Part shown: piece after piece, positions 1 through 64,000 of the stretch
How the letters are laid out: each line of letters opens with the position of its first letter
Position numbering within the stretch: position 1 is the stretch's first letter
Assembly: GCF_002261215.1 (NCBI RefSeq)
Contig: NZ_NEVS01000004.1
Span: forward strand, 2,046,001-2,110,000
From: Bordetella genomosp. 11
GTDB taxonomy: Bacteria; Pseudomonadota; Gammaproteobacteria; Burkholderiales; Burkholderiaceae_B
Direction of reading: 5' to 3'
Length of the DNA: 64,000 nt
Translations under genes and position numbers: made by a program
The notes under the pieces: generated by a model
Told to the model about the DNA's origin: nothing
The model's database searches: none
Seen by the model: the letters and a program-made list of their open reading frames with translations, nothing else

Positions 1-3000
1 GGTTGGTGCTTCTCGTCGTTGGGATCGTGCGGATCGCCGCGCTCGCTCTGGCGCTTGACCCTGAACAGGCGCAGCATCGCCACGAAGAAGGTCGGCACGA
101 AGAAAATGGCCAGGAAGGTCGCGGTCAGCATGCCGCCGATCACGCCCGTGCCGATGGCATTCTGGCTGCCCGACCCGGCGCCGTTGGCGATGGCCAACGG
201 CACGACGCCCAGGATGAAGGCCATCGATGTCATCAGGATGGGTCGCAGGCGCTGGCGCGCCGCATGGATGGCCGCCTCCGTCAGGCTGGCCCCGGATTCA
301 TAGTGCTCTTTGGCGAACTCCACGATCAGGATGGCGTTCTTTGCCGCCAGCCCCACCGTGGTCAACAGTCCGACCTGGAAGTACACGTCGTTGGACAAGC
401 CACGCAGCAGTGTGGCCGCCAGCGCGCCGATGATCCCCAGCGGGACCACCATCATCACCGCCGTCGGAATGGACCAGCTTTCGTACAGCGCCGCCAGGCA
501 CAGGAACACGACGATCAGCGAAATCGCGTACAGCGCGGGCGCCTGCGAACCCGACAGGCGTTCTTCGTACGACAGCCCGGTCCATTCGTAGCCGATGCCG
601 GTAGGCATGGTGGCGGCCAGGCGCTCCATTTCCGCCATGGCCTCGCCGGTACTGCGTCCGGGCGCGGGCTGGCCCAGGATTTCATAGGCCGGCACGCCGT
701 TGTAGCGGTTCAGCTTCTGCGGTCCGTAGCTCCACTCCGCCGAAGCGAAGGCCGAGAACGGCACCATATCGCCCTGCGCGTTGCGCACGTACCATTTGTT
801 CAAATCGTCTGGCAGCATGCGCGACGTGGGTATGCCCTGGACGTACACCTTCTTGACGCGGCCCCGGTCGATGAAGTCGTTGACGTAGGTCGAACCCCAG
901 GCCGTCGTCAGCACGCTGTTCAGGTCCTGGATGGAGACGCCCAGCACGCGCGCCTTTTCCCGGTCGATGTTCAGCCGGTACTGCGGGGCGTCCTCGACGC
1001 TGTTCGGCCGCACGCCGGCCAGGATGGGGCTTTTCGCGGCCTCGGCCAGCAGCTTGTTGCGCGCGTTCAGCAAGGCATCGTGGCCCAGGCCCGCGCGATC
1101 CATCAGCATCAGGTCGAAACCGGTGGCGTTGCCCAGCTCCAGCACGGCGGGCGGCGCGAAGGCCACCACCATGGCGTCGCGGATCGATTGCGCGAAATGG
1201 CCGGAAGCCCGCTGCGCCAAGGCCGCCACTTTCTGTTTCGCCAGCGGTCGGTCACCCCAGTCTTTCAGCTTGACGAACATCAGCGCCGCGTTCTGGCCAC
1301 GACCGCCGAAGTTGAAGCCGTTGATCGAGAACACCGACGCCACCGTATCCTTCTCGTTGTCGAGGAAATACTTGGTGGCCTGGTCGATGACGGCCTGGGT
1401 GCGTTCGGCCGTCGCGCCCGAGGGCGTGGCGATCTGGACGAACAAAATACCCTGGTCTTCATCCGGCAGGAAGGACGTGGGAATGCGGGTGAACATGACG
1501 ACCATGCCGGCCACGATCAGCGCGTAGATCAGCATCAGCCGCGGCGTGCGGTTCAGCACGCGTGCCACGGTATTGGCATAGCCGTGGCTGCCGCGATGGA
1601 ACGTCCGGTTGAACCAGCCGAAAAAGCCGGTCTTGGCCTCGTGATGGTCCTTGTCGACAGGTTTGAGCAGCGTCGCGCACAACGCCGGCGTGAAGACCAG
1701 CGCGACCAGCACCGACAAGGCCATCGACGACACGATGGTGATGGAGAACTGCCGATAGATCACGCCCGTGGAGCCGCCGAAGAAGGCCATCGGGATGAAC
1801 ACGGCAGCCAGCACCATCGCGATGCCGACCAGCGCGCCGGTGATCTGCTCCATGGACTTGCGGGTGGCCTGCCGCGGCGTCAGCCCCTCCTCGGCCATCA
1901 CCCGCTCGACGTTTTCCACCACCACGATGGCATCGTCCACCAGCAGGCCGATGGCCAGCACCATGCCGAACATGGTCAGTGTATTGATCGAATACCCGAA
2001 TGCCGCCAGCACACCGAAGGTGCCCAACAGCACCACCGGCACCGCCAGCGTGGGAATCAGCGTGGCCCGCAGGTTCTGCAGGAACAGGTACATGACCAGG
2101 AATACCAGCACGATGGCTTCGCCCAGGGTCTTGAACACGTCCTCGATGGAAAGCTTGACGAACGGCGTGGTGTCATACGGATACACCACCTCCATGCCCG
2201 GCGGGAAGAAAGGCTTCAGGCCGTCGATGGTGCGGCGGACCGCATCGGCAGTGTCCAGCGCGTTGGCGCCGCTGGCCAGCTTGATGGCCAGGCCGGCCGC
2301 CGGCTTGCCGTTGTACAGGCTGTCGATGGTGTACGACTGCGCGCCCAGGGCGACACTGCCGACATCGCGCAACCGCACCTGCGAGCCGTCCGGGTTGACC
2401 TTGAGCAGGATGTTGCCGAACTGTTCGGCTGTCTGCAGGCGGCTCGGGCCGATGATGGTGGCCGTCAGGTCCTGCCCGCGTACGGCGGGCAGCCCGCCCA
2501 GCTGGCCGGTGGAGACCTGCACGTTCTGCTGCGAAACCGCGTTGACCACGTCGATGGTGGTCAGGTTGTAGTTCAGCAGCTTGGCGGGATCCAGCCAGAT
2601 GCGCATGGCGTACTGCGAGCCGAACAGCTGGAAGTCGCCCACGCCGTTCGTCCGGCTGATCGGATCCTGCACATAGGACGCCACGTAGTCCGCCAGGTCG
2701 GCGCGGTTCATGCTGCCGTCGGTGGAAATGAACGCCGCCACCATGAGGAAGTTCTTGGTGGCCTTGGTCACGCGGATACCCTGCTGCTGCACTTCCTGCG
2801 GCAGCAGCGGCTGGGCCAGCGACAATTTGTTCTGGACCTGGACCTGGGCGGTGTCGGGATTGGTGCCCTGCGCGAAAGTCAGCGTGATCGTCACGCTGCC
2901 ATCGGCGGCGCTTTCCGAGCTGAGGTATTCCAGGTTGTCCAGCCCGTTCATCTGCTGTTCGATGACCTGCACGACCGTGTCCTGCACGGTCTGGGCCGAC

Positions 3001-3155
3001 GCGCCCGGATAGTTCACCTGGATGCTGATCGACGGCGGGGCGATGGCCGGATACTGGGACACCGGCAGGCGCAGGATGGACAACGCGCCCGCCAGCATCA
3101 TGACGATCGCGATCACCCAGGCGAACACCGGCCTTTCGATAAAAAACTTAGCCAT
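1..3155 (-). CDS. RND efflux permease (AcrB/MexB class), 3' end cut by window edge
   Basis: Inner-membrane proton-driven pump of a tripartite HAE1-type efflux system that passes drugs or other hydrophobic compounds to an adaptor and outer-membrane channel. The frame begins [18 protein letters not shown] at 3155 and stays open to base 1, about 1,051 codons; AcrB has 1,049 residues, so only the last residues and the stop are missing. The N-terminal transmembrane helix, the paired aspartates of the TM4 proton relay ([16 protein letters not shown]) and the second-half motif [16 protein letters not shown] are all present. It starts 21 bp after the adaptor gene in the same direction, so the two are co-transcribed. 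An outer-membrane factor gene may lie beyond the left edge. The substrate cannot be predicted. Confidence 0.95.
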
Positions 3156-3176
3156 GCTTGGAACTCCTTCCCGGCC

Positions 3177-4367
3177 TTATTGCGCCGGGGTGGCCGGGGC
3201 CGCCGCGGTGGTCGCCGGCTGTGCGGCGACCTCATGAGGCGCCACCTCCATGCCGGGGCGTATCGTCTGCAGGCCCTCTACCACGACCTTGTCGCCGGCC
3301 TTCAGGCCGCTGGTGACGAGCCAGTCCGAACCGATGGCGCGGTCCGTGGTCAGGTCGCGGACCTGGATCTTGCCCTGCTCGTCCACCACGTAGGCGATGG
3401 GCGTGCCGCGCTGGTTGCGCGAGACGCCGCGCTGGGGCACCAGCAACCCCTGGGTGGCGACGCCGTCCACCAGCTTGGCGCGCACGAACATGCCAGGCAG
3501 CAGCCGGTGCTCGGGATTCGGGAAGACCGCGCGCAGCGTGACCGAGCCGGTGCTCTGGTCCACCGTCACCTCGGAAAACTGCAGCTTGCCGTCGTGGTTG
3601 TACTGCGTACCGTCTTCCAGCGTCAGCGTGACCTGGGCCGCCTGCTCGCCGGCTGCGCGCTTGATCTGCCCCTTGGCCAGTTCGTCCTGCAGGCGCAGCA
3701 ATTGCACGCTGGATTGCACGACGTCCACGTAGATCGGATCGATCTGCTGGACGGCGGCCAGGGCAGTGGTCTGGTTGGCGGTGACCAACGCGCCTTCCGT
3801 GACGGCGGAACGACCGATGATGCCGTCGATGGGCGACAGCACCTTGGTATAGACCAGGTTGATGCGCGCGGTATCGACCGCCGCCTTGGCGGACAGTACA
3901 TCGGCCTTGGCCTGGTCGCGCGCGGCGACGGCGTCGTCGTAGGTCTGGCGGCTGATCGCGCGGGTTTCCGTCAGCGGCTTGTAGCGTTCGGCCAGCAGCG
4001 TCGCGGTCTTGACCTGGGCTTCGGCGCGAGCCAGCGCGGCGCGCTGGCTGTCCAGCGTGGCCTGGTACAAGGCCGGGTCGATCTGGTAAAGCTGCTGCCC
4101 CGCCTTGACCGTGCCGCCCTCGATGAACAGCCGCTTGAGCACGATACCGTTGACCTGCGGCCGGACCTCGGCCACCCGGAACGGCGAGGTGCGGCCCGGC
4201 AGTTCCGTCGTCAGCGAGACGGGCTCCGTCTTGAGGGTAACCACCCCGACGGTCGGCTTGGCGGGGGCAGCGGCCGCGTTGTCCTTCTTTCCGCAGGCGG
4301 CGAGCGTGAACGCGAGCAAGCCGATAGCGGCCACCGCGGCCACGCGCCCGGCAGTCTTCTTATTCAT
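3177..4367 (-). CDS. RND efflux periplasmic adaptor lipoprotein (AcrA/MexA class)
   Basis: Membrane fusion protein linking the RND pump to an outer-membrane channel. It is 396 aa. The start at 4367 (MNKKTAGRVA) has an AGGAA about 10 nt upstream and gives a lipoprotein signal ending LAAC with Cys25 as the lipidation site. An in-frame ATG at 4376 sits too close to the same AGGAA. The mature chain has the usual layout: a barrel-sandwich half with RVAEVRPQVNGIVLKRLF, an alanine-rich alpha-hairpin (roughly residues 95-160), the second lipoyl half (VLSPIDGIIGRSAVTEG) and a C-terminal beta-barrel with GMFVRAKL. It is the first gene of the pump operon and diverges from a LysR regulator. Confidence 0.93.
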   Translation of the reverse strand: MNKKTAGRVAAVAAIGLLAFTLAACGKKDNAAAAPAKPTVGVVTLKTEPVSLTTELPGRTSPFRVAEVRPQVNGIVLKRLFIEGGTVKAGQQLYQIDPALYQATLDSQRAALARAEAQVKTATLLAERYKPLTETRAISRQTYDDAVAARDQAKADVLSAKAAVDTARINLVYTKVLSPIDGIIGRSAVTEGALVTANQTTALAAVQQIDPIYVDVVQSSVQLLRLQDELAKGQIKRAAGEQAAQVTLTLEDGTQYNHDGKLQFSEVTVDQSTGSVTLRAVFPNPEHRLLPGMFVRAKLVDGVATQGLLVPQRGVSRNQRGTPIAYVVDEQGKIQVRDLTTDRAIGSDWLVTSGLKAGDKVVVEGLQTIRPGMEVAPHEVAAQPATTAAAPATPAQ

Positions 4368-4470
4368 ACGGTGCATTTCCTGATTCCAACTAGAGCCGGC
4401 CGGCGAACACCGACCGTCGTCACCATCACGACAACACGCGGGGCCCGGCGGGCGCGACGCGTTGCTGCAT

Positions 4471-4491
4471 TGCAAAAGCCCAGATTTTGCA
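4471..4491. promoter_or_regulatory. Perfect inverted repeat TGCAAAA-N7-TTTTGCA between efflux operon and LysR gene
   Basis: A 7-bp perfect inverted repeat with a 7-bp spacer lies 67 bp upstream of the LysR start and 103 bp upstream of the adaptor start. The shape suits a LysR-family dimer site in a divergent promoter. It is the obvious candidate operator by which the adjacent regulator controls the pump and itself. Assignment is by position and symmetry only. Confidence 0.55.
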
Positions 4492-4558
4492 CTATTCCAT
4501 CCGCGTAACAAAGACCAGGTTTGGGAAAACATAGTTCCATTGATGAGACAATAACGTC

Positions 4559-5470
4559 ATGACAAAACGCCTGCTCACTATGGAGCTGTTTGTCGAGGTC
4601 GCGCGCGCCAAAAGTTTCAGCCGCGCGGCCTTGACGCTAGGCATGCCCAAGTCCACGCTGTCGCGCCAGGTGGCGGAACTCGAAAGCTCCCTGGGCGTGC
4701 AATTGCTCAGCCGCACTACCCGCAAGGTCGAACTGACCGACGCGGGGTCCCGCTACTTCGAACGCTGCCAGCACATCGTCGCCGAAGCGCGGGTCGCCGA
4801 CGAGGAAATCCAGGGCCTGGCCAGCACCCTGGCCGGCCCGCTGCGAGTCAATATGCCCGTGGATTTCGGCACGGATTTTCTTGCCGAGTCCCTGATGGCG
4901 TTTTCCCGCCGCTACCCGGACGTCACCTTTCACCTGGACATGGCCGCGCCCGAACACGCGGGCAAGGTCTTCCAATCGTGCGACGTGGCCATCGAAATCG
5001 GCGAACTTCACTCGGCCACCCGCATCGCGCGCCAGCTCGGATCGATCTCGGCCTACCTGTATGCATCGCCGGCGTACCTGGCGGCATGCGGCATGCCGCG
5101 TCATCCGGATGACCTGGCCGCGCACGAATGCATGGAGTTCCGCGCGACGCTCAGTACCCGCGTTACCCCGTGGCCGCTACACCGGAACGGCGAGCATATC
5201 GAGTTTCATCCGGGAAAACGATTTTCGCTGAACTCTGCTGGCATGATACGGCGTCTGGCCACGCTGGGTGCCGGAATCGCGGTGCTGAGCGACGTCAGCG
5301 CCTCTCAGGAGGTAGCCGCGGGCCGCTTGCAGCGCGTGCTGCCGGATTGGGAGGTCGGGCCTTTCCCAGTGTACGCGGTCACCGAAACCCGTTTGCTACC
5401 CGTCAAGACCCGCATTTTCGTGGAGTTCCTGACCGAGCGCCTGCACCGCGAGTGGTCTAGAGGGGGGTGA
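4559..5470 (+). CDS. LysR-family transcriptional regulator, divergent from RND operon
   Basis: A 303-aa LysR-type regulator. Residues 1-60 form the winged helix-turn-helix (MELFVEVARAKSFSRAALTL followed by PKSTLSRQVAELE), and the rest is the periplasmic-binding-like effector domain with no signal peptide. It belongs to the subgroup in which SRTTRKVELTDAG follows the recognition helix. Divergent placement next to the adaptor/permease pair, with a perfect inverted repeat in the shared promoter, suggests it is the local regulator of the pump. The effector is unknown. The gene ends in a G-rich run (5461-5467) that is part of the following inverted-repeat cluster. Confidence 0.92.
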   Translation: MTKRLLTMELFVEVARAKSFSRAALTLGMPKSTLSRQVAELESSLGVQLLSRTTRKVELTDAGSRYFERCQHIVAEARVADEEIQGLASTLAGPLRVNMPVDFGTDFLAESLMAFSRRYPDVTFHLDMAAPEHAGKVFQSCDVAIEIGELHSATRIARQLGSISAYLYASPAYLAACGMPRHPDDLAAHECMEFRATLSTRVTPWPLHRNGEHIEFHPGKRFSLNSAGMIRRLATLGAGIAVLSDVSASQEVAAGRLQRVLPDWEVGPFPVYAVTETRLLPVKTRIFVEFLTERLHREWSRGG

Positions 5471-5481
5471 AGGCCCCCCCC

Positions 5482-5511
5482 GAAGCGCTGCGCGCTTCCC
5501 CCCCAGGGGGG
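5482..5511. repeat. G/C-tract inverted-repeat element downstream of LysR gene
   Basis: GAAGCGC-TGC-GCGCTTC (5482-5498) is a perfect 7-bp hairpin, followed at once by a C-tract, one A and a G-tract that pair with each other. The end of the LysR gene plus the C-run at 5474-5481 form another G/C inverted repeat. From memory, similar G/C-tract hairpins with a GAAGCGC core recur between genes in Bordetella and Achromobacter. There is no T-run, so ordinary intrinsic termination is unlikely on this evidence. Confidence 0.5.
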
Positions 5512-5542
5512 CGACGCAGCGGACCGGCGGAGCCGGATCCGC

Positions 5543-5783
5543 GCGTCCCGGGTCGGATACGCCTGTGTTCTTGTGTAGGGCGGTGGTGCAACGATGGAGG
5601 CGGGGAATCGGCCGTTTCGGCGCGTGGTCGGAATGGCGGAGCCGGATCCGCGCGTCCCCGGTCGGAGGCATCTGTGTTCTTGACGCGTCCTGGGTCGGAT
5701 GCACACCTGTGTTCTTCGCGTCCCGGGTCGGATGCGCCTGTGTTCTTGGCGCGGCCTGGGTCGGGTGCATTTGTATGGTTGTG
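5543..5783. repeat. Degenerate 33-bp minisatellite (four tandem units plus one distal unit)
   Basis: Four contiguous 33-bp units lie at 5652-5684, 5685-5717, 5718-5750 and 5751-5783. Each begins GCG(T/G)CC followed by a GGTCGG core, and the first three have GTGTTCTT near the end. A fifth copy begins at 5543. The distal copy and the last tandem copy are both followed by a related stretch containing TGTAGG, GCAACG and a G-rich end, so a larger unit of roughly 60 bp is also repeated. The preceding GCGGAGCCGGATCCGCGC occurs twice too (before 5543 and before 5652). A nested duplication followed by slippage would explain the layout. Confidence 0.85.
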
Positions 5784-5889
5784 TAGGACTGTGGAGCAAC
5801 GGTGAAAGCGGTGGATCGTTCGGTTCGGGGCGCGACGGGGTGGTGCGCGCCTGGAATTGGCGCGGGTTGGTGGGCGTTGGCGGCGTGGG

Positions 5890-8673
5890 TCAGCGTTCCC
5901 AGGGCGGAACGGCGCGGTGGTCGTCGACCAGGCGCGCGCGCAGCGTGCGGGCGGCGTCGGCGTGGCCCAGCAGGTCCAGGGCGGTCAAGACCTGCCAGTC
6001 CGCGCTGACCTCGAAGAAATCGCGCAGGCGGGCGCGGGTATCGCTGCGGCCGAAGCCGTCCGTGCCCAGCGTCCTGTAGGGCGCGCCGACCCAGGCGCGT
6101 ATCTGTTCGGGCACGGCGCGCACGTAGTCGCTGGCCGCCACCACGGGCAGCGGGGTCGCGCCCCATTGACTCTCGATCCACGAAGGCGCGGCATCGCCGC
6201 CGAGCAGGCGCGCGCGCTCCACGGCGCGCGCCTCGCGGGCCAGCTCCGAGAAGCTCGTGGCGCTCCAGACCTCGGCGGCGATACCGTATTCGTCGCGCAG
6301 GCGGCGCGCGGCCACGGCCGCCTCGGCCACGATGGCACCCGCGGCAACGAGGCGGATGACCGGCGTACCGTCGGCCGCATGCATGCGATACATCCCCCGC
6401 AGGATGCCTTCGCGGGCCGACGGATCGGCCGGCATATCGGGCTGCGGCAGGTTTTCGTTGGTGACGGTCAGGTAGTAGAACTCGTCACGTTGCTCGCCCA
6501 GCATGCGCCGCAGGCCGGCTTCGACGATGACCGCGACTTCATACGCATAGGCCGGATCGTAGGCACGGCAGTTGGGAATGGTCGCCGCCACGATGTGGCT
6601 GCTGCCATCCTGGTGTTGCAACCCTTCCCCGCCCAGCGTCGTGCGCCCGGACGTGGCGCCGACCAGGAAGCCCCGGGTCCGCTGGTCGGCAGCCGCCCAG
6701 ATCAGGTCGCCGACGCGCTGGAAACCGAACATCGAGTAGTAGATATAGAACGGCAGCATGGGCAGGCCGTTGACGGAATAGCTGGTGCCGGCCGCGATCC
6801 ACGACGACAAGGCGCCGGCTTCGGTGATGCCTTCTTCCAGGATCTGCCCGTCGCGCACCTCGCGGTAATGCAGCACGGAACCGATGTCTTCCGGCTCGTA
6901 CAGCTGGCCTTGCGAGGAATAGATCCCGACCTGCCGGAACAGGTTCGCCATGCCGAAGGTACGGGCCTCGTCCGCCACGATGGGCACGATGCGCGCGCCG
7001 ATGCCCGGGTCTTTCAGCAAGGCAGTCAGCATGCGGACGATGGCCATGGTGCTGGACATCTCCTTGCCACCTGGGGCCAGCGCGAAGGCGCCCCACTGTT
7101 CGACGCGCGGCGTATCAAGCGATGGCGCCGTGGCCCGACGGCGTGGCACGCAGCCGCCCAGTGCCGCGCGGCGTTCGCGCAGGTAGCGCATTTCGGCGCT
7201 GTCCTCGGCCGGCCGGTAAAAGGCCAAGGCGGCGCAATCGGCATCGCCGATCGGCAGCGCGAAGCGATCGCGGAACGCCAGCAAGGCGTCGACGTCCAGT
7301 TTCTTCTGCTGGTGCGTCGTCATCCTGCCCTGGCCCGCCTCCCCCATGCCATAGCCCTTTTTCGTTTGCGCCAGGATCACGGTGGGCTGCCCCGCATGCC
7401 GCACCGCGCGATGGTAGGCGGCATGGATCTTGAAGATATCGTGGCCGCCGCGGCTCAGGCGGTCGATCGCCTCGTCCGACCAATCGGCTACCAGCGCGGC
7501 AAGTGCCGGATCGCGGCCGAAGAACTGACGCCGGTTGTAGGCACCGTCCTTGGCGGCGAACGTCTGGAATTGGCCGTCGACGGTATGCGCGAAAGCACGT
7601 GCCAGGGCGCCGGAGGTATCGCGGCGCAGCAGCGGATCCCAATCGCCGCCCCACAGCAGCTTGATGACGTTCCATCCCGCGCCCGCGTACAGCGTTTCCA
7701 GCTCGTCGATGATGCGGCCGTTGCCGCGCACCGGTCCGTCCAGGCGCTGCAGGTTGCAGTTGACGACGAAGACCAGGTTATCCAATCGCTCGCGCGCGGC
7801 CAGCGTCAGCGCGGCAACCGATTCGGGCTCGTCCATTTCGCCGTCCCCGAAGATGCCCCACACCTTGCGGTCGGATGGGGCGGCCAGGCCCCGGTGTTCC
7901 AGATAGCGCATGAAGCGCGCCTGGTAGATCGCATTGATCGGACCGATGCCCATGGACCCAGTCGGGAACTGCCAGAAATCCGGCATCAGCCAGGGATGCG
8001 GGTACGAAGACAGCCCTCGCAGGCCATGTTCGGCGGCGGTGATTTCCCGGCGGAAATGCGCCAGGTCCGCCTCGCCCAGGAAACCCTCCAGGAAGGCGCG
8101 TGCATAGACGCCGGGCGCGGAATGCGGCTGCATGTAGACCAGGTCCCCGCCGTGGCCCGCGACGGGCGCGCGCCAGAAATGGTTGAAGCCGACCTCGAAC
8201 AGATCCGCGGCCGATGCATAGCTGGCAATGTGGCCGCCCAGTTCGCCGTGCGCCTGGTTGGCCCGCACCACCATGGCCAGCGCGTTCCAGCGATTGATGG
8301 ACGCGATGCGCTCCTCGATGCGCAGGTCGCCGGGGAACGGCGGTTCCTGCCCGGCCGGAATGGTATTCAGATAGGCCGACGCAACCGGACCGTGACCACG
8401 CACGCCCAGCCGCGCGGCGTGAGCCAGCAACGATTCCAGCACGAAGGCCGCGCGGCCCGGCCCCTCGGCCGCGACCAACGACGCCAGCGCGTCGCGCCAT
8501 TCGGCGGTTTCCTGGGGATCGATGTCCTGGCCGGCACCGTCCGCAGCCATCGCGGGCGCGGGCGTCCCCATCCCGGCGGCGGGCATTCCGCTCAAGACCG
8601 CCGGGCCGGTAGTCGAGACGTCCCGTCCCTGCTCGAGGGTATGGCGGGACTGCACGGTATCGGTATCGAACAT
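5890..8673 (-). CDS. Homodimeric 2-oxoacid dehydrogenase E1 component (AceE/MdeB family)
   Basis: Thiamin-diphosphate E1 that decarboxylates a 2-oxoacid, pyruvate or 2-oxobutyrate, and passes the acyl group to a lipoyl E2. It is 927 aa from an ATG at 8673 with GGAGAG four bases upstream; AceE of E. coli is 887 aa. The thiamin motif is clear: GDGEMDEPES followed about 30 residues later by NCNLQRLDGPVRGNG. The central transketolase-like domain has LYEPEDIGSVLHYRE and GLQHQDGSSHIVAATIPN. No E2, E3 or methionine gamma-lyase gene is nearby. The divergent Lrp-family regulator recalls the mdeR/mdeB arrangement of Pseudomonas putida, where the E1 acts on 2-oxobutyrate from methionine breakdown. Family certain; substrate inferred. 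Confidence 0.9.
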   Translation of the reverse strand: MFDTDTVQSRHTLEQGRDVSTTGPAVLSGMPAAGMGTPAPAMAADGAGQDIDPQETAEWRDALASLVAAEGPGRAAFVLESLLAHAARLGVRGHGPVASAYLNTIPAGQEPPFPGDLRIEERIASINRWNALAMVVRANQAHGELGGHIASYASAADLFEVGFNHFWRAPVAGHGGDLVYMQPHSAPGVYARAFLEGFLGEADLAHFRREITAAEHGLRGLSSYPHPWLMPDFWQFPTGSMGIGPINAIYQARFMRYLEHRGLAAPSDRKVWGIFGDGEMDEPESVAALTLAARERLDNLVFVVNCNLQRLDGPVRGNGRIIDELETLYAGAGWNVIKLLWGGDWDPLLRRDTSGALARAFAHTVDGQFQTFAAKDGAYNRRQFFGRDPALAALVADWSDEAIDRLSRGGHDIFKIHAAYHRAVRHAGQPTVILAQTKKGYGMGEAGQGRMTTHQQKKLDVDALLAFRDRFALPIGDADCAALAFYRPAEDSAEMRYLRERRAALGGCVPRRRATAPSLDTPRVEQWGAFALAPGGKEMSSTMAIVRMLTALLKDPGIGARIVPIVADEARTFGMANLFRQVGIYSSQGQLYEPEDIGSVLHYREVRDGQILEEGITEAGALSSWIAAGTSYSVNGLPMLPFYIYYSMFGFQRVGDLIWAAADQRTRGFLVGATSGRTTLGGEGLQHQDGSSHIVAATIPNCRAYDPAYAYEVAVIVEAGLRRMLGEQRDEFYYLTVTNENLPQPDMPADPSAREGILRGMYRMHAADGTPVIRLVAAGAIVAEAAVAARRLRDEYGIAAEVWSATSFSELAREARAVERARLLGGDAAPSWIESQWGATPLPVVAASDYVRAVPEQIRAWVGAPYRTLGTDGFGRSDTRARLRDFFEVSADWQVLTALDLLGHADAARTLRARLVDDHRAVPPWER

Positions 8674-8786
8674 GGGGCTCTCCAGAATGGCGTCGGGGCG
8701 CGCGGGCATAGGCCGCCGCTGACGCTCATCCTAGGCCTCACCGGCCGGCATAGGCGTTTGAAATATCCATTTATAAACTGTTGATA

Positions 8787-8801
8787 CAGCATAAAATGCT
8801 G
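8787..8801. promoter_or_regulatory. Lrp-type operator CAGCATAAAATGCTG
   Basis: A perfect 6-bp inverted repeat with a 3-bp centre, matching the E. coli Lrp consensus YAGHAWATTWTDCTR at 13 of 15 positions. It lies 26 bp upstream of the Lrp-family gene and 114 bp upstream of the E1 dehydrogenase start, in the only AT-rich part of the divergent promoter. It probably serves the adjacent regulator for both directions. Confidence 0.65.
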
Positions 8802-8826
8802 CTATCCGCATCCCACCAGGCACGCC

Positions 8827-9309
8827 ATGCCGACCTCGCCCCTGGACACCATAGACCGCCGCATTCTGGAAGTGCTGCAGACCGACGCGAACATCACCAA
8901 CGTGGAGCTGGCGCGCCGCGTGCATTTGTCGCCTTCCCCCTGCCTGGCCCGCGTGAAAGCGCTGGAAGCCGCCGGCGTGATCCGCCGTTACGTCGCCCTG
9001 GCCGACCCGCTGATGCTGGGGCTGAGCCTGAACGTATTCATCCAGGTCAGCCTGGAAAAGCAGGTCGAAGCGGAACTCGAACGCTTCCAGCAGGCGATGG
9101 CGGCCTATCCGGAAGTCATGGAGTGCTATCTGATGACGGGCGACGCCGATTACCTGCTGCGTGTCGTGGTGCCCGATATGCGGGGACTGGAGCGCTTCAT
9201 CGTCAGCCACCTGTCGCGGATACCCGGGGTCAAGAACATCCGCTCCGGTTTCGCGCTGAAGCAGGTCAAGTACCAGACCGCGCTGCCGCTGCCCGAACCC
9301 GGCGCCTGA
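8827..9309 (+). CDS. Lrp/AsnC-family transcriptional regulator
   Basis: A 160-aa feast/famine regulator. The N-terminal helix-turn-helix starts [20 protein letters not shown] and includes [20 protein letters not shown]. The C-terminal RAM ligand-sensing domain contains [19 protein letters not shown]. Length and layout are those of single-gene AsnC/Lrp proteins, which form dimers to octamers and bind an amino acid. It is divergent from the E1 dehydrogenase, with a near-consensus Lrp box between, so it most likely controls that gene in response to an amino acid such as methionine or a branched-chain amino acid. This matches the MdeR role in pseudomonads, but the ligand is inference. Confidence 0.92.
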
Positions 9310-9330
9310 CGCGGCCGCCCGGCAAGGCGC

Positions 9331-10062
9331 CTAGAACCGCTCGTCCGGGCGCAGATAACGCCATTGGCCTGGCTTCAGGTCGCCCAGCATCACACGGCCG
9401 ATACGCACCCGCTTCAGCCCCACCACCTTCAGCCCGACCAGTTCGCACATGCGGCGGATCTGCCGCTTCTTGCCTTCCTTCAGGATGAAGCGCAACTGGT
9501 CGTCGTTCTGCCAGGCCACCTTGGCGGGGCGCAGCGCCTTGCCGTCCAGCGACAGGCCGTGATTGAGCAGCGCCAGCCCGCGGTCGTCCAGGCGCCCCTG
9601 GACGCGCACGAGGTATTCCTTTTCGATGCCGGAATCCTCGCCGATCAATTGCTTGGCGATACGGCCATCCTGTGTCAGCACCAGCAGGCCGGTCGAATCG
9701 ATGTCGAGCCGTCCCGCCACCGCGAGGCCGCGCAGATGGGCGCGGTCGAAGCGCACCGGGGAACGATCGTTGGCCGCGCGCGAACGGGCATCGATCAGGG
9801 CGGCCGCGGGCTGGTAGCCGTCTTCGGCCTGCCCGGACACATAGCCCATGGGCTTGTGGATGAGGATGGTGACGCGCTCGCGCTGCTGCGCCTGCGCCGC
9901 GCGCTCCAGCGTAATGGTCTGGTCGGGATACGCCTTGGCGCCGAGTTCGGACACCACTTCGCCGTCCACGCGCACCCAGCCGCGCTCGATATAGCTGTCG
10001 GCCTCGCGCCGGGAACACAGGCCGCGTTCCGACATGAGCTTGGAGATACGTACTTTTTCCAT
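9331..10062 (-). CDS. RsuA/RluB/RluF-family rRNA pseudouridine synthase
   Basis: Isomerises a uridine of rRNA to pseudouridine. It has an N-terminal S4 RNA-binding domain ([20 protein letters not shown]) and the catalytic domain with [17 protein letters not shown], whose Asp is the family nucleophile, then EKEYLVRV and the C-terminal [18 protein letters not shown]. The end, [18 protein letters not shown], resembles RluF most. The 243-aa start at 10062 keeps the whole S4 domain; an in-frame ATG at 10086 is possible and neither has a strong ribosome-binding site. It ends 21 bp from the Lrp gene (convergent) and diverges from ubiC. Family certain; target uridine not certain. Confidence 0.88.
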
Positions 10063-10163
10063 GGCGCGCGTCGCGAAAGCCGACATTCTAGCGGCTTTGG
10101 CCCGCCCGGCCCCATGCGCAAGCCCGCTGCCCGCGTTATCCATCGCGTACCGCACACTTGCGG

Positions 10164-10169
10164 GATAAT
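10164..10169 (+). promoter_or_regulatory. Possible -10 element (GATAAT) close to ubiC start
   Basis: GATAAT ends only 8 bp before the ubiC ATG, and no Shine-Dalgarno-like sequence lies between. If this is the -10 box, transcription would begin at or almost at the start codon. No good -35 box is visible at the usual spacing, so the call is tentative. Confidence 0.3.
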
Positions 10170-10177
10170 ACGTCGCC

Positions 10178-10837
10178 ATGAAAATGCTCCATCCCGGCAG
10201 CCTAGGCTGGATGCCCCTGCCCCCGCCCTCCTGCACCGTCACCCAGAAATTCTGGCTTTTCCGCCCCGGCGCCCTGACCGCAGGCCTGCGCCAACTGGGC
10301 GAATTCCGCCTGCGTGTGCTGGCCGAATACGCCCAGGCCGCACCGGTCGACGAAGCGCGCGCCATGCGGCTGCGTCCAGGATCGCCGGTCTGGGTTCGCG
10401 AAGTCCTGATGTCCGTCGATGGCGTGGATGGCGTGGTCGCCCGCAGCCTGACGCCGCTGGCCGCCTCGCGCGGCACCTGGCAAGGCATGCGCCGGCTGCG
10501 CAGCCGGCCTTTGGCCGATATGCTGTACCACGATCGCACCGTGTCGCGGTCGGCGTTCGAATGCCGGCGGCTGGCGGCCGGCGTACCCTTCTACGCCACG
10601 GCGCGCACGGTCGTGGCCGAGGCGCCGGGACCGTGGAATCGTAGCGACGGCAAGGTGGTGGATATCCGCCACGCCCTGCATGGCCGCAACGCGACGAACA
10701 GCCGCGACGCCGTCAACCGGGATGCGCGCATACTCGCGCGCCGGTCGGTGTTCTGGCGCCATGACCAGCCCCTGCTGGTGGCCGAGGGATTCCTGGCGAC
10801 GTTCTGGCAAAAGGCCGGCCATCGCCGGCCGGCCTGA
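10178..10837 (+). CDS. ubiC: Chorismate pyruvate-lyase
   Basis: Converts chorismate to 4-hydroxybenzoate and pyruvate, the entry step of ubiquinone biosynthesis, in the cytosol. It is 219 aa, longer than E. coli UbiC (165 aa), with extra residues near the C-terminal third. WVREVL (Arg74), VVARSLTPL (Arg89) and LLVAEGFL (Glu203) match the substrate-binding arginines and the glutamate of the E. coli enzyme, including the 15-residue spacing between the arginines. [10 protein letters not shown] is also typical. ubiA is not next to it. It diverges from the pseudouridine synthase gene. No ribosome-binding site precedes the ATG, which may mean a leaderless transcript. Confidence 0.88.
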
Positions 10838-10848
10838 ACGAGCCGGCC

Positions 10849-11322
10849 TCAGATCGCGACGGCTGGCTCGTCCTTGTGCGCGGCGACCTGCTTCTGCGAT
10901 TCCGCGTTGTCTTTCAGGCGCTGCGCGATCTGCTGCGCCACCTTTGCCTTGTCTTCCGGCGACATCGCGTCGTACTGCTCTTTGCTGATGCCCATGCTGG
11001 CCAGCATCATGTAGAACATGCGCTTGCCCAGCGGCATGGACAGGTAGTCGGACAGCTGCTCGGCCGCTTCGGACTTGACGGCCGGGCTGCCGGCGGGGGC
11101 GCCATGCGCGGCGGCCCATCGCGCCGGATCGGCCATGCCATGGCGCGCCGATACGCCCGGCGCCGCAGCCGTGGCAGCGGCGTTGCCCGATCCGCCCGCA
11201 GCCCGGCCAAGAACATCGTCGAACTGCCCGTCGGCGGCATTCGCATTCGCCGCGGCCTGTCGACGCGCGTCCAGCGGATTCGCGGCGGTATTTCCCGTGC
11301 CGAGCACTCCGATATCGCTCAT
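10849..11322 (-). CDS. Small alanine-rich hypothetical protein
   Basis: I do not recognise the family. It is 157 aa from an ATG at 11322, which has GAGGAG six bases upstream; an ATG two codons earlier overlaps that site. The first 90 residues are low-complexity (Ala, Gly, Asn, Asp). The last 65 look folded and helical: LSDYLSMPLGKRMFYMMLAS, then GISKEQYDAMSPEDKAKVAQ and a Lys/Gln-rich end. There is no signal peptide or membrane segment. It is convergent with ubiC and has no clear operon partner. The good ribosome-binding site and normal codon use support a real gene. Confidence 0.65.
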   Translation of the reverse strand: MSDIGVLGTGNTAANPLDARRQAAANANAADGQFDDVLGRAAGGSGNAAATAAAPGVSARHGMADPARWAAAHGAPAGSPAVKSEAAEQLSDYLSMPLGKRMFYMMLASMGISKEQYDAMSPEDKAKVAQQIAQRLKDNAESQKQVAAHKDEPAVAI

Positions 11323-11484
11323 TCCCATCTCCTCGTGGCGGTCGACGGCGGCGGAGCCGATCCCTGCGGATGGCGGCCGTCGGCATGCTGTGCAATGGCC
11401 AGGATCATAGCCGTGCGCGCAAGCGCCCCAAGGCCTGGAAAAAAGGAAGATATCCCGGCTATTTCGGGCACTGCCCTGCCGCGA

Positions 11485-12024
11485 TTATTCGCGCCAGGTC
11501 TCCGGCACGACGACGACGCTGCCCGCGTCCGACGTGACGAAGACTTCGCCGTCCTGCACGTTCAGGTCCAGCGACATGGTGCGTTCGGCCAGCGCGCCCA
11601 AGGCCTGCGCTTCCTGCGCCGGCAAATTGATCACTTTCAGGTTGCGCGCTCGCGCGACGCGGTCGCGCACGCCTTCCCACCATATCTGGCTGGCATGGCC
11701 GCCGTAGCAGTAGATCAGCACCTGTTCCGCACGGCCGCAGGCCTTCAGGATGCGGCGTTCGTCGGGCTGGCCGACTTCGATCCACAGTTCGATGGCGCCG
11801 GTCAGGTCCTTGCGCCATACGTCGGGCTCGTCGGTGTCGCTCAAGCCTTTCGTGAAAGCCAGCGCCTCGTCTGCGTTCAGGGCATAGGCCAGGATGCGCA
11901 CCATCATGCGCTCGTCGGTCTCCGACGGATGCCTGGCCACGGTGACGGCATGGCTGCCGTAATAGCGGCGGTCGTTATCCGCTACATTCAGGTCGGCTTT
12001 GTAGATTGTCGCGCGTAATGCCAT
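11485..12024 (-). CDS. yaeQ: YaeQ family protein
   Basis: A 179-aa member of the YaeQ family (E. coli YaeQ is 181 aa), which has a PD-(D/E)XK nuclease-like fold but no firmly established biochemical role. Family hallmarks: the start MALRATIYKADLNVADNDR, then HPSETDERMMVRILAYALNA, GLSDTDEPDVWRKDLTG, WIEVGQPDERRILKACGRA and the C-terminal LDLNVQDGEVFV. The start at 12024 fits the family length. It is a single-gene unit, divergent from a LysR gene 87 bp away. Confidence 0.9.
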   Translation of the reverse strand: MALRATIYKADLNVADNDRRYYGSHAVTVARHPSETDERMMVRILAYALNADEALAFTKGLSDTDEPDVWRKDLTGAIELWIEVGQPDERRILKACGRAEQVLIYCYGGHASQIWWEGVRDRVARARNLKVINLPAQEAQALGALAERTMSLDLNVQDGEVFVTSDAGSVVVVPETWRE

Positions 12025-12111
12025 GGGTGTTCGTCGTCGCCGCCAAAGCCAGGCATCATACCGCCATGAAGCGGCTCCCGCTTTTCCTACACCGTTCGCA
12101 TCCGTCCCGCC

Positions 12112-13008
12112 ATGCCATTGCGTCTTCCGCCTTTGTCGCCGCTGCGCTTTTTCGAAGCCGCCGGACGGCTGCAGAGCTTCAGGCTTGCCGCCGCCGAACT
12201 GAAGGTCACGCCCAGCGCCGTCAGCCACGGCATCGCCGGCCTGGAGGAATACCTGGGGGTACAGCTCTTCGACCGCGGCCCGCGCGGACTCTCGCTGACA
12301 CCGGCCGGCGCGGATTACCTGGCCTACGTCTCCGAGGCCCTCGCGGTGCTCGCGGTCGGCACGCGGCGGCTGCCGGCGCCACGCGCCAGACCAGGCTTGT
12401 CCCTGACGTGCGCGCCCACGTTCGCTTCGCGCTGGCTGGTGCCGCGCCTGGCGGCGTTCCGCGCGCGCTGGCCGGATGTCGACGTGTCGCTGGATACCTC
12501 GCCGCGCCAGGCAGGCTTTCCCACCGATGGCTTCGATTTCGCCATACGCATGAGCCGCACCGCGGCGGCCGGCCCGGCGTGGACGCGGCTTTTCGCGGAA
12601 CGCCTGGTACCGCTGTGCAGTCCGGCCTACCGGGACAGCCTGTGCGGACCCGGCGGCGACGCCGATCTGCGGCGAGCCGTCCTGATCCACGTCCCCGCGG
12701 CCAGCGAGGAATGGCAGGACTGGTTGCAGGCCACGGGACTCGAAAACATGGAGCCAGCCGGCACAATGCGGGTCGACCGGCTGGATCTGGCCTTCGAAGC
12801 GGCGGTGGCGGGCCTGGGCGTGGCACTGGGCAGGCGGCCGCTCGTGGATGACGAAATCGCGGCCGGTACGCTGGTAGCGGCAGGGCCTACCATCGATGCC
12901 GAAACGGCCTATTGGCTGGTCGCGCGCGATGGCGCCGACCAGGAGCCCGCGCTGGCCGGCTTTCGACTATGGCTGCTCGACGAGATGTCCGGAAGCGTCA
13001 GAACATGA
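12112..13008 (+). CDS. LysR-family transcriptional regulator (GcvA-like)
   Basis: A 298-aa LysR regulator of the GcvA/AmpR-like subgroup, recognisable from LPPLSPLRFFEAAGRLQSFR, then ELKVTPSAVSHGIAGLEEYL and VQLFDRGPRGLSLTPAG at the N-terminus. The effector-binding domain follows from about residue 90 (LSLTCAPTFASRWLVPRLAA). Neighbours are yaeQ (divergent) and a lipoprotein gene (convergent, 43 bp away), neither an obvious target. It may control itself or a distant gene. Confidence 0.9.
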   Translation: MPLRLPPLSPLRFFEAAGRLQSFRLAAAELKVTPSAVSHGIAGLEEYLGVQLFDRGPRGLSLTPAGADYLAYVSEALAVLAVGTRRLPAPRARPGLSLTCAPTFASRWLVPRLAAFRARWPDVDVSLDTSPRQAGFPTDGFDFAIRMSRTAAAGPAWTRLFAERLVPLCSPAYRDSLCGPGGDADLRRAVLIHVPAASEEWQDWLQATGLENMEPAGTMRVDRLDLAFEAAVAGLGVALGRRPLVDDEIAAGTLVAAGPTIDAETAYWLVARDGADQEPALAGFRLWLLDEMSGSVRT

Positions 13009-13051
13009 CGCCGCCGGGATGGATTGCGGAACCGCCGCAACGCGGCTTGCC

Positions 13052-13780
13052 TCAGTTGCCTTGCGCGGAGGGAATCGGTTTCGCCTCCTTTGTAAGCTGG
13101 GTCAACTTCTGAATGAAGGCGGGATCATTCGGCATCGGCCGGTAGAAAATCTTTCCCACATCCATGTTGATCAATGCCGCGACGATCAGTCCTCCTATGG
13201 CGCCGCCCGCGGCGCCCGCACCCGCGGCCTGGCCATAGCTCATGGAAGCGCTGTGCGCGATGCCCCGTCCGATCGCGCCGCCTGCCGCGCCTCCAATCGC
13301 GCCGCCCGTCGCGAACGCCACCGTATCGGCACCTGTCCCTTGCGGACTCGGTACCAGCACGGCATTCGCGCAGCTTGCGCCCGTCGGTAGAGGCGCCACG
13401 ACCGCATTCGCCGTGGAATAGTACGTGTAGAAAACGGGCGGCGTGGCGTGATCGCGCGGAACCCAGATGCCGCCGTCATACGTTGTCGGATCGACGGGGC
13501 TATTGTTCGTCATGGCGAAATACAGGCCCCCCGGAGGGGCCCGATAGTACGTTCCGCCAGCATCTTCGAACTCGGAAATATAAGGCCCGGCGGCGACTTT
13601 CGTCGTCCATTCGATATCGAAAATGCCTCTGGTGTCATGGCCCTCCAGGCCCTCGGGCACCGAGATGCAGCTTAGCGCGGCGGGATGTTGCAGCGTGGCC
13701 GGTGGCAGCCCTGTCGCGCAGCCGCTCAGTACGGAAGCGGCCAGGAGGCTCCACAGAACAGGCGATCTCATTGTCGACAT
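13052..13780 (-). CDS. Glycine-zipper lipoprotein of unknown function
   Basis: A 242-aa predicted lipoprotein: the signal MSTMRSPVLWSLLAASVLSG precedes Cys21. The start at 13780 has GGAAC eight bases upstream; an alternative ATG at 13771 is also possible. The middle is Tyr/Gly/Pro-rich (EDAGGTYYRAPPGGLYFAM). Residues roughly 165-215 form a glycine zipper (GGAIGGAAGGAIGRGIAH and AGAGAAGGAIGGLIVAALI), a motif that packs helices in membranes in outer-membrane lipoproteins. The function is unknown. It is monocistronic and convergent with the LysR gene. Confidence 0.75.
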   Translation of the reverse strand: MSTMRSPVLWSLLAASVLSGCATGLPPATLQHPAALSCISVPEGLEGHDTRGIFDIEWTTKVAAGPYISEFEDAGGTYYRAPPGGLYFAMTNNSPVDPTTYDGGIWVPRDHATPPVFYTYYSTANAVVAPLPTGASCANAVLVPSPQGTGADTVAFATGGAIGGAAGGAIGRGIAHSASMSYGQAAGAGAAGGAIGGLIVAALINMDVGKIFYRPMPNDPAFIQKLTQLTKEAKPIPSAQGN

Positions 13781-14040
13781 TATTACTGTTCCGATAGGTT
13801 GAGATAGTGCTTCTCTAGGCCATGTCGGGGCCGCTCGTCCGGCTTCCGAACTTTGGCGGAACGGATAGTACTTGCCTTCCGCTTCTGCGTGTGGCGCACA
13901 GTTATGCAAGAAACGGCGAGGAACATTGCAGTGCCGCAGCGCCATGGCACGGGTGAATTCCCTTCATCGGCCGGCGAGATTTTTTCGGTTGCGGCGGGCA
14001 AGGCTCCTCGCCATGATGGGCGCCGAGGAGAGCCATCGTC

Positions 14041-15285
14041 ATGCAAGCCACCCACGCATCATCCGCCCCGTCCCGCCATGCAGCGCTATTCACCATCGCC
14101 GCCGGCGCGCTTATCCTGAGCGCGGCAATGGGCACGCGGCAGACTTTCGGCCTGTTCATCGGGCCGTTTTCCTACGATCGCGGCCTGCCCATCACGCTGG
14201 TCGCGCTGGCGATCGCCATGCACAACCTGGTGTGGGGCTTCGCGCAACCCATCGCCGGCGCCGTGGCGGACCGTCACGGCGCCGCCCGCGTGGTGGCATT
14301 CGGCAGCGTGGTGATGGCTGCCGGATTGGCCTTGTCCGCCATGGCGCCGTCGGGCCCCTGGCTGATGGTGGGCATGGGCTTGCTGGTCGGCATCGGTATC
14401 AGTTGCACGGCCTTCGGCGTTGTATTGCCCGCCGTCGGCCGCATCGCTTCCCCGGAAAAGCGCAGCGTGGCGTTGGGATGGGTAAGCGCGGGCGGATCCC
14501 TAGGGCAGGTGTTGATGGTGCCCCTGGCCCAGGCAGTGCGGGAATGGTCGGGGCTGTCGATGGCGCTATACGCGCTGGCGTTCCTGATGCTGCTGGCCGC
14601 GCCGCTGGGCATCGTGCTTGACCGGCGCCCCGGCGCGGGGCCGATGCCATCGGGGACGCCGGCCCCGCCCTTGCGCAAGGTCGTGGCGCTGGCGACGCGT
14701 CATCGCGGCTACCAGCTTCTGACCCTGGGCTTTTTCACCTGCGGCTTCCAGCTTGCCTTCATCGCGACGCACCTGCCGCAGTATCTGTTCCTGTGCCATA
14801 TGCCGGTGGGCCTGGGCGCCACCGCGCTGGCCCTGATCGGCCTGTTCAATATGGTGGGCAGCTGGGCCTGCGGCTGGCTGGGCGGACGCTATCGGCAGCA
14901 CCACGTGCTGGGCTGGCTGTACCTGGTACGCGGCGCGGCCATCCTGGCGTTTTTCCTATTGCCCAAAAGCACCGTATCGGTGGTGTGTTTCGCCGCGGTC
15001 ATGGGATTGACCTGGCTGGGGACGGTGCCGTTGACCAGCGGGCTGGTCGCCAAGGTGTTCGGCACGCGCCACCTGGGCACGCTCTTCGGCATCTGCTTCC
15101 TGAGCCACCAGCTGGGATCCTTCCTGGGCGCGTGGCTGGGTGGCCTGGTCTTCGACCTGACGGGATCCTACGCGCTGCTGTGGCAATTGACTGCCGCCGC
15201 TGGAGTCTTCGCGGCCCTGCTGCACTTTCCGATCGACGACAAAACGGTGGCCGAAGCGCCCGCCGCCGCCCTGGCCCGCGCCTAG
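14041..15285 (+). CDS. MFS transporter
   Basis: A 414-aa major facilitator with about 12 hydrophobic segments. The opening segment IAAGALILSAAMGTRQTFGL, and the loop 2-3 motif region GAVADRHGAARVV, are typical of the carboxylate/oxalate-like or CynX-like MFS carriers. GFFTCGFQLAFIATHLPQYL opens the second half and LFGICFLSHQLGSFLGAWLG lies near the end. An AGGAG lies 11 bases upstream of the ATG. It is convergent with the peptide-transporter operon (22 bp apart) and has no catabolic partner beside it, so its substrate cannot be inferred. Confidence 0.85.
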   Translation: MQATHASSAPSRHAALFTIAAGALILSAAMGTRQTFGLFIGPFSYDRGLPITLVALAIAMHNLVWGFAQPIAGAVADRHGAARVVAFGSVVMAAGLALSAMAPSGPWLMVGMGLLVGIGISCTAFGVVLPAVGRIASPEKRSVALGWVSAGGSLGQVLMVPLAQAVREWSGLSMALYALAFLMLLAAPLGIVLDRRPGAGPMPSGTPAPPLRKVVALATRHRGYQLLTLGFFTCGFQLAFIATHLPQYLFLCHMPVGLGATALALIGLFNMVGSWACGWLGGRYRQHHVLGWLYLVRGAAILAFFLLPKSTVSVVCFAAVMGLTWLGTVPLTSGLVAKVFGTRHLGTLFGICFLSHQLGSFLGAWLGGLVFDLTGSYALLWQLTAAAGVFAALLHFPIDDKTVAEAPAAALARA

Positions 15286-15307
15286 CGGACGCGGGCCGGG
15301 CCGCGGA

Positions 15308-17194
15308 CTACGACGCCATCGCCGGATACGCGCCGATCGCATGCCGGGCCACGAAGTGGCCGCTGGACACTTCGACCAGGGGCGCGACCACCGGCTCGTC
15401 GCCGACCTTGCGCACCGGGCTGGGGATCTCGTCCACCAGCAGCGAACGCTGCCGGTGCCGGCGCTGCGGATCGGCGATAGGCACGGCCGCCATCAGCTTC
15501 CTGGTGTACGGATGCTGGGGATTTTCGAAGATCGCCCGGCGCGGGCCGATCTCGACGATCTGGCCCAGGTACATCACCGCCACGCGATGGCTGACGCGTT
15601 CGACCACCGCCATGTCGTGGGAGATGAACAGGAAGGACACACCCAGCTCGCGCTGCAGGTCCAGCAGCAGATTGACGATCTGCGCCTGGATGGATACATC
15701 CAGCGCCGACACCGATTCGTCCGCGATCACCACCTTGGGGTTCAGCGCCAGCGCCCGCGCGATGCAGACGCGCTGCCGCTGTCCGCCGGAAAACTCGTGC
15801 GGATAGCGGCTGATCATCTCCGGCACCAGGCCGCACTTGTCCATCAACCAGCGTACGCGTTCCTGCGCCTGCGCGCCCTTGGCGACCCCATGGATCAGCA
15901 GCGGTTCCATAATGGAATCACCCACCGTCATGCGCGGGTCCAGCGACCCGAAGGGATCCTGGAAGATGAACTGGATGTGCCGCCGCAGGGTCTGCATCGC
16001 CGCGCCGCGCAGCGCGCCGATATTGCGTCCGTCGAACTCGATCGTGCCGCCCTGGCTGTGCACCAGCTGCAGCAGCGAACGCCCGGTGGTGGTCTTGCCG
16101 CATCCCGATTCGCCCACCAGCGACAAGGTTTCGCCGGGATAGAGATCGAAACTGACCTTCTCCACCGCGTGCACGCGCCGTTGCACGCGACCCAGGATTC
16201 CGCCGGCGATGTCATAGCGCGTGATCAGGTCGCGCACCTTCAGCACCGGCCCGTTTTCCCGGCGCACCGTGCTCTCCGTGACGCGGACATCGGGCAACGG
16301 CTTGGCCTGCCCGTGCTGCGCATCGCTTACGGTCAGCAAGGGGAACGGCGCCGGTTCGTCGGTGCCATGCATGGCACCCAGGCGCGGCACCGCCGATAGC
16401 AGTGCGCGCGTGTAGGCGTGGCGCGGCTCGGCGAAGACCTCGTCGGAGCCACCCTCTTCCACCTTGTCGCCGCGGTACATGACGAGCACGCGGTCGGCGA
16501 CTTCGGCCACCACGCCCATGTCGTGCGTGATGAAGATCACGCCCATGTTCATTTCTTCCTGCAGCTGGCGGATCAGTTGCAGGATCTGCGCCTGGATGGT
16601 CACGTCCAGCGCCGTGGTCGGCTCGTCGGCGATCAGCAATTGCGGCTTGCACGACAGCGCCATGGCGATCATGACGCGTTGGCGCATGCCCCCGGACAGC
16701 TGGTGCGGATAGCGGTCCAGCACGGATTTGGCTTCCGGAATGCGGACCCGTTCCAACATGCGCAGCGTTTCCGCGCGCGCGCCCGCGGCGTCCAGCCCCT
16801 GATGCAGCCGCAAGGCTTCGGCGATCTGCACCCCTGCCGTAAAGCTGGGGTTCAGCGACGTCATCGGTTCCTGGAAGATCATGGCCACATCGGCACCGCG
16901 CACGCGTTGCAGCGTGCCCTCGTCGGCGGCCGTCATGTCCAGCACGTCGCCGCCGCGGCGACGCAGGCGGATCGTACCGTTGACGATTTTGCCGCCGCCG
17001 TATTCGACCAGGCGCATCAGCGCCAGCGACGTCACCGACTTGCCGGACCCGGACTCGCCGACGATGGCCAGCGTTTCGCCGCGGTCAACGTGGAAAGACA
17101 CATTGCGCACGGCTTCGACGGTGCGATCGTGCGTCTTGAAGCGCACGGTCAGGTCGTTGACGTCAACGACGCGGTTGGGTTCCATCGCTTCCAT
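15308..17194 (-). CDS. ABC transporter ATP-binding protein, fused double ATPase (GsiA-like)
   Basis: Energises a peptide/glutathione-type importer. It is 628 aa with two complete nucleotide-binding domains of the oligopeptide class: Walker A GESGSGKS and signature LSGGMRQRV in the first half, GESGCGKT and FSGGQRQRV in the second, each with its Walker B ([26 protein letters not shown]). E. coli GsiA (623 aa) has the same fusion. The ATG at 17194 has GGAGAAG nine bases upstream. It follows the DppC-type permease by 4 bp and is the last gene of the ggt operon. Gamma-glutamyl peptide or glutathione specificity is inferred from the neighbouring gamma-glutamyltransferase. Confidence 0.93.
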
Positions 17195-17198
17195 TACG

Positions 17199-18080
17199 CT
17201 ACTTCTCCTGGCGCGGATCGAGGGCGTCGCGCAGACCGTCGCCCAGCAGGTTGAAACCGAGCACCGCCAGGAAAATGGCGGAACCCGGGAAAATCGACAT
17301 CCACGGTGCCTGCGTCATGAAGTTCTTGGCCGTGTTCAGCATGGAGCCCCAGGACGGATTGGGCGGCTGCAGGCCCAGGCCCAGGAAGGACAGGCTGGCC
17401 TCGGCGATGATCGCCGTGGCGATGGTGATGGTGGCCTGGACGATCAGCGGCGGCATGATGTTGGGCAGGATATGCCGCACGATGATGCGGGTATCCGACG
17501 CGCCCAGCGCCCTGGCGCTGGCGACGTAGTCCTCGTTCTTGACCGCCAGCACCTGGCCGCGCGTCAGCCGCACGAACTTGGGCGCGGCCGATACGCCGAT
17601 GGCGATCATGGCATTGATCAGGCTGGGTCCCAGGAAGGCCGCCAGCGCGATCGCCAGGATCAGGAAGGGTATCGCCAGCAGCGCTTCGGTAACGCGCGAA
17701 ATCGAACTGTCCACCCAGCCGCCGAAGTAGCCGGACAACAGGCCGAACGGCACGCCGACGATCATGGCGATGAGGACGGACGCCAAACCCGCCATCAGCG
17801 AGGCGCGCGCGCCGAACAGCATGCGGGTATAGATGTCCCGGCCCAGTTCGTCGGTGCCCAGCCAGAAGTTCGCCGACGGCGGCTTGCGGATGGTGGTGAA
17901 GCTGGTCTGGAAGGGATCGTGGTTGGCCAGCAGCGGCGCGAAGATCGCCACGATGACGAAGAACAGCACGATGGCCGCGCCGATCATCGCGATACGGTTG
18001 CGGCGGAACTTGCCCCAGGCCCGATTGGTGCGCCGGGGCATCGCGCCGCCGGGAGCCACGGCGGATGGTGTAGCGCTCAT
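17199..18080 (-). CDS. ABC transporter permease, DppC/GsiD type
   Basis: Second membrane subunit of the peptide importer, 293 aa. An N-terminal OppC-type domain with one membrane helix ([20 protein letters not shown]) precedes the core permease domain containing the EAA loop ([20 protein letters not shown]). [18 protein letters not shown] and [15 protein letters not shown] are diagnostic of the DppC/OppC class. Its ATG overlaps the stop of the upstream permease gene by four bases, so the two are translationally coupled. Confidence 0.94.
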
Positions 18081-19021
18081 GAATGCCTCAGTCGGGGATT
18101 GACAACGATATAGAGAATGTCGGCCAGCAGGTTCATCACGATGAAGCCCACGGCGACGCACAGCACGACGCCCTGCACCACCGCGTAATCGCGGTTGAAT
18201 ACCGCGTCGACCACCAGCTTGCCGAAGCCCGGGATCGTGAAGACCTGTTCGGTCAGCACGGCGCCGGCCAGCAATTCGCCGAACAACAGGGTCACCAGCG
18301 TCACGATGGGCATCAGCGCGTTGCGCAAGGCGTGGCGCAGCACGACCACGCGCGGCGACACGCCCTTGGCCCGCGCGGTGCGAACGTAGTCCGCGCCCAG
18401 GGCTTCCAGCATGGCCGACCGGGTGTGGCGCATAAGATAGGCCGCCAGCGACGTGGACAGCACGATGGCCGGCATGATCATGGTCTTCATCGACAGCCAG
18501 AAGTCTTCGAACGGCGAGACGTAGCCCGATGCGGGCAGCCAGCGCAGCTGCACGGAGACGATCATGATCAGGATGATGCCCAGCCAGAAGTTGGGAATGG
18601 ACATACCGGACAGCGCCGCCACATTTGCCCCGTATTCCATCAGCTTGCCCTTGCGCACCGCCGCCAGGATGCCGGTCGGTATGCCCACCAGCAACGCGAT
18701 GATCATGGCCATGGCCGCCAGTTGCAGCGTGACGGGCAATTTCTGGGAAATCAGCGACGTGACGGGTACGTCGGTGCGCAGCGACTTGCCCAGGTCTCCG
18801 GTAGCGACCTGCCTGACCCAGGCCAGGTACTGTACGGGCAAAGGATCGTCCAGATGATACTTCTGGCGCAGGTAGTCCAGCACGGCGGGATCGCGCTCTT
18901 CGCCCGCCAGCGTCAATACCGGGTCGCCCGGCAGCACTTTCTGCAGCGAGAAGACGATCATCGACACCAGTATCAATGTCGGGATCGCCACGAGAACGCG
19001 ACGCAGGATGAGTTTGAACAT
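18077..19021 (-). CDS. ABC transporter permease, DppB/GsiC type
   Basis: First membrane subunit of the peptide importer, 314 aa. The start MFKLILRRVLVAIPTLILVS is typical of DppB/GsiC, followed by a periplasmic loop with LPGDPVLTLAGEERDPAVL and six membrane helices. The EAA loop reads DYVRTARAKGVSPRVVVLRH. It lies 74 bp after the binding-protein gene, with a hairpin in between, and overlaps the next permease by four bases. Confidence 0.94.
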   Translation of the reverse strand: MFKLILRRVLVAIPTLILVSMIVFSLQKVLPGDPVLTLAGEERDPAVLDYLRQKYHLDDPLPVQYLAWVRQVATGDLGKSLRTDVPVTSLISQKLPVTLQLAAMAMIIALLVGIPTGILAAVRKGKLMEYGANVAALSGMSIPNFWLGIILIMIVSVQLRWLPASGYVSPFEDFWLSMKTMIMPAIVLSTSLAAYLMRHTRSAMLEALGADYVRTARAKGVSPRVVVLRHALRNALMPIVTLVTLLFGELLAGAVLTEQVFTIPGFGKLVVDAVFNRDYAVVQGVVLCVAVGFIVMNLLADILYIVVNPRLRHS

Positions 19022-19052
19022 GGAGAAATACCGCTAAAACATAAAGAGCGAA

Positions 19053-19076
19053 GCGCCGGGACCGCATCCCGGACGC
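19053..19076 (-). other. Intercistronic hairpin after the binding-protein gene
   Basis: CCGGGA-CCGCA-TCCCGG, extended by GCG/CGC with one mismatch, forms a stable stem between the binding-protein stop and the first permease. There is no T-run. Such hairpins in ABC operons commonly protect upstream mRNA or partly block read-through, giving more binding protein than membrane subunits. That role is inferred from position. Confidence 0.45.
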
Positions 19077-19095
19077 CCCGCTCGGCCGAATGCGC

Positions 19096-20607
19096 CTAAT
19101 TCGAGAATGCGACGCCCTTCAGGCGGATCATCCCGTCAGGATACGGCAGGAACCCCTTGACCTTCTTCTGCATCGCGAAGGGCCACGGCTGGAAGTACAG
19201 GAAGGCGTCGGGCATTTCCTTCTGGATAATGGCCTCGGCCTGCTCGTACAACGCCTTGCGCTTGGCTTCGTCCGGCACCCTGCGGGCTTCGTTCAGGAAC
19301 TCGTCCACCTTCGGGTTGCAGTACTCGCCGTCGTTCAGCGCGCCCTTGCAGGTAATGAAGGGATAGACGTTGCCGTCCGGATCCGGGCGGCCCGACCAGC
19401 CACGCAGGGCAACCTCGAAGTTGCCGCCGCGCATCTGCGTGAGCAATGCCGCATAGTCGGTCGGACGCAGGCTCAGTTCGATACCCGCCTCGCGCGCCAT
19501 GGCCTGCATCATCTCGGCAATAGCGGCCGTCGTGGTGTTATTGCCGAATGCCAGCTCCGCCTTCACCTGCGTCAGGCCGGCTTCCTTCAGCAGCGCCTTG
19601 GCCTTGGCCACGTCGCGCTTGGGCACGGGAAACTTGTCGCTGTGATAGGGGCTGGCCGGCGGGAACGCCTGGTTGGCCGGCTCGTAGATACCGCCGCCGA
19701 TCACTTCGTTGATCGCGTCGCGATCGATCGACAGGCTCAGCGCCTGGCGCACGCGCTCGTCGCGGAACGGATTGGACTTGGCGCGATCGCCGTTGTTCTG
19801 GTTGAACACGATTTCCTGGAAACCCAGGCCGGCGATGGACGTGAAATGCAGGTTGGGGTCTTTCTTGACGTCCGGCGCGTCCGAAGGATTCAGGCGTTCC
19901 AGAATATCCAGTCCGCCGGAACGCAGGTTCTGCAGGCGCACCGTCGTATCGGGAATCGGCAGGAAGGTGATCTTGCTGAAGTGGTAGTCCTTGGCGTCGT
20001 AGTATTTGTCGAACTTCTGCAGCACGATCCGATCGTTCTGCACGCGTTCGACAAACTTGTAGGGCCCCGAACAGACCGGATTGCGGCCGACCGCGTTCGT
20101 ATCCTTGTCATTGAAGATGGCCGGCGACAGCATCATCCCGGCGCGATCGGTCAGCTGGTACAGCAGCGTCGCATCCGGCTGCTTCAGCGTCAGGACCAGC
20201 GTCTGCGCGTCCGGCGCCTGCACGTCCTTCACGGATGCCAGTTCGCCTTTGCGGAAGCTGTCCGGCAGCGTGCGGGCACGGTCCAGGTTGGCCTTGGCGG
20301 CGGCGGCATCGAACTTCGTGCCGTCATGGAACAGCGCATCGCCGCGCAGCTTCATGGTCAACACGGTGTTATCGGCATTCCAGCTCCAGGACGTGGCCAG
20401 CTGGGGTACGACGTGCAGCTTGGGATCGATGTCCACCAGCTTGTCGCACAGCGACGTGAAAACGATGCGGCCCACGTAGGTACGGGCACGCGCCGGGTCC
20501 AGCACGTCCGGGTCTTCCTGCAGCCCGACGCGCAGTTCCTGCGCCACGGCCGAGCCGGCGGCCAGCGCCAGCAAGGCGGCGCCGATCGCGGAACCAAGTT
20601 TCTTCAT
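19096..20607 (-). CDS. ABC transporter substrate-binding protein (family 5, GsiB/DppA type)
   Basis: Periplasmic receptor of the peptide importer, 503 aa (GsiB 512 aa). The start at 20607 has GGGGAA upstream and yields the Sec signal MKKLGSAIGAALLALAAGSA ending VAQ. The mature protein shows the extracellular solute-binding family 5 pattern: GLQEDPDVLDPARARTYVGR, WNADNTVLTMKLRGDALFHDG, the mid-protein SLSIDRDAINEVIGGGIYEP and the C-terminal FITCKGALNDGEYCNPKVDE. It follows ggt by 40 bp. The ligand is likely a gamma-glutamyl peptide or glutathione, by context. Confidence 0.93.
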   Translation of the reverse strand: MKKLGSAIGAALLALAAGSAVAQELRVGLQEDPDVLDPARARTYVGRIVFTSLCDKLVDIDPKLHVVPQLATSWSWNADNTVLTMKLRGDALFHDGTKFDAAAAKANLDRARTLPDSFRKGELASVKDVQAPDAQTLVLTLKQPDATLLYQLTDRAGMMLSPAIFNDKDTNAVGRNPVCSGPYKFVERVQNDRIVLQKFDKYYDAKDYHFSKITFLPIPDTTVRLQNLRSGGLDILERLNPSDAPDVKKDPNLHFTSIAGLGFQEIVFNQNNGDRAKSNPFRDERVRQALSLSIDRDAINEVIGGGIYEPANQAFPPASPYHSDKFPVPKRDVAKAKALLKEAGLTQVKAELAFGNNTTTAAIAEMMQAMAREAGIELSLRPTDYAALLTQMRGGNFEVALRGWSGRPDPDGNVYPFITCKGALNDGEYCNPKVDEFLNEARRVPDEAKRKALYEQAEAIIQKEMPDAFLYFQPWPFAMQKKVKGFLPYPDGMIRLKGVAFSN

Positions 20608-20647
20608 TGCATTCCCCTTGTCAGTTGCGCTTGTACGCGATGTTGGA

Positions 20648-22276
20648 TCAGAAGCCGACCGCCTGGCCGTCGCGACGGCTGTCGCTGGCCGCCACATAGC
20701 CCAGTTCGTTGTCGTTTTCGGACATGCGCCATATGAATTGCCCCGAACCGAAATCCATATAGGGATCGTTGACACTTTTCAGGGTATGGCCCAGGTTCTT
20801 CAGGCCTTCGACGGTGCTGGCGGGCATGGTGGATTCCAGATCGACCGTGAAATCGCGGTTGACCTTCCAGCGCGGTGCGTCGCACGCCGCCTGCGGGTTC
20901 TGATGATAGTCCAACATGCGCACGACGGTCTGCAAATGGCCCTGGGGCTGCATATCGCCGCCCATCACGCCGAAGCTCATGACCGGCTTGCCGCCGCGGG
21001 TCAGGAAGCCCGGGATGATGGTATGGAACGGCCGGTAGCCACCCTTGACCACGTTGACCGCCTTCGGGTCCATCGAGAAGCCGACACCGCGGTTCTGCAG
21101 GCTGATACCCGTGCCGGGAACCACGACGCCCGAGCCGAAGCCCATGTAGTTGGACATGATGAAGGAAATCATCATGCCGCTTTCGTCGGCGGCCGACATA
21201 TAGATGGTGCCGCCCGCATGGGGACGCCCGGCCGCGAAGGCCGTGGCCTTGTCCATATCGATAAGCTTGGCGCGCGAGGCCAGGTAGGCATCGTCCAGCA
21301 TCTGTTCCGGCGTGACGTCCATGCTGCGCGGATCGCCCACATACTTGTACAGGTCGGCGAAAGCCAGCTTCATGGCCTCGATCTGCAGGTGCTGCGACCG
21401 CACCGAGTCCAGCGGCAGGCCGGCGACGTCGAACTTGTCCAGGATGCCCAGCGCGATCAGCGCTGCGATGCCCTGACCGTTGGGCGGGATCTCGTGCACG
21501 TCGTAGCCGCGATAGGAACGCGAGATCGGCTTCACCCAATCGGGCTTGTAGTTGCGCAGGTCGTCGAGGGTCATCGCGCCGCCGCATTCCTTGCTGAAGG
21601 CGGCGATTTTCTCGGCGATGTCGCCTTCGTAGTAGTCGCGGCCCTTGCTGGCGGCGATCCGGCGCAGCGTCCAGGCGGCTTCCGGGATGCGGAAGTGCTC
21701 GCCCACCTGGGGCGCGCGCCCGTTGGGCATGAAGGCCTGGGCAAAGCCGGGCTGGTCCTTCAGGTCCGCCACGGCCGCGTTCCACTTGCGCCCGACAATG
21801 GGCGGCACGGCATAGCCGCGTTCGGCGATTTCGATCGCCGGGTCGAACAATTGCTCGAAGGGCAGCTTGCCGAATTTCTCGTGCAGCGCCGCCCAGCCCG
21901 CCACCGCGCCGGGCACGGTAACGCTGTCCCAGCCGCGCTTGGGCTGCTTGGCCAGGCCGTCGGTGCCCGTGCCGTACTTTTTCTTGAAGTACTCGACGCT
22001 CCAGGCGGCCGGCGCCACGCCGGAAGAGTTCAGGCCGTGCAGCTGTTTGCCGTCCCACACGATGGCGAAGCAGTCGCTGCCCAGGCCGCAGGATACCGGT
22101 TCGGTCAACGTAATCGTCGCCGCCGCCGCGATGGCGGCATCCACCGCGCTGCCACCCTTGAGCAGCATGCGCAGCCCGGCCTGGGCGGCCAGCGGATGGG
22201 AGGTGGAGACGAAGTTGCGGGCGAACTGCGGCGCGCGGATGGTGGGATAGGGATTTTCCCAGTCGAATGTCTTCAT
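20648..22276 (-). CDS. ggt: Gamma-glutamyltransferase family protein, apparently cytoplasmic
   Basis: N-terminal-nucleophile hydrolase/transferase that cleaves gamma-glutamyl bonds of glutathione and related peptides; it matures by self-cleavage before a threonine. It is 542 aa. HPLAAQAGLRMLLKGGSAVD at the N-terminus and PNGQGIAALIALGILD are family-typical. The small-subunit start is most likely Thr357 in RPHAGGTIYMSAADESG, followed by NRGVGFSMDPKAVN and VMGGDMQPQGH. Unlike classical periplasmic GGT there is no signal peptide (MKTFDWENPYPTIRAP), so it should act after import. It is the first gene of the operon with the peptide ABC transporter, and a LysR regulator diverges from it. Confidence 0.9.
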   Translation of the reverse strand: MKTFDWENPYPTIRAPQFARNFVSTSHPLAAQAGLRMLLKGGSAVDAAIAAAATITLTEPVSCGLGSDCFAIVWDGKQLHGLNSSGVAPAAWSVEYFKKKYGTGTDGLAKQPKRGWDSVTVPGAVAGWAALHEKFGKLPFEQLFDPAIEIAERGYAVPPIVGRKWNAAVADLKDQPGFAQAFMPNGRAPQVGEHFRIPEAAWTLRRIAASKGRDYYEGDIAEKIAAFSKECGGAMTLDDLRNYKPDWVKPISRSYRGYDVHEIPPNGQGIAALIALGILDKFDVAGLPLDSVRSQHLQIEAMKLAFADLYKYVGDPRSMDVTPEQMLDDAYLASRAKLIDMDKATAFAAGRPHAGGTIYMSAADESGMMISFIMSNYMGFGSGVVVPGTGISLQNRGVGFSMDPKAVNVVKGGYRPFHTIIPGFLTRGGKPVMSFGVMGGDMQPQGHLQTVVRMLDYHQNPQAACDAPRWKVNRDFTVDLESTMPASTVEGLKNLGHTLKSVNDPYMDFGSGQFIWRMSENDNELGYVAASDSRRDGQAVGF

Positions 22277-22358
22277 GGTGTCGGGCTCGAAGAGGACAGC
22301 AAGGCGGCGCTGAGGCCAAATCGTGGAAGGTACACGCGTGGTTTAATTAGATCAATTT

Positions 22359-22389
22359 GAATTTTTTTCTCGTCACAAAAGAATTTTTT
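22359..22389. promoter_or_regulatory. AT-rich divergent promoter with two GAATTTTTT direct repeats
   Basis: GAATTTTTT occurs at 22359-22367 and 22381-22389, 22 bp apart start to start (two helical turns), in an AT-rich island between ggt and the LysR gene. The spacing suits a dimer-of-dimers regulator contacting one DNA face, so this is a candidate site for the adjacent LysR protein. The -35/-10 elements are not clear. Confidence 0.4.
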
Positions 22390-22463
22390 ATGGATGGCGC
22401 TTGGCCGCGCGAGGCCCGCCCGGCACCGCGTGCCGCCATCCGGACATTCCCTAGGTTATCGAT

Positions 22464-23363
22464 GTGAGCACCGTCCGTTTCCTGCGAACTTTCCTGGCGG
22501 TCGCCCGCTACGGCTCCTTTTCGGAGGCCGCCGAACGCGTCGCCCTGACCCAGGCTGCTGTCAGCTTCCAGATGCGGGCCCTGGAAGAGGAGCTCGGCCG
22601 CGAGCTGTTCGACCGCAGCGGCCGCCTGGCCCTGCTGAATGCCGCCGGCCGCGAACTGCTGCCGGAGGTCAAGCAACTGCTGGACATGTATGACCGCATG
22701 CGGCTGCCGCAAAAGCCCGGCCCGGGCGAATTGGCGGGATCGGTGGCGTTCGGCGCCATTGTGTCGTGCATGGGAGCGCTTTCCAAGGTGGTGTCGCAGT
22801 TGAAGCGGCAGCATGACAGCCTGGACGTGCGGCTATTCACCGGCAAGTCGGGCGAACTGGCCAGCAAGGTGGAAAGCGGCGAACTGGACGCGGCATTGGT
22901 CGTGGAGTCCGGCCGGCGCATGGCCAGCATGCGCTGGACGCCGCTGCACGAAGAACCCCTGGTGGTGCTGGCATCCCCCACCGCCACCGGCAAGACGGTG
23001 CGCGAGGTGCTGGAGCACAATCCCTTCCTGCGCTTCGACCGCACGCAGCGCACCGGCCTGCAGATCGACCGGCTGCTGCGTCGCATGAACGTCCATGTGC
23101 ACGATTTCCTGGAACTGAACGCCATCGAAACCGTGGTGGAGCTGGTGCGCCAGGAGGTCGGCGTCAGCCTGCTGCCGCTATTGATGTGGGCACAGTGGCG
23201 CACGGCGCCGGATCTGCGCGTATTGTCCCTGCCCGACGATATCGGGCCGGTGGTGCGCGCGGTGGGCATGATCGAACGCCGCGAGCATGCGCGACAGCAC
23301 ATCACGGCCTCGATCTTCAAGGAATACACGGCCCTGTACGAAACCCGCGACGGGAAACGCTAG
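22464..23363 (+). CDS. LysR-family regulator of the ggt/peptide-transport operon
   Basis: A 299-aa LysR regulator starting from GTG (22464) with a weak AGG upstream. The helix-turn-helix is RFLRTFLAVARYGSFSEAAE followed by VALTQAAVSFQMRALEEELG. The effector-binding domain begins near residue 90 (GSVAFGAIVSCMGALSKVVS). It diverges from ggt with 187 bp between them. Placement makes it the likely regulator of glutathione/gamma-glutamyl peptide use, with the peptide or a product such as glutamate as effector (inference). Confidence 0.9.
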   Translation: MSTVRFLRTFLAVARYGSFSEAAERVALTQAAVSFQMRALEEELGRELFDRSGRLALLNAAGRELLPEVKQLLDMYDRMRLPQKPGPGELAGSVAFGAIVSCMGALSKVVSQLKRQHDSLDVRLFTGKSGELASKVESGELDAALVVESGRRMASMRWTPLHEEPLVVLASPTATGKTVREVLEHNPFLRFDRTQRTGLQIDRLLRRMNVHVHDFLELNAIETVVELVRQEVGVSLLPLLMWAQWRTAPDLRVLSLPDDIGPVVRAVGMIERREHARQHITASIFKEYTALYETRDGKR

Positions 23364-23423
23364 GACGGGAATGGCGCGCGCCGGATGCGCCCGTGGCCGC
23401 GCCCGCGCACCGGATGGGTCGCG

Positions 23424-23714
23424 CTAGGCGCCCACCACCAGGTCCATGAACCGCGCCATCTGCACATCCAGCGAGGTCACGCCGCCCGTGTCATGCGTGG
23501 ACAGCGTCACCTCGACCCGGTTGTAGAGGTTGAACCATTCCGGGTGATGGTCCATTTTTTCGGCCATCAGGCTGACTCGAGCCATGAAGCCGAACGCCGC
23601 GTTGAAATCGGCGAATACGAAAGTCTTGGCGATCGCGTCGCGGTCCGGGACGGCCGTCCAGCCGGACAATTCGCGCACGGCGCGCCCGGCGCCGATTCTA
23701 TCGAGGTCACGCAT
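23424..23714 (-). CDS. Pterin-4a-carbinolamine dehydratase
   Basis: Dehydrates 4a-hydroxytetrahydrobiopterin during pterin-dependent hydroxylation (PhhB/DCoH family). It is 96 aa from an ATG at 23714 with GGAGAA five bases upstream. The active-site signature [17 protein letters not shown] and the end [15 protein letters not shown] are intact. No phenylalanine hydroxylase gene is in view. It is the last of three same-strand genes after nadE and the P-II gene, 75 bp after the latter. It could serve phenylalanine breakdown or molybdopterin-related pterin recycling. Confidence 0.92.
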
Positions 23715-23789
23715 GGGTGTTCTCCGTGGGGATAGGGGGCCGGCCCACCCCGCCACGGCCAGCGCCGCGCGTACGAGTCCGGCCGGCGA

Positions 23790-24137
<348 letters not shown>

Positions 24138-24225
24138 TCAGTTCTATTTATATCGGAAGGGTTCGAGCAATTCGGAAGCGGCCAGGCCCGCGCCAGGCGG
24201 GCAAAGGGCGGCAGCGACGACGGGA

Positions 24226-25902
24226 TCAAGTCGTTTCGCGGAAGCCGTTCGTGACAGGATAGCGCCAATCCCTGCCGAACGCCCGAGGGGTAATACGAGG
24301 TCCCGGCGGCGCCTGGCGGCGCTTGTATTCGTTGATCCGGATCAGGCGCACCACCTGCTCGACCGCGTCTTGCGGGAAACCCGCCGCGACGATATCGGCC
24401 GCCGATTGGTTGCGTTCCATGTAGCGTTCCATGATGCCGTCCAGGATGTCGTAAGGCGGCAGGCTGTCCTGGTCTTTCTGGTCGGGCCGCAGCTCGGCCG
24501 ACGGCGGCCGGGTGATGATGCGCTCGGGAATGACTTCCTGCTGGCGGTTGCGCCAGGTGGCCAAGCGGTAAACCAGGGTCTTGGGCACATCCTTGATGAC
24601 CGCGAAGCCGCCGGCCATGTCACCGTAGAGCGTGCAGTAGCCGGTGGTCATTTCCGACTTGTTGCCGGTAGTCAGCACCAGCCGGCCGGTTTTGTTGGAC
24701 AGGGCCATCAGCAGCGTGCCGCGCGCGCGCGCCTGGATGTTTTCCTCGGTGGCATCCGGCGCCATGCCCGCGAAATGCGGCGCGAGCGCCGATTCGAAGC
24801 TATCCACCACCGGGCCGATGGCGATCACGTCGTAGCGCACACCCAGTCGCCGGGCCATGTCCGCCGCGTCCGTCTGCGAAATATCGGCCGTGTAGCGGGA
24901 AGGCATCATTACGGCGCGCACGTTGTCCGCGCCCAGGGCATCGACCGCGATGGCCAGCACCACGGCCGAGTCGATGCCGCCGGACAGCCCGATGATGGCG
25001 CCCGGGAAGCGGTTCTTGCCAAGATAGTCGCGCACGCCCAGCACCAGCGCCTTCCATACCTGCTCTTCCGTTTCGCTGACCGGCATGTCGGCCCGCGCAT
25101 CGACCGGGGTGATAGCGCCGTCCGGCCCGACATCGACCGCGTGCACGCAGGCCTGGAATTCCGGCAGGCGCGCGCAGGCGCGCCCGTCCGCATCGACCAC
25201 GAAAGAGGCGCCATCGAACACCAGTTCGTCCTGGCCCCCCACCATGTTCGCGTAGATCACCGGCCCGCCGCTCAGGCGGGCGCATTCGGCGGCCACTTCC
25301 AGGCGCTGGGCCTGCTTGCCCGTGTTGTAGGGCGAGGCGTTGGGCACCAGGAGGACCTGGCTGCCGGCCTCGCGCGCGGCCTTGGGGGGATGCTCGAACC
25401 AGATGTCCTCGCAGATCGCCACGCCGAAGCGCGTGCCCTTGACCTCGAAAGTAAACGGCTTGCCGCCGGAGGTGAAATAGCGCTGCTCGTCGAATACCGA
25501 ATAATTGGGCAGCTCGCGCTTGTGGTAGGTGCCGAGTACCCGCCCCTCGAACAGCACCGAGGCCGCGTTGTACAGCACATGCCGGCCGTTGCGGTCGGCG
25601 AAGGCGTACGCCTTGGCGCCGCAGGTATCGCCGTCGACGTGCCCCACCACCACGTGCAGGCCCTTGAACTGCGCGAGATCGCGCCGCAATTCGTCCAGCT
25701 GCTGCTGTTGTTCGCAGACGAACTGCGGCCGCAGCAGCAGGTCTTCCGGCGGATAGCCGGTCAGCACGAGTTCCGGCGTGAGCAGTATGTCGGCGCCCAT
25801 ATCGTGGGCCTGGCGGGCCGCCTGCAGCACGCGCTCGGCATTGCCGCACAGGTCTCCGACACAAGAATTGATCTGGGCGATTGCGACACGGGGTGCGCTC
25901 AT
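24226..25902 (-). CDS. nadE: Glutamine-dependent NAD+ synthetase
   Basis: Last step of NAD synthesis: ATP-dependent amidation of deamido-NAD using glutamine-derived ammonia. It is 558 aa with two domains. The N-terminal nitrilase-like glutaminase (residues 1-270) has its Glu-Lys-Cys triad in TPELVLTGYPPEDLL, TYHKRELPNYS and GVAICEDIWFE. The C-terminal synthetase has the P-loop GLSGGIDSAVVLAIA and the end YKRRQAPPGPRITPRAFGRD. It starts at 25902 and is followed by the P-II gene. A divergent argH begins 161 bp away. Confidence 0.96.
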   Translation of the reverse strand: MSAPRVAIAQINSCVGDLCGNAERVLQAARQAHDMGADILLTPELVLTGYPPEDLLLRPQFVCEQQQQLDELRRDLAQFKGLHVVVGHVDGDTCGAKAYAFADRNGRHVLYNAASVLFEGRVLGTYHKRELPNYSVFDEQRYFTSGGKPFTFEVKGTRFGVAICEDIWFEHPPKAAREAGSQVLLVPNASPYNTGKQAQRLEVAAECARLSGGPVIYANMVGGQDELVFDGASFVVDADGRACARLPEFQACVHAVDVGPDGAITPVDARADMPVSETEEQVWKALVLGVRDYLGKNRFPGAIIGLSGGIDSAVVLAIAVDALGADNVRAVMMPSRYTADISQTDAADMARRLGVRYDVIAIGPVVDSFESALAPHFAGMAPDATEENIQARARGTLLMALSNKTGRLVLTTGNKSEMTTGYCTLYGDMAGGFAVIKDVPKTLVYRLATWRNRQQEVIPERIITRPPSAELRPDQKDQDSLPPYDILDGIMERYMERNQSAADIVAAGFPQDAVEQVVRLIRINEYKRRQAPPGPRITPRAFGRDWRYPVTNGFRETT

Positions 25903-25981
25903 GGGAATACTTCCGTATAGGGGGTAACAGACACGCCGGCGAGACTGTCGGGACAGCCGGCAGGACCGTTTGAAGATGACC

Positions 25982-26031
25982 CGATTATCTCACCGCCGGC
26001 GAGGCATTGCCGGTTCGATTATCTCACCGCC
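25982..26031. repeat. 16-bp direct repeat in the argH promoter region
   Basis: CGATTATCTCACCGCC occurs exactly at 25982-25997 and 26016-26031 (34 bp start to start) between nadE and argH. The second copy ends 15 bp before the argH -10 box, so it covers the -35 area. It does not resemble the ArgR box. It may be a regulator site or a local duplication. Confidence 0.6.
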
Positions 26032-26046
26032 CTTCACGACGGGCTC

Positions 26047-26052
26047 TATAAT
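26047..26052 (+). promoter_or_regulatory. -10 element TATAAT of argH
   Basis: A perfect TATAAT ends 10 bp before the argH ATG. The expected transcription start is about 4 bp before the start codon, and no Shine-Dalgarno sequence lies between, pointing to a near-leaderless mRNA. The -35 region is non-consensus and falls inside the second 16-bp repeat. Confidence 0.6.
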
Positions 26053-26062
26053 CCCCACCACT

Positions 26063-27465
<1,403 letters not shown>

Positions 27466-27481
<16 letters not shown>

Positions 27482-28893
27482 GACACACCGGCCTCGCCGC
27501 CAGGCGAGGCAGCCGCCCGCTCCATCGCTTCGCGCCGCTTTTCGGCCGCTTGGCGCTGCGCCTCTTCGATGGCGGCGGCATTCCCGGATTCGAAGACGGC
27601 AATCGACTCCACGTGCCCGGTATGCGGAAACATGTTGATCACGCCCGCGCTGAGCAGCTCGTAGCCGCCTTCGTGCACCAGGATGGCGGCATCGCGCGCC
27701 AGCGTAGCGGGATTGCACGACACATAAACGATGCGGCGCGGCCGCTCCGCGGCTGACAGCAGGGCCAGCGCCTGCGCGACCGCCTGCGCGCCCTCGCGCG
27801 GCGGATCGATCAGCATGCGATCGAAGTAACCCAGGCCGCGCAGCCAGCCCACATCGACCTCGAACAGATTCAGCGTGGCGAACGATGCGCGTTCGCCCAG
27901 CCCGTTGCGCGTGGCCGCCTCGTGCGCACGGTCGGTCAGCGCTTTGCTTCCTTCCACGCCCACGACTTCGCGCGCGCGCGTCGCCAGCGGAAGCGTGAAA
28001 TTGCCCAGCCCGCAGAACAGATCGGCCACGCGCTCGTCCGCTTGCGCTTCCAGCAGGGACAAGGCACGGGAGACCAGCGTGCGATTGATGGCGTGATTCA
28101 CCTGCGTGAAATCGGTCGGCTTGAACGGCATGCGCAATCCGAATTCCGGCAAGGTGTAGGCCAGCGTTTCGGCATGTTCGCGTTCCAGCGGGTGACAGGT
28201 GTCCGGCCCCTTGGGCTGCAACCACCATTGCACGCCGTTATCCGCGGCGAAGGCGCGCAGGATGCCGATATCGTCCTGCGTCAGCGGCAACAGATGGCGC
28301 AGGACCAGTACCGTGGCGACATCGCCCACCGCCACCTCGATCTGCGGCAAGCGATCGGGCGCCGACATGGCGCCGATCATCGCCCGCAGCGGCAGCAACA
28401 GCCGGGCAACGTGCGGCGGCAGGACATGGCATTCGCGCATATCGGCGACATAGCTGCTCTTGCGCTCGTGAAAGCCCACCAGCACGCCGCCTTTCTTCGG
28501 CACGACGCGCACGGAAAGCCGGGCGCGGAAGCGGTAGCCCCAGGTCGGCCCGTGCAGCGGCGGCAGGATGCGTTGCGGGCGCAGCTTGCCCACGTGCCAG
28601 AAGGTGTCTTCCAAGGAGCGCTGCTTGATCGCCACCTGCGCGGCGGGCTCCAGGTGCTGCATCGCACAGCCGCCGCATACGCCGAAATGCGCGCAGCGGG
28701 GCTGCACACGCTGCGACGACGGCCGCAGTACCTCGACAGTGCGGGCGATTTCATAGGACGGCTTGCGCCGCACGGTGTCGGCCGCCACGCGTTCGCCGGG
28801 CAGCGCGCCCTCGACGAAAACCACCTTGCCCTCGCGGCGGGCAATTCCCCTGGCTTCCAGGTCCAGGGATTCGATATTCAGAACTTCAGCCAT
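27466..28893 (-). CDS. rlmD: 23S rRNA (uracil-1939-C5)-methyltransferase
   Basis: SAM-dependent methylation of U1939 in 23S rRNA. It is 475 aa. An N-terminal TRAM domain ([20 protein letters not shown]) precedes the iron-sulfur cluster cysteines ([15 protein letters not shown]) and the methyltransferase domain with [14 protein letters not shown]. The catalytic motif [14 protein letters not shown] contains the nucleophilic Cys. The last 30 residues are a Glu/Ala-rich tail beyond the usual family end. It starts at 28893 with GAGA about 6 bp upstream. It is convergent with argH, with overlapping 3' ends. Confidence 0.95.
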
Positions 28894-28935
28894 CGGCAAT
28901 CTCGAGAGAACAGCCCGGCATTGTAGAAGTTCTGG

Positions 28936-28965
28936 AAAAAAAACGTCCGCCGGATGGCGGACGTT
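28936..28965 (-). terminator. Intrinsic terminator of the TorF-porin gene
   Basis: A perfect 10-bp stem, AACGTCCGCC (28942-28951) with GGCGGACGTT (28956-28965) around a GGAT loop, is followed on the minus strand by eight T. It lies about 125 bp past the porin stop codon, which it most likely serves. It also insulates rlmD from porin transcription. Confidence 0.85.
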
Positions 28966-29088
28966 CCCCTTGGGAGCGCGGTCAAGCCGCTTTTGGTATG
29001 GAAGAGCCGGGATCGGCGGCACCGCGACGTAGCGGTGGGTATACGGCCGGACCCGGTAAAACGGTCATGCGGAAGCGATACGGCCGCT

Positions 29089-29841
29089 TCAGAAAGTGCG
29101 CGAAATCGACGCCACCAGGCCCAGCCGGCCGGCGGGATGGTCGTACTTCGTGTTGTACCAGTTGTCCTTGGAGGCCCCGACGGCGGCAAGGCCGAAGACC
29201 CAGCCCTTGATGTCTTTGGTGACGCCCAGCTTGTAGTCCACGTAGTGGCCCAGGTCGTCGCCATTGGTATCGACCTGGTTCTTCAGCTTCTGGTAGCCGA
29301 CGTGGCCGACCACGCCCCAGCCGTCACCCAGGTCGAAGGTCGCCGATCCGTCCAGGTACCAGGTACCTTTGGAATTCGGCGTGCTGAAGAAATCGCCGGG
29401 GGTGTACGAGTACTTCAAGGAATAGTTGCCGTAGGTGCCGGCGATATAGAGATCGGTGTTGTTGTAGTTGCCGCCCTTGGGCGAGTTCGAACCGGGGTAG
29501 TAATAGTGCAGCACGCCGACGTCGATGCCGAAGCCTTTGTAGACCTCGCCACGCCAACCGCCGTAGAAGTCCATTTCCAGGTTGCCCTCGGTGTATAGCG
29601 TGCTGGAGACATTCGAGTTCCAGTTGCCCAGGTAGAAACCCGATGAGTGCGTCAAATCCAATCCCAATTGCGCCGCGGGCCGGAAATCGGTCTGCGAGTA
29701 GCCACGGAAGCGGTAGTCATTGGTGATGGTGCCGTTGCCGCTGAGCGAAAATCCGCCGCCCAGATCGGTCGGGTCGGCGTTGGCAGCGGCGGCGAAACAC
29801 GTGGCAAGAACGAGGGGGACTGCGCGCAACGTCTTCTTCAT
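29089..29841 (-). CDS. TorF-family putative outer-membrane porin
   Basis: A 250-aa predicted outer-membrane beta-barrel of the TorF (TIGR02001) family. The signal MKKTLRAVPLVLATCFAAAA is cut after ANA. The mature start GFSLSGNGTITNDYRFRGYS with YRFRG is the family hallmark. Alternating aromatic strands follow, and the chain ends with Phe, as barrels do (LVASISRTF). The start at 29841 has AGGA eight bases upstream. Members often sit near glnK-amtB. Here a strong sigma-54-type element and an NtrC-like site lie upstream, so nitrogen-limited expression is likely. The transported compound is unknown. Confidence 0.85.
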   Translation of the reverse strand: MKKTLRAVPLVLATCFAAAANADPTDLGGGFSLSGNGTITNDYRFRGYSQTDFRPAAQLGLDLTHSSGFYLGNWNSNVSSTLYTEGNLEMDFYGGWRGEVYKGFGIDVGVLHYYYPGSNSPKGGNYNNTDLYIAGTYGNYSLKYSYTPGDFFSTPNSKGTWYLDGSATFDLGDGWGVVGHVGYQKLKNQVDTNGDDLGHYVDYKLGVTKDIKGWVFGLAAVGASKDNWYNTKYDHPAGRLGLVASISRTF

Positions 29842-30001
29842 GGCAAGGATCCTGATGTCTATGATGCGTGTATGTGGACATGGCCGGCGGCCGAAGCCGC
29901 CGGTCATGGCGCAGCAGGAAATGACAGGTTTCGAAGCCGCCGCGGCGATCCGCCATTCGCATGACGGATAACCGCACCTCCCCGGCTTCATCCGCTTAAA
30001 A

Positions 30002-30016
30002 GCGAAATCCGTGCCA
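30002..30016 (-). promoter_or_regulatory. Sigma-54 (-24/-12) promoter of TorF-porin gene
   Basis: On the minus strand the sequence is TGGCACGGATTTCGC. The consensus is TGGCACGN4TTGC; the spacing is exact and there is one mismatch, in the -12 half (TCGC for TTGC). It points toward the porin gene. The start of transcription would be near 29990. Confidence 0.65.
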
Positions 30017-30102
30017 AGTTTTCACACCATGGAGAATAGGTAAACAGTCATGAAGGAGCCCGCACAAATGCGGCCCCTCGCAAGGAGCGGGATCCGGCGG
30101 GC

Positions 30103-30119
30103 CGCACCATCGCGGTGCC
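30103..30119. promoter_or_regulatory. NtrC-like enhancer site GCACC-N5-GGTGC
   Basis: A perfect 5-bp inverted repeat with a 5-bp centre (30104-30118) matches the core of the NtrC site TGCACY-N5-GGTGCA, lacking the outermost T/A pair. It lies about 120 bp upstream of the predicted sigma-54 start, the usual enhancer distance. A further half site TGCACC lies at 30136-30141. Confidence 0.55.
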
Positions 30120-30170
30120 TGGGCGAGGCGCACACTGCACCGACAGGCCCCGGATTGGGGCGCAAACGAA

Positions 30171-30210
30171 ACGCCCGGGTCCGTCAAATGACAATGACGA
30201 ATCCGGGCGT
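30171..30210 (-). terminator. Probable terminator of the Spy/CpxP-like gene
   Basis: ACGCCCGG (30171-30178) pairs with CCGGGCGT (30203-30210), with an inner CGTCA/TGACG stem. On the minus strand it is followed by TTCGTTTG, a modest T-rich tail. It lies about 60 bp past the Spy-like stop codon. Confidence 0.5.
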
Positions 30211-30272
30211 AAGGCGCCAGGGGGCGCCGTGGGAGCGTCAGCGCGGCCGGTCCGGCGCGCGCTGGAGGTGCA

Positions 30273-30902
30273 TCAGCTCGATGTAGCGGGAGCCTCCGGG
30301 GCCGGAGCGGGGCCGCGGCCGGCGCCGGGACGGCCGTCCTTGCGATGCTCCTGCATGCGTTCCTGCATGCGCGCCTGCATGCGGTCCTGGCGCTCCTTCA
30401 CGAACTGGGTAACCTGCTGGCGTTGGCCGTCGTTCAGGCTATCCCACACGGCCAGCGATTTCTGCCGGACCTGGTCGCCCTGGGACTGCATTTGCTGCCT
30501 GGCCTGGGTCTGGGCGTCGGCCAGCGCGTGCGGATCCAGCTTGCCGGCCTTCAGTTGCTCGTCCAGCGTCGTGCGGCGGGTCCGGGCATTCTCCCGCATG
30601 GACTGGTGGAAAGCCTGCTGTGCCTGCTGGGCGGCGCTCAACAGGGATTGCTGGTTGGCATCCAGCTTCAGGGCCGCGATCTCCTTTTTGCCAATGGGGC
30701 CGACGCCGGGCAGCCAGATGGCGTCGCGCATTTCCTGCATGTGATGGAAACGGTGGCCGCCGGCATCCCTGCCCGCGTGAGCCGCCCCGGTTGGGGCGGC
30801 GGCAGAGGCGTCCGGCGCGGCCGAAACGGCCCCGGCGAACGTCCCGGCCGCGAGTGCAACGGTCAGGCTGGCAACGATGGGGCGAATGGCGAATCGGGAC
30901 AT
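30273..30902 (-). CDS. Spy/CpxP-like periplasmic protein
   Basis: A 209-aa exported, helix-rich protein with a Sec signal (MSRFAIRPIVASLTVALAAG, cut near VSA). The body has regularly spaced Gln/Arg/Met-rich helices (LDANQQSLLSAAQQAQQAFH, DAQTQARQQMQSQGDQ, WDSLNDGQRQQVTQFVKERQ), like the antiparallel cradle of Spy and CpxP, which act as periplasmic chaperones or envelope-stress sensors. The tail is repetitive and basic (RMQARMQERMQEHRKDG), then Pro/Ala-rich. It has no visible operon partner or Cpx-type regulator. The family call rests on composition and helix pattern. Confidence 0.7.
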   Translation of the reverse strand: MSRFAIRPIVASLTVALAAGTFAGAVSAAPDASAAAPTGAAHAGRDAGGHRFHHMQEMRDAIWLPGVGPIGKKEIAALKLDANQQSLLSAAQQAQQAFHQSMRENARTRRTTLDEQLKAGKLDPHALADAQTQARQQMQSQGDQVRQKSLAVWDSLNDGQRQQVTQFVKERQDRMQARMQERMQEHRKDGRPGAGRGPAPAPEAPATSS

Positions 30903-31069
30903 GTGAGGTCTCCTGTGGGGTGAGAGTGCGAGACCATTGTCATGGGGGGCCGATTACGCGCCGGTTTCGCGCGGTGCCCTGCCTGTTTCAGTCGATTGCG
31001 CGACCGCGCGAAGAGCCGGGATTTCGACGTTCCGGCGGCGCGGACCCGGCGCCAGGCGGCCGGGTACGA

Positions 31070-31849
31070 TCAATCCTGGTCCCACGCGGCCAGGTATTCC
31101 TTCCAGTGCGGCGCCGGACTGGCGGCCAGCGTTTCGCGCACCAGGTCGATTTCCTCTTGATAAGAGGCCGCGTCCAGTTCGCCGCGCAGGAAACGCCAGC
31201 GGCAATACACCAGCCACGTGTTGACCACATCCGTTTCGCAATAGGCGCGGACTTCGTCGGCCTTGCCCTGGTTCCAGGCGTCCCAGACCTTGCCGCCGTC
31301 CATGCCCAACTTGCCGGGAAACCCGCACAGCTTGGCCAATTGGTCCAGCGGCGCATTGGCGCGACCGTTGTACTTCGCCAGCACGTCCATCAGGTCGATG
31401 TGGCGGGTGTGGTAGCGGCCGATGTAGTTGTTGTACTTGAATTCCCGGTCATCCTCGCCCAGGTCCCAATAGCGGGGCGCGGTCACGCCATGGATCAGGC
31501 TGCGGTAATGCAATACCGGCAGGTCGAAGCCGGAGCCGTTCCAGCTGACCAGCTTGGGCGTATAGCGCTCGATCGTCTTGAAAAAGCCCGCCAGCAAGGC
31601 GGGTTCGGGATCGTCGGGATTGCCCAGCGTCTTTACCCGGAAGCCCTGGTCGTCGCGAAACACGCAGCCGATCACCGCCACGCGATGCAGGTGCAGCGGC
31701 AGGAAATCGCCGCCGGTGGCTTCGCGCCGCGCGGCGAAGGCGCGTTCGGCGACCTCGCTGTCGGACAGGTCGGCGCCCCACCCGTTCAGGCGGCGCAGGC
31801 CCGCCACGTCGGGCAGGGTTTCCAGATCGAAGACCAGGGTGGGGGTCAT
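31070..31849 (-). CDS. PolB-like 3'-5' exonuclease (DEDD family)
   Basis: A 259-aa predicted DnaQ-superfamily nuclease of the DNA_pol_B_exo2 type, a stand-alone relative of the proofreading domain of family B polymerases. The acidic residues stand in order: FDLETLPD (Asp8 and Glu10), VSWNGSGFDLPVL, and AYCETDVVNTWLVY with the last Asp. KLGMDGGKVWDAWNQGK lies between. It starts at 31849, 2 bp past the nlpD stop, so it belongs to the surE-pcm-nlpD transcript. Its cellular role is not established; DNA or RNA end trimming is the family expectation. Confidence 0.85.
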   Translation of the reverse strand: MTPTLVFDLETLPDVAGLRRLNGWGADLSDSEVAERAFAARREATGGDFLPLHLHRVAVIGCVFRDDQGFRVKTLGNPDDPEPALLAGFFKTIERYTPKLVSWNGSGFDLPVLHYRSLIHGVTAPRYWDLGEDDREFKYNNYIGRYHTRHIDLMDVLAKYNGRANAPLDQLAKLCGFPGKLGMDGGKVWDAWNQGKADEVRAYCETDVVNTWLVYCRWRFLRGELDAASYQEEIDLVRETLAASPAPHWKEYLAAWDQD

Positions 31850-31851
31850 GA

Positions 31852-32760
31852 TCAGCGCGGGGGCAGATATTGCAGCGGGTCGACCGGCGTACCCTGCCGC
31901 CGGACCTCGAAGTGCAGCCGCGGCGACGGCGCATCGGTCTGGCCGATTTCCGCGATCTTCGCGCCCTTCTTCACTTCCGCCCCGCTCTTGACCAGCAAAG
32001 CGCGGTTGTGCGCATAGGCGGTGATGAAGCCGTTGGTGTGCTGCACGATGATCAGGTTGCCCAGCCCGCGCACGCCGTTGCCGCTGTACATGACCTTGCC
32101 GTCCGCCGCCGCCACCACCGGATCGCCCGCGTTGCCGGCGATATCGATGCCCTTGGTGCTGTTGCTGAACGTGGCGATGATCTGCCCCTGGGCGGGCCAG
32201 CCCCAGTTGATCACCCCGGCATCCGCGGCGCGCGCCGGTTTGGGCGTTTCGACCGGCGTCGGCGTGGACGTCGCCGGCGGATTGTTGGCGGGCGGCTGCT
32301 GCGTCGGCTGGGCGGGTTGCTCGCCGGGCGGCGGCAGCGGCGTGGGTTCGATGCGGGTGTCGGACGGCTTGGCCGGCGTGGTGGGCGGGGTTTTGGTCCC
32401 CGCCGCGCCGCCAGCCGCGCCACCGGACGGGGCCGACAGCTTCAGGACCTGGCCGACTGCCAGATGGTTGGAATCCGCGATGTTGTTCCAACGCTTCAGG
32501 CTTTCGATATCGACGCCATTGGCGCGCGAGATCCCATACAGCGTATCGCCGGGCTTGACCACGTAGGTCGCGCCCGCAGCGGCGGGCGCCGTGGGCGCGG
32601 TCGAGGTATTCAGATCGACGACGGGCGCGCGCGTCGTGCGCGATGCGCAGCCCGCCAGGACGAGGCATAGAAGTCCCACGCAAAGCATGGCGCGGGACGA
32701 ACGCGCGGTACGCGCGCCCATGAATTCGGTTCCGGTCAGCTGCAACTGCCCGTCGAGCAT
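31852..32760 (-). CDS. nlpD: Murein hydrolase activator lipoprotein NlpD
   Basis: Outer-membrane lipoprotein that activates the amidase AmiC during cell separation. It is 302 aa. A lipobox LAGC (Cys38) is followed by a LysM domain (TYVVKPGDTLYGISRANGVD), a 70-residue Pro/Thr linker and a LytM domain. The LytM active site is degenerate as in E. coli NlpD: the metal His of HxGxD is Thr (STKGIDIAGN) and the last motif reads RLHFEV, so it should activate and not cut. The start at 32760 has AGGAG six bases upstream. A start at 32721 (GGAA eight bases upstream) would give a more usual 25-residue signal. It follows pcm by 17 bp. Confidence 0.93.
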   Translation of the reverse strand: MLDGQLQLTGTEFMGARTARSSRAMLCVGLLCLVLAGCASRTTRAPVVDLNTSTAPTAPAAAGATYVVKPGDTLYGISRANGVDIESLKRWNNIADSNHLAVGQVLKLSAPSGGAAGGAAGTKTPPTTPAKPSDTRIEPTPLPPPGEQPAQPTQQPPANNPPATSTPTPVETPKPARAADAGVINWGWPAQGQIIATFSNSTKGIDIAGNAGDPVVAAADGKVMYSGNGVRGLGNLIIVQHTNGFITAYAHNRALLVKSGAEVKKGAKIAEIGQTDAPSPRLHFEVRRQGTPVDPLQYLPPR

Positions 32761-32777
32761 ATGATTCTCCTGGTTGC

Positions 32778-33608
32778 TCACGATTGTATGCCGGCCCTTA
32801 GCGGGACAAAGCGAACGGCTTCGAGTTCCACGCGTTTCCAGCTGGACGCCCCGGTCCGCTCCACCAGCACCAGGCGCTGGTTGGAGCCCCCTTCGGGCGC
32901 GATCAGCCGGCCGCCCGGGGCCAGCTGCGACAGCAAAGCCTGCGGGATCGCCGCGCCGGCGGCGGCCACAACGATAGCATCGAACGGCGCCGTGTTCGGC
33001 AATCCCAGCATGCCGTCGCCGAAGCTCAGGCGCACACGGGTAGTAAGCCGCAACTGGCGCAGGTGGTCCCGGGCCAGTTCGTACAAGCCGCGTATGCGTT
33101 CGATCGCGTACACATCGCGAACGAACTGCGCCAGCACCGCGGACTGGTAGCCGCAGCCCGCGCCGACCTCCATGACCCGCGTGGGTTCGCGGCCTTCGCA
33201 AACGGCGGCGATCATGCGTGCCACCACCCATGGTTGCGAAATGGTCTGCGAATGCCCGATCGGCAGCGCCGCGTCTTCGTAGGCGCGGCTGGCGAGCGCC
33301 TGATCGACGAAAAGATGCCGCGGGACGGCTTCCATGGCGTTCAGCACGCGGTCGTCGGTAATACCCTGCGCGCGTAGCCGCTGCACCATCGCGCGCCGCA
33401 GGCGTTCGGAATTCAGGCCGAGATTGCTGGCGGCGTCCCGCGCCGCCGGTGCGGGCGCGTTGCGTTGGAGGGTGGCCGCCGAAATGCGCGTATTGCTGTT
33501 CGCCGGCGTATAGCCCGGCCCGAGGGTACCAGTGTGGTACGAGGGGCCGCGCGACCGCACGGGCGGACTCGCCGGCGGTATCGGCGCCGGGCCTACCCGT
33601 TTGCGCAT
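32778..33608 (-). CDS. pcm: Protein-L-isoaspartate O-methyltransferase
   Basis: Repairs isoaspartyl residues by SAM-dependent methylation. It is 276 aa, longer than the 208-aa E. coli enzyme because of about 70 Pro/Ser/Ala-rich residues before the catalytic core begins ([20 protein letters not shown]). Core motifs are intact: [37 protein letters not shown] and the SAM loop [16 protein letters not shown]. The ATG at 33608 overlaps the surE end by 16 bp; a GTG at 33623 is an alternative. The order surE-pcm-nlpD is the conserved operon. The extension may be disordered. Confidence 0.93.
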
Positions 33609-34354
33609 AGAGGCCCCGCCCACGAACGCACTTCATCGAGCCGGCCCTGGTGCGTCAGGTCCAGCCGCAGCGGCGTGATCGATACCGCGCCGTCCGCCAC
33701 CGCATGGAAATCGGTATCCGGGCCGGCATCCGCGGCCAGGCCGGCCGGACCGATCCAGTACACCGTATCGCCGTAGGGCGTGGTCGTCCGCACGACCGGT
33801 TCCGAAGGGTGGCGCTTGCCCAGGCGCGTCACGCGCATGCCGCGCATGGTCTGCAGCGCGCGATTGGGAATATTCACATTCAGCAGCACCGGCGCGGGCA
33901 GCGGACTGGCAATCTGGTGTTCGACCACGCGCCGCGCCATGGCGGCGGCGGCGTCCAGGTGCGCCCATCCTTTTTCATGCAGCGAAAAAGCGATGGACGG
34001 AATGCCGAACAGATAGCCTTCGATCGCGGCCGCGACCGTACCGGAATACAGTGTGTCGTCGCCCATGTTGGCGCCGTTATTGATACCCGACACGACGAGG
34101 TCGGGACGGCCGTCGACCAGCCCACCCGTCAGCGCGACGTGCACGCAATCGGAAGGCGTTCCGTTGACATAGAGAAAGCCATTGGCGGCCTCGCGCACGG
34201 ACAACGGCCGGCTGAGCGTCAACGAATTGGACGCGCCGCTGTGATTGACCTCGGGCGCGACGACCGTCAGGTCGCCCAATCCGCGCAGGGCATCGACCAG
34301 CGCCTGCAAGCCGGGCGCCGAATAGCCATCATCGTTGGAAACCAGAATCCGCAT
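33593..34354 (-). CDS. surE: 5'/3'-nucleotidase SurE
   Basis: Metal-dependent phosphatase acting on nucleoside 5'- and 3'-monophosphates and short polyphosphate. It is 253 aa. The N-terminal metal motif [19 protein letters not shown] holds Asp8 and Asp9, followed by the Ser of [15 protein letters not shown] and the Asn of [20 protein letters not shown], all diagnostic. It is the first gene of the surE-pcm-nlpD-exonuclease run and diverges from plsY (91 bp). The stop overlaps the pcm start. Confidence 0.96.
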
Positions 34355-34445
34355 TCTGCATCGAAAAGAAAATTATGGCGCGGGTCGCGTCGAATTGTAC
34401 GCCACGGTAGAATCCGCCGCTGATTCCATCCCGTGGAAAGGTCCA

Positions 34446-35093
34446 ATGCTGCACGCCACCCCCGCCATCGCCTTGAACGTCGGCCTGATCGTCCTGTCCT
34501 ACCTGATAGGGTCGATTCCGTTCGCGGTGGTGGTCAGCAAGCTGATGGGCATACAGGATCCGCGGACCTACGGATCCGGCAATCCGGGTGCGACCAACGT
34601 GCTGCGTTCCGGCAACAAAAGCGCCGCGGCCCTGACGCTGCTGGGCGACGCGGCCAAGGGCTGGTTCGCGGTGTGGCTGGTCCAGCGCATCGGCGGCCCG
34701 GACGGCGTGACGTGGAATGTGGTTGCCCTTTCGGCCCTGGCGGTCTTCCTGGGCCATTTGTACCCGGTCTTTTTGAAATTCCGCGGCGGCAAGGGCGTGG
34801 CGACCGCCTTGGGCGTGCTGTTCGCGATATCGCCCTGGCTCGCGCTGGCAACGGCGGCCACGTGGGTCATCATCGCCGTCTTCTTTCGCTATTCTTCGCT
34901 GGCCGCCGTGGTGGCGGCGATCTTCGCGCCGCTGTACTACCTGTTCGGCTCCCGCCTTGCATGGTTCGCCCAGCCGCCCTTGCTGGCCGCCATTACCGTC
35001 ATCAGCGTGCTGTTGATCCTGCGCCACCACGCAAACATCGGGCGGCTGCTCAAGGGCACGGAATCGCGCATCGGCCAGAAAAAGAAAGACTGA
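34446..35093 (+). CDS. plsY: Glycerol-3-phosphate acyltransferase PlsY
   Basis: Membrane acyltransferase that uses acyl-phosphate to make lysophosphatidate, the first step of phospholipid synthesis with PlsX. It is 215 aa with five hydrophobic segments. The three cytoplasmic motifs are present: [32 protein letters not shown] and, near the end, [14 protein letters not shown]. The ATG at 34446 has GGAAAGG seven bases upstream. A TAGAAT hexamer at 34408-34413 may be its -10 box. Confidence 0.95.
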
Positions 35094-35221
35094 CGGAAAA
35101 AGAACGTCGTCCCGGCAGGACACGCCGCCAGATCCCCCGATCGCCCGTGGCATGGCGACGGCGGATGGCGCGCCAGCGCCATCGACGCCGGGGCGGCGCG
35201 TTGCGCGCCGCGAACGGCCCC

Positions 35222-36268
35222 TCAAGCGGGCGCCCCTGACAACTCCTCGAGATCCCAGCGAGGCCGCACGGTGAAGGCGTGATTGTCGCGGTCCAGCACC
35301 GCCAGGCCGGCCTTTACCCGCTCGCCCGCCGCAAAGGCGATCATGGCGCCGTTGTCCGTGCACAGCGACAGGGGCGGGAAATAGGCCTGGGCCTTCATCC
35401 GGGGCAAGGATGCCGCCAGCCGTTCGCGCAGCGCCTTGTTGGCGCCCACGCCGCCCGCGACCACCAGGCGCCGCAGCCCGGTTTCCTTCAAGGCACGCGT
35501 CGCCTTGGCGGCCAGCACGTCCACGATGGCCGCCTGCGTGGCGGCGGCAAGATCCGCGATCGTCGCGGCATCCGGCGCGCCCTCTGCCCGCTCGATGGCC
35601 TTGACCCGCGTCAGCACTGCGGTTTTCAGGCCGCTGAAACTGAAATCCAGATCGCCGCTGTGCAGCATCGGGCGAGGCAACTCGAAGCGGGTCGGATCGC
35701 CCTGCTCGGCCACCCTGGCCAGCGCCGGCCCGCCCGGATACCCCAGGCCCAGCAGCTTGGCCGACTTGTCGAAGGCTTCGCCGGCCGCATCGTCCAGGGT
35801 TTCGCCCAATAAGGTATAGCGCCCGACCCCATCCACACGCATCAATTGCGTGTGCCCGCCGGAAACAAGCAAGGCCACGAAGGGAAATTCCGGGCGCGGA
35901 TCCGCCAGCATCGGCGATAGCAGGTGGCCTTCCAGGTGATGAACCGCGATGGCCGGCAGATCGCGCGCCCAGGCGAATGCCTGCGCCACGCTGGCGCCCA
36001 CCAGCAGCGCGCCGGCCAGGCCGGGGCCGGCGGTATAGGCGACCGCGTCGATATCGGCCACGGACAGGCCGGCTTCCCGCAATACCTGCCGGGTCAAGGG
36101 CACCACGCGCCGGACATGGTCGCGCGACGCCAGTTCGGGCACGACGCCGCCGTACTCCTGGTGCATGGCGATCTGCGTATGCAAGGCGTGCGCGAGCAGG
36201 CCACGTTCGGTGCATACGGCCGCGACGCCGGTCTCGTCGCAGGAACTTTCAAAGCCGAGGATGATCAT
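35222..36268 (-). CDS. tsaD: tRNA N6-adenosine threonylcarbamoyltransferase TsaD
   Basis: Transfers the threonylcarbamoyl group to A37 of ANN-decoding tRNAs, with TsaB, TsaE and TsaC. It is 348 aa. It has the ASKHA-fold start [18 protein letters not shown], the metal-binding HLEGH (His111 and His115), [11 protein letters not shown] and the nucleotide site [15 protein letters not shown], and [11 protein letters not shown]. The start at 36268 matches the family. It stands alone here, with plsY converging on its 3' end (128 bp apart) and the purine permease diverging. Confidence 0.96.
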
Positions 36269-36471
36269 GGGCGCCAGTTTACTGCGATGGGTACGCGGGC
36301 CTGGGCAGTTTCGCCGGCTCGCGCGGCGCCCTGCTCCGCCCCCGGGCGCGCCGCTTGCCGCCGCCGGCACGCTTTCGCCGGTACGGACGGCTTCCGGCCA
36401 CGGGAAATGGTATTTTCCCGCCTTGGCCAATAACACCCGCGACAACGACGGGAGATGCCTGGGAGAGGCGC

Positions 36472-37764
36472 ATGCTGCAACGACTATTTCGACTGAACGA
36501 ACACGGCACCACCACCCGCGGGGAAGTCATCGCCGGACTGACGACCTTCCTGACGATGTCCTACATCATCTTCGTGAATCCGGACATTCTGTCGACGACG
36601 GGTATGGACCGCGATGCGGTGTTCGTGGCGACCTGCCTGGCCGCGGCGCTGGGTTCGCTGGTCATGGGGCTGCTGGCCAACTGGCCCATCGGCATGGCGC
36701 CCGGCATGGGCCTGAATGCCTTCTTCGCCTTCACCGTGGTCAAGGCCATGGGCTATTCCTGGCAACAGGCGCTGGGCGCGGTCTTCATTTCGGGCGTGAT
36801 CTTCCTGCTGCTGACGGTCACCGGCGTGCGCGGCTGGCTGATCAAGGGCATTCCGCAATCGCTGCGCAGCGCGATCGCCGCCGGCATCGGCCTGTTCCTG
36901 GCCATCATCGCGCTGTCGAACGCCGGCATCGTCGTCGCCAACCCGGCCACCAAGGTCAGCCTGGGCGACCTGCGCACGCATGGGCCGCTGTTCGCCATCC
37001 TGGGCTTTTTCATCATCGCCGCGCTGGACGCGCTGCGCGTGCGCGGCGCCATCCTGATAGGCATCCTGGTGGTGACGGTGCTGTCGATGGCACTGGGCTA
37101 CAACAGTTTCCACGGACTCTTCTCCTCGCCGCCCAGCCTGGCGCCGACCTTCCTGCAGCTGGATATCGCCGGCGCCCTGCACAGCGGCTTCTTCCACGTG
37201 ATCCTGGTCTTCGTGCTGGTGGAAGTGTTCGACGCCACAGGCACGCTGATCGGCGTGGCGAAGCGGGCCGGCCTGATCCCGGAAGGCAAGCCCAACAATC
37301 TGGGCCGCGCGCTGTTCGCGGACAGCGCCGCCATCGTGGCCGGCTCGGCCCTGGGCACCAGCAGCACCACCGCCTATGTCGAAAGCGCCTCGGGTGTGCA
37401 GGCCGGCGGGCGCACCGGGCTGACCGCCGTCGTGGTGGGGCTGCTCTTCCTGGCGGCGCTGTTCATCTCGCCGCTGGCGGGATCGGTACCCGCCTACGCC
37501 ACGGCCCCTGCCCTGCTCTACGTGGCCGGGCTGATGATGCGCGAACTGATAGAAGTCGACTGGAACGACGTGTCCGAGGCCACCCCGGCCGCCCTGACGG
37601 CGCTGGTCATGCCCTTCACCTATTCCGTGGCCAACGGCCTGGCCTTCGGCTTCATCAGCTACGTGGTCCTGAAGACGCTGACCGGCAAGGCCCGCGAGGT
37701 GCATGCGGCAACCTGGCTGGTGGCCGCGCTGTTCGTCATCCGCTTCGCGTTTTTCGCCGGATGA
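36472..37764 (+). CDS. AzgA-family purine permease (NCS2)
   Basis: Proton symporter for adenine, hypoxanthine or guanine, 430 aa with about 12-13 membrane spans. Family signatures of the AzgA/GhxP/AdeP branch are plain: [60 protein letters not shown] and [20 protein letters not shown]. The ATG at 36472 has GGGAGAGG four bases upstream. It stands alone, 92 bp before queE, and diverges from tsaD. Which purine it prefers cannot be told from sequence alone. Confidence 0.93.
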
Positions 37765-37807
37765 CAGCCGCGCGGCGAGCCCACGGGAGGGCAATATCCC
37801 CGCGCGG

Positions 37808-37834
37808 TAAAATAGCGGGTTTTACAGACCCGCT
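37808..37834 (+). promoter_or_regulatory. queE promoter -10 (TAAAAT) and short leader hairpin
   Basis: TAAAAT (37808-37813) is followed at once by AGCGGGT-TTTACAG-ACCCGCT (37814-37834), a perfect 7-bp hairpin near the likely 5' end of the queE mRNA. GTTTTACAGA occurs twice (37819 and 37841). It does not fit any preQ1 riboswitch class I know. A 5'-end stabilising hairpin is the simplest reading. Confidence 0.4.
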
Positions 37835-37855
37835 GCTGGTGTTTTACAGAGCCGT

Positions 37856-38488
37856 ATGACCTACGCCGCCAAGGAAATTTTCAAAACCCTGCAGGGCGAA
37901 GGGGCGCAGGCAGGGCGCGCCGCGGTGTTTTGCCGCTTTGCCGGCTGCAACCTGTGGTCCGGCCGCGAAAGCGACCGCGCCACCGCCGCCTGTACCTTTT
38001 GCGACACGGATTTCGTCGGCACCGATGGCCCCGGCGGCGGCAAGTTCGCCACCGCGGAACTGCTGGCCGACGCGCTCGCCGCGGAATGGGGCCCCGATAC
38101 CGCCGGACGCTACGTGGTATTCACCGGTGGCGAACCCCTGCTGCAACTCGATCGCGCACTGGTGGATGCCGTGCACGCGCGCGGCTTCACCATCGCGATC
38201 GAAACCAACGGCACCATCGAGCCGCCGCAGGGTATCGACTGGATCTGCGTCAGCCCCAAGGGCAAGGCGCCGGTCGTGGTGCGCGCCGGCAATGAGTTGA
38301 AGCTCGTCTACCCGCAGGCCGAGGCCCGGCCCGAGGCTTTCGCCGGGCTGGCATTCGACCACTTTTTCCTGCAACCGATGGACGGGCCGGCGCGCGCGGC
38401 CAACACCCAGGCCATCGTCGAATACTGCATGCGCCATCCGCAATGGCGGTTGAGCCTGCAAACCCACAAATACATAGGCATTCCATGA
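37856..38488 (+). CDS. queE: 7-carboxy-7-deazaguanine synthase QueE
   Basis: Radical-SAM enzyme that contracts 6-carboxytetrahydropterin to 7-carboxy-7-deazaguanine in queuosine synthesis. It is 210 aa. The iron-sulfur cysteines are in a CX14CX2C arrangement (CNLWSGRE then ACTFCDTDF), the variant known from Burkholderia multivorans QueE, in place of the usual radical-SAM CX3CX2C. It starts MTYAAKEIFKTLQGEGAQAG and has the glycine-rich SAM motif VVFTGGEPLLQ. Its stop overlaps the queD start by four bases. Confidence 0.95.
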   Translation: MTYAAKEIFKTLQGEGAQAGRAAVFCRFAGCNLWSGRESDRATAACTFCDTDFVGTDGPGGGKFATAELLADALAAEWGPDTAGRYVVFTGGEPLLQLDRALVDAVHARGFTIAIETNGTIEPPQGIDWICVSPKGKAPVVVRAGNELKLVYPQAEARPEAFAGLAFDHFFLQPMDGPARAANTQAIVEYCMRHPQWRLSLQTHKYIGIP

Positions 38489-38958
38489 GCACCCCCTCCC
38501 GCGCGCAGCCGGGCACGATTTCCGTCACACGCAGGCTGGAATTCGACGCCGGCCACCGCATTCCCGATCATCGCAGCCAGTGCCGCAACCTGCACGGCCA
38601 TCGCTATGTGCTGGAAGTCACGCTGGAAGGCGAGATCATCGATGCGCCCGGCGCCTCGGATAACGGCATGGTGATGGACTTCTCCGACATCAAGGCGATC
38701 GCCAGCGAGCACCTGGTGGACCAATGGGACCACGCTTTCCTGGTGTATGCGGGAGATACCGCCGTGCGCGGATTCCTGGAAAGCCTGCCGGGCCACAAGA
38801 CCATCGTGCTGGACCGCATTCCCACGGTCGAGAACCTGGCACGCATCGCCTTCGAGGTCCTGCGTCCGCACTATCATCGCCAGTTCGGCGGCGATCTGCG
38901 GCTGGCGCGCGTGCGGCTGTATGAAACGCCCAATTGCTGGGCGGACTGCGAAGGCTGA
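38485..38958 (+). CDS. queD: 6-carboxy-5,6,7,8-tetrahydropterin synthase QueD
   Basis: Converts dihydroneopterin triphosphate to 6-carboxytetrahydropterin, the substrate of QueE. It is 157 aa of the PTPS/QueD family. The zinc-binding histidines and catalytic Cys are in RLEFDAGHRIPDHRSQC and RNLHGHRYVLEVTL. DFSDIKAIASEHLVDQWDHA and RIPTVENLARIAFEVL are also family-typical. The ATGA overlap with queE gives translational coupling. It has about 20 extra residues before the conserved start. Confidence 0.95.
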   Translation: MSTPSRAQPGTISVTRRLEFDAGHRIPDHRSQCRNLHGHRYVLEVTLEGEIIDAPGASDNGMVMDFSDIKAIASEHLVDQWDHAFLVYAGDTAVRGFLESLPGHKTIVLDRIPTVENLARIAFEVLRPHYHRQFGGDLRLARVRLYETPNCWADCEG

Positions 38959-39015
38959 TTCAGACGGCGGCTGCGCGGCATCTCCGGCCCCATCCCGGCC
39001 GCCGCGCGGATACCT

Positions 39016-39228
39016 TCATGCATCCGCCTCGCGATATTCCAGCAGATCGCCGGGTTGGCATTCCAGGGCGCGGCAGATCGCTTCCAGCGTGTCGAACCGA
39101 ACGCCCCTGACCTTGCCCGACTTCAACAGCGATAGGTTCTGCTCGGTGATCCCGACCATCGCGGCCAGATCCTTCGATTTCATTTTGCGCTTGCTGAGCA
39201 TTACGTCCAGCGTCACTACGATGGGCAT
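39016..39228 (-). CDS. Small XRE-family helix-turn-helix regulator (YozG-like)
   Basis: A 70-aa Cro/C1-type DNA-binding protein consisting of little more than one HTH domain: VTLDVMLSKRKMKSKDLAAM, GITEQNLSLLKSGKVRGVRF, then TLEAICRALECQPGDLLEY. The start at 39228 has AGGA about 6 bp upstream. It follows the DUF2975 membrane-protein gene by 30 bp in the same direction, a pairing common for these short regulators. It likely represses its own operon at the palindrome in the promoter. Confidence 0.9.
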   Translation of the reverse strand: MPIVVTLDVMLSKRKMKSKDLAAMVGITEQNLSLLKSGKVRGVRFDTLEAICRALECQPGDLLEYREADA

Positions 39229-39258
39229 CCCGGGTCCTGTCGCGTTGGAAGTTCGGTA

Positions 39259-39852
39259 CTAAACGAATAGCTGGTTTTCCTGATAGACCTCGCAGGCCCG
39301 CTGCAGTATCCGCCCGATCACGGCGATACATGCCGCGACGAACAGCGCCACCAGCGCGGGCGTATCGAGGGACAGGCTGATCAAATGCTTGCCTGGCCCG
39401 TTGCGCAGCGTCACCCATAGGCTTAATACGGGCTCGGTCAAAAATTCCACCACGACCCAAAGAGCGATCGAGAAGCCGACCGTACCCAGCCTGCGCGCGG
39501 CTTCCATCGAGAAATACGCCCCGCGCGCATAGGCACGGAACAGCGCGCGCAGATGCGTCAATCCGCGCATCAGGACGAGCAGCGGCACGCTGGAGATCAG
39601 GATCGCCCCCAGCGTCTGCCATGCGGGAAACGCGGCGACATCCACGCCGTCGTGCTGCATCCAACGGTTGGTCAGGCCGAAACTGAATCCGTAGCCCTGC
39701 GCGCCGTAAGGCGGATAGATCCAGTTCACGATATTGAGTCCCAGCAAGGCGACCATCACCAACAACGTGACGGTCGCCATGCGCTGGCTGAAATTGGCAA
39801 GGCGATCGGCCGGCACCGCGCGCCTGGAAGCGGAAGGATAGGAAAGGGGCAT
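39259..39852 (-). CDS. DUF2975-family membrane protein
   Basis: A 197-aa integral membrane protein with four hydrophobic segments (ATVTLLVMVALLGLNIVNW, ILISSVPLLVLMRGL, VGFSIALWVVVEFL and ALVALFVAACIAVIG). The layout and the adjacent XRE regulator are typical of DUF2975. The region LFRAYARGAYFSMEAARRLG between helices 2 and 3 is conserved in that family. The function is unknown; the pair resembles small membrane-sensor/regulator modules. The start at 39852 has AGG upstream. Confidence 0.8.
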   Translation of the reverse strand: MPLSYPSASRRAVPADRLANFSQRMATVTLLVMVALLGLNIVNWIYPPYGAQGYGFSFGLTNRWMQHDGVDVAAFPAWQTLGAILISSVPLLVLMRGLTHLRALFRAYARGAYFSMEAARRLGTVGFSIALWVVVEFLTEPVLSLWVTLRNGPGKHLISLSLDTPALVALFVAACIAVIGRILQRACEVYQENQLFV

Positions 39853-39928
39853 AAGGACCTCGTGCGAAAGCCGTGGGTATTGTCCACTGGCGGTTCGAAA
39901 GCACGCCGCCGAGCGGCAACGTGCAGGC

Positions 39929-39957
39929 ATCTTAGCAAGGAAATTATCGTAAAACAA
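39929..39957 (-). promoter_or_regulatory. Promoter of the DUF2975-XRE operon (TTGTTT-N17-TAAGAT)
   Basis: On the minus strand a -35 TTGTTT (39952-39957) and -10 TAAGAT (39929-39934) are separated by exactly 17 bp, 77 bp upstream of the DUF2975 start. The element lies inside the 39933-39970 palindrome. Confidence 0.6.
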
Positions 39958-39970
39958 TAATTTCTTGCTA
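39933..39970. promoter_or_regulatory. Large AT-rich palindrome overlapping the DUF2975-XRE promoter
   Basis: TAGCAAGGAAATTAT (39933-39947) pairs with ATAATTTCTTGCTA (39957-39970): 14 bp with a single bulged G, around a 9-base loop. It covers the spacer and the -35 box, an ideal place for repression by the small XRE protein encoded in the operon. It also begins 32 bp past the phospholipase stop codon, so a role as terminator for that gene is possible, though the stem is AT-rich and no T-run follows. Confidence 0.6.
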
Positions 39971-40001
39971 TACAGCGATGACAGAACCCCCGCAGGCCGA
40001 G

Positions 40002-42218
40002 CTACCGGCTGCCGATCGCCACCCCGCCCAGCGCCGGATCCGACCAGCCGTCGGCGCCCGTTTCCACACGGCCGGCGCATCGCAGCGCATAGCCGGGCCG
40101 ATCGTCCAGCCCCAGCGTGAAGTCATACCACTGGTGTGAATCGGCCAGTGTCCAGCGCCATTCGGCCTGCTGGCCGGCGGGCACCTCGCGGCGCCAGTCC
40201 GCCTTGGCGAAATAGGCGTTGTCGCTCACGGTGGCGGCCATGGCCTTCTGCCCGGGATTGCGCAGCGTCAGCACCAGCGCGCCTTCCTCCGGGGCGTACC
40301 GCGCCCGCACAACGGGCATAAGCCCGCGCGGGCCGGCCGCATACGTGAAGCGGCGATGAAAACCATTCGGTCCCAGGATCCACAGGTCATTGCCGCCATC
40401 CGGCGCGGCCGTCCAGCTGTCCTCCAGGACTTTGCCCGGCTCGACCGTAAACCGCCGGGGCAACGCGTCCAGGCGATGGATGTCGTAAACGTGGAAGACC
40501 GCGGCGCGCCGGCCCGTATTGGAAAAGATCAGGCGCACCCCCCCATGGGGGTCGCCGCTATCCGGCTCGTCGTCGACGTGCAGTTCATACGGCAAGGCGC
40601 GCGAACGCCGCGCGCCCCGGGCCTGTACCGGCAAGCCCGGGGCCGCGGGCGCCTCGGGCGCCGTCGTGCCGGGCAAGGCGCGGCTGCGCCGGTCCAGCGC
40701 CACGGTGTCCGGCAGATGAATCCGCGCGCCGCTGCCATTGGGCGTGGCGAAATCGAAGCAGGACATCAGGTCGCCGGCCACCGCCCGGCGCCATGGGCTG
40801 ATGTTGGATTCGTCGACCCCGAAGCGCCTGGCGATGAAACGCAGCACCGACGTGTGATCGAAGACCTCGGAATTGACCCAGCCGCCGCGGCTCCACGGCG
40901 AAATCGCGTACATGGGCACGCGCGGCCCCATGCCGTAGGGGTGATGCCGATACGGCAGCGTGGCGTCGATACCGCCCACGTCGTCGCCCAGATAGTCGTC
41001 GGCGGCATCGACCGTGCTCGCGCCCTGCGGATCGCGCGCCGCCGCGCCGCCATCCGTACGGGCGTACGACGGCGGCGCGGGTGGCGGCATGTGATCGAAG
41101 AACCCGTCGTTCTCGTCGAAGTTCAGGATCAGCACCGTGCGGCTCCACACCCGCGGATTCGATGTCAAGGCATCCAGCACCTGGGCCGTGAAAGCCGCGC
41201 CCTGGGCCGGGCTGGACGGCTGCGGATGTTCCGACGCCGATGACGGCGCGCAGATCCACGATACCTGCGGCAAGCGATCCGCCATCACGTCCGCCTTCAG
41301 CATGGCGACATTGCGTGTGCGTATGCCTTTCTCGTACAGGGCACGTTCGCGCGCGGTGCGTTCCGGCGACACCGTCGGGACGCTGCGCGCGTGCGCCTGG
41401 CGAAATGCCTTGAAGCCGAACAGCGGGTTCAGCGCATAGAACTCGAACTCGTTGTCCTGATAGACCTGCCAGCTGACGCCGGCATCCTCCAGGCGTTCCG
41501 CGTAGGTCATCCAGGTATAGCCGTCCCGGTGCGGGCCGTTGCCCAGCTTGTTATAGCTGTTGTCCAGCGCGGGGCCGTTGTAGATACCGGGCTTCGCGGG
41601 ATCGTCCTTGCCGTGGTTGGTGCCGGTGTAGATGAAGCAGCGGTTCGGATTCGTGCCGCCGGTCAGCGAACAATGATAGGCGTCGCACAGCGTAAACGCA
41701 TTGGCCAGCGCGAACTGGAAAGGCATGTCGGCCTCGGTGTAGTACACCATCGAGGCGTTCTTCTTGAACTGCGGCCAATGGCTCATGCGGCCGCCGTCCC
41801 AGGCGTCCTGCGCGTCCGGGTATAGATGCGGAGTACCGGCCGTGCGCATCAGGCGAAAATCGACCGCCGTGTCGTTGTGCTGCGGCGCCAGGATGGACGG
41901 CAGGCCGGCGGGCTGACCATCATGGCGCTGGTACCAGACAGTCTTGCCTGTCATCCCCGGCGCATCGGGCACGGGGATGGGAAAGCGGTCGCCGAAGCCG
42001 CGCACGCCGGCCAGGGTGCCGAAATAATGATCGAAAGAGCGGTTCTCCTGCGTCAGCACCACGATGTGGGCGACGTCCTCCAGCGTGCCGGCGCGCCGGT
42101 CCGCGCCGATAGCCAGCGCCTTGCGGATCGCCGGCGGAAACATCGATAGCGCGGCGGCGGCGCCGGCGGTACGGGCGGATCTGCGGAAAAATTCGCGGCG
42201 GCGGATATCGGCGGTCAT
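40002..42218 (-). CDS. Tat-exported phospholipase C (PlcH/PlcN family)
   Basis: A 738-aa non-specific or phosphocholine-type phospholipase C, hydrolysing phospholipid head groups outside the cell. The twin-arginine signal RRREFFRRSARTAGAAAAL follows the start at 42218. The phosphoesterase domain shows VLTQENRSFDHYFGTLAGVR, SLTGGTNPNRCFIYTGTNHG, ILNFDENDGFFDHMPPP and AISPWSRGGWVNSEVFDHTS. Two C-terminal DUF756 repeats begin near residue 565. Length matches Pseudomonas PlcN (692) and PlcH (730). No plcR-like chaperone gene is adjacent. It diverges from a flavoprotein gene (260 bp). Confidence 0.93.
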   Translation of the reverse strand: MTADIRRREFFRRSARTAGAAAALSMFPPAIRKALAIGADRRAGTLEDVAHIVVLTQENRSFDHYFGTLAGVRGFGDRFPIPVPDAPGMTGKTVWYQRHDGQPAGLPSILAPQHNDTAVDFRLMRTAGTPHLYPDAQDAWDGGRMSHWPQFKKNASMVYYTEADMPFQFALANAFTLCDAYHCSLTGGTNPNRCFIYTGTNHGKDDPAKPGIYNGPALDNSYNKLGNGPHRDGYTWMTYAERLEDAGVSWQVYQDNEFEFYALNPLFGFKAFRQAHARSVPTVSPERTARERALYEKGIRTRNVAMLKADVMADRLPQVSWICAPSSASEHPQPSSPAQGAAFTAQVLDALTSNPRVWSRTVLILNFDENDGFFDHMPPPAPPSYARTDGGAAARDPQGASTVDAADDYLGDDVGGIDATLPYRHHPYGMGPRVPMYAISPWSRGGWVNSEVFDHTSVLRFIARRFGVDESNISPWRRAVAGDLMSCFDFATPNGSGARIHLPDTVALDRRSRALPGTTAPEAPAAPGLPVQARGARRSRALPYELHVDDEPDSGDPHGGVRLIFSNTGRRAAVFHVYDIHRLDALPRRFTVEPGKVLEDSWTAAPDGGNDLWILGPNGFHRRFTYAAGPRGLMPVVRARYAPEEGALVLTLRNPGQKAMAATVSDNAYFAKADWRREVPAGQQAEWRWTLADSHQWYDFTLGLDDRPGYALRCAGRVETGADGWSDPALGGVAIGSR

Positions 42219-42478
42219 GTCGGGATGGCGAACGCGTTGGCGGTGGGATGCAGCACTGCACAGTATGCCTTCCCCCACGCCACACCAAGCCGACTGCCGA
42301 CCGCTGCCCGTCCGGGATGCCGTGCAGCGCCCGCCGCCGGTTTCGGATGACATGCCTTGCCTTCCGTCTCGCACCGGACCTTCCCGCTTCGCGATTCGCC
42401 AGCGACCGTTTACAGTGGAAGCCTCCATCGCCCTCCCAGCCAATCACCGCGCCGCTCGACGCGCAAGAGAGGTGTTTC

Positions 42479-43930
42479 ATGAGTACGCATCCCGTGCAAG
42501 CCCCTTCCGGAAAAGCATCCACGCGCGCGGCGCGGTCGTCCGGAGCGGCCGGCACCGACCACTTCGACGCCATCGTCATCGGTGCCGGCCAGGCCGGGCC
42601 GCCGCTGGCCGGCCGACTGACGCAAGCCGGGCAGCGCGTCGCGGTGATCGAGCGCAAGGATTTCGGGGGGACTTGCGTCAACACCGGCTGCATGCCCACC
42701 AAGACGCTGGTCGCCAGCGCCTACGCCGCCCATCTGGCCCGCCGCTCCGCGGACTTCGGCGTCGCCTTGCAAGGAGGCGTCGGCATCGATGCCAAGCGGC
42801 TGAAGGCCCGCAAGGACGAAGTGGTCCTGCGCGCCCGCGGCAACGTCGAAAAATGGCTGCGGGGCATGGACAACTGCACGGTGCTCAAAGGCCATGCCCG
42901 TTTCGTCGGCCCCCATGAAATCGATGTGAACGGGCATCGAATTTCGGCCGACCGCATCTACATCAACGTCGGCGGGCGCGCCAACATTCCCGACATGCCC
43001 GGCGTGGGCGACGTTCCCCTGCTGACGAACACCAGCCTGCTGGACCTGGACATCGTGCCCCGGCACATGGTGGTGATCGGCGGCAGCTATATCGGCCTGG
43101 AGTTCGCCCAGATGTATCGCCGCTTCGGCGCCGACGTCACCGTCGTCGAAAAAGGCCCGCGCCTGATTTCACGGGAAGATCCGGATGTCTCCGATGCCAT
43201 CCTGAAGATCCTGGAAAAGGAAGGCATACGCGTGCATCTGAACGCCGAATGCATACGCTTCGAAGCGCATCCCGACGGCGCCGCGGTAGGCGTATCCTGC
43301 GACCAGGATCCGGGACCCATCATCGGTTCGCACGTGCTGATGGCGGTGGGACGCCGGCCCAACACGGAAGACCTGGGGCTGGACGCGGCCGGGGTGAAGA
43401 CCGACGAACGCGGCTATATCGTGGTCGACGATGCATTGCGCACCAGCGTCCCGCATATCTGGGCCATGGGCGACTGCAACGGACGCGGCGCCTTCACGCA
43501 TACGTCGTACAACGATTTCGAGATCGTCGCGGCAAACCTGCTGGACGACGACCCGCGCCGCGTCAGCGACCGCCTGCCCTGCTATGCGCTGTACATCGAT
43601 CCGCCGCTGGGCCGCGTCGGCATGACGGAAGCCGCCGTGCGCGCCACGGGCAAGCCCGCGCTGGTCGGCATCCGGCCCATGACGCGCGTCGGACGCGCCG
43701 TCGAGAAAGGCGAAACCGACGGCTTCATGAAAGTGGTGATCGACGCGGAAAGCAAGGCCATCCTGGGCGCCGCGATCCTGGGCACCGGCGGCGACGAAGC
43801 CATCCATGGAATACTGGACGTGATGTCCAGCAAAGCGCCGTATACGACACTGCAACGCACCGTGCATATTCATCCGACGGTGTCGGAACTGATACCCACG
43901 GTGCTGGGCGAGCTGAAACCGCTGGACTGA
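42479..43930 (+). CDS. FAD-dependent pyridine nucleotide-disulfide oxidoreductase (mercuric-reductase-like)
   Basis: A 483-aa class I flavoprotein disulfide reductase. The FAD site is DAIVIGAGQAGPPLAGRL, the redox disulfide CVNTGCMPTK, the NAD(P)H site VVIGGSYIGLEFAQMYRRFG, the second FAD motif IWAMGDCNGRGAFTH, and the C-terminal dimer motif with the catalytic His-Glu pair HIHPTVSELIPTV. It lacks the N-terminal heavy-metal domain and C-terminal vicinal cysteines of true MerA, and is not a lipoamide dehydrogenase by context. The start at 42479 has GAGAGG about 7 bp upstream. The substrate is unknown. Confidence 0.9.
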   Translation: MSTHPVQAPSGKASTRAARSSGAAGTDHFDAIVIGAGQAGPPLAGRLTQAGQRVAVIERKDFGGTCVNTGCMPTKTLVASAYAAHLARRSADFGVALQGGVGIDAKRLKARKDEVVLRARGNVEKWLRGMDNCTVLKGHARFVGPHEIDVNGHRISADRIYINVGGRANIPDMPGVGDVPLLTNTSLLDLDIVPRHMVVIGGSYIGLEFAQMYRRFGADVTVVEKGPRLISREDPDVSDAILKILEKEGIRVHLNAECIRFEAHPDGAAVGVSCDQDPGPIIGSHVLMAVGRRPNTEDLGLDAAGVKTDERGYIVVDDALRTSVPHIWAMGDCNGRGAFTHTSYNDFEIVAANLLDDDPRRVSDRLPCYALYIDPPLGRVGMTEAAVRATGKPALVGIRPMTRVGRAVEKGETDGFMKVVIDAESKAILGAAILGTGGDEAIHGILDVMSSKAPYTTLQRTVHIHPTVSELIPTVLGELKPLD

Positions 43931-44050
43931 ATTGAAGGAACGGGGTGCCTGGGCCCCCCGGGGCGAGGCCGGCAATCGAGCCGAGGACAACGCCGGTTCC
44001 TTATCCAGGGCGGCGAGAATTTGCGCGACGCTGTCGACCCAGCTCCGTCG

Positions 44051-45028
44051 TCAATCCACCGTCGCGCCCGAGGCCTTCACCGCCTTGCCCCACACCCCGA
44101 TTTCCTTGACCACGTAGGTGTGGAATTCGGCCGGGCTCATATGCATGGCCTCTACGCCCAGCCCGGCAAGCTGCTGCTTGACGTCGGGCGCATCCAGAAT
44201 GGCCTGCACTTCCCGGTTCATGCGCTGGGTGATCGCGGGCGGGATCCCCGCCGGGCCGAGCAGCCCATACCAGGGCTGCGCGTCGACGCCCTTGATGCCG
44301 GCTTCCGCCAACGTCGGGACGTCGGGCAAGGCCGCCGAACGCTGGGCGCCGGTCACCGCCAGTACCTTCAGGTTGCCGGCCTTGACCTGCGGCATGATGA
44401 CCAGCGGGTTCTCGAATGCCAGCGGCACCTGTCCGCCAACCAGGTCGGTCAGCAAGGGACCGGATCCCTTGTACGGGATGTGACGGAGTCTGGTGCCCGC
44501 GGCGGTATTGAACATTTCGCCGATGATGTGCTGCGGCGTGCCGGAACCGGCCGAGCCGAACACCAGGTCGCCCGTCTTGCCCTTGGCGATGATGTCCTGA
44601 ATGGAGTTCAAACCGGATTTGGCGTTGACGGCCACGACGAAGCTGGTGCGGGCCAGCGGCACGACTTCCGTGAAGTCCTTCGCGGGATCGTAGGGCAGCT
44701 TCTTGTACAGCGTGCCGGCGATCACGATGGGACCGCTGGCGGCCAGCAGGAAGGTGTAGCCGTCCGGCTTCGCCTTGGCCACGTAGGCCGTGCCGATATT
44801 GCCGCCCGCGCCGGCCCGGTTCTCGACGATGACGTTCTGGCCCAGCTTGTCGTGCAGGCGGGTGGCGAGCAAGCGCGCGAGTACGTCCGTGGTGCCGCCG
44901 GGCGCGTACGGCGACACCAGCGTGATGGCCTTGTCCGGCCAGGCGTCCGCGGAACGGGCGGAAGACGCGGCGGTCACTGCCGCGACGGCAAATAGCGCGG
45001 CGAAGCAACGGTTCAAAGCACGGCTCAT
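44051..45028 (-). CDS. Bug/TctC-family solute receptor
   Basis: A 325-aa periplasmic receptor of the tripartite tricarboxylate transporter type, which binds carboxylates or other small amphipathic solutes. The signal MSRALNRCFAALFAVAAVTA is cut near SARSADA. The mature protein has the family features WPDKAITLVSPYAPGGTTDV, NVIVENRAGAGGNIGTAYVA, KPDGYTFLL and the lobe-2 RHIPYKGSGPLLTDLVGGQV. AGGAG lies eight bases upstream of the start. No TctA/TctB membrane subunits are nearby, which is usual for Bug proteins in Bordetella. The ligand is unknown. It is convergent with the flavoprotein gene. Confidence 0.93.
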   Translation of the reverse strand: MSRALNRCFAALFAVAAVTAASSARSADAWPDKAITLVSPYAPGGTTDVLARLLATRLHDKLGQNVIVENRAGAGGNIGTAYVAKAKPDGYTFLLAASGPIVIAGTLYKKLPYDPAKDFTEVVPLARTSFVVAVNAKSGLNSIQDIIAKGKTGDLVFGSAGSGTPQHIIGEMFNTAAGTRLRHIPYKGSGPLLTDLVGGQVPLAFENPLVIMPQVKAGNLKVLAVTGAQRSAALPDVPTLAEAGIKGVDAQPWYGLLGPAGIPPAITQRMNREVQAILDAPDVKQQLAGLGVEAMHMSPAEFHTYVVKEIGVWGKAVKASGATVD

Positions 45029-45309
45029 GAATTTGTCTCCTGGGATTTTGTAATCATGCGATCACGCCGATACCGTTCGGATCGAAGTGTCGAACCCGCA
45101 GGATAAGCCATGCCCGCCGCTCGCGGACCGGTCGGGACGTCCATGTTTTCCCGGACGAACGCGTACATGCGGGACGACTTTGAACGAAGGTCGAGCCAAA
45201 CCCGCCACATTTCGCGCCGCAGGCTGACGGGAAGCTGATCGGCCGGCGCTGCGGCGGAACAATCAAGCCGTCGACGAGCGCGACGGCCGGCGTCCGCGCC
45301 AGCGCCGCG

Positions 45310-46560
45310 TCAGCCCTGGCGCCTGGCGCGTCTCACGCGCACGGCGCGGTTATACAGCGCGCCCAACGCCATCAGCAGGCTGGTACCGAGGAACACCGAG
45401 CGCATGCCGAAATGGCCGCCGGCGAAACCCCCGGCCAACGGGCCGACGACCTGCCCCACGTACTGCGCCGACGTCGAATAGCCCAGCATGCCGCCCGCCA
45501 CGCGTTCAGGCACGTTGTGGCGAATGACCGTGGCGATACAGGGCAGCAGGCCGCCCAGCGACAAGCCCATCAGGAAACGCAGCACGACCAGTTGCCAGCT
45601 CGCGGTGATGAAGGCCTGGGGAATCAGCAGCACGGCCGACACCAGCAGACAGCCGATGATCACGTTCCAATGGCCCACGCGATCCGCAAGCCGCCCCAGG
45701 CGCGATGCGGACAGGATGCTGCCCAGCGCCGTGGCCGACATCACCAGCCCCGCAACCATGGTGACGTTGCGCGCTTCGGCGAACTGCGCCACATAGACCG
45801 TGATGATGGGCTCGATCGACATATTCGCCAGCATCAGCAGCGCACCGGTGCATAGCATCGCCAGCAAGGGTCCCTTATCGGGTACCGCCGCCAGTCCTCC
45901 CTTGGGCTTGTCGGCGGACTTGCCCGGTTTCGGACGGCGCTCTTCCTTGATCAGGAAACTCGTCACGAGGAAAGCCACGAAGATCAGCGCGCCCGATGCC
46001 AGGAAGGTCGCGCGTATGCCGATCAGCGGCGGCAGGACGCCGCCGATCAGGGGCCCGGCCAGGTTGCCCGCCATGATGCCGGAGGACAGCACGCCCAGCG
46101 CCCAGCCCGTGCGGTGCCTGGGCGTTTGCGTGGCGACCAATACCATGGACCCGGACGCATAGCCGCCCAGCAGGCCCGCCAGCAACCGCAGCCCCACCAA
46201 TTGGTAGACGTTTTCGGCCATGCCGATCAGCGACATGGCGATAGACATGCCCAGGCTGGCGCGGATCAGCATCAGCTTGCGGCCGTAGCGGTCCGCCAGC
46301 CTGCCCCACAGCGGCGCGGTCAAGGCCGCCGTAAAAAAAGTCGCGCCGAAGGCCACCCCGGACCACTGCACGATGGCCGCGTGCTCCTTCACGCCCAATT
46401 GTTCGACGTACAGCGGCAGGAAAGGCAGCAGCAGCGTCATCCCGATGATGGTGGTGAACGAACCGAACACGCATACGGCGAGGTTGCGCGCCCAATGCGT
46501 GGAGCCCTGTTCCAGGATCGCGGTATCGGCGTGGGCGGGCGTGGCGCTGGAGGTAGTCAT
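45310..46560 (-). CDS. MdtG-like MFS multidrug efflux transporter
   Basis: A 416-aa major facilitator that resembles E. coli MdtG (408 aa) closely along its length: LPFLPLYVEQLGVKEHAAIV, FTAALTAPLWGRLADRYGRK, LMLIRASLGMSIAMSLIGMA and QTPRHRTGWALGVLSSGIMA have direct counterparts. MdtG exports fosfomycin and deoxycholate when over-produced, so drug or xenobiotic export is the expectation. It is predicted at 46560; a GTG at 46572 would add four residues. There is no local regulator, and it sits between two Bug receptor genes without evident functional link. Confidence 0.88.
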   Translation of the reverse strand: MTTSSATPAHADTAILEQGSTHWARNLAVCVFGSFTTIIGMTLLLPFLPLYVEQLGVKEHAAIVQWSGVAFGATFFTAALTAPLWGRLADRYGRKLMLIRASLGMSIAMSLIGMAENVYQLVGLRLLAGLLGGYASGSMVLVATQTPRHRTGWALGVLSSGIMAGNLAGPLIGGVLPPLIGIRATFLASGALIFVAFLVTSFLIKEERRPKPGKSADKPKGGLAAVPDKGPLLAMLCTGALLMLANMSIEPIITVYVAQFAEARNVTMVAGLVMSATALGSILSASRLGRLADRVGHWNVIIGCLLVSAVLLIPQAFITASWQLVVLRFLMGLSLGGLLPCIATVIRHNVPERVAGGMLGYSTSAQYVGQVVGPLAGGFAGGHFGMRSVFLGTSLLMALGALYNRAVRVRRARRQG

Positions 46561-46952
46561 GATCGGGGACACACTGCTCGATGAAGGGCCGCGGGCAAGA
46601 GCTGCGTACTATACGGCCGCCGAAAACCCGCTACCAGCCGATAGCCCGTACCCGGATGGACGGCACTGGGATGGCGGATACTGGAATGGATAACACCAGG
46701 ATGATGCCGCGGTTGCCGCGGTCGCCGCGCGCGCCTGCCGTCCCCGCCGCCGGCCGCGCCAAGGCGATTTCCCTTATGTCTCGAAAGAGGCACAATCCCG
46801 CCCAGGGGATCGTTTACCGCAAACGGGTGCGGCCGGCCCGGCAGGACAAGCAACGCAGGGACGCCAAGCGCGGGCTACGACAAACCGCGACACGCAGCGA
46901 ACCTGCCCAGGCTGCCGGCACGCCCGCATAAAGAAAAGACAGAGAGACGATC
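46561..46952. other. 392-bp intergenic region between MdtG-like gene and Bug gene
   Basis: I see no gene, RNA or repeat that I can support. Open frames on both strands are of random composition without ribosome-binding sites. The interval must hold the divergent promoters of the MdtG-like gene and the Bug receptor; an AGAGAG lies just before the latter's ATG. Confidence 0.6.
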
Positions 46953-47933
46953 ATGAAACACGCATTGCCGCGCTACGGCGCTTGCCTCGCCCTGGCCTTG
47001 TCGGCCTGCCTGTCGGGAGGGCCGGCCACCGCCGCGGACTGGCCCGACCATCCCATTACCTTCGTCGCGCCCTTCAGTCCCGGCGGCGGTATCGACCTGG
47101 CCGCGCGCCTGGTCGCCAAGGCGGTCAGCGAGCAGCTGCACCAGCCGGTCATCGTCGAAAACCGGCCCGGCGCGGGCGGCGCCATCGGCGCGGCCCACGT
47201 CGCGCACAGCACGCCGGATGGGTACACCTTCCTGGTAGGCGGCAACAGCGTCATCACCAATAGCCTGATCCGGCCCAACCAGCCTTACAAGGACGAAGAG
47301 CTCACGCCCGTTGTGCTGATGACGGTCACCCCGTCGGTCATCGTGACCAGCGCGGCCAACCCGGCCAACGACCTGAAGGAATTCCTGGCCAACGCCAAAA
47401 AGAACCATAAGGGCCGCGTCACGTTTTCGACGGCCGGCAATGGCAGCGCGCCGCAGTTCGTCGCGGAAATGCTGCGCGAAGCCACCGGGCTGGACGTCGA
47501 ACCGATCACCTACAAGAGCGGCGGCGAAGGTGTCACGGCCGTGGTGGCCGGACAAGTGGACGCGACCTCGGAGGCCAGTGTCGCCACCCTGCCCCTGATC
47601 AAAGGCGGCAAGCTCAAGGCGCTGGCGATCACCGGCGACAAGCGCATGGCCAGCGCGCCCGATATCCCGACCACGGCGGAAGAAGGCCTTCCCACCCTGC
47701 GTATCGTGCACTGGGCGGGCCTACTGGCGCCCACCGGTACGCCGGCGGCCATCCTGGACAGGATGAACGCCGCGGTCAACGCCGCATTGAAAACACCGGA
47801 AGTGCGGCAGGCATTGGAGCGCAGCAGCCAGGACGCGGGCGGCGGCACGCGCGCGTCGTTCGCGACGTTCACCAAGGACGAACGCGCCCGCCTGGGGCAG
47901 ATCGTCAAGACCGGCCATATGCAGGCGGATTGA
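46953..47933 (+). CDS. Bug/TctC-family solute receptor
   Basis: A 326-aa periplasmic receptor. The signal [20 protein letters not shown] ends near TAADWP. Features: [51 protein letters not shown] and [32 protein letters not shown] precedes the ATG. Its 3' end overlaps that of hutI by 29 bp, convergently, so the two mRNAs are complementary at their ends. It is not in the hut transcription unit, and its ligand is unknown. Confidence 0.92.
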
Positions 47934-49182
47934 CCTCGACCCCGCGGCGCAGGATGCGCGCGGGCAGATGCATGCCGTGGCTGTAGCACAGCTCGGCAAG
48001 CGCGGGCACCTGCCAGAAAACCAGGTCCGCCCATTTGCCCGGCGCCAGGCTGCCCGCCTCATCCTGCAGGCCGAGCGCGCGCGCCGCGGCATGCGTGACG
48101 CCGTTCAGCGCCTCGGCCGGCGTCAGCCGGAATAGCGTGCACGCCATGTTCAGCATCAAAAGCAGGGATGCGAAAGGCGACGTGCCGGGGTTGCAATCGG
48201 TGGCCACGGCGATGGGTACGCCGTGCCGGCGCAGCAGATCCACCGGCGGCACCCGCGTGTCGCGCAGGAAATAAAAGGCACCGGGCAGCAGCACGGCGAC
48301 CGTGCCGGCCGCCGCCATGGCGCGCGCGCCCGCTTCATCCAGATGTTCGAGGTGGTCGGCCGACAATGCGCGGTAGCGCGCGCCCAGCGCCGCCGCGCCG
48401 CACAGGTTCAACTGTTCGGCATGTACCTTTACGGGCAGGCCCAGCGCGGCGGCGGCACGGTAGACGCGCTCGGCTTGCGCGGCATCGAACCCGATGCTTT
48501 CGTGGAAGACGTCGACGGCGTCGGCCAGGCCCTGGCGTGCGGCCTCGGGCAGTACCTCGCTGCAGACGAATTCGATGTAGTCGTCGGGGCGGCCGGCGTA
48601 TTCGGGTGGCAGCGCATGGGCACCCAGGAAGGTGGTGCGCACCGTGACGGGCAGCGCATCCCCCAACGCGCGCGCGGCGCGCAGCATGGCCAGCTCCGTG
48701 TCGCGATCCAGTCCATAGCCTGACTTGATTTCCACCGTGGTGACGCCTTCGCGCAGCAGCGCGCGCAGACGCGGCAGCGCCTGCGCGACCAGCCCCGCCT
48801 GTGCCGCCTCGCGCGTGGCCCGGACGGTGGACACGATGCCGCCGCCCGCGCGCGCGATGTCCTCGTAGGAAGCCCCGTTCAGGCGCATCTCGAACTCCGT
48901 GGCGCGCGATCCGGCGTAGACCAGATGGGTATGGCAGTCGATCAGCCCGGGCATGACCCAGGCACCCTCGGCGTCGATCACCCGGGCCGGCCGCCCTCGG
49001 CCGTCGCACGAGGCAGCGTCAGGCGCTTGCGCCGCCCGGCCTATCCAGACGATGCGGCCGCCCCGCACCGCAATCGCATCCGCGTCGTCGGCAACGCCGT
49101 ACGGCGTGCCCGCGGCGGGATCGAAGGTGGCGATCCGGGCGTTCACGATCAGGGCATCGGCGTCCCGCAATTCATCGTCCAT
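47905..49182 (-). CDS. hutI: Imidazolonepropionase
   Basis: Third step of histidine breakdown: hydrolyses 4-imidazolone-5-propanoate to N-formimino-glutamate. It is 425 aa of the metal-dependent amidohydrolase fold. [20 protein letters not shown] supplies the first metal ligands, [20 protein letters not shown] is the family signature, [19 protein letters not shown] and [19 protein letters not shown] carry the remaining catalytic His and Asp. The start at 49182 has only a weak upstream GGA. It diverges from hutC, with the HutC-type operator between them. Its 3' end overlaps a Bug receptor gene. Confidence 0.95.
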
Positions 49183-49253
49183 GGCAGCGCGTCCATCCGT
49201 TGGCGTTCGGGTTCGTACCCGGGTTTTCCATAGCCGCATCGTACTTGCCTATA

Positions 49254-49267
49254 CTTGTATATTCAAG
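49254..49267. promoter_or_regulatory. HutC operator CTTGTATATTCAAG
   Basis: A 14-bp near-perfect palindrome (12 of 14 positions symmetric) close to the CTTGTAT..ACAAG-type HutC site of pseudomonads. It lies between the divergent hutI (72 bp away) and hutC (55 bp away) genes, so one site can control both arms of the hut locus, with urocanate as inducer by analogy. Confidence 0.75.
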
Positions 49268-49321
49268 CTAGAGTTTGCCCCATGTTCCCTCTGCCCGCCA
49301 TGCGGGTTTCACCAGGACACC

Positions 49322-50089
49322 ATGCCCACCGCTGCCCGCGAATTGCCGCTTCCTCCCTACGCCAGGATCAAGCAACACATCGTCGACCAGATCGAGGCCG
49401 GCCACTGGACGGTGAACGACCAGGTCCCGTCGGAAAACCAGCTGGCCGCGCAGTTCGACGTATCGCGCATGACGGCGCGCCGCGCGATCCTGGAGCTGGC
49501 CCAGGACGGCATCCTGGTGCGCAGCCAGGGGCTGGGCACCTTCGTGGCGGAACAGAAGCCCGCCCTGCCGGTCCTGGAAGTCCGCAACATCGCAGAGGAA
49601 ATCGCCCAGCGCGGCCACCGCTACTCGAACCGCGTGCTGCAGCTCGAACGCATCACCGCGCCGGAAGGCATCGCCACCGCGCTGGCCCTGTCGATCGACA
49701 AGTCGGTCTATCACTCCTTGATCCTGCACCTGGACAACGACGTGCCGGTGCAGCTGGAAGACCGCTACGTCAACCCGCGCGTGGCGCCGGACTACATCGA
49801 ACAGGACTTCAGCCGCGAAACCCCGAATGCCTACCTGAGCCGCGTCGCCCCGCTGACGGCCGTCGAACACACCATCGAAGCGATCCTGCCCGATGCGCGC
49901 GTGGCGGGCTGGCTCGAACTGAAAACCCCGCAGGCCTGCCTGCAGGTGCTGCGCCGCACCTGGTCCGGCGAGGATGTCGTTACCTTCGCCCGCCTGATCC
50001 ATCCCGGGGACCGCTACCGCCTGACGGGACACGCCGTCATGTCCACGCGCCCCGCCCCCGCCAAGATTCCCGGAGACCAAGCATCATGA
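49322..50089 (+). CDS. hutC: Histidine-utilization repressor HutC (GntR family)
   Basis: A 255-aa GntR/HutC-subfamily repressor that senses urocanate. The winged helix is [20 protein letters not shown], then [20 protein letters not shown] and [18 protein letters not shown]. The UTRA effector domain follows from about residue 95, with [20 protein letters not shown] near its core. The start at 49322 (AGGA four bases upstream) gives the family length. Its stop overlaps the hutU start by four bases. An operator-like palindrome lies 55 bp upstream. Confidence 0.95.
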
Positions 50090-51768
50090 CCTCGACCCCC
50101 ACCTCCCGCCTGGACCCGTCGCGTTCGATCCGCGCGCCGCGCGGCACCGCGCTGACCTGCAAGAACTGGCTGATCGAAGCCGCCTACCGCATGATCCAGA
50201 ACAATCTGGACGCGGAAGTCGCCGAACACCCGGAGCAATTGGTGGTGTATGGCGGCATCGGCCGCGCCGCGCGCGACTGGCCCTCTTACGATCGGATCCT
50301 GGAAGTCCTGCGCCGCCTGCAGCCGGACGAGACGCTGCTGATCCAGTCCGGCAAGCCGGTCGGCGTCTTCAGGACGCATGCCGACGCGCCGCGCGTGCTG
50401 CTGGCCAACTCCAACCTGGTGCCGCATTGGGCCACCTGGGAACACTTCCATGAACTGGACCGCAAGGGCCTGATGATGTACGGCCAGATGACGGCCGGCA
50501 GCTGGATCTATATCGGTTCCCAGGGCATCGTGCAGGGCACGTACGAAACGTTCTATGCCGTGGCCAACCGGCATTTCAATGGCGACCCCAAGGGACGCTG
50601 GATCCTGACCGCCGGCCTGGGCGGCATGGGCGGCGCGCAGCCGTTGGCCGCCACGATGGCCGGGTTCAGCATGATCGCGGTGGAATGCGACGAATCGCGC
50701 ATCGATTTCCGCCTGCGCACCCGCTACATCGACGTCAAGGCGAAAACCCTGGACGAAGCGCTGGGCCTGCTGGAAGACGCACGCCAGAAGGGTCGCGCGC
50801 TGTCGATCGGCCTGCTCGGCAATGCCGCCGACGTGCTGGCGGAGATGGTCCGGCGCGGCATCACGCCGGATTGCGTGACCGACCAGACCTCGGCCCACGA
50901 TCCCCTTAACGGCTACCTGCCGCAAGGCTGGACCATGGAGGAATGGCAGGCCCGCCGCACGGCCGAACCCGAAGCCGTGGTGCGCGCCGCCAAGCAGTCC
51001 ATGGCCGGCCACGTCCGCGCCATGCTGACCCTGCAGGAGCGCGGCGCCGCGACGCTGGACTACGGCAACAATATCCGCCAGATGGCCCTGGAGATGGGCG
51101 TCGGGAACGCCTTCGATTTCCCGGGTTTCGTGCCCGCCTACATCCGGCCGCTCTTCTGCGAAGGCATCGGCCCGTTCCGCTGGGTGGCGCTGTCCGGCGA
51201 CCCGGAGGACATCTACAAGACCGACGCCAAGGTCAAGGAATTGATTCCGCACGACAAGCACCTGCACAACTGGCTGGACATGGCGCGCGAGCGCATCGCC
51301 TTCCAGGGCCTGCCGGCGCGCATTTGCTGGGTCGGCGTGCGCGACCGCGCGCGCCTGGGCCTGGCCTTCAACGAGATGGTCCGCACGGGCGAGCTGAGCG
51401 CGCCCATCGTGATCGGCCGCGATCACCTGGATTCGGGATCGGTCGCCAGCCCGAACCGCGAGACCGAATCCATGCGCGACGGTTCGGACGCGGTCTCGGA
51501 CTGGCCGCTGCTCAATGCCCTGCTCAACACCGCGGGCGGCGCGACCTGGGTATCGCTGCACCACGGCGGCGGCGTCGGCATGGGGTTCTCGCAGCACGCG
51601 GGCGTGGTCATCGTCTGCGACGGCACCGAAGAAGCCGCGCGCCGCATCGGCCGCGTCCTGCATAACGACCCGGCCACCGGCGTCATGCGGCACGCGGATG
51701 CGGGCTATGACGAAGCGATCGCCTGCGCGCGCGACGCCGGGCTGGACCTGCCCATGCTGGGACGCTGA
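50086..51768 (+). CDS. hutU: Urocanate hydratase
   Basis: Second step of histidine degradation: hydrates urocanate to imidazolonepropionate with tightly bound NAD+. It is 560 aa, the canonical length. Signatures: [40 protein letters not shown], the active-site region [17 protein letters not shown], and the catalytic Cys region [18 protein letters not shown]. It is coupled to hutC by an ATGA overlap. hutH (histidase) is not in the window, and neither is a formiminoglutamate hydrolase. A 10-bp inverted repeat follows the stop directly. Confidence 0.97.
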
Positions 51769-51811
51769 CCGCGCGGGCTGCCGCCCGATCGCGGCCGCAC
51801 GGCCCGCGCGG
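51769..51811 (+). other. Long inverted repeat directly after hutU
   Basis: CCGCGCGGGC (51769-51778) and GCCCGCGCGG (51802-51811) are perfect 10-bp complements separated by 23 bp, beginning at the base after the hutU stop. No T-run follows. It could attenuate or protect transcript between hutU and the Bug receptor gene 115 bp further on. Confidence 0.55.
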
Positions 51812-51926
51812 CGACCGTCGCGCATCCGGTGCGGCGGGCGGTCGGCTACCGGCGGACGACATCTTCACGCCGCTCCTTGCCGGAGCGGCACAACGCAGCA
51901 GTAGACACACATACAAGGGGAATACC

Positions 51927-52919
51927 ATGAAATTGTCTCTGACCCTGCGCCTGGCGGCGGCCGCCGCGGGCGCCCTCGTCGCGGCGGCATCCGCCACCGT
52001 GCACGCCGCCGACGCGGCCTATCCATCCAAGCCCGTCACGATCATCGTGCCTTTCGGCGCCGGTGGCGTGGCCGACGCGATTCCGCGCATCGTCGGACAG
52101 AAGCTGAACGAGATGTGGGGCGTACCGGTCATCATCGAGAACCGCCCTGGCGCCTCCGGCAACCTGGGCATGGGACAGGTGGCGCGGGCCGCGCCCGACG
52201 GCTACACGCTGGGCCTGGCGCCGGCCGGCAACCTGACCGTCAACCCCCTGCTCTATACGAACCTGAACTTCGATACGGCGCACGCCTTCGCCCCGATCAC
52301 CCTGCTGGCGACCTCGCCCAATATCCTGGTGGTCAACCCCGCCATGCCGGCCAAGGACTTCAAGTCTTTCATCGCCTACGCCAAGGAAAGGCCGGGCAAG
52401 CTGAACTTTGCCTCCCCGGGCGCGGGCAGCGGCGCGCATCTGGCCGGCGAGCTGCTTAACCAATCCGCCGGCATCAACACCATGCACATCCCCTACAACG
52501 GCATGGCGCCGGCGGTCACCGACGTCGTCGCCGGCAACGTCGACATGATGTTCGCGGGCGTCTCCAGCGTGCTGCCCTTCATCCGCGGCGGCAAACTGCG
52601 CGCGCTGGCCATTGCCGGCCCGCAGCGCCTGCCGCAATTGCCGGATGTTCCCACCGTCGCCGAAAGCGGCTATCCGGGCTTCGATGTGACGTCGTGGTAC
52701 GGACTGGTCGCGCCGGCCAAGACCCCGCCCGCCGTCCTGGAGAAGCTGCAGCGCGACATCGCCACCGTGCTGAAGGATCCCGCCGTGCGCAAGAAATTCG
52801 AAGACCAGGGCGTGGATCCCGCCAACACCACCACCCCAGAATTCGCCGCCATGATCCAGAACGAATCCCGCAAATGGGCGGAGATCGTCAAGACGGCCGG
52901 CATCAAGCCTATCCAATGA
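51927..52919 (+). CDS. Bug/TctC-family solute receptor in the hut gene run
   Basis: A 330-aa periplasmic receptor: a signal rich in Ala (MKLSLTLRLAAAAAGALVAA, cut near VHAADA), then SKPVTIIVPFGAGGVADAIP, PVIIENRPGASGNLGMGQVA, APDGYTLGLAPAGNLTVNPL and HIPYNGMAPAVTDVVAGNVD. AAGGGGAA lies before the ATG. It begins 158 bp after hutU and is followed 13 bp later by the cyclodeaminase-family gene in the same direction. Position suggests a ligand related to histidine, urocanate or another amino acid, but this is inference. Confidence 0.92.
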   Translation: MKLSLTLRLAAAAAGALVAAASATVHAADAAYPSKPVTIIVPFGAGGVADAIPRIVGQKLNEMWGVPVIIENRPGASGNLGMGQVARAAPDGYTLGLAPAGNLTVNPLLYTNLNFDTAHAFAPITLLATSPNILVVNPAMPAKDFKSFIAYAKERPGKLNFASPGAGSGAHLAGELLNQSAGINTMHIPYNGMAPAVTDVVAGNVDMMFAGVSSVLPFIRGGKLRALAIAGPQRLPQLPDVPTVAESGYPGFDVTSWYGLVAPAKTPPAVLEKLQRDIATVLKDPAVRKKFEDQGVDPANTTTPEFAAMIQNESRKWAEIVKTAGIKPIQ

Positions 52920-52932
52920 GCCTGGAGACATC

Positions 52933-53937
52933 ATGCAGTCCATCGACATTACCTATCTGAACGGGCCGGACGTCAAAGCCCTGGACATCACCGACGCGGA
53001 GATCCTGGCCGCGGTGGAAGGCGCCCTGCGCGCGCAGGGCCAGGGCAAGACCGTGATCGAGCCGCGCGTGCACCTGATCCCGGAATCCTCGGACAAGGGA
53101 CATTTCAATGTGCTGCGCGGCTATATCGAACCGCTGCACGTGGCCGGGGTGAAGGTCGTCAGCGACTTCGTCGATAACTACAAGGTCGGCCTGCCGTCGG
53201 AAATGGCGCTGCTGAACCTGTTCGATCCGGTCACCGGCAAGCCGCTGGCCATCGTCGATGCGACGGCCATCACCGATATGCGCACCGGCGCGGTCACCGC
53301 GCTGGGCGCCAGGCACCTGGCCCGCCGCGGCAGCAAGGTGCTGGGGCACATCGGCGCGCGCGGCACGTCGTACTGGAACGTGCGCCTGCTGGACAGCCTT
53401 TTCGACTTCGACGAGATCCGCGTCCATTCGCGCCGCCCGGAAAGCCGCCAGGCCTTCGGCGACCGCCTGTCGCGCGACCTGGGCAAGCCGGTGAAGGTAG
53501 TGGACGATTGGGAATCCTGCGTGCGCGACGCCGATATCGTGGTCGAAGCCTCGCGCCTGCCGGAGCCCACGCCGCTGCTGAAGACGGAATGGATCAAGCC
53601 GGGCGCGCTGGTCATGCCTTACGGCACCATGAGCGCCGTCGAACTGTCGCTGACCGACATCATGAGCAAGGTGGTGGTCGACGACTGGGGCCAGTGCCGC
53701 AAGGGCCTGCCCTTCGGCGCGCTGCGCGCGCACGTGGACAGCGACCGCATCACCCAGGAAAACCTGCACGCGGAAATCGGCCAGATCGTCGCCGGCCTGA
53801 AGCCCGGTCGCGAGCGCGAAGACGAAACCATCCTGTTCTGGCATCGCGGCCTGTCCACCACGGATATCGCCCTGGGCCAGGCCATGCTGGACAAGGCACG
53901 CCGCATGGGTATCGGCCAAACCCTGAAGTTCGCCTGA
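52933..53937 (+). CDS. Ornithine cyclodeaminase/mu-crystallin family protein
   Basis: A 334-aa NAD(P)-dependent enzyme of the family that includes ornithine cyclodeaminase, ketimine reductase and alanine dehydrogenase. Substrate-binding PRVHLIPESSDKGHFNVLRG and VKVVSDFVDNYKVGLPSEMA, the loop DATAITDMRTGAVTALGARH and the late LPFGALRAHVDSDRITQ are family-like. The Rossmann loop reads VLGHIGARGTSYWN where GxGxQA is usual, so cofactor use may differ. CTGGAGACATC precedes the ATG. It sits between the Bug receptor and the PhnD-like gene; a role in handling an amino-acid-derived imine is a guess. Confidence 0.85.
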   Translation: MQSIDITYLNGPDVKALDITDAEILAAVEGALRAQGQGKTVIEPRVHLIPESSDKGHFNVLRGYIEPLHVAGVKVVSDFVDNYKVGLPSEMALLNLFDPVTGKPLAIVDATAITDMRTGAVTALGARHLARRGSKVLGHIGARGTSYWNVRLLDSLFDFDEIRVHSRRPESRQAFGDRLSRDLGKPVKVVDDWESCVRDADIVVEASRLPEPTPLLKTEWIKPGALVMPYGTMSAVELSLTDIMSKVVVDDWGQCRKGLPFGALRAHVDSDRITQENLHAEIGQIVAGLKPGREREDETILFWHRGLSTTDIALGQAMLDKARRMGIGQTLKFA

Positions 53938-53942
53938 TCGCC

Positions 53943-54764
53943 ATGCCGGCCGCGCCGCTGATCGCCTCTACCCGGATGTATGACGTCGCGCCGGCCGCAC
54001 GCGCCGCCTGGCACGCGCTGCTGCGCGAGGCGCACCGGCGCGCCGGCCTGCAGATCGCGTTCGTCGAGCATGGCTGGCCCACGCCGATCGGCGAGCTGTG
54101 GACACGTCCCGGGCTATGCGGCGCCTTTATGTGCGGCTGGCCTTACGCGCAGGCGCGGCGCGCGGGGCAAGCCTACACCCCCATTGCCGCAGTGGCGCCC
54201 GACTGGCCCGCCTACGGCGGCCAGGCCCGCTATCGCAGCGAGTTCCTGGTGCGCGACGATGCGGGATGGTCGCGCCTGGAGGACGCTTTGGGCAGCCGCT
54301 ACGGCTGGATGGTGCGCGACTCGCAATCGGGATGGAATGCCCCCCGCCGGATGCTGGCATCGCTGGTGCGCGAACGCGGCGGATCGCTCTTCCGGGAAAG
54401 CAAGGGCCCCTACGGCAACCCCCGCGGCCTGTTGCAGGCATTGCGGGAGAACGACATCGATATCACCGCGGTGGACGGCTGGTACCTGGATCTGCTGCGC
54501 GCCCACGATCCCTCCGTCCTGCAGGGGCTATGCACGGTCGCCTGCACGCCATGGACGCCGAATCCGCTGCTGGTCAGCGGCCCCGACGTCGATGCCGATG
54601 TGTCCGCGCGGCTGTCGGGCGCGCTGCTCGCGATGCACCAGGATACGTCGGGCGCACGGCTGCTGCATGACGCGCACGTCGCCCGGTTCCTGCCCGTGGA
54701 CCCGCGCGGCTATGACGTCCTGCTGGATGATGGCGAAGCCGGCCATTACCCGGAAATCGCGTAG
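53943..54764 (+). CDS. PhnD-like substrate-binding-fold protein without signal peptide
   Basis: A 273-aa protein with the phosphonate/phosphite-binding (PhnD) type of periplasmic-binding fold. It starts MPAAPLIASTRMYDVAPAAR and contains LCGAFMCGWPYAQARRAGQA and DSQSGWNAPRRMLASLV, corresponding to the ligand-binding hinge segments, then ALRENDIDITAVDGWYLDLL. No signal peptide or lipobox is present, so it is predicted cytoplasmic, unlike a transport receptor. It begins 5 bp after the preceding stop with no clear ribosome-binding site, implying translational coupling. It could be a ligand sensor or an enzyme on the same fold. Function not known. Confidence 0.7.
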   Translation: MPAAPLIASTRMYDVAPAARAAWHALLREAHRRAGLQIAFVEHGWPTPIGELWTRPGLCGAFMCGWPYAQARRAGQAYTPIAAVAPDWPAYGGQARYRSEFLVRDDAGWSRLEDALGSRYGWMVRDSQSGWNAPRRMLASLVRERGGSLFRESKGPYGNPRGLLQALRENDIDITAVDGWYLDLLRAHDPSVLQGLCTVACTPWTPNPLLVSGPDVDADVSARLSGALLAMHQDTSGARLLHDAHVARFLPVDPRGYDVLLDDGEAGHYPEIA

Positions 54765-54820
54765 ACGCGCCGGAGCGCCCTCCGCCAGGCAGCGACGATG
54801 ATCCGGATGACAACCGCGTG

Positions 54821-54853
54821 AAAAAAAATGGCCGCCCTGGATCGGGCGGCCAT
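54821..54853 (-). terminator. Intrinsic terminator of the small membrane-protein gene
   Basis: A perfect 10-bp stem, ATGGCCGCCC (54828-54837) with GGGCGGCCAT (54844-54853), loop TGGATC, followed on the minus strand by eight T (54821-54828). It lies about 108 bp past the stop of the 25-residue protein gene. The hairpin may also slow transcription arriving from the PhnD-like gene, though that side lacks a T-run. Confidence 0.85.
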
Positions 54854-54960
54854 ACCTTCGCGTAGGAGTCAAAGCTGTCACCCGGTTCGCTCGCGCGAGC
54901 CAACGGGATACGCTTCTTCTTGGTATCGGCGTTATCCGTGGATAACGTTGCGGTGGTCCC

Positions 54961-55038
54961 CTAGATAACGTGGAACAACCACAGCAGGATGATGACCGGG
55001 ATGGGGATCCCCAACAGCCATAGCAGAATGCCGCGCAT
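54961..55038 (-). CDS. 25-residue hydrophobic membrane protein
   Basis: A tiny gene with strong signals: AAGGAG six bases before the ATG at 55038, and its own intrinsic terminator downstream. The product, MRGILLWLLGIPIPVIILLW followed by LFHVI, is a single transmembrane helix with a central Pro-Ile-Pro kink and no loops. I do not know its function. Such proteins often act as regulators or subunits of larger membrane complexes. It lies between the hut-linked run and the deacetylase cluster without overlapping either. Confidence 0.75.
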   Translation of the reverse strand: MRGILLWLLGIPIPVIILLWLFHVI

Positions 55039-55227
55039 GGCGCTCTCCTTTCTCGGTTGCCCGCTACGTATGGCGGGCTTCGGGCTACCCTCAAGCAAGG
55101 GGCGTGCCCGGACTGGAGAACGATGGCGCCAGCCGCCGCTGGCATCGGCGGCAACGGCGGCGGCACATGCCTGGCAGCCCCGGCGCGCTCGCGCCGGGCC
55201 GTGATCCCATCGGGGCGGCAATCCGCC

Positions 55228-56109
55228 TTATAGCGGGCGGATCGCCAGGTCCCCGCGGTAGACCGTGTTCGCCAGGGTCTCGGCGTGCGCGCGGTGCGGG
55301 TCCGGCTCGGGCGTCAGGTTCAGCGACAACGTATGCTCGGCCAACTGCTGGCAGGTCATGAAGCGCACATCGCCCAGCTGCTTCAATTCCGTCAACAGGG
55401 TATCGAGCACCGCGATGCGGGCCGCCCGAGTCGAACCGAAATCGCCACGCAAATTCAGGGTGATGGGAATCAGCGTGCCTTCCGCATGCATCGCCGCGAT
55501 CTCGTCGCGCCAGATCGTCTGCAGGCGCGCATGCGTGTGGCGGGCGGAATAGACCGGAGCGTCTTCCAGCGCGAATGTCGAAGGCAGCTCGACCACTTTC
55601 TTGTCGCCCGCCAGGCCGAACACATACGGATAATCGGCATCCTGGAAGCTGGCGTCGTAAATGAACCCCAGGTCGGCCAGGTGATCCAGCGTCCTGGACG
55701 ACAGCTCTCCGCCCGGCGCGCGAAAGCCCTGCGGCGCCACACCGGCGATGTCCGCCAGGATATCGCGCGACGCCTTCAGTACCTGCGTTTCCTTATCGCC
55801 CAGGGTGGCGAAGTTCTCCAGGTCCACGCCGCGCGCCGCGATCTCGTGCCCATGGGCCACCAGTTCGCGGATCAGCTCCGGATGCCGGCGCGCGTCCATG
55901 CCGGGGACGAAGAAAGTCGCCGGCACGCCGTGTTTGGCGAACAGCTCGACCATGCGCGGAAAGCCGGCGCGCACGGCATAACGGCCATAGGAATAGCGGC
56001 CGAACATGCGTTCGGTGGGGACTTCCTTCAGATCGAAGGATTCCGCGTCGAAATTCACGGTCAGCAGGACCACCGCGCGGGCACCATGGGGCCAGGTATA
56101 CGTGCTCAT
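55228..56109 (-). CDS. Polysaccharide-deacetylase-family protein with metal ligands lost
   Basis: A 293-aa protein with the NodB/polysaccharide-deacetylase fold, of the cytoplasmic HpPgdA/PuuE-like branch (VPATFFVPGMDARRHPELIR, GFRAPGGELSSRTLDHL, DLGFIYDASF). Alignment with the overlapping neighbour shows all three predicted metal ligands replaced: Asn19 for Asp19 (VNFDAES against IDFDGPS), and Arg93 and Leu97 for the two His of HxxxH (AARGVDLENF against AAHGYLHEAW). It has no signal peptide. It may be a non-catalytic partner of its neighbour or use a different chemistry. The start codon overlaps the upstream stop by four bases. Confidence 0.85.
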   Translation of the reverse strand: MSTYTWPHGARAVVLLTVNFDAESFDLKEVPTERMFGRYSYGRYAVRAGFPRMVELFAKHGVPATFFVPGMDARRHPELIRELVAHGHEIAARGVDLENFATLGDKETQVLKASRDILADIAGVAPQGFRAPGGELSSRTLDHLADLGFIYDASFQDADYPYVFGLAGDKKVVELPSTFALEDAPVYSARHTHARLQTIWRDEIAAMHAEGTLIPITLNLRGDFGSTRAARIAVLDTLLTELKQLGDVRFMTCQQLAEHTLSLNLTPEPDPHRAHAETLANTVYRGDLAIRPL

Positions 56110-56933
56110 GCGAACGACACCTCTTCGAGATTGTTGCTATTGTCCCGGCACCATTGCGCGAACGTCCGCGACTCCATGAATTGCACGCCATCGTGCGTCT
56201 TCATGTAGGCGATCAGGTCGGACAGGGCCTTGGTGCGCGACGGCGTACCGGAGCCCCAGCCCGCGCGCGGATGCAGCGACATGACGAAGAACCGGTCATT
56301 GCGGTAGATGGCGTCGAATTCCGACTTCCATTGCGCCAGGACTTCCGACGGCGGCGTATAGCTGAACTTGTAGAACGGGAAGTCGTCCAGGCTGTAGGTA
56401 TTGTTCGGCAACTCCACGATGACGTCGTCCTGGCCCTTGCCGAAACGCAGGCGGTAGGGCCGGTCGTAGTCCTTGTCGCTGGAGTCGTAGATGTAGCCCA
56501 GCGACTTCAGCACCTTCATCGTCTTGTCGCTCTTGCGCCCCGAAGGCGAACGCCAGCCAAGAACGGGCTTCTTGATGATGTCGCGCAGGATGCCGTCCGT
56601 CTTGCGCAACAGGGCTTCTTCTTCCTCGGCCTTCAGCTCCCAGGCCTCGTGCAGGTAGCCGTGCGCGGCGACCTCGAAGCCGTTGCGATCGATATCCTCG
56701 ATCGTCGTGGGATGACGCTCGGCGTCATAGCCCGGGACGAAGAACGTGCCCTTGATGTTATGGCGGTCCAGCATCTCCATATGCCGCGGCACGCCGCAGC
56801 GGGCGGAGTAATTGCCCCAGGAGTGCTTGCCCAGCGGGGCGATGCCGCGCCCGACTTCGTGGCTGGGGCCGTCGAAGTCGATGCCGATCAGCACGACGCA
56901 GCGCATCGCTTCCGGAAATGTCGTTTGCCTCAT
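56106..56933 (-). CDS. Polysaccharide-deacetylase-family hydrolase with intact metal site
   Basis: A 275-aa member of the NodB fold, HpPgdA/PuuE-like branch. The predicted metal ligands are intact: Asp19 in LIGIDFDGPSH, and His91 and His95 in VAAHGYLHEAW. NYSARCGVPRHMEMLDRHNI, GTFFVPGYDAERHP and GWRSPSGRKSDKTMKVLKSL follow the usual order. No signal peptide, so the substrate is likely a small amide or cyclic imide inside the cell, not a wall polymer. The start at 56933 has GAGGA six bases upstream. Its stop overlaps the start of the degenerate paralogue, so the two proteins are probably made in equal amounts. Confidence 0.88.
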   Translation of the reverse strand: MRQTTFPEAMRCVVLIGIDFDGPSHEVGRGIAPLGKHSWGNYSARCGVPRHMEMLDRHNIKGTFFVPGYDAERHPTTIEDIDRNGFEVAAHGYLHEAWELKAEEEEALLRKTDGILRDIIKKPVLGWRSPSGRKSDKTMKVLKSLGYIYDSSDKDYDRPYRLRFGKGQDDVIVELPNNTYSLDDFPFYKFSYTPPSEVLAQWKSEFDAIYRNDRFFVMSLHPRAGWGSGTPSRTKALSDLIAYMKTHDGVQFMESRTFAQWCRDNSNNLEEVSFA

Positions 56934-57019
56934 CCTTGATCCTCGATGATCGGTTGTCGATTGCAGCGGTGATCCGGACCGGCCATCGCCGTGGCGATCG
57001 CCGGTCCGGTCCATGGCAA

Positions 57020-58048
57020 TCAATCCAGCTTGATGTTCGATTCGCGCACCACCGTGCCCCACTTCTGGCGTTCGCTATCCAGGAACCTGGAGAACTCCGC
57101 GGGCGGCATGTAGGCGATATCGAAAGAGCGGGCGCGCATGGTGGCCTGGAAATCCGGCGATGCGTAGACTTTCTCGATGGCCTTGTACAGCGTATCCACC
57201 GTCGACTGCGGCATGCCCGCCGGCCCGAACAGGCCTACCCAGCCCACCGCGCTGAAACCAGGATAGCCCGATTCCGCGATGGTCGGGACCTCCGGCAGCA
57301 CCGCATTGCGCTTGAGCGCCGTCGTGGCGATGGGCCGCAACTTGCCCGCCTTGATGTTGCCGATCTGCGTGCCCACCAGGTCCAGCATATAGTCCAGGCG
57401 GCCGGCCAACAGGTCCGTCGTGGCCTGGCCCGCGCCGTTGTACGGCACGCCGCTGGCCTTGATGCCGGCGTCGCGGTTGAACTTCTCCACGGCCAGGTGA
57501 GCCGAGCTGCCCACGGTCGTCACGCCGTAATTGAGTTTGCCCGGGTTGGCCTTGGCCGTATCCACCAGCTCTTTCAAGGTGTGGATCCTGGAAGACTCCG
57601 GCACGACCACGACATTGTCGAACGTCGCCAGCACCGTGATCGGCGTGAAGTCCTTGACCGGGTCGTACGGCAGCTTGGAATACAGGAACTGGTTCGCGCC
57701 GTGCGTGCCGGTCGATCCCACCAGCAAGGTATAGCCGTCCGGCTTGGCCTGGCCCACGAAGGCCGCGCCGATACCGCCGCCCGCGCCCGGCCGGTTCTCT
57801 ACCACGATCGTCTGGCCCAGTACCTTGCCGACCTCCTGCGCGACGATACGCGCCTGGATGTCCGTGCCGCCGCCCGCGGCGAAGGGGACGATCAGGCGGA
57901 TCGGGTGCGAAGGATACTTATCGCCTTCCTGGGCGGACGCGCTCCCCGGTACGGCGATGGCGACGCCGGCCGCCGCGACCGCCAGGGCCGCCGCGATGCG
58001 GGCGACAATGCCGCGGCGCGGCTGGGCGATTCTAAATACTTGGTTCAT
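57020..58048 (-). CDS. Bug/TctC-family solute receptor in the amidase cluster
   Basis: A 342-aa periplasmic receptor with a long signal (MNQVFRIAQPRRGIVARIAA, cut near GSASAQE). The mature part has [60 protein letters not shown] and VPYNGAGQATTDLLAGRLDY. The start at 58048 has GGGGAA upstream. It lies between the C45 acyltransferase-like gene (59 bp) and the deacetylase pair (86 bp), all on the same strand, so it probably brings in the substrate of those hydrolases. No membrane subunits nearby. Confidence 0.92.
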   Translation of the reverse strand: MNQVFRIAQPRRGIVARIAAALAVAAAGVAIAVPGSASAQEGDKYPSHPIRLIVPFAAGGGTDIQARIVAQEVGKVLGQTIVVENRPGAGGGIGAAFVGQAKPDGYTLLVGSTGTHGANQFLYSKLPYDPVKDFTPITVLATFDNVVVVPESSRIHTLKELVDTAKANPGKLNYGVTTVGSSAHLAVEKFNRDAGIKASGVPYNGAGQATTDLLAGRLDYMLDLVGTQIGNIKAGKLRPIATTALKRNAVLPEVPTIAESGYPGFSAVGWVGLFGPAGMPQSTVDTLYKAIEKVYASPDFQATMRARSFDIAYMPPAEFSRFLDSERQKWGTVVRESNIKLD

Positions 58049-58107
58049 GGATAGTTCCCCTGTGATGTTCTGAAAAACTCGTTTCGTACCGCATGGCGGT
58101 TCTCGGT

Positions 58108-59253
58108 TCATGCCGCGCGCCGATCCTTTCTCTGCGCAAGCTCATACCTGGTAAATGTCGGATCCAGCGCCGGCAGGTTCGCCACTTCCATGACGCCCCG
58201 CGCCGGCTGCATCACCACCGTGGAGACCGTCGCGCTGCGCGTATCTCGCCCGAAATCGCCCCGCGGCGGCCGGCACACCGACCACGGCGATTGGAAATCA
58301 TCCAACAGCGCCTGCTTCACCGATTCCACCGTAATACGGCCGACATCCGGCGCCAGCAAATCGCGCACGCGCTGCTCGCGATACAACGTGCACGGCGAAA
58401 ACGCGATGCCGGTGTCCTTCAGCTTGGACAAGGCCACCGGGCTGAGCCAGTGATTGGAATGCACCAGCAGGCCGTTCTGCGGCAATACCTGGAAGGTCTC
58501 GTCCGGCGCGCACTCGAAATTGATCGCGATACCTTCGCGATGGCACACGGCCATGTTGTTCGACCCGGTCTTGGGCGTGGCGTAGACCGCATGCAGCGCC
58601 CAGGCCAGATACGGGCTTTCCAGCGCCTTGCGGCGGATCATCGGCAGCGGCACACCGATCTGCCGGTAATCGCGGTCCGACTCCAGGTTGTTACCGGTGA
58701 TCGAAATTCCGGCCGAATTGAAGCCGGAGCGGGCCAGCATGCCGGCTTCGGTAAAGGTCAGGATGTCCGGCCCGTCTTCGCGCAGGATGCGCAGCACCAC
58801 GCCCGTTTCCGAGCATTCTTCCTTCCAATCCCAATTCTGCGCGTGGATCAGCTCCCCGTCCGCGGTCGCGTCGCGCGTCACCTTGACCGAAGTGCAGCCG
58901 TCATTGGTCTCTCCCAGCAGCCGCGCGCGCAGCTCCGGCTTGGCAGCCAGCTTCATCACTTCGGTGCGGGCATTCAGCAGGAAGATCTCTTCGAACCGCA
59001 CGCCCGCCCCTTCGGCGATGCCTTGCATCTCCGTCAGGTAGTTCTCGTCGAACTTGCGCACCGCGGGAATATAGCTGTGGATGATCTTGTCGATCTCGGC
59101 CCGTTCCAGCTTCAGGCGGGCAGCCTGCTCGCTGTAGTGCTCGATCGAACGGGCAATGCGCGTCCTGGCCTGCTCCCCGTAGGACCTGCCGCGCTCCAGC
59201 GGCGCACCGGCGATCTCGTATAGCGGGAATGGCGTTATAGGCTGCCTGCTCAT
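58108..59253 (-). CDS. Peptidase C45 / acyl-CoA:6-aminopenicillanate acyltransferase-like amidase
   Basis: A 381-aa N-terminal-nucleophile hydrolase of the C45 family, best known for the fungal enzyme that finishes penicillin synthesis; bacterial members hydrolyse amide bonds of largely unknown compounds. The self-cleavage site and nucleophile are Gly119-Cys120 in ETNDGCTSVKV, followed by the conserved HAQNWDW. GFNSAGISITGNNLESDRDY and VHSNHWLSP are also typical. No signal peptide. The start at 59253 has GGAGAG five bases upstream; a TTG one codon earlier is unlikely. It is the first gene of the cluster and diverges from a LysR gene. Confidence 0.9.
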   Translation of the reverse strand: MSRQPITPFPLYEIAGAPLERGRSYGEQARTRIARSIEHYSEQAARLKLERAEIDKIIHSYIPAVRKFDENYLTEMQGIAEGAGVRFEEIFLLNARTEVMKLAAKPELRARLLGETNDGCTSVKVTRDATADGELIHAQNWDWKEECSETGVVLRILREDGPDILTFTEAGMLARSGFNSAGISITGNNLESDRDYRQIGVPLPMIRRKALESPYLAWALHAVYATPKTGSNNMAVCHREGIAINFECAPDETFQVLPQNGLLVHSNHWLSPVALSKLKDTGIAFSPCTLYREQRVRDLLAPDVGRITVESVKQALLDDFQSPWSVCRPPRGDFGRDTRSATVSTVVMQPARGVMEVANLPALDPTFTRYELAQRKDRRAA

Positions 59254-59329
59254 CAATTCTCTCCATCACATCCCCTGAACGCGGGGAGGAGGATGATCCT
59301 AAGCGGGCACACTCATAACATCAAATTAT

Positions 59330-59347
59330 TTATACGAAATCTATAAT
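59330..59347. promoter_or_regulatory. LysR-type operator TTATA-N7-TATAA overlapping a TATAAT -10 box
   Basis: A perfect 5-bp inverted repeat with a 7-bp spacer (59330-59346), of the T-N11-A kind, lies between the C45 and LysR genes. The right arm forms a perfect -10 hexamer TATAAT (59342-59347), 29 bp before the LysR GTG start. A regulator bound here would block its own promoter and could activate the leftward amidase operon. Confidence 0.6.
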
Positions 59348-59376
59348 GCCATTTTTGATATGGATATCGGACCGCC

Positions 59377-60306
59377 GTGGAACTGGATACGCTGCGCAAG
59401 GTCAACCTGAACCTGTTGACCGTCTTCGAGCTATTGATGGAAACGCGCAGCGCCACCGAAACCGCCGCGCGGCTGCACACCACGCAACCGGGCATCAGCC
59501 GCAAGCTGGCGGAGCTGCGGCGGCTGCTCGCGGATCCGCTATTCGTCCTGGTGCGCCGGCAGTTGGTCCCTACCCCGCGCGCCCTGGAGATCCGCCCCAT
59601 CGTCCGCGAAGCCCTGGCGACCATCGGCGGCATCCTGGAAGACGGCGACGCCTTCGACCCCCTGAAGTCCGCGCGAACCTTCCGCATCGCGGCACGCCAT
59701 ACGATCGAATGGATGCTGGCGCCGGGGCTGCGCAGCTATTGCGACAGCCACGCGCCCATGGTGCGTTTCAGCTTCGTCAATATGCAGGGGGTCGCGCTGC
59801 CGGAGAAGCAGCTGGAGGACCACTCCATCGACATCGCGCTGGGCCGTTTCGAAGACGTCGGCGGGCGGTTTCGCACCCTGGCCCTGTTCGATGACGACCG
59901 CGTGTGCCTGCTGCGGCGCGGGCATCCGGCTGCGCGCACGAAACTGACGCCGGCGAACTTCTGCAAACTGCGGTTCGTCACCACCACCGATATGTTCGGC
60001 AAGGACAACGAAGTGGACACGTGGCTGCACAAGGCTGGGTTCCAACGGCAATTCGATTTATACGTGTCCAGCATGAGCCATGTGCCGTTGATCCTGCTGC
60101 AGACCGACCTGGCCGTCACCATGCCCCGCAAACTGGCGATGTATATCGCCCAGTTCCACCCGCTGCATGTGCTTGAGTTGGGGTTCAAGCTGGCGAAGTC
60201 ACACTACAACATGGTGTGGCATGCACGGTGGGATGATGTGCCTTCGCACAAGTGGATGCGGGGGGCGGTGGAACAACTGATGACGGGCAGCCGGATTCAC
60301 ACCTAA
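59377..60306 (+). CDS. LysR-family regulator of the C45/deacetylase cluster
   Basis: A 309-aa LysR regulator starting from GTG (an upstream ATG is out of frame). The helix-turn-helix is LNLLTVFELLMETRSATETA then RLHTTQPGISRKLAELRRLL; the NLNLLTVF start places it in the NodD/LinR-like subgroup. The effector domain follows from about residue 95. It diverges from the C45 gene with 123 bp between them, containing a T-N11-A palindrome over its own -10 box. The likely inducer is the amide substrate or its product (inference). Confidence 0.9.
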   Translation: MELDTLRKVNLNLLTVFELLMETRSATETAARLHTTQPGISRKLAELRRLLADPLFVLVRRQLVPTPRALEIRPIVREALATIGGILEDGDAFDPLKSARTFRIAARHTIEWMLAPGLRSYCDSHAPMVRFSFVNMQGVALPEKQLEDHSIDIALGRFEDVGGRFRTLALFDDDRVCLLRRGHPAARTKLTPANFCKLRFVTTTDMFGKDNEVDTWLHKAGFQRQFDLYVSSMSHVPLILLQTDLAVTMPRKLAMYIAQFHPLHVLELGFKLAKSHYNMVWHARWDDVPSHKWMRGAVEQLMTGSRIHT

Positions 60307-60370
60307 GTGCAAGCCAAAAACGCCAGGAATTGCCGTGGCTGCATAGGCCTCGATGACGGCGGCGCGCCGC

Positions 60371-60763
60371 CTATCGCAACGTGCCGCCGAGTTTTCCGCA
60401 GTCGATGGTGACGCCGTCGTCCAGCTTGTAGCTCTCGCCAGAGGCGACCGGAATGGACCATGCACCGAACCCCACGCGATGGCCCGTCTGGAAATTCGCC
60501 ACAACGTCAGCGCCCGAACGTCGCGCTTCGTCCGCAGCCGCCTGAATCACTTTCGCCATGCCGCCGTACGACTCCTTCTTGCTTTCGAGATCGCCGATTT
60601 TTTTGGCCTTCACGTCAGCGGGCAGTGCCGAGGATAGGAAGCATACGGGACCCTGGTGGCTGCTCACCTCCGGCGCATCCGGGGCCCGCGTTGTTTTACC
60701 GGTCGTGCAGCCTGCCAGCAGGACGGCGATCGTAAATGCCGTCAACGTAGTTCTGTAGTACAC
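60371..60763 (-). CDS. Small lipoprotein of unknown function
   Basis: A 130-aa predicted lipoprotein: MYYRTTLTAFTIAVLLAG then Cys19. The mature part contains two cysteines (GPVCFLSS and TIDCGKLGG) that could form a disulfide, and a central helix with DLESKKESYGGMAKVIQAAA, followed by GADVVANFQTGHRVG. The last feature recalls heavy-metal-binding/YbjQ-like small proteins, but I do not claim a family. A perfect -10 hexamer lies 31 bp upstream in an AT-rich stretch, so it is probably a single-gene unit. Confidence 0.75.
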   Translation of the reverse strand: MYYRTTLTAFTIAVLLAGCTTGKTTRAPDAPEVSSHQGPVCFLSSALPADVKAKKIGDLESKKESYGGMAKVIQAAADEARRSGADVVANFQTGHRVGFGAWSIPVASGESYKLDDGVTIDCGKLGGTLR

Positions 60764-60794
60764 GCGCTTGCTCTCATTGTTATTGAAAAAAAAG

Positions 60795-60800
60795 ATTATA
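60795..60800 (-). promoter_or_regulatory. -10 element TATAAT of the small lipoprotein gene
   Basis: On the minus strand TATAAT (60795-60800) lies 31 bp upstream of the lipoprotein start within an AT-rich island spanning about 60775-60825, conspicuous in this GC-rich region. The -35 box is not evident. Confidence 0.5.
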
Positions 60801-60822
60801 TTTCAAAATATTTCATTTCGAG

Positions 60823-61806
60823 CTATCTCGCACGCGGCGTGTACCGCATCCCGACCGCCAGTTGCGTGTCCAATAGCTGCTTCAATATGAGCTTCTTATG
60901 AAGGACGCGCGCTTCGTCGTTCTCGTCCCGGCGGTGCTGTTGTCTTGCGACGCGGTGGCGAAAGCGGTCTTCGGCATGCCAGGAATCCCACTGGCCGATA
61001 ACGATGGCCAGGCTTACCGGAAGGGGTAAGCGCGTCTTGGACGCGAGGCGCCGCGACTCGGCATCGGCTTCGTGCGCCAAATGCCAGCCGCTCCAGCGCT
61101 CCAGCGGGCGGCCTTGGATATGCCATGCCAGAAAGCCGTTTCGCATGTCCTCCTCCGACCAGGTCCGGCCGAGGTCGCCGTGCAGGATCATGCGATGTCC
61201 GACCTGGCGTTCGAACCTGCCGGTTTCCCGCCAGTCCAGCATGGTGTCGTCGATCAGATCGATGTACGTGCCGCCCGCGCGGAGCTGCTGGAAAAGCGCG
61301 TCGTAGAAATGTTCTTCCCGATCGGGATCGTTGGGGTCCACCTGCCATAGCTCGTAATGCGGTCGAGCCGTCTCGTAGGGCCCGGTCGTTTGCCAAATGC
61401 CCATCACCATGCGTATACACAGCACCTCGGCATACGGGCCTTCGAATCGCACGAGCTTGTCCACATCCGTGATGGTGGTCCTGGGCCGCTCCTCTTCCCG
61501 TATCCAGGCGATACGCACCGGCGGGGGCGTCGGCACGCCCCAATCCATAGGGCTGCTGTCCTCGTCCACCGTATCGTCGAATAGGCTTTCGGACGAACGC
61601 AAGGGGCCGCCAGTCGATGGGACGGCGGCCAGTCGGGCGGCGAATTCGGTTTGCGGGGCAAGGCCGGTATCGCGGTGCGCCACGTCGGCGGCATCGCGCT
61701 GTGGTCCGTGGACGGCGCCGCGATGCGCGCCGTCAGTGTCGTTTGGCGCGCCATCCGAAACGTTACGCGCGAATCGTGCATGGCTTGAGGCGGAGGTGAG
61801 CTGCAT
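60823..61806 (-). CDS. Hypothetical protein with disordered N-terminus (effector-like layout)
   Basis: I do not recognise this 327-aa protein. Residues 1-95 are polar and low-complexity, rich in Ser, Asp, His and Ala (MQLTSASSHARFARNVSDGA and SESLFDDTVDEDSSPMDWGV). The rest looks like one folded, Trp-rich domain (VLCIRMVMGIWQTTGPYETA, HYELWQVDPNDPDREEHFYD, GFLAWHIQGRPLERWSGWHL), ending basic. No signal peptide, membrane segment or known motif. A polar unstructured head and a unique folded domain are seen in type III effectors, but no secretion or chaperone gene is near. Codon use seems slightly less GC-rich than in neighbours. CAGGG lies very close to the ATG. Confidence 0.6.
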   Translation of the reverse strand: MQLTSASSHARFARNVSDGAPNDTDGAHRGAVHGPQRDAADVAHRDTGLAPQTEFAARLAAVPSTGGPLRSSESLFDDTVDEDSSPMDWGVPTPPPVRIAWIREEERPRTTITDVDKLVRFEGPYAEVLCIRMVMGIWQTTGPYETARPHYELWQVDPNDPDREEHFYDALFQQLRAGGTYIDLIDDTMLDWRETGRFERQVGHRMILHGDLGRTWSEEDMRNGFLAWHIQGRPLERWSGWHLAHEADAESRRLASKTRLPLPVSLAIVIGQWDSWHAEDRFRHRVARQQHRRDENDEARVLHKKLILKQLLDTQLAVGMRYTPRAR

Positions 61807-61986
61807 CCCTGGAACCTGTATTGGATTCGTCTCGCCAGCAATGGCGAAGAAGCGCTTTGGTAGACCGATCGCCTTGCCGGTTCCGCGGTTGCCGACGTTA
61901 TCCCGCCCGCAACCCTCGTCCGCTCGGTCCCGTCCGCTCCGTCACCGCCCGCTGAACCCCACCTGATGATGGATCTCGCAGCGCCG

Positions 61987-63663
61987 TTATCCCGAGCCCG
62001 TTGCCCGGGCCGTATGCGTTCCCTCCGGCAGCAGCGCGGCCAGGGTCTCCAGCGTGTCGGCATCTTCCGGCGCCTTGTCCTGGCGCCAGCGCAGCATCCG
62101 GGGGAACCGCACGGCGATGCCGCTTTTGTGGCGGGTGCTGCGCGCGATTCCTTCGAATCCCAGCTCGAATACCTGCGTGGGCTCCAGGCTGCGTACGGGG
62201 CCGAACTTTTCGACGGTGGTTTTACGCACGATGGCGTCGACTTGCCGGATCTCCTGGTCGGTCAGCCCGGAATAGGCCTTGGCGAACGGCACCAGCCGGC
62301 GATCCGGCGTGCCCGGCGGCGCGTCCCAGACCGCGAAGGTGTAGTCGGTGTAGAGGCTGGCGCGGCGTCCATGGCCGCGTTGGGCGTAGATCAATACCGC
62401 GTCGACGGAAAACGGATCGACTTTCCATTTCCACCAGACACCGCTCTCCTTGGTGCGCCCGACACCGTAGGCCGCATCGACGGCCTTCAGCATCATGCCC
62501 TCCACGCCCAGCGCCCGCGAGGCTTCCCGTTGGCGCGCCAGGTCCTTCCAATCCTGGCCTTGCAACAGCGGCGACAGGACCAGGGCCGGGTCCTGGATCC
62601 CGCCCGCCAGGCGCTCCAGCGCGGCGCGCCGTTCCGCCTGCGCACGGCCGCGCCAGTCCTCGCCATCCAGTTCCAGCAGGTCGTAGGCCAGCAGGACGAC
62701 GGGCGCGTCGGCCAGCAGCTTGGCGCCGACCGTCTTGCGCCCCAGCCGCTGCTGCAGATGGGCGAAGGGCTGTACCTTGTCTTCGCGCCAGACGACGATT
62801 TCGCCGTCCAGGACGGTGCCCTCCGGCAACCGATTGCCCAGGCGCATCAGTTCCGGGAAGCGCTCTGTGACCAGCTCCTCGCCGCGCGACCAGATCCAGG
62901 TCTGCTCGGCGCGCCGCACCACCTGGGCGCGGATGCCGTCCCACTTCCATTCGACCTGCCAGCGGGACGGCGGCCCGAGCAGTGCGTCGAAGGACGCGGG
63001 GTCGGCGTTCAGGGGATGGGCCAGGAAGAAAGGGTAAGGCTGGCCATCCACGCGGGCTTGGCCCTCATGGGTTACCGGCTCCAGCAGCCGGGCGAAGAGA
63101 TCCGCGTGGGGACGCGCGCCGATGTCGGTATAGCCAATCAAGCGCTGCGCCATCTGGCGGGTTTCCACGCCCGCGACTTCCGCCAGCGCGCGGGTCAGCA
63201 GCAGTTTGGAGACGCCGACCCGCATCGCGCCCGTCATCAGCTTGGCGCAGACGAAGCGCCCGTGCTGGTCCAGTTTGCCGAAGAGATCGGTCAAGCGATA
63301 CAGGATTTCCGCGGGCGGCAGGCCGCGCAGCGGCAGCAGCCTTTCTTCCACCCATTCCGCCAGGCCGGCCGTGTCCGATACGCCGGGATCCGGCAGCAAC
63401 AGCGATAGCGTTTCCGCCAGATCGCCGACGGCCTGGTAGCTTTCCTCGAACAGCCATTCCGGGACCCCGGCCGCTTCGGTGATGAACTGGCGCAGGATCT
63501 TGGTCGGTACCAGCTGGCGCGGCTTGCCGCCCGCCAGGAAGTAAGCTGCCCACGCACCATCGGCCGGCGGCGCGTCACGGAAATAATCCCGCATGGCGGC
63601 CAGTTTGGCGTTGCTGGAGGTGGTCGCGTCCAGGCGCGTGTAGAGGTCGGCGAAGGCTTTCAC
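61987..63663 (-). CDS. ATP-dependent DNA ligase of the Lhr-associated repair cluster
   Basis: A 558-aa bacterial ATP-dependent DNA ligase. A helical DNA-binding domain (residues 1-200) precedes the adenylation domain with nucleophile Lys240 in VEWKWDGIRAQVV, LDGEIVVWRED and the later GVEGMMLKAVDAAYG, then KWKVDPFSVDAVLIYA and an OB domain ending RFPRMLRWRQDK. This architecture matches the ligase found with a metallo-beta-lactamase exonuclease, an Lhr-type helicase and a phosphoesterase in a conserved DNA-damage cluster. The GTG start at 63663 overlaps the exonuclease stop by four bases. The helicase and phosphoesterase genes are not at its 3' side here. Confidence 0.92.
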   Translation of the reverse strand: MKAFADLYTRLDATTSSNAKLAAMRDYFRDAPPADGAWAAYFLAGGKPRQLVPTKILRQFITEAAGVPEWLFEESYQAVGDLAETLSLLLPDPGVSDTAGLAEWVEERLLPLRGLPPAEILYRLTDLFGKLDQHGRFVCAKLMTGAMRVGVSKLLLTRALAEVAGVETRQMAQRLIGYTDIGARPHADLFARLLEPVTHEGQARVDGQPYPFFLAHPLNADPASFDALLGPPSRWQVEWKWDGIRAQVVRRAEQTWIWSRGEELVTERFPELMRLGNRLPEGTVLDGEIVVWREDKVQPFAHLQQRLGRKTVGAKLLADAPVVLLAYDLLELDGEDWRGRAQAERRAALERLAGGIQDPALVLSPLLQGQDWKDLARQREASRALGVEGMMLKAVDAAYGVGRTKESGVWWKWKVDPFSVDAVLIYAQRGHGRRASLYTDYTFAVWDAPPGTPDRRLVPFAKAYSGLTDQEIRQVDAIVRKTTVEKFGPVRSLEPTQVFELGFEGIARSTRHKSGIAVRFPRMLRWRQDKAPEDADTLETLAALLPEGTHTARATGSG

Positions 63664-64000
63664 GGCGTGCCCTCGCCTGCCTGGGCCCCGCCTTCGTCTT
63701 CTTCCGCGCCATACTCGGTGGTGAAGGACTCCGCACGCAGGCCCTGCTCGTTCAGCCAACGCACCAGCACGGCCGTGCTGCCATGGGTGACGATCACCCG
63801 TTGCGCGCCGGTCGCGGAGATGGCGCGCCCCAGTCCGGGCCAATCCGCATGGTCCGACATCACGAATCCGCGATCGACGCCGCGCCTGCGCCGCGCGCCG
63901 CGCAGGCGCATCCAGCCGCTGGCGAAGGCGTCGGCATGGTCGCCGAAACGGCGCATCCAGGGCGTGCCGCGCGCCGAAGGCGGCGCCAGCACCAGGGCGC
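63660..64000 (-). CDS. Ligase-associated metallo-beta-lactamase-fold DNA exonuclease, 5' part cut by window edge
   Basis: C-terminal 113 codons of a SNM1/beta-CASP-like nuclease gene that continues past the right edge. The visible part includes LAPPSARGTPWMRR, FASGWMRLRG, RGFVMSDHADWPGLGRAISA, with the late metal-ligand DHADW motif, and RVIVTHGSTAVLVRWLNEQG. These are typical of the exonuclease partner of Lhr-cluster ATP-dependent ligases. Its GTGA overlap with the ligase start shows co-translation, so the two proteins act together in end processing and joining. Confidence 0.88.
   Translation of the reverse strand, partial: ALVLAPPSARGTPWMRRFGDHADAFASGWMRLRGARRRRGVDRGFVMSDHADWPGLGRAISATGAQRVIVTHGSTAVLVRWLNEQGLRAESFTTEYGAEEDEGGAQAGEGTP

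Follow-up and report, generated by a model that had tools for sequence, protein, structure and literature searches.

Proteins of the NodB fold are classically deacetylases, and they are routinely annotated as polysaccharide deacetylases. Three described systems are most relevant to the locus considered here, as presented in the available excerpts of the corresponding reports. HpPgdA assembles as a homotetramer in which every monomer has one metal ion, the pocket is closed and an arm reaches around the neighbouring subunit (PMC3084791), and the metal at this site is zinc (PMC3084791, PMC10967932). PuuE, a metal-free relative of HpPgdA, is non-metal-dependent yet active (PMC10967932). HxnM, from the nicotinate breakdown pathway of Aspergillus nidulans, is the proposed opener of 3-hydroxypiperidine-2,6-dione, the open amide being then hydrolysed by HxnN; HpPgdA is named as its closest structural relative, and a related imidase is mentioned in Pseudomonas putida YZ-26 (PMC9304392). 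On the uptake side, Bug proteins bind small acids of varied kinds, such as quinolinate for Bug27 and Bug69 (PMC11452294, excerpt).

The present locus lies in a window of 64,000 nucleotides, the whole stretch of Bordetella genomosp. 11 DNA that was analysed. Each of the five proteins belongs to a known family; what appears to be new is their combination, and the fixed pairing of an intact with a metal-free NodB-fold protein. Neither was found in the open-access literature searched. A sequence-only reading of the same DNA had already stated that it knew of no named pathway with such a composition, and none was found in that literature.

Gene Content and Layout

The five genes lie on the expected strands within positions 55228–60306. 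Their order of transcription on the minus strand is C45, Bug, then the two NodB-fold genes, here called CE4A and CE4B:

59377..60306, plus strand, divergent LysR-type regulator, 309 aa, GTG start (Pfam HTH_1, LysR_substrate)
59296..59363, no strand, intergenic block, presumed promoter and LysR-binding region (alignment of eight divergent intergenic regions)
58108..59253, minus strand, predicted C45 autoproteolytic Ntn-hydrolase, 381 aa, ATG start at 59253, predicted nucleophile Cys120 (PF03417, NF040521, 2x1d alignment)
57020..58048, minus strand, Bug/TctC periplasmic receptor, 342 aa, signal-peptide-like N-terminus as judged by eye (PF03401)
56106..56933, minus strand, CE4A, NodB-fold protein with intact metal triad, 275 aa; D21, H91, H95 plus D19, R128, H221 (PF01522)
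55228..56109, minus strand, CE4B, NodB-fold sister without the metal triad, 293 aa (PF01522)

The run of a C45 gene, a Bug gene and two NodB-fold genes on one strand, diverging from a LysR gene, had been proposed from the sequence, and the reading frames and Pfam families bear it out. The further proposal that none of the enzymes is exported also agrees with the present data, since a signal-peptide-like N-terminus was seen, by eye, in Bug only. The genes are closely spaced, with 59 bp between C45 and Bug, 86 bp between Bug and CE4A, and a 4-bp overlap (ATGA) between CE4A and CE4B, and a purine-rich stretch precedes all four minus-strand starts. A promoter scan gave a chance-level result (one site for 1.1 expected). 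A terminator scan gave six sites for 2.7 expected, of which five fall within genes and one is on the opposite strand. The closest named homologues come from Bordetella genomosp. 9, B. bronchialis and Bordetella sp. H567.

Conservation of the Cassette

The sequence-only reading had left as a check whether the neighbourhood occurs elsewhere. All five genes are indeed found in each of the seven closest relatives that were examined (7/7), and the interval from C45 to LysR contains a conserved block; the NodB pair recurs in 38 loci. Four of these relatives, Achromobacter HZ34, A. aloeverae, Cupriavidus yeoncheonensis and Bordetella LUAb4, were obtained by a C45 search; they have all five genes in the same order, and their neighbourhoods are 76–87% identical to the window genes (76% for the Bug gene of locus L001 relative to the window Bug). 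The three further window-type relatives (L045–L047) came from a CE4A search. Beyond the five genes, L001, L004 and L046 are alike on both sides, L002 matches L001 and L004 on the LysR side only, and L045 has the window's Bug and OCD genes, while no gene cluster flanking L003 or L047 recurs in the other relatives, save one Bug gene in L003. Since the flanks thus vary between relatives, LysR and CE4B mark the limits of the cassette.

The distribution was followed more widely. In 250 genomes of the family of Achromobacter HZ34, CE4A was found at 31 places in 28 genomes (E <= 1e-60). In the family to which the Cupriavidus genome belongs, only one genome in 299 has it (E <= 1e-55), a rarity suggestive of horizontal transfer into C. 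yeoncheonensis. Within the Labrys order, CE4A is present in 3/397 genomes and C45 in 15/397, with both in two genomes, one of which has C45 and CE4A about 14 kb apart on a single contig. The 38 loci comprise four from the C45 search (three of them also among the 31 places), three from plasmids, 28 from the CE4A search and three from the Labrys order; L073–L075 and L083 were left out of the locus counts, and the CE4A, CE4B, C45 and Bug counts rest on tblastn coordinates.

CE4B comes directly after CE4A in 38/38 loci. The two genes overlap by 4 bp in 27 of these, and their spacing ranges from −4 to +53 bp when starts are chosen automatically. Of the 31 places, which were located independently of C45, 28 have C45 within 3 kb of CE4A, and the genomes of the three exceptions (L048, L056 and L057) hold another copy with C45. 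Besides these three, C45 is absent near the pair in L080 and L082, and it is distant from it in L081 (about 14 kb) and L012 (8.4 kb). At the genome level (E <= 1e-80), C45 is found in 28/28 CE4A-positive genomes versus 19/222 others (Fisher p 7e-25, uncorrected for ancestry). C45 occurs without the pair in 19/250 and 13/397 genomes, and the pair without C45 in 0/250 and 1/397.

Three main arrangements are observed: C45-Bug-CE4A-CE4B, the window type, in eight loci including the window; Bug-C45-CE4A-CE4B in seven loci, four of which have a second Bug gene; and Bug-CE4A-CE4B-C45, followed by an oligopeptide-type receptor gene, in 15 loci. Over 33 loci, CE4A, CE4B and C45 show correlated protein distances (r 0.965–0.988, the best of 1000 permutations reaching 0.261), partly because of shared descent, for which no correction was made. 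This recurrence in relatives argues for more than chance, and the five genes almost certainly form a conserved unit.

An Unequal Pair of NodB-Fold Proteins

Both CE4A and CE4B match the Polysacc_deac_1 profile (PF01522; 62.6 and 66.3 bits, respectively, for a cut-off of 23.1). In a joint alignment of 39 + 39 sequences, the Asp-His-His metal triad is present in 39/39 CE4A and 0/39 CE4B proteins, and the base position is Asn in 38/38 CE4B proteins with a letter there. The CE4B proteins of the Rhizobium loci L011 and L084, which have both His residues, were ruled out as keepers of the metal site because the metal Asp is missing in the joint alignment. Wider residue sets were taken from the best 120 of 501 and the best 120 of 277 proteins. 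Among the matches listed, H91, H95, R128 and H221 of CE4A are present in 120/120, and D19 and D21 in 116/116 of those with letters; for CE4B, again among the matches listed, the first His is replaced by Arg in 119/120, and R221 and D223 are found in 120/120. Given this strong conservation of its own residues, CE4B is maintained without a metal site rather than decaying. The motif-1 and motif-3 residues of CE4A covary, with D/R in 20/39 sequences and H/C in 19/39. In the latter, to which the window protein does not belong, the base Asp is replaced by His and the motif-3 Arg by Cys, and the chemistry may thus differ among relatives.

The predicted structures (pLDDT 92.5 for CE4A and 92.4 for CE4B) have the same nearest solved folds, namely Mycobacterium smegmatis 3rxz (the best), HpPgdA (3qbu) and the allantoinase PuuE (3cl6), these Foldseek matches being matches between monomers. 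HpPgdA resembles CE4A by its set of catalytic positions and by the absence of an export signal (PMC3084791). It differs from the pair by its homotetrameric assembly, and a second, metal-free gene is not described for it in the available excerpt of that report (PMC3084791). PuuE belongs to the same NodB branch by sequence and fold and is metal-free like CE4B. However, it shows 22–24% identity, and CE4A, unlike PuuE, has the metal triad; the scores with the PuuE model TIGR03212 (72.5 for CE4B and 67.8 for CE4A) are far below the cut-off of 424.6, and allantoin degradation was set aside on this account. Among the nine NCBIfam models listed for each protein, no characterised deacetylase equivalog scored above its cut-off. 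A more distant fold match is BA3943 (7bkf), a CE4-family pseudoenzyme by its entry name, as CE4B may be.

The sequence-only reading had taken CE4A and CE4B for a deacetylase pair. This stands as far as the fold is concerned, but the two are probably not equivalent amide hydrolases, given that the triad is lacking in all 39 CE4B proteins. CE4A and CE4B are instead rather likely, with real room for doubt, to be one enzyme made of a catalytic and a metal-free subunit. By analogy, one site of HpPgdA type next to one empty site is how a heteromer built on the HpPgdA tetramer would be expected to look.

The C45 Hydrolase

C45 scores 34.1 bits with PF03417 (Pfam cut-off 23.2) and 282.5 bits with NF040521, far above the NCBIfam cut-off of 85. 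The nucleophile predicted earlier, Cys120, proves exact under the ATG start at 59253: it is the Cys of the NDGCTS motif, its counterpart in the acyltransferase 2x1d is the DGCTT Cys according to the alignment, and G119-C120 is invariant in the 33/33 aligned C45 proteins. C45 is thus a member of the family by its profiles and by the Cys following Gly, and self-cleavage is predicted. It is like the C45 acyltransferase/hydrolases represented by 2x1d in family, catalytic Cys and surrounding motifs, and unlike 2x1d in being clustered with a receptor and a NodB pair.

Several more specific roles were set aside. Penicillin or beta-lactam metabolism has the C45 name as its sole pointer, hydroxycinnamic amides and siderophore breakdown are hinted at by nothing more than the surroundings of a single Rhizobium etli copy, and ectoine only by OCD and AstE/AspA-like genes adjoining a single C45 relative, L006. 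The bacterial C45 proteins in the records examined mostly bear the family name only.

Receptor, Transport and Regulation

Bug is recognised by PF03401 (TctC) with 239.6 bits for a cut-off of 27, and among solved structures it comes closest to terephthalate-binding proteins (205.9 bits). A Bug gene at least 40% identical to that of the window is present in 31/39 loci, window included. A family-5 receptor at least 37% identical to the L007 query is found in 21/38 loci, a count leaving out the 26–27% matches in L049, L050 and L080, and such an oligopeptide-type receptor replaces or accompanies Bug in some relatives. The imported carboxylated amide suggested by the sequence-only reading is thus upheld in part: a receptor does belong to the set, but a carboxylated ligand is one option, given the oligopeptide-type receptor of some relatives.

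Among the four hydrophobic frames of at least 300 codons in the window, the one tested is a Xan_ur_permease, and no TctA was recognised. TctA and AptA profiles are found above cut-off elsewhere in the genome in 7/7 window-type relatives, so that both transport and the fate of the freed amine may depend on genes outside the cassette.

The LysR assignment relies on its substrate domain (65.6 bits, cut-off 28) and helix-turn-helix domain (50.1 bits, cut-off 26.6), and an orthologue occupies the same place in 7/7 window-type relatives. In the C45/LysR intergenic block, 35 of the 49 positions from 59314 to 59362 are identical in 8/8 sequences, and an imperfect TCAAA...TTTG inverted repeat lies inside it; the block is presumed to be the regulator site. 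Regulators vary across the loci, with LysR, IclR (L058) and GntR types.

A Model for the Cassette and Its Alternatives

The model proposed here is that of a self-contained catabolic unit under LysR control. Bug would bind the substrate in the periplasm and hand it over to a membrane pair of TctAB type whose genes lie elsewhere. CE4A and CE4B would form one hetero-oligomeric amidohydrolase in the cytoplasm, with zinc and chemistry on CE4A, and CE4B as a metal-free sister subunit completing and closing the pocket, like the neighbour subunit in the HpPgdA homotetramer. This enzyme would open a small cyclic imide or lactam-like ring, and the self-activated C45 would hydrolyse the resulting open amide into an acid and an amine. 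For the amine, the alphaproteobacterial relatives would rely on an AptA-type omega-aminotransferase and an aldehyde dehydrogenase. As a whole, this succession of LysR-controlled uptake, ring opening and hydrolysis remains tentative, falling somewhat short of an even chance. That it would be the first two-subunit NodB-fold amidohydrolase, with a zinc subunit and an obligate metal-free sister, on a dedicated imide/lactam route where C45 stands for the amidase at the open-amide step, is a more doubtful proposition.

The same genes could also serve a linear route, in which the imported compound would be an N-acyl or peptide-like amide attacked first by C45, after which CE4A/B would remove a formyl, acetyl or similar group, no ring being involved. 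C45 is often found beside oligopeptide-type ABC transporter genes without the NodB pair, an AptA-type aminotransferase is present in 5/8 plasmid C45 loci (above the NCBIfam cut-off in the two tested), and deacetylation is the classical activity of the fold. However, the pair almost never occurs without C45, while C45 without the pair is far commoner, which fits CE4A/B feeding C45, and the nearest folds are of the small-molecule PuuE/HpPgdA types; such a route looks somewhat unlikely. Another reading keeps CE4A and CE4B as separate catalysts of separate steps, CE4B being an independent metal-free enzyme of PuuE type. PuuE is indeed active without metal (PMC10967932), and the residues proper to CE4B are conserved, as noted above for R221 and D223 among the matches listed. 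The strict adjacency in 38/38 loci and the mostly overlapping frames rather suggest one complex, although translational coupling alone would also fit, and the PuuE model gives 72.5 against a cut-off of 424.6, which makes an independent CE4B unlikely.

A role in detoxifying an amide, whether foreign or self-made (an antibiotic or a plant compound, for instance), would suit the resemblance of C45 to penicillin acyltransferase and the sporadic distribution (28/250, 3/397 and 1/299 genomes). It appears quite improbable for a unit that includes a high-affinity-type uptake receptor, and to which relatives add aminotransferase and dehydrogenase genes suiting catabolism. As for chance neighbours with unrelated roles, they can hardly be reconciled with a set that recurs in rearranged orders and under different regulators, nor with the 28/28 co-occurrence of C45, and the conservation counts contradict them.

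If CE4A and CE4B do form one enzyme, a heteromeric, pseudoenzyme-dependent kind would be added to the NodB fold. A branch of this fold without export signals (by eye) is in any case seen to travel with an Ntn amide hydrolase and a solute receptor. On the same condition of a single enzyme, bacterial C45 proteins would gain a testable pathway, and the compactness of the five-gene cassette makes the tests simple.

Substrate Class and Neighbouring Genes

Cyclic imides or ureides are the possible substrate class suggested by the nearest small-molecule relatives, namely PuuE, HpPgdA and the imidase HxnM. The likeness with HxnM/HxnN lies in the proposed opening of an imide by a NodB-fold protein and in a second enzyme for the open amide (PMC9304392). 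The differences are that HxnM is a single protein, whereas a sister pair is found here, and that HxnN is an amidase, versus a C45 Ntn-hydrolase here (PMC9304392, excerpt). This imidase link (CIH/HxnM) runs through the 3qbu fold (PMC9304392). An imide or lactam ring as substrate is given a weight of about a third, on the basis of distant relatives and of two neighbourhoods.

These two neighbourhoods are L080 and L081. In L080, CE4A-CE4B is followed by an amidase-signature protein, in the company of two SDRs, MmgE/PrpD, a ferredoxin-reductase-like protein, a P450, PanE/ApbA and an OYE-type reductase. The company of L081 is similar, with no amidase among the seven tested of the 16 called frames. 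Both sets are reminiscent of the Hxn pathway, with its steps of reduction, oxidation, ring opening and amidase action; by the same analogy, C45 would occupy the place of the amidase in the window type. Other proteins are found next to the pair in two of the loci without a nearby C45: in L048, an M81 protein stands at the C45 position, and in L057, a beta-lactamase-fold protein is encoded directly before the pair.

Paired change in the CE4A active site

In the joint alignment with its metal-free sister CE4B, the 39 sequences of CE4A, the NodB-fold protein with an intact metal triad, carry one of two residue pairs. Motif-1 His and motif-3 Cys occur jointly in 19 of them (L012, L056–L072 and L082, loci from other genomes or plasmids), whereas the remaining 20 jointly have motif-1 Asp and motif-3 Arg (D19 and R128 in the window). 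Since these residues always switch as a pair, the aligned sequences suggest an alternative catalytic dyad.

Gene neighbourhoods

The surroundings of the cassette and of its relatives include the following stretches:

Window 51927-54764, + strand: additional Bug receptor, ornithine cyclodeaminase/mu-crystallin protein and phosphonate-binding-type protein (family profile matches)
L003 (Cupriavidus yeoncheonensis) 5127-6334, upstream of the cassette: second Bug gene, then short CE4A-like pieces
L048 14288-17680: Bug-CE4A-CE4B set with divergent LysR gene
L080 2875-15150: larger catabolic neighbourhood holding a CE4A-CE4B pair
L081 3373-19242: the same

The first two genes of the set at 51927-54764 also lie close to the cassette in its close relative L045. 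The second Bug of C. yeoncheonensis is 47% identical to that of the window, and the CE4A-like pieces are perhaps remnants of another copy. Within the L048 set, an M81 (MlrC-like) protein occupies the C45 position. In both L080 and L081, the pair is accompanied by MmgE/PrpD, P450, ferredoxin-reductase-like, PanE/ApbA and OYE-type genes, with SDR genes in L080; these neighbourhoods possibly represent a heterocycle degradation route.

In five of the eight plasmid C45 loci (L012, L014, L085, L086 and L087), one of them on a Klebsiella plasmid, tblastn places the C45 relative beside genes for an oligopeptide-type ABC transporter and for an alpha/beta-hydrolase.
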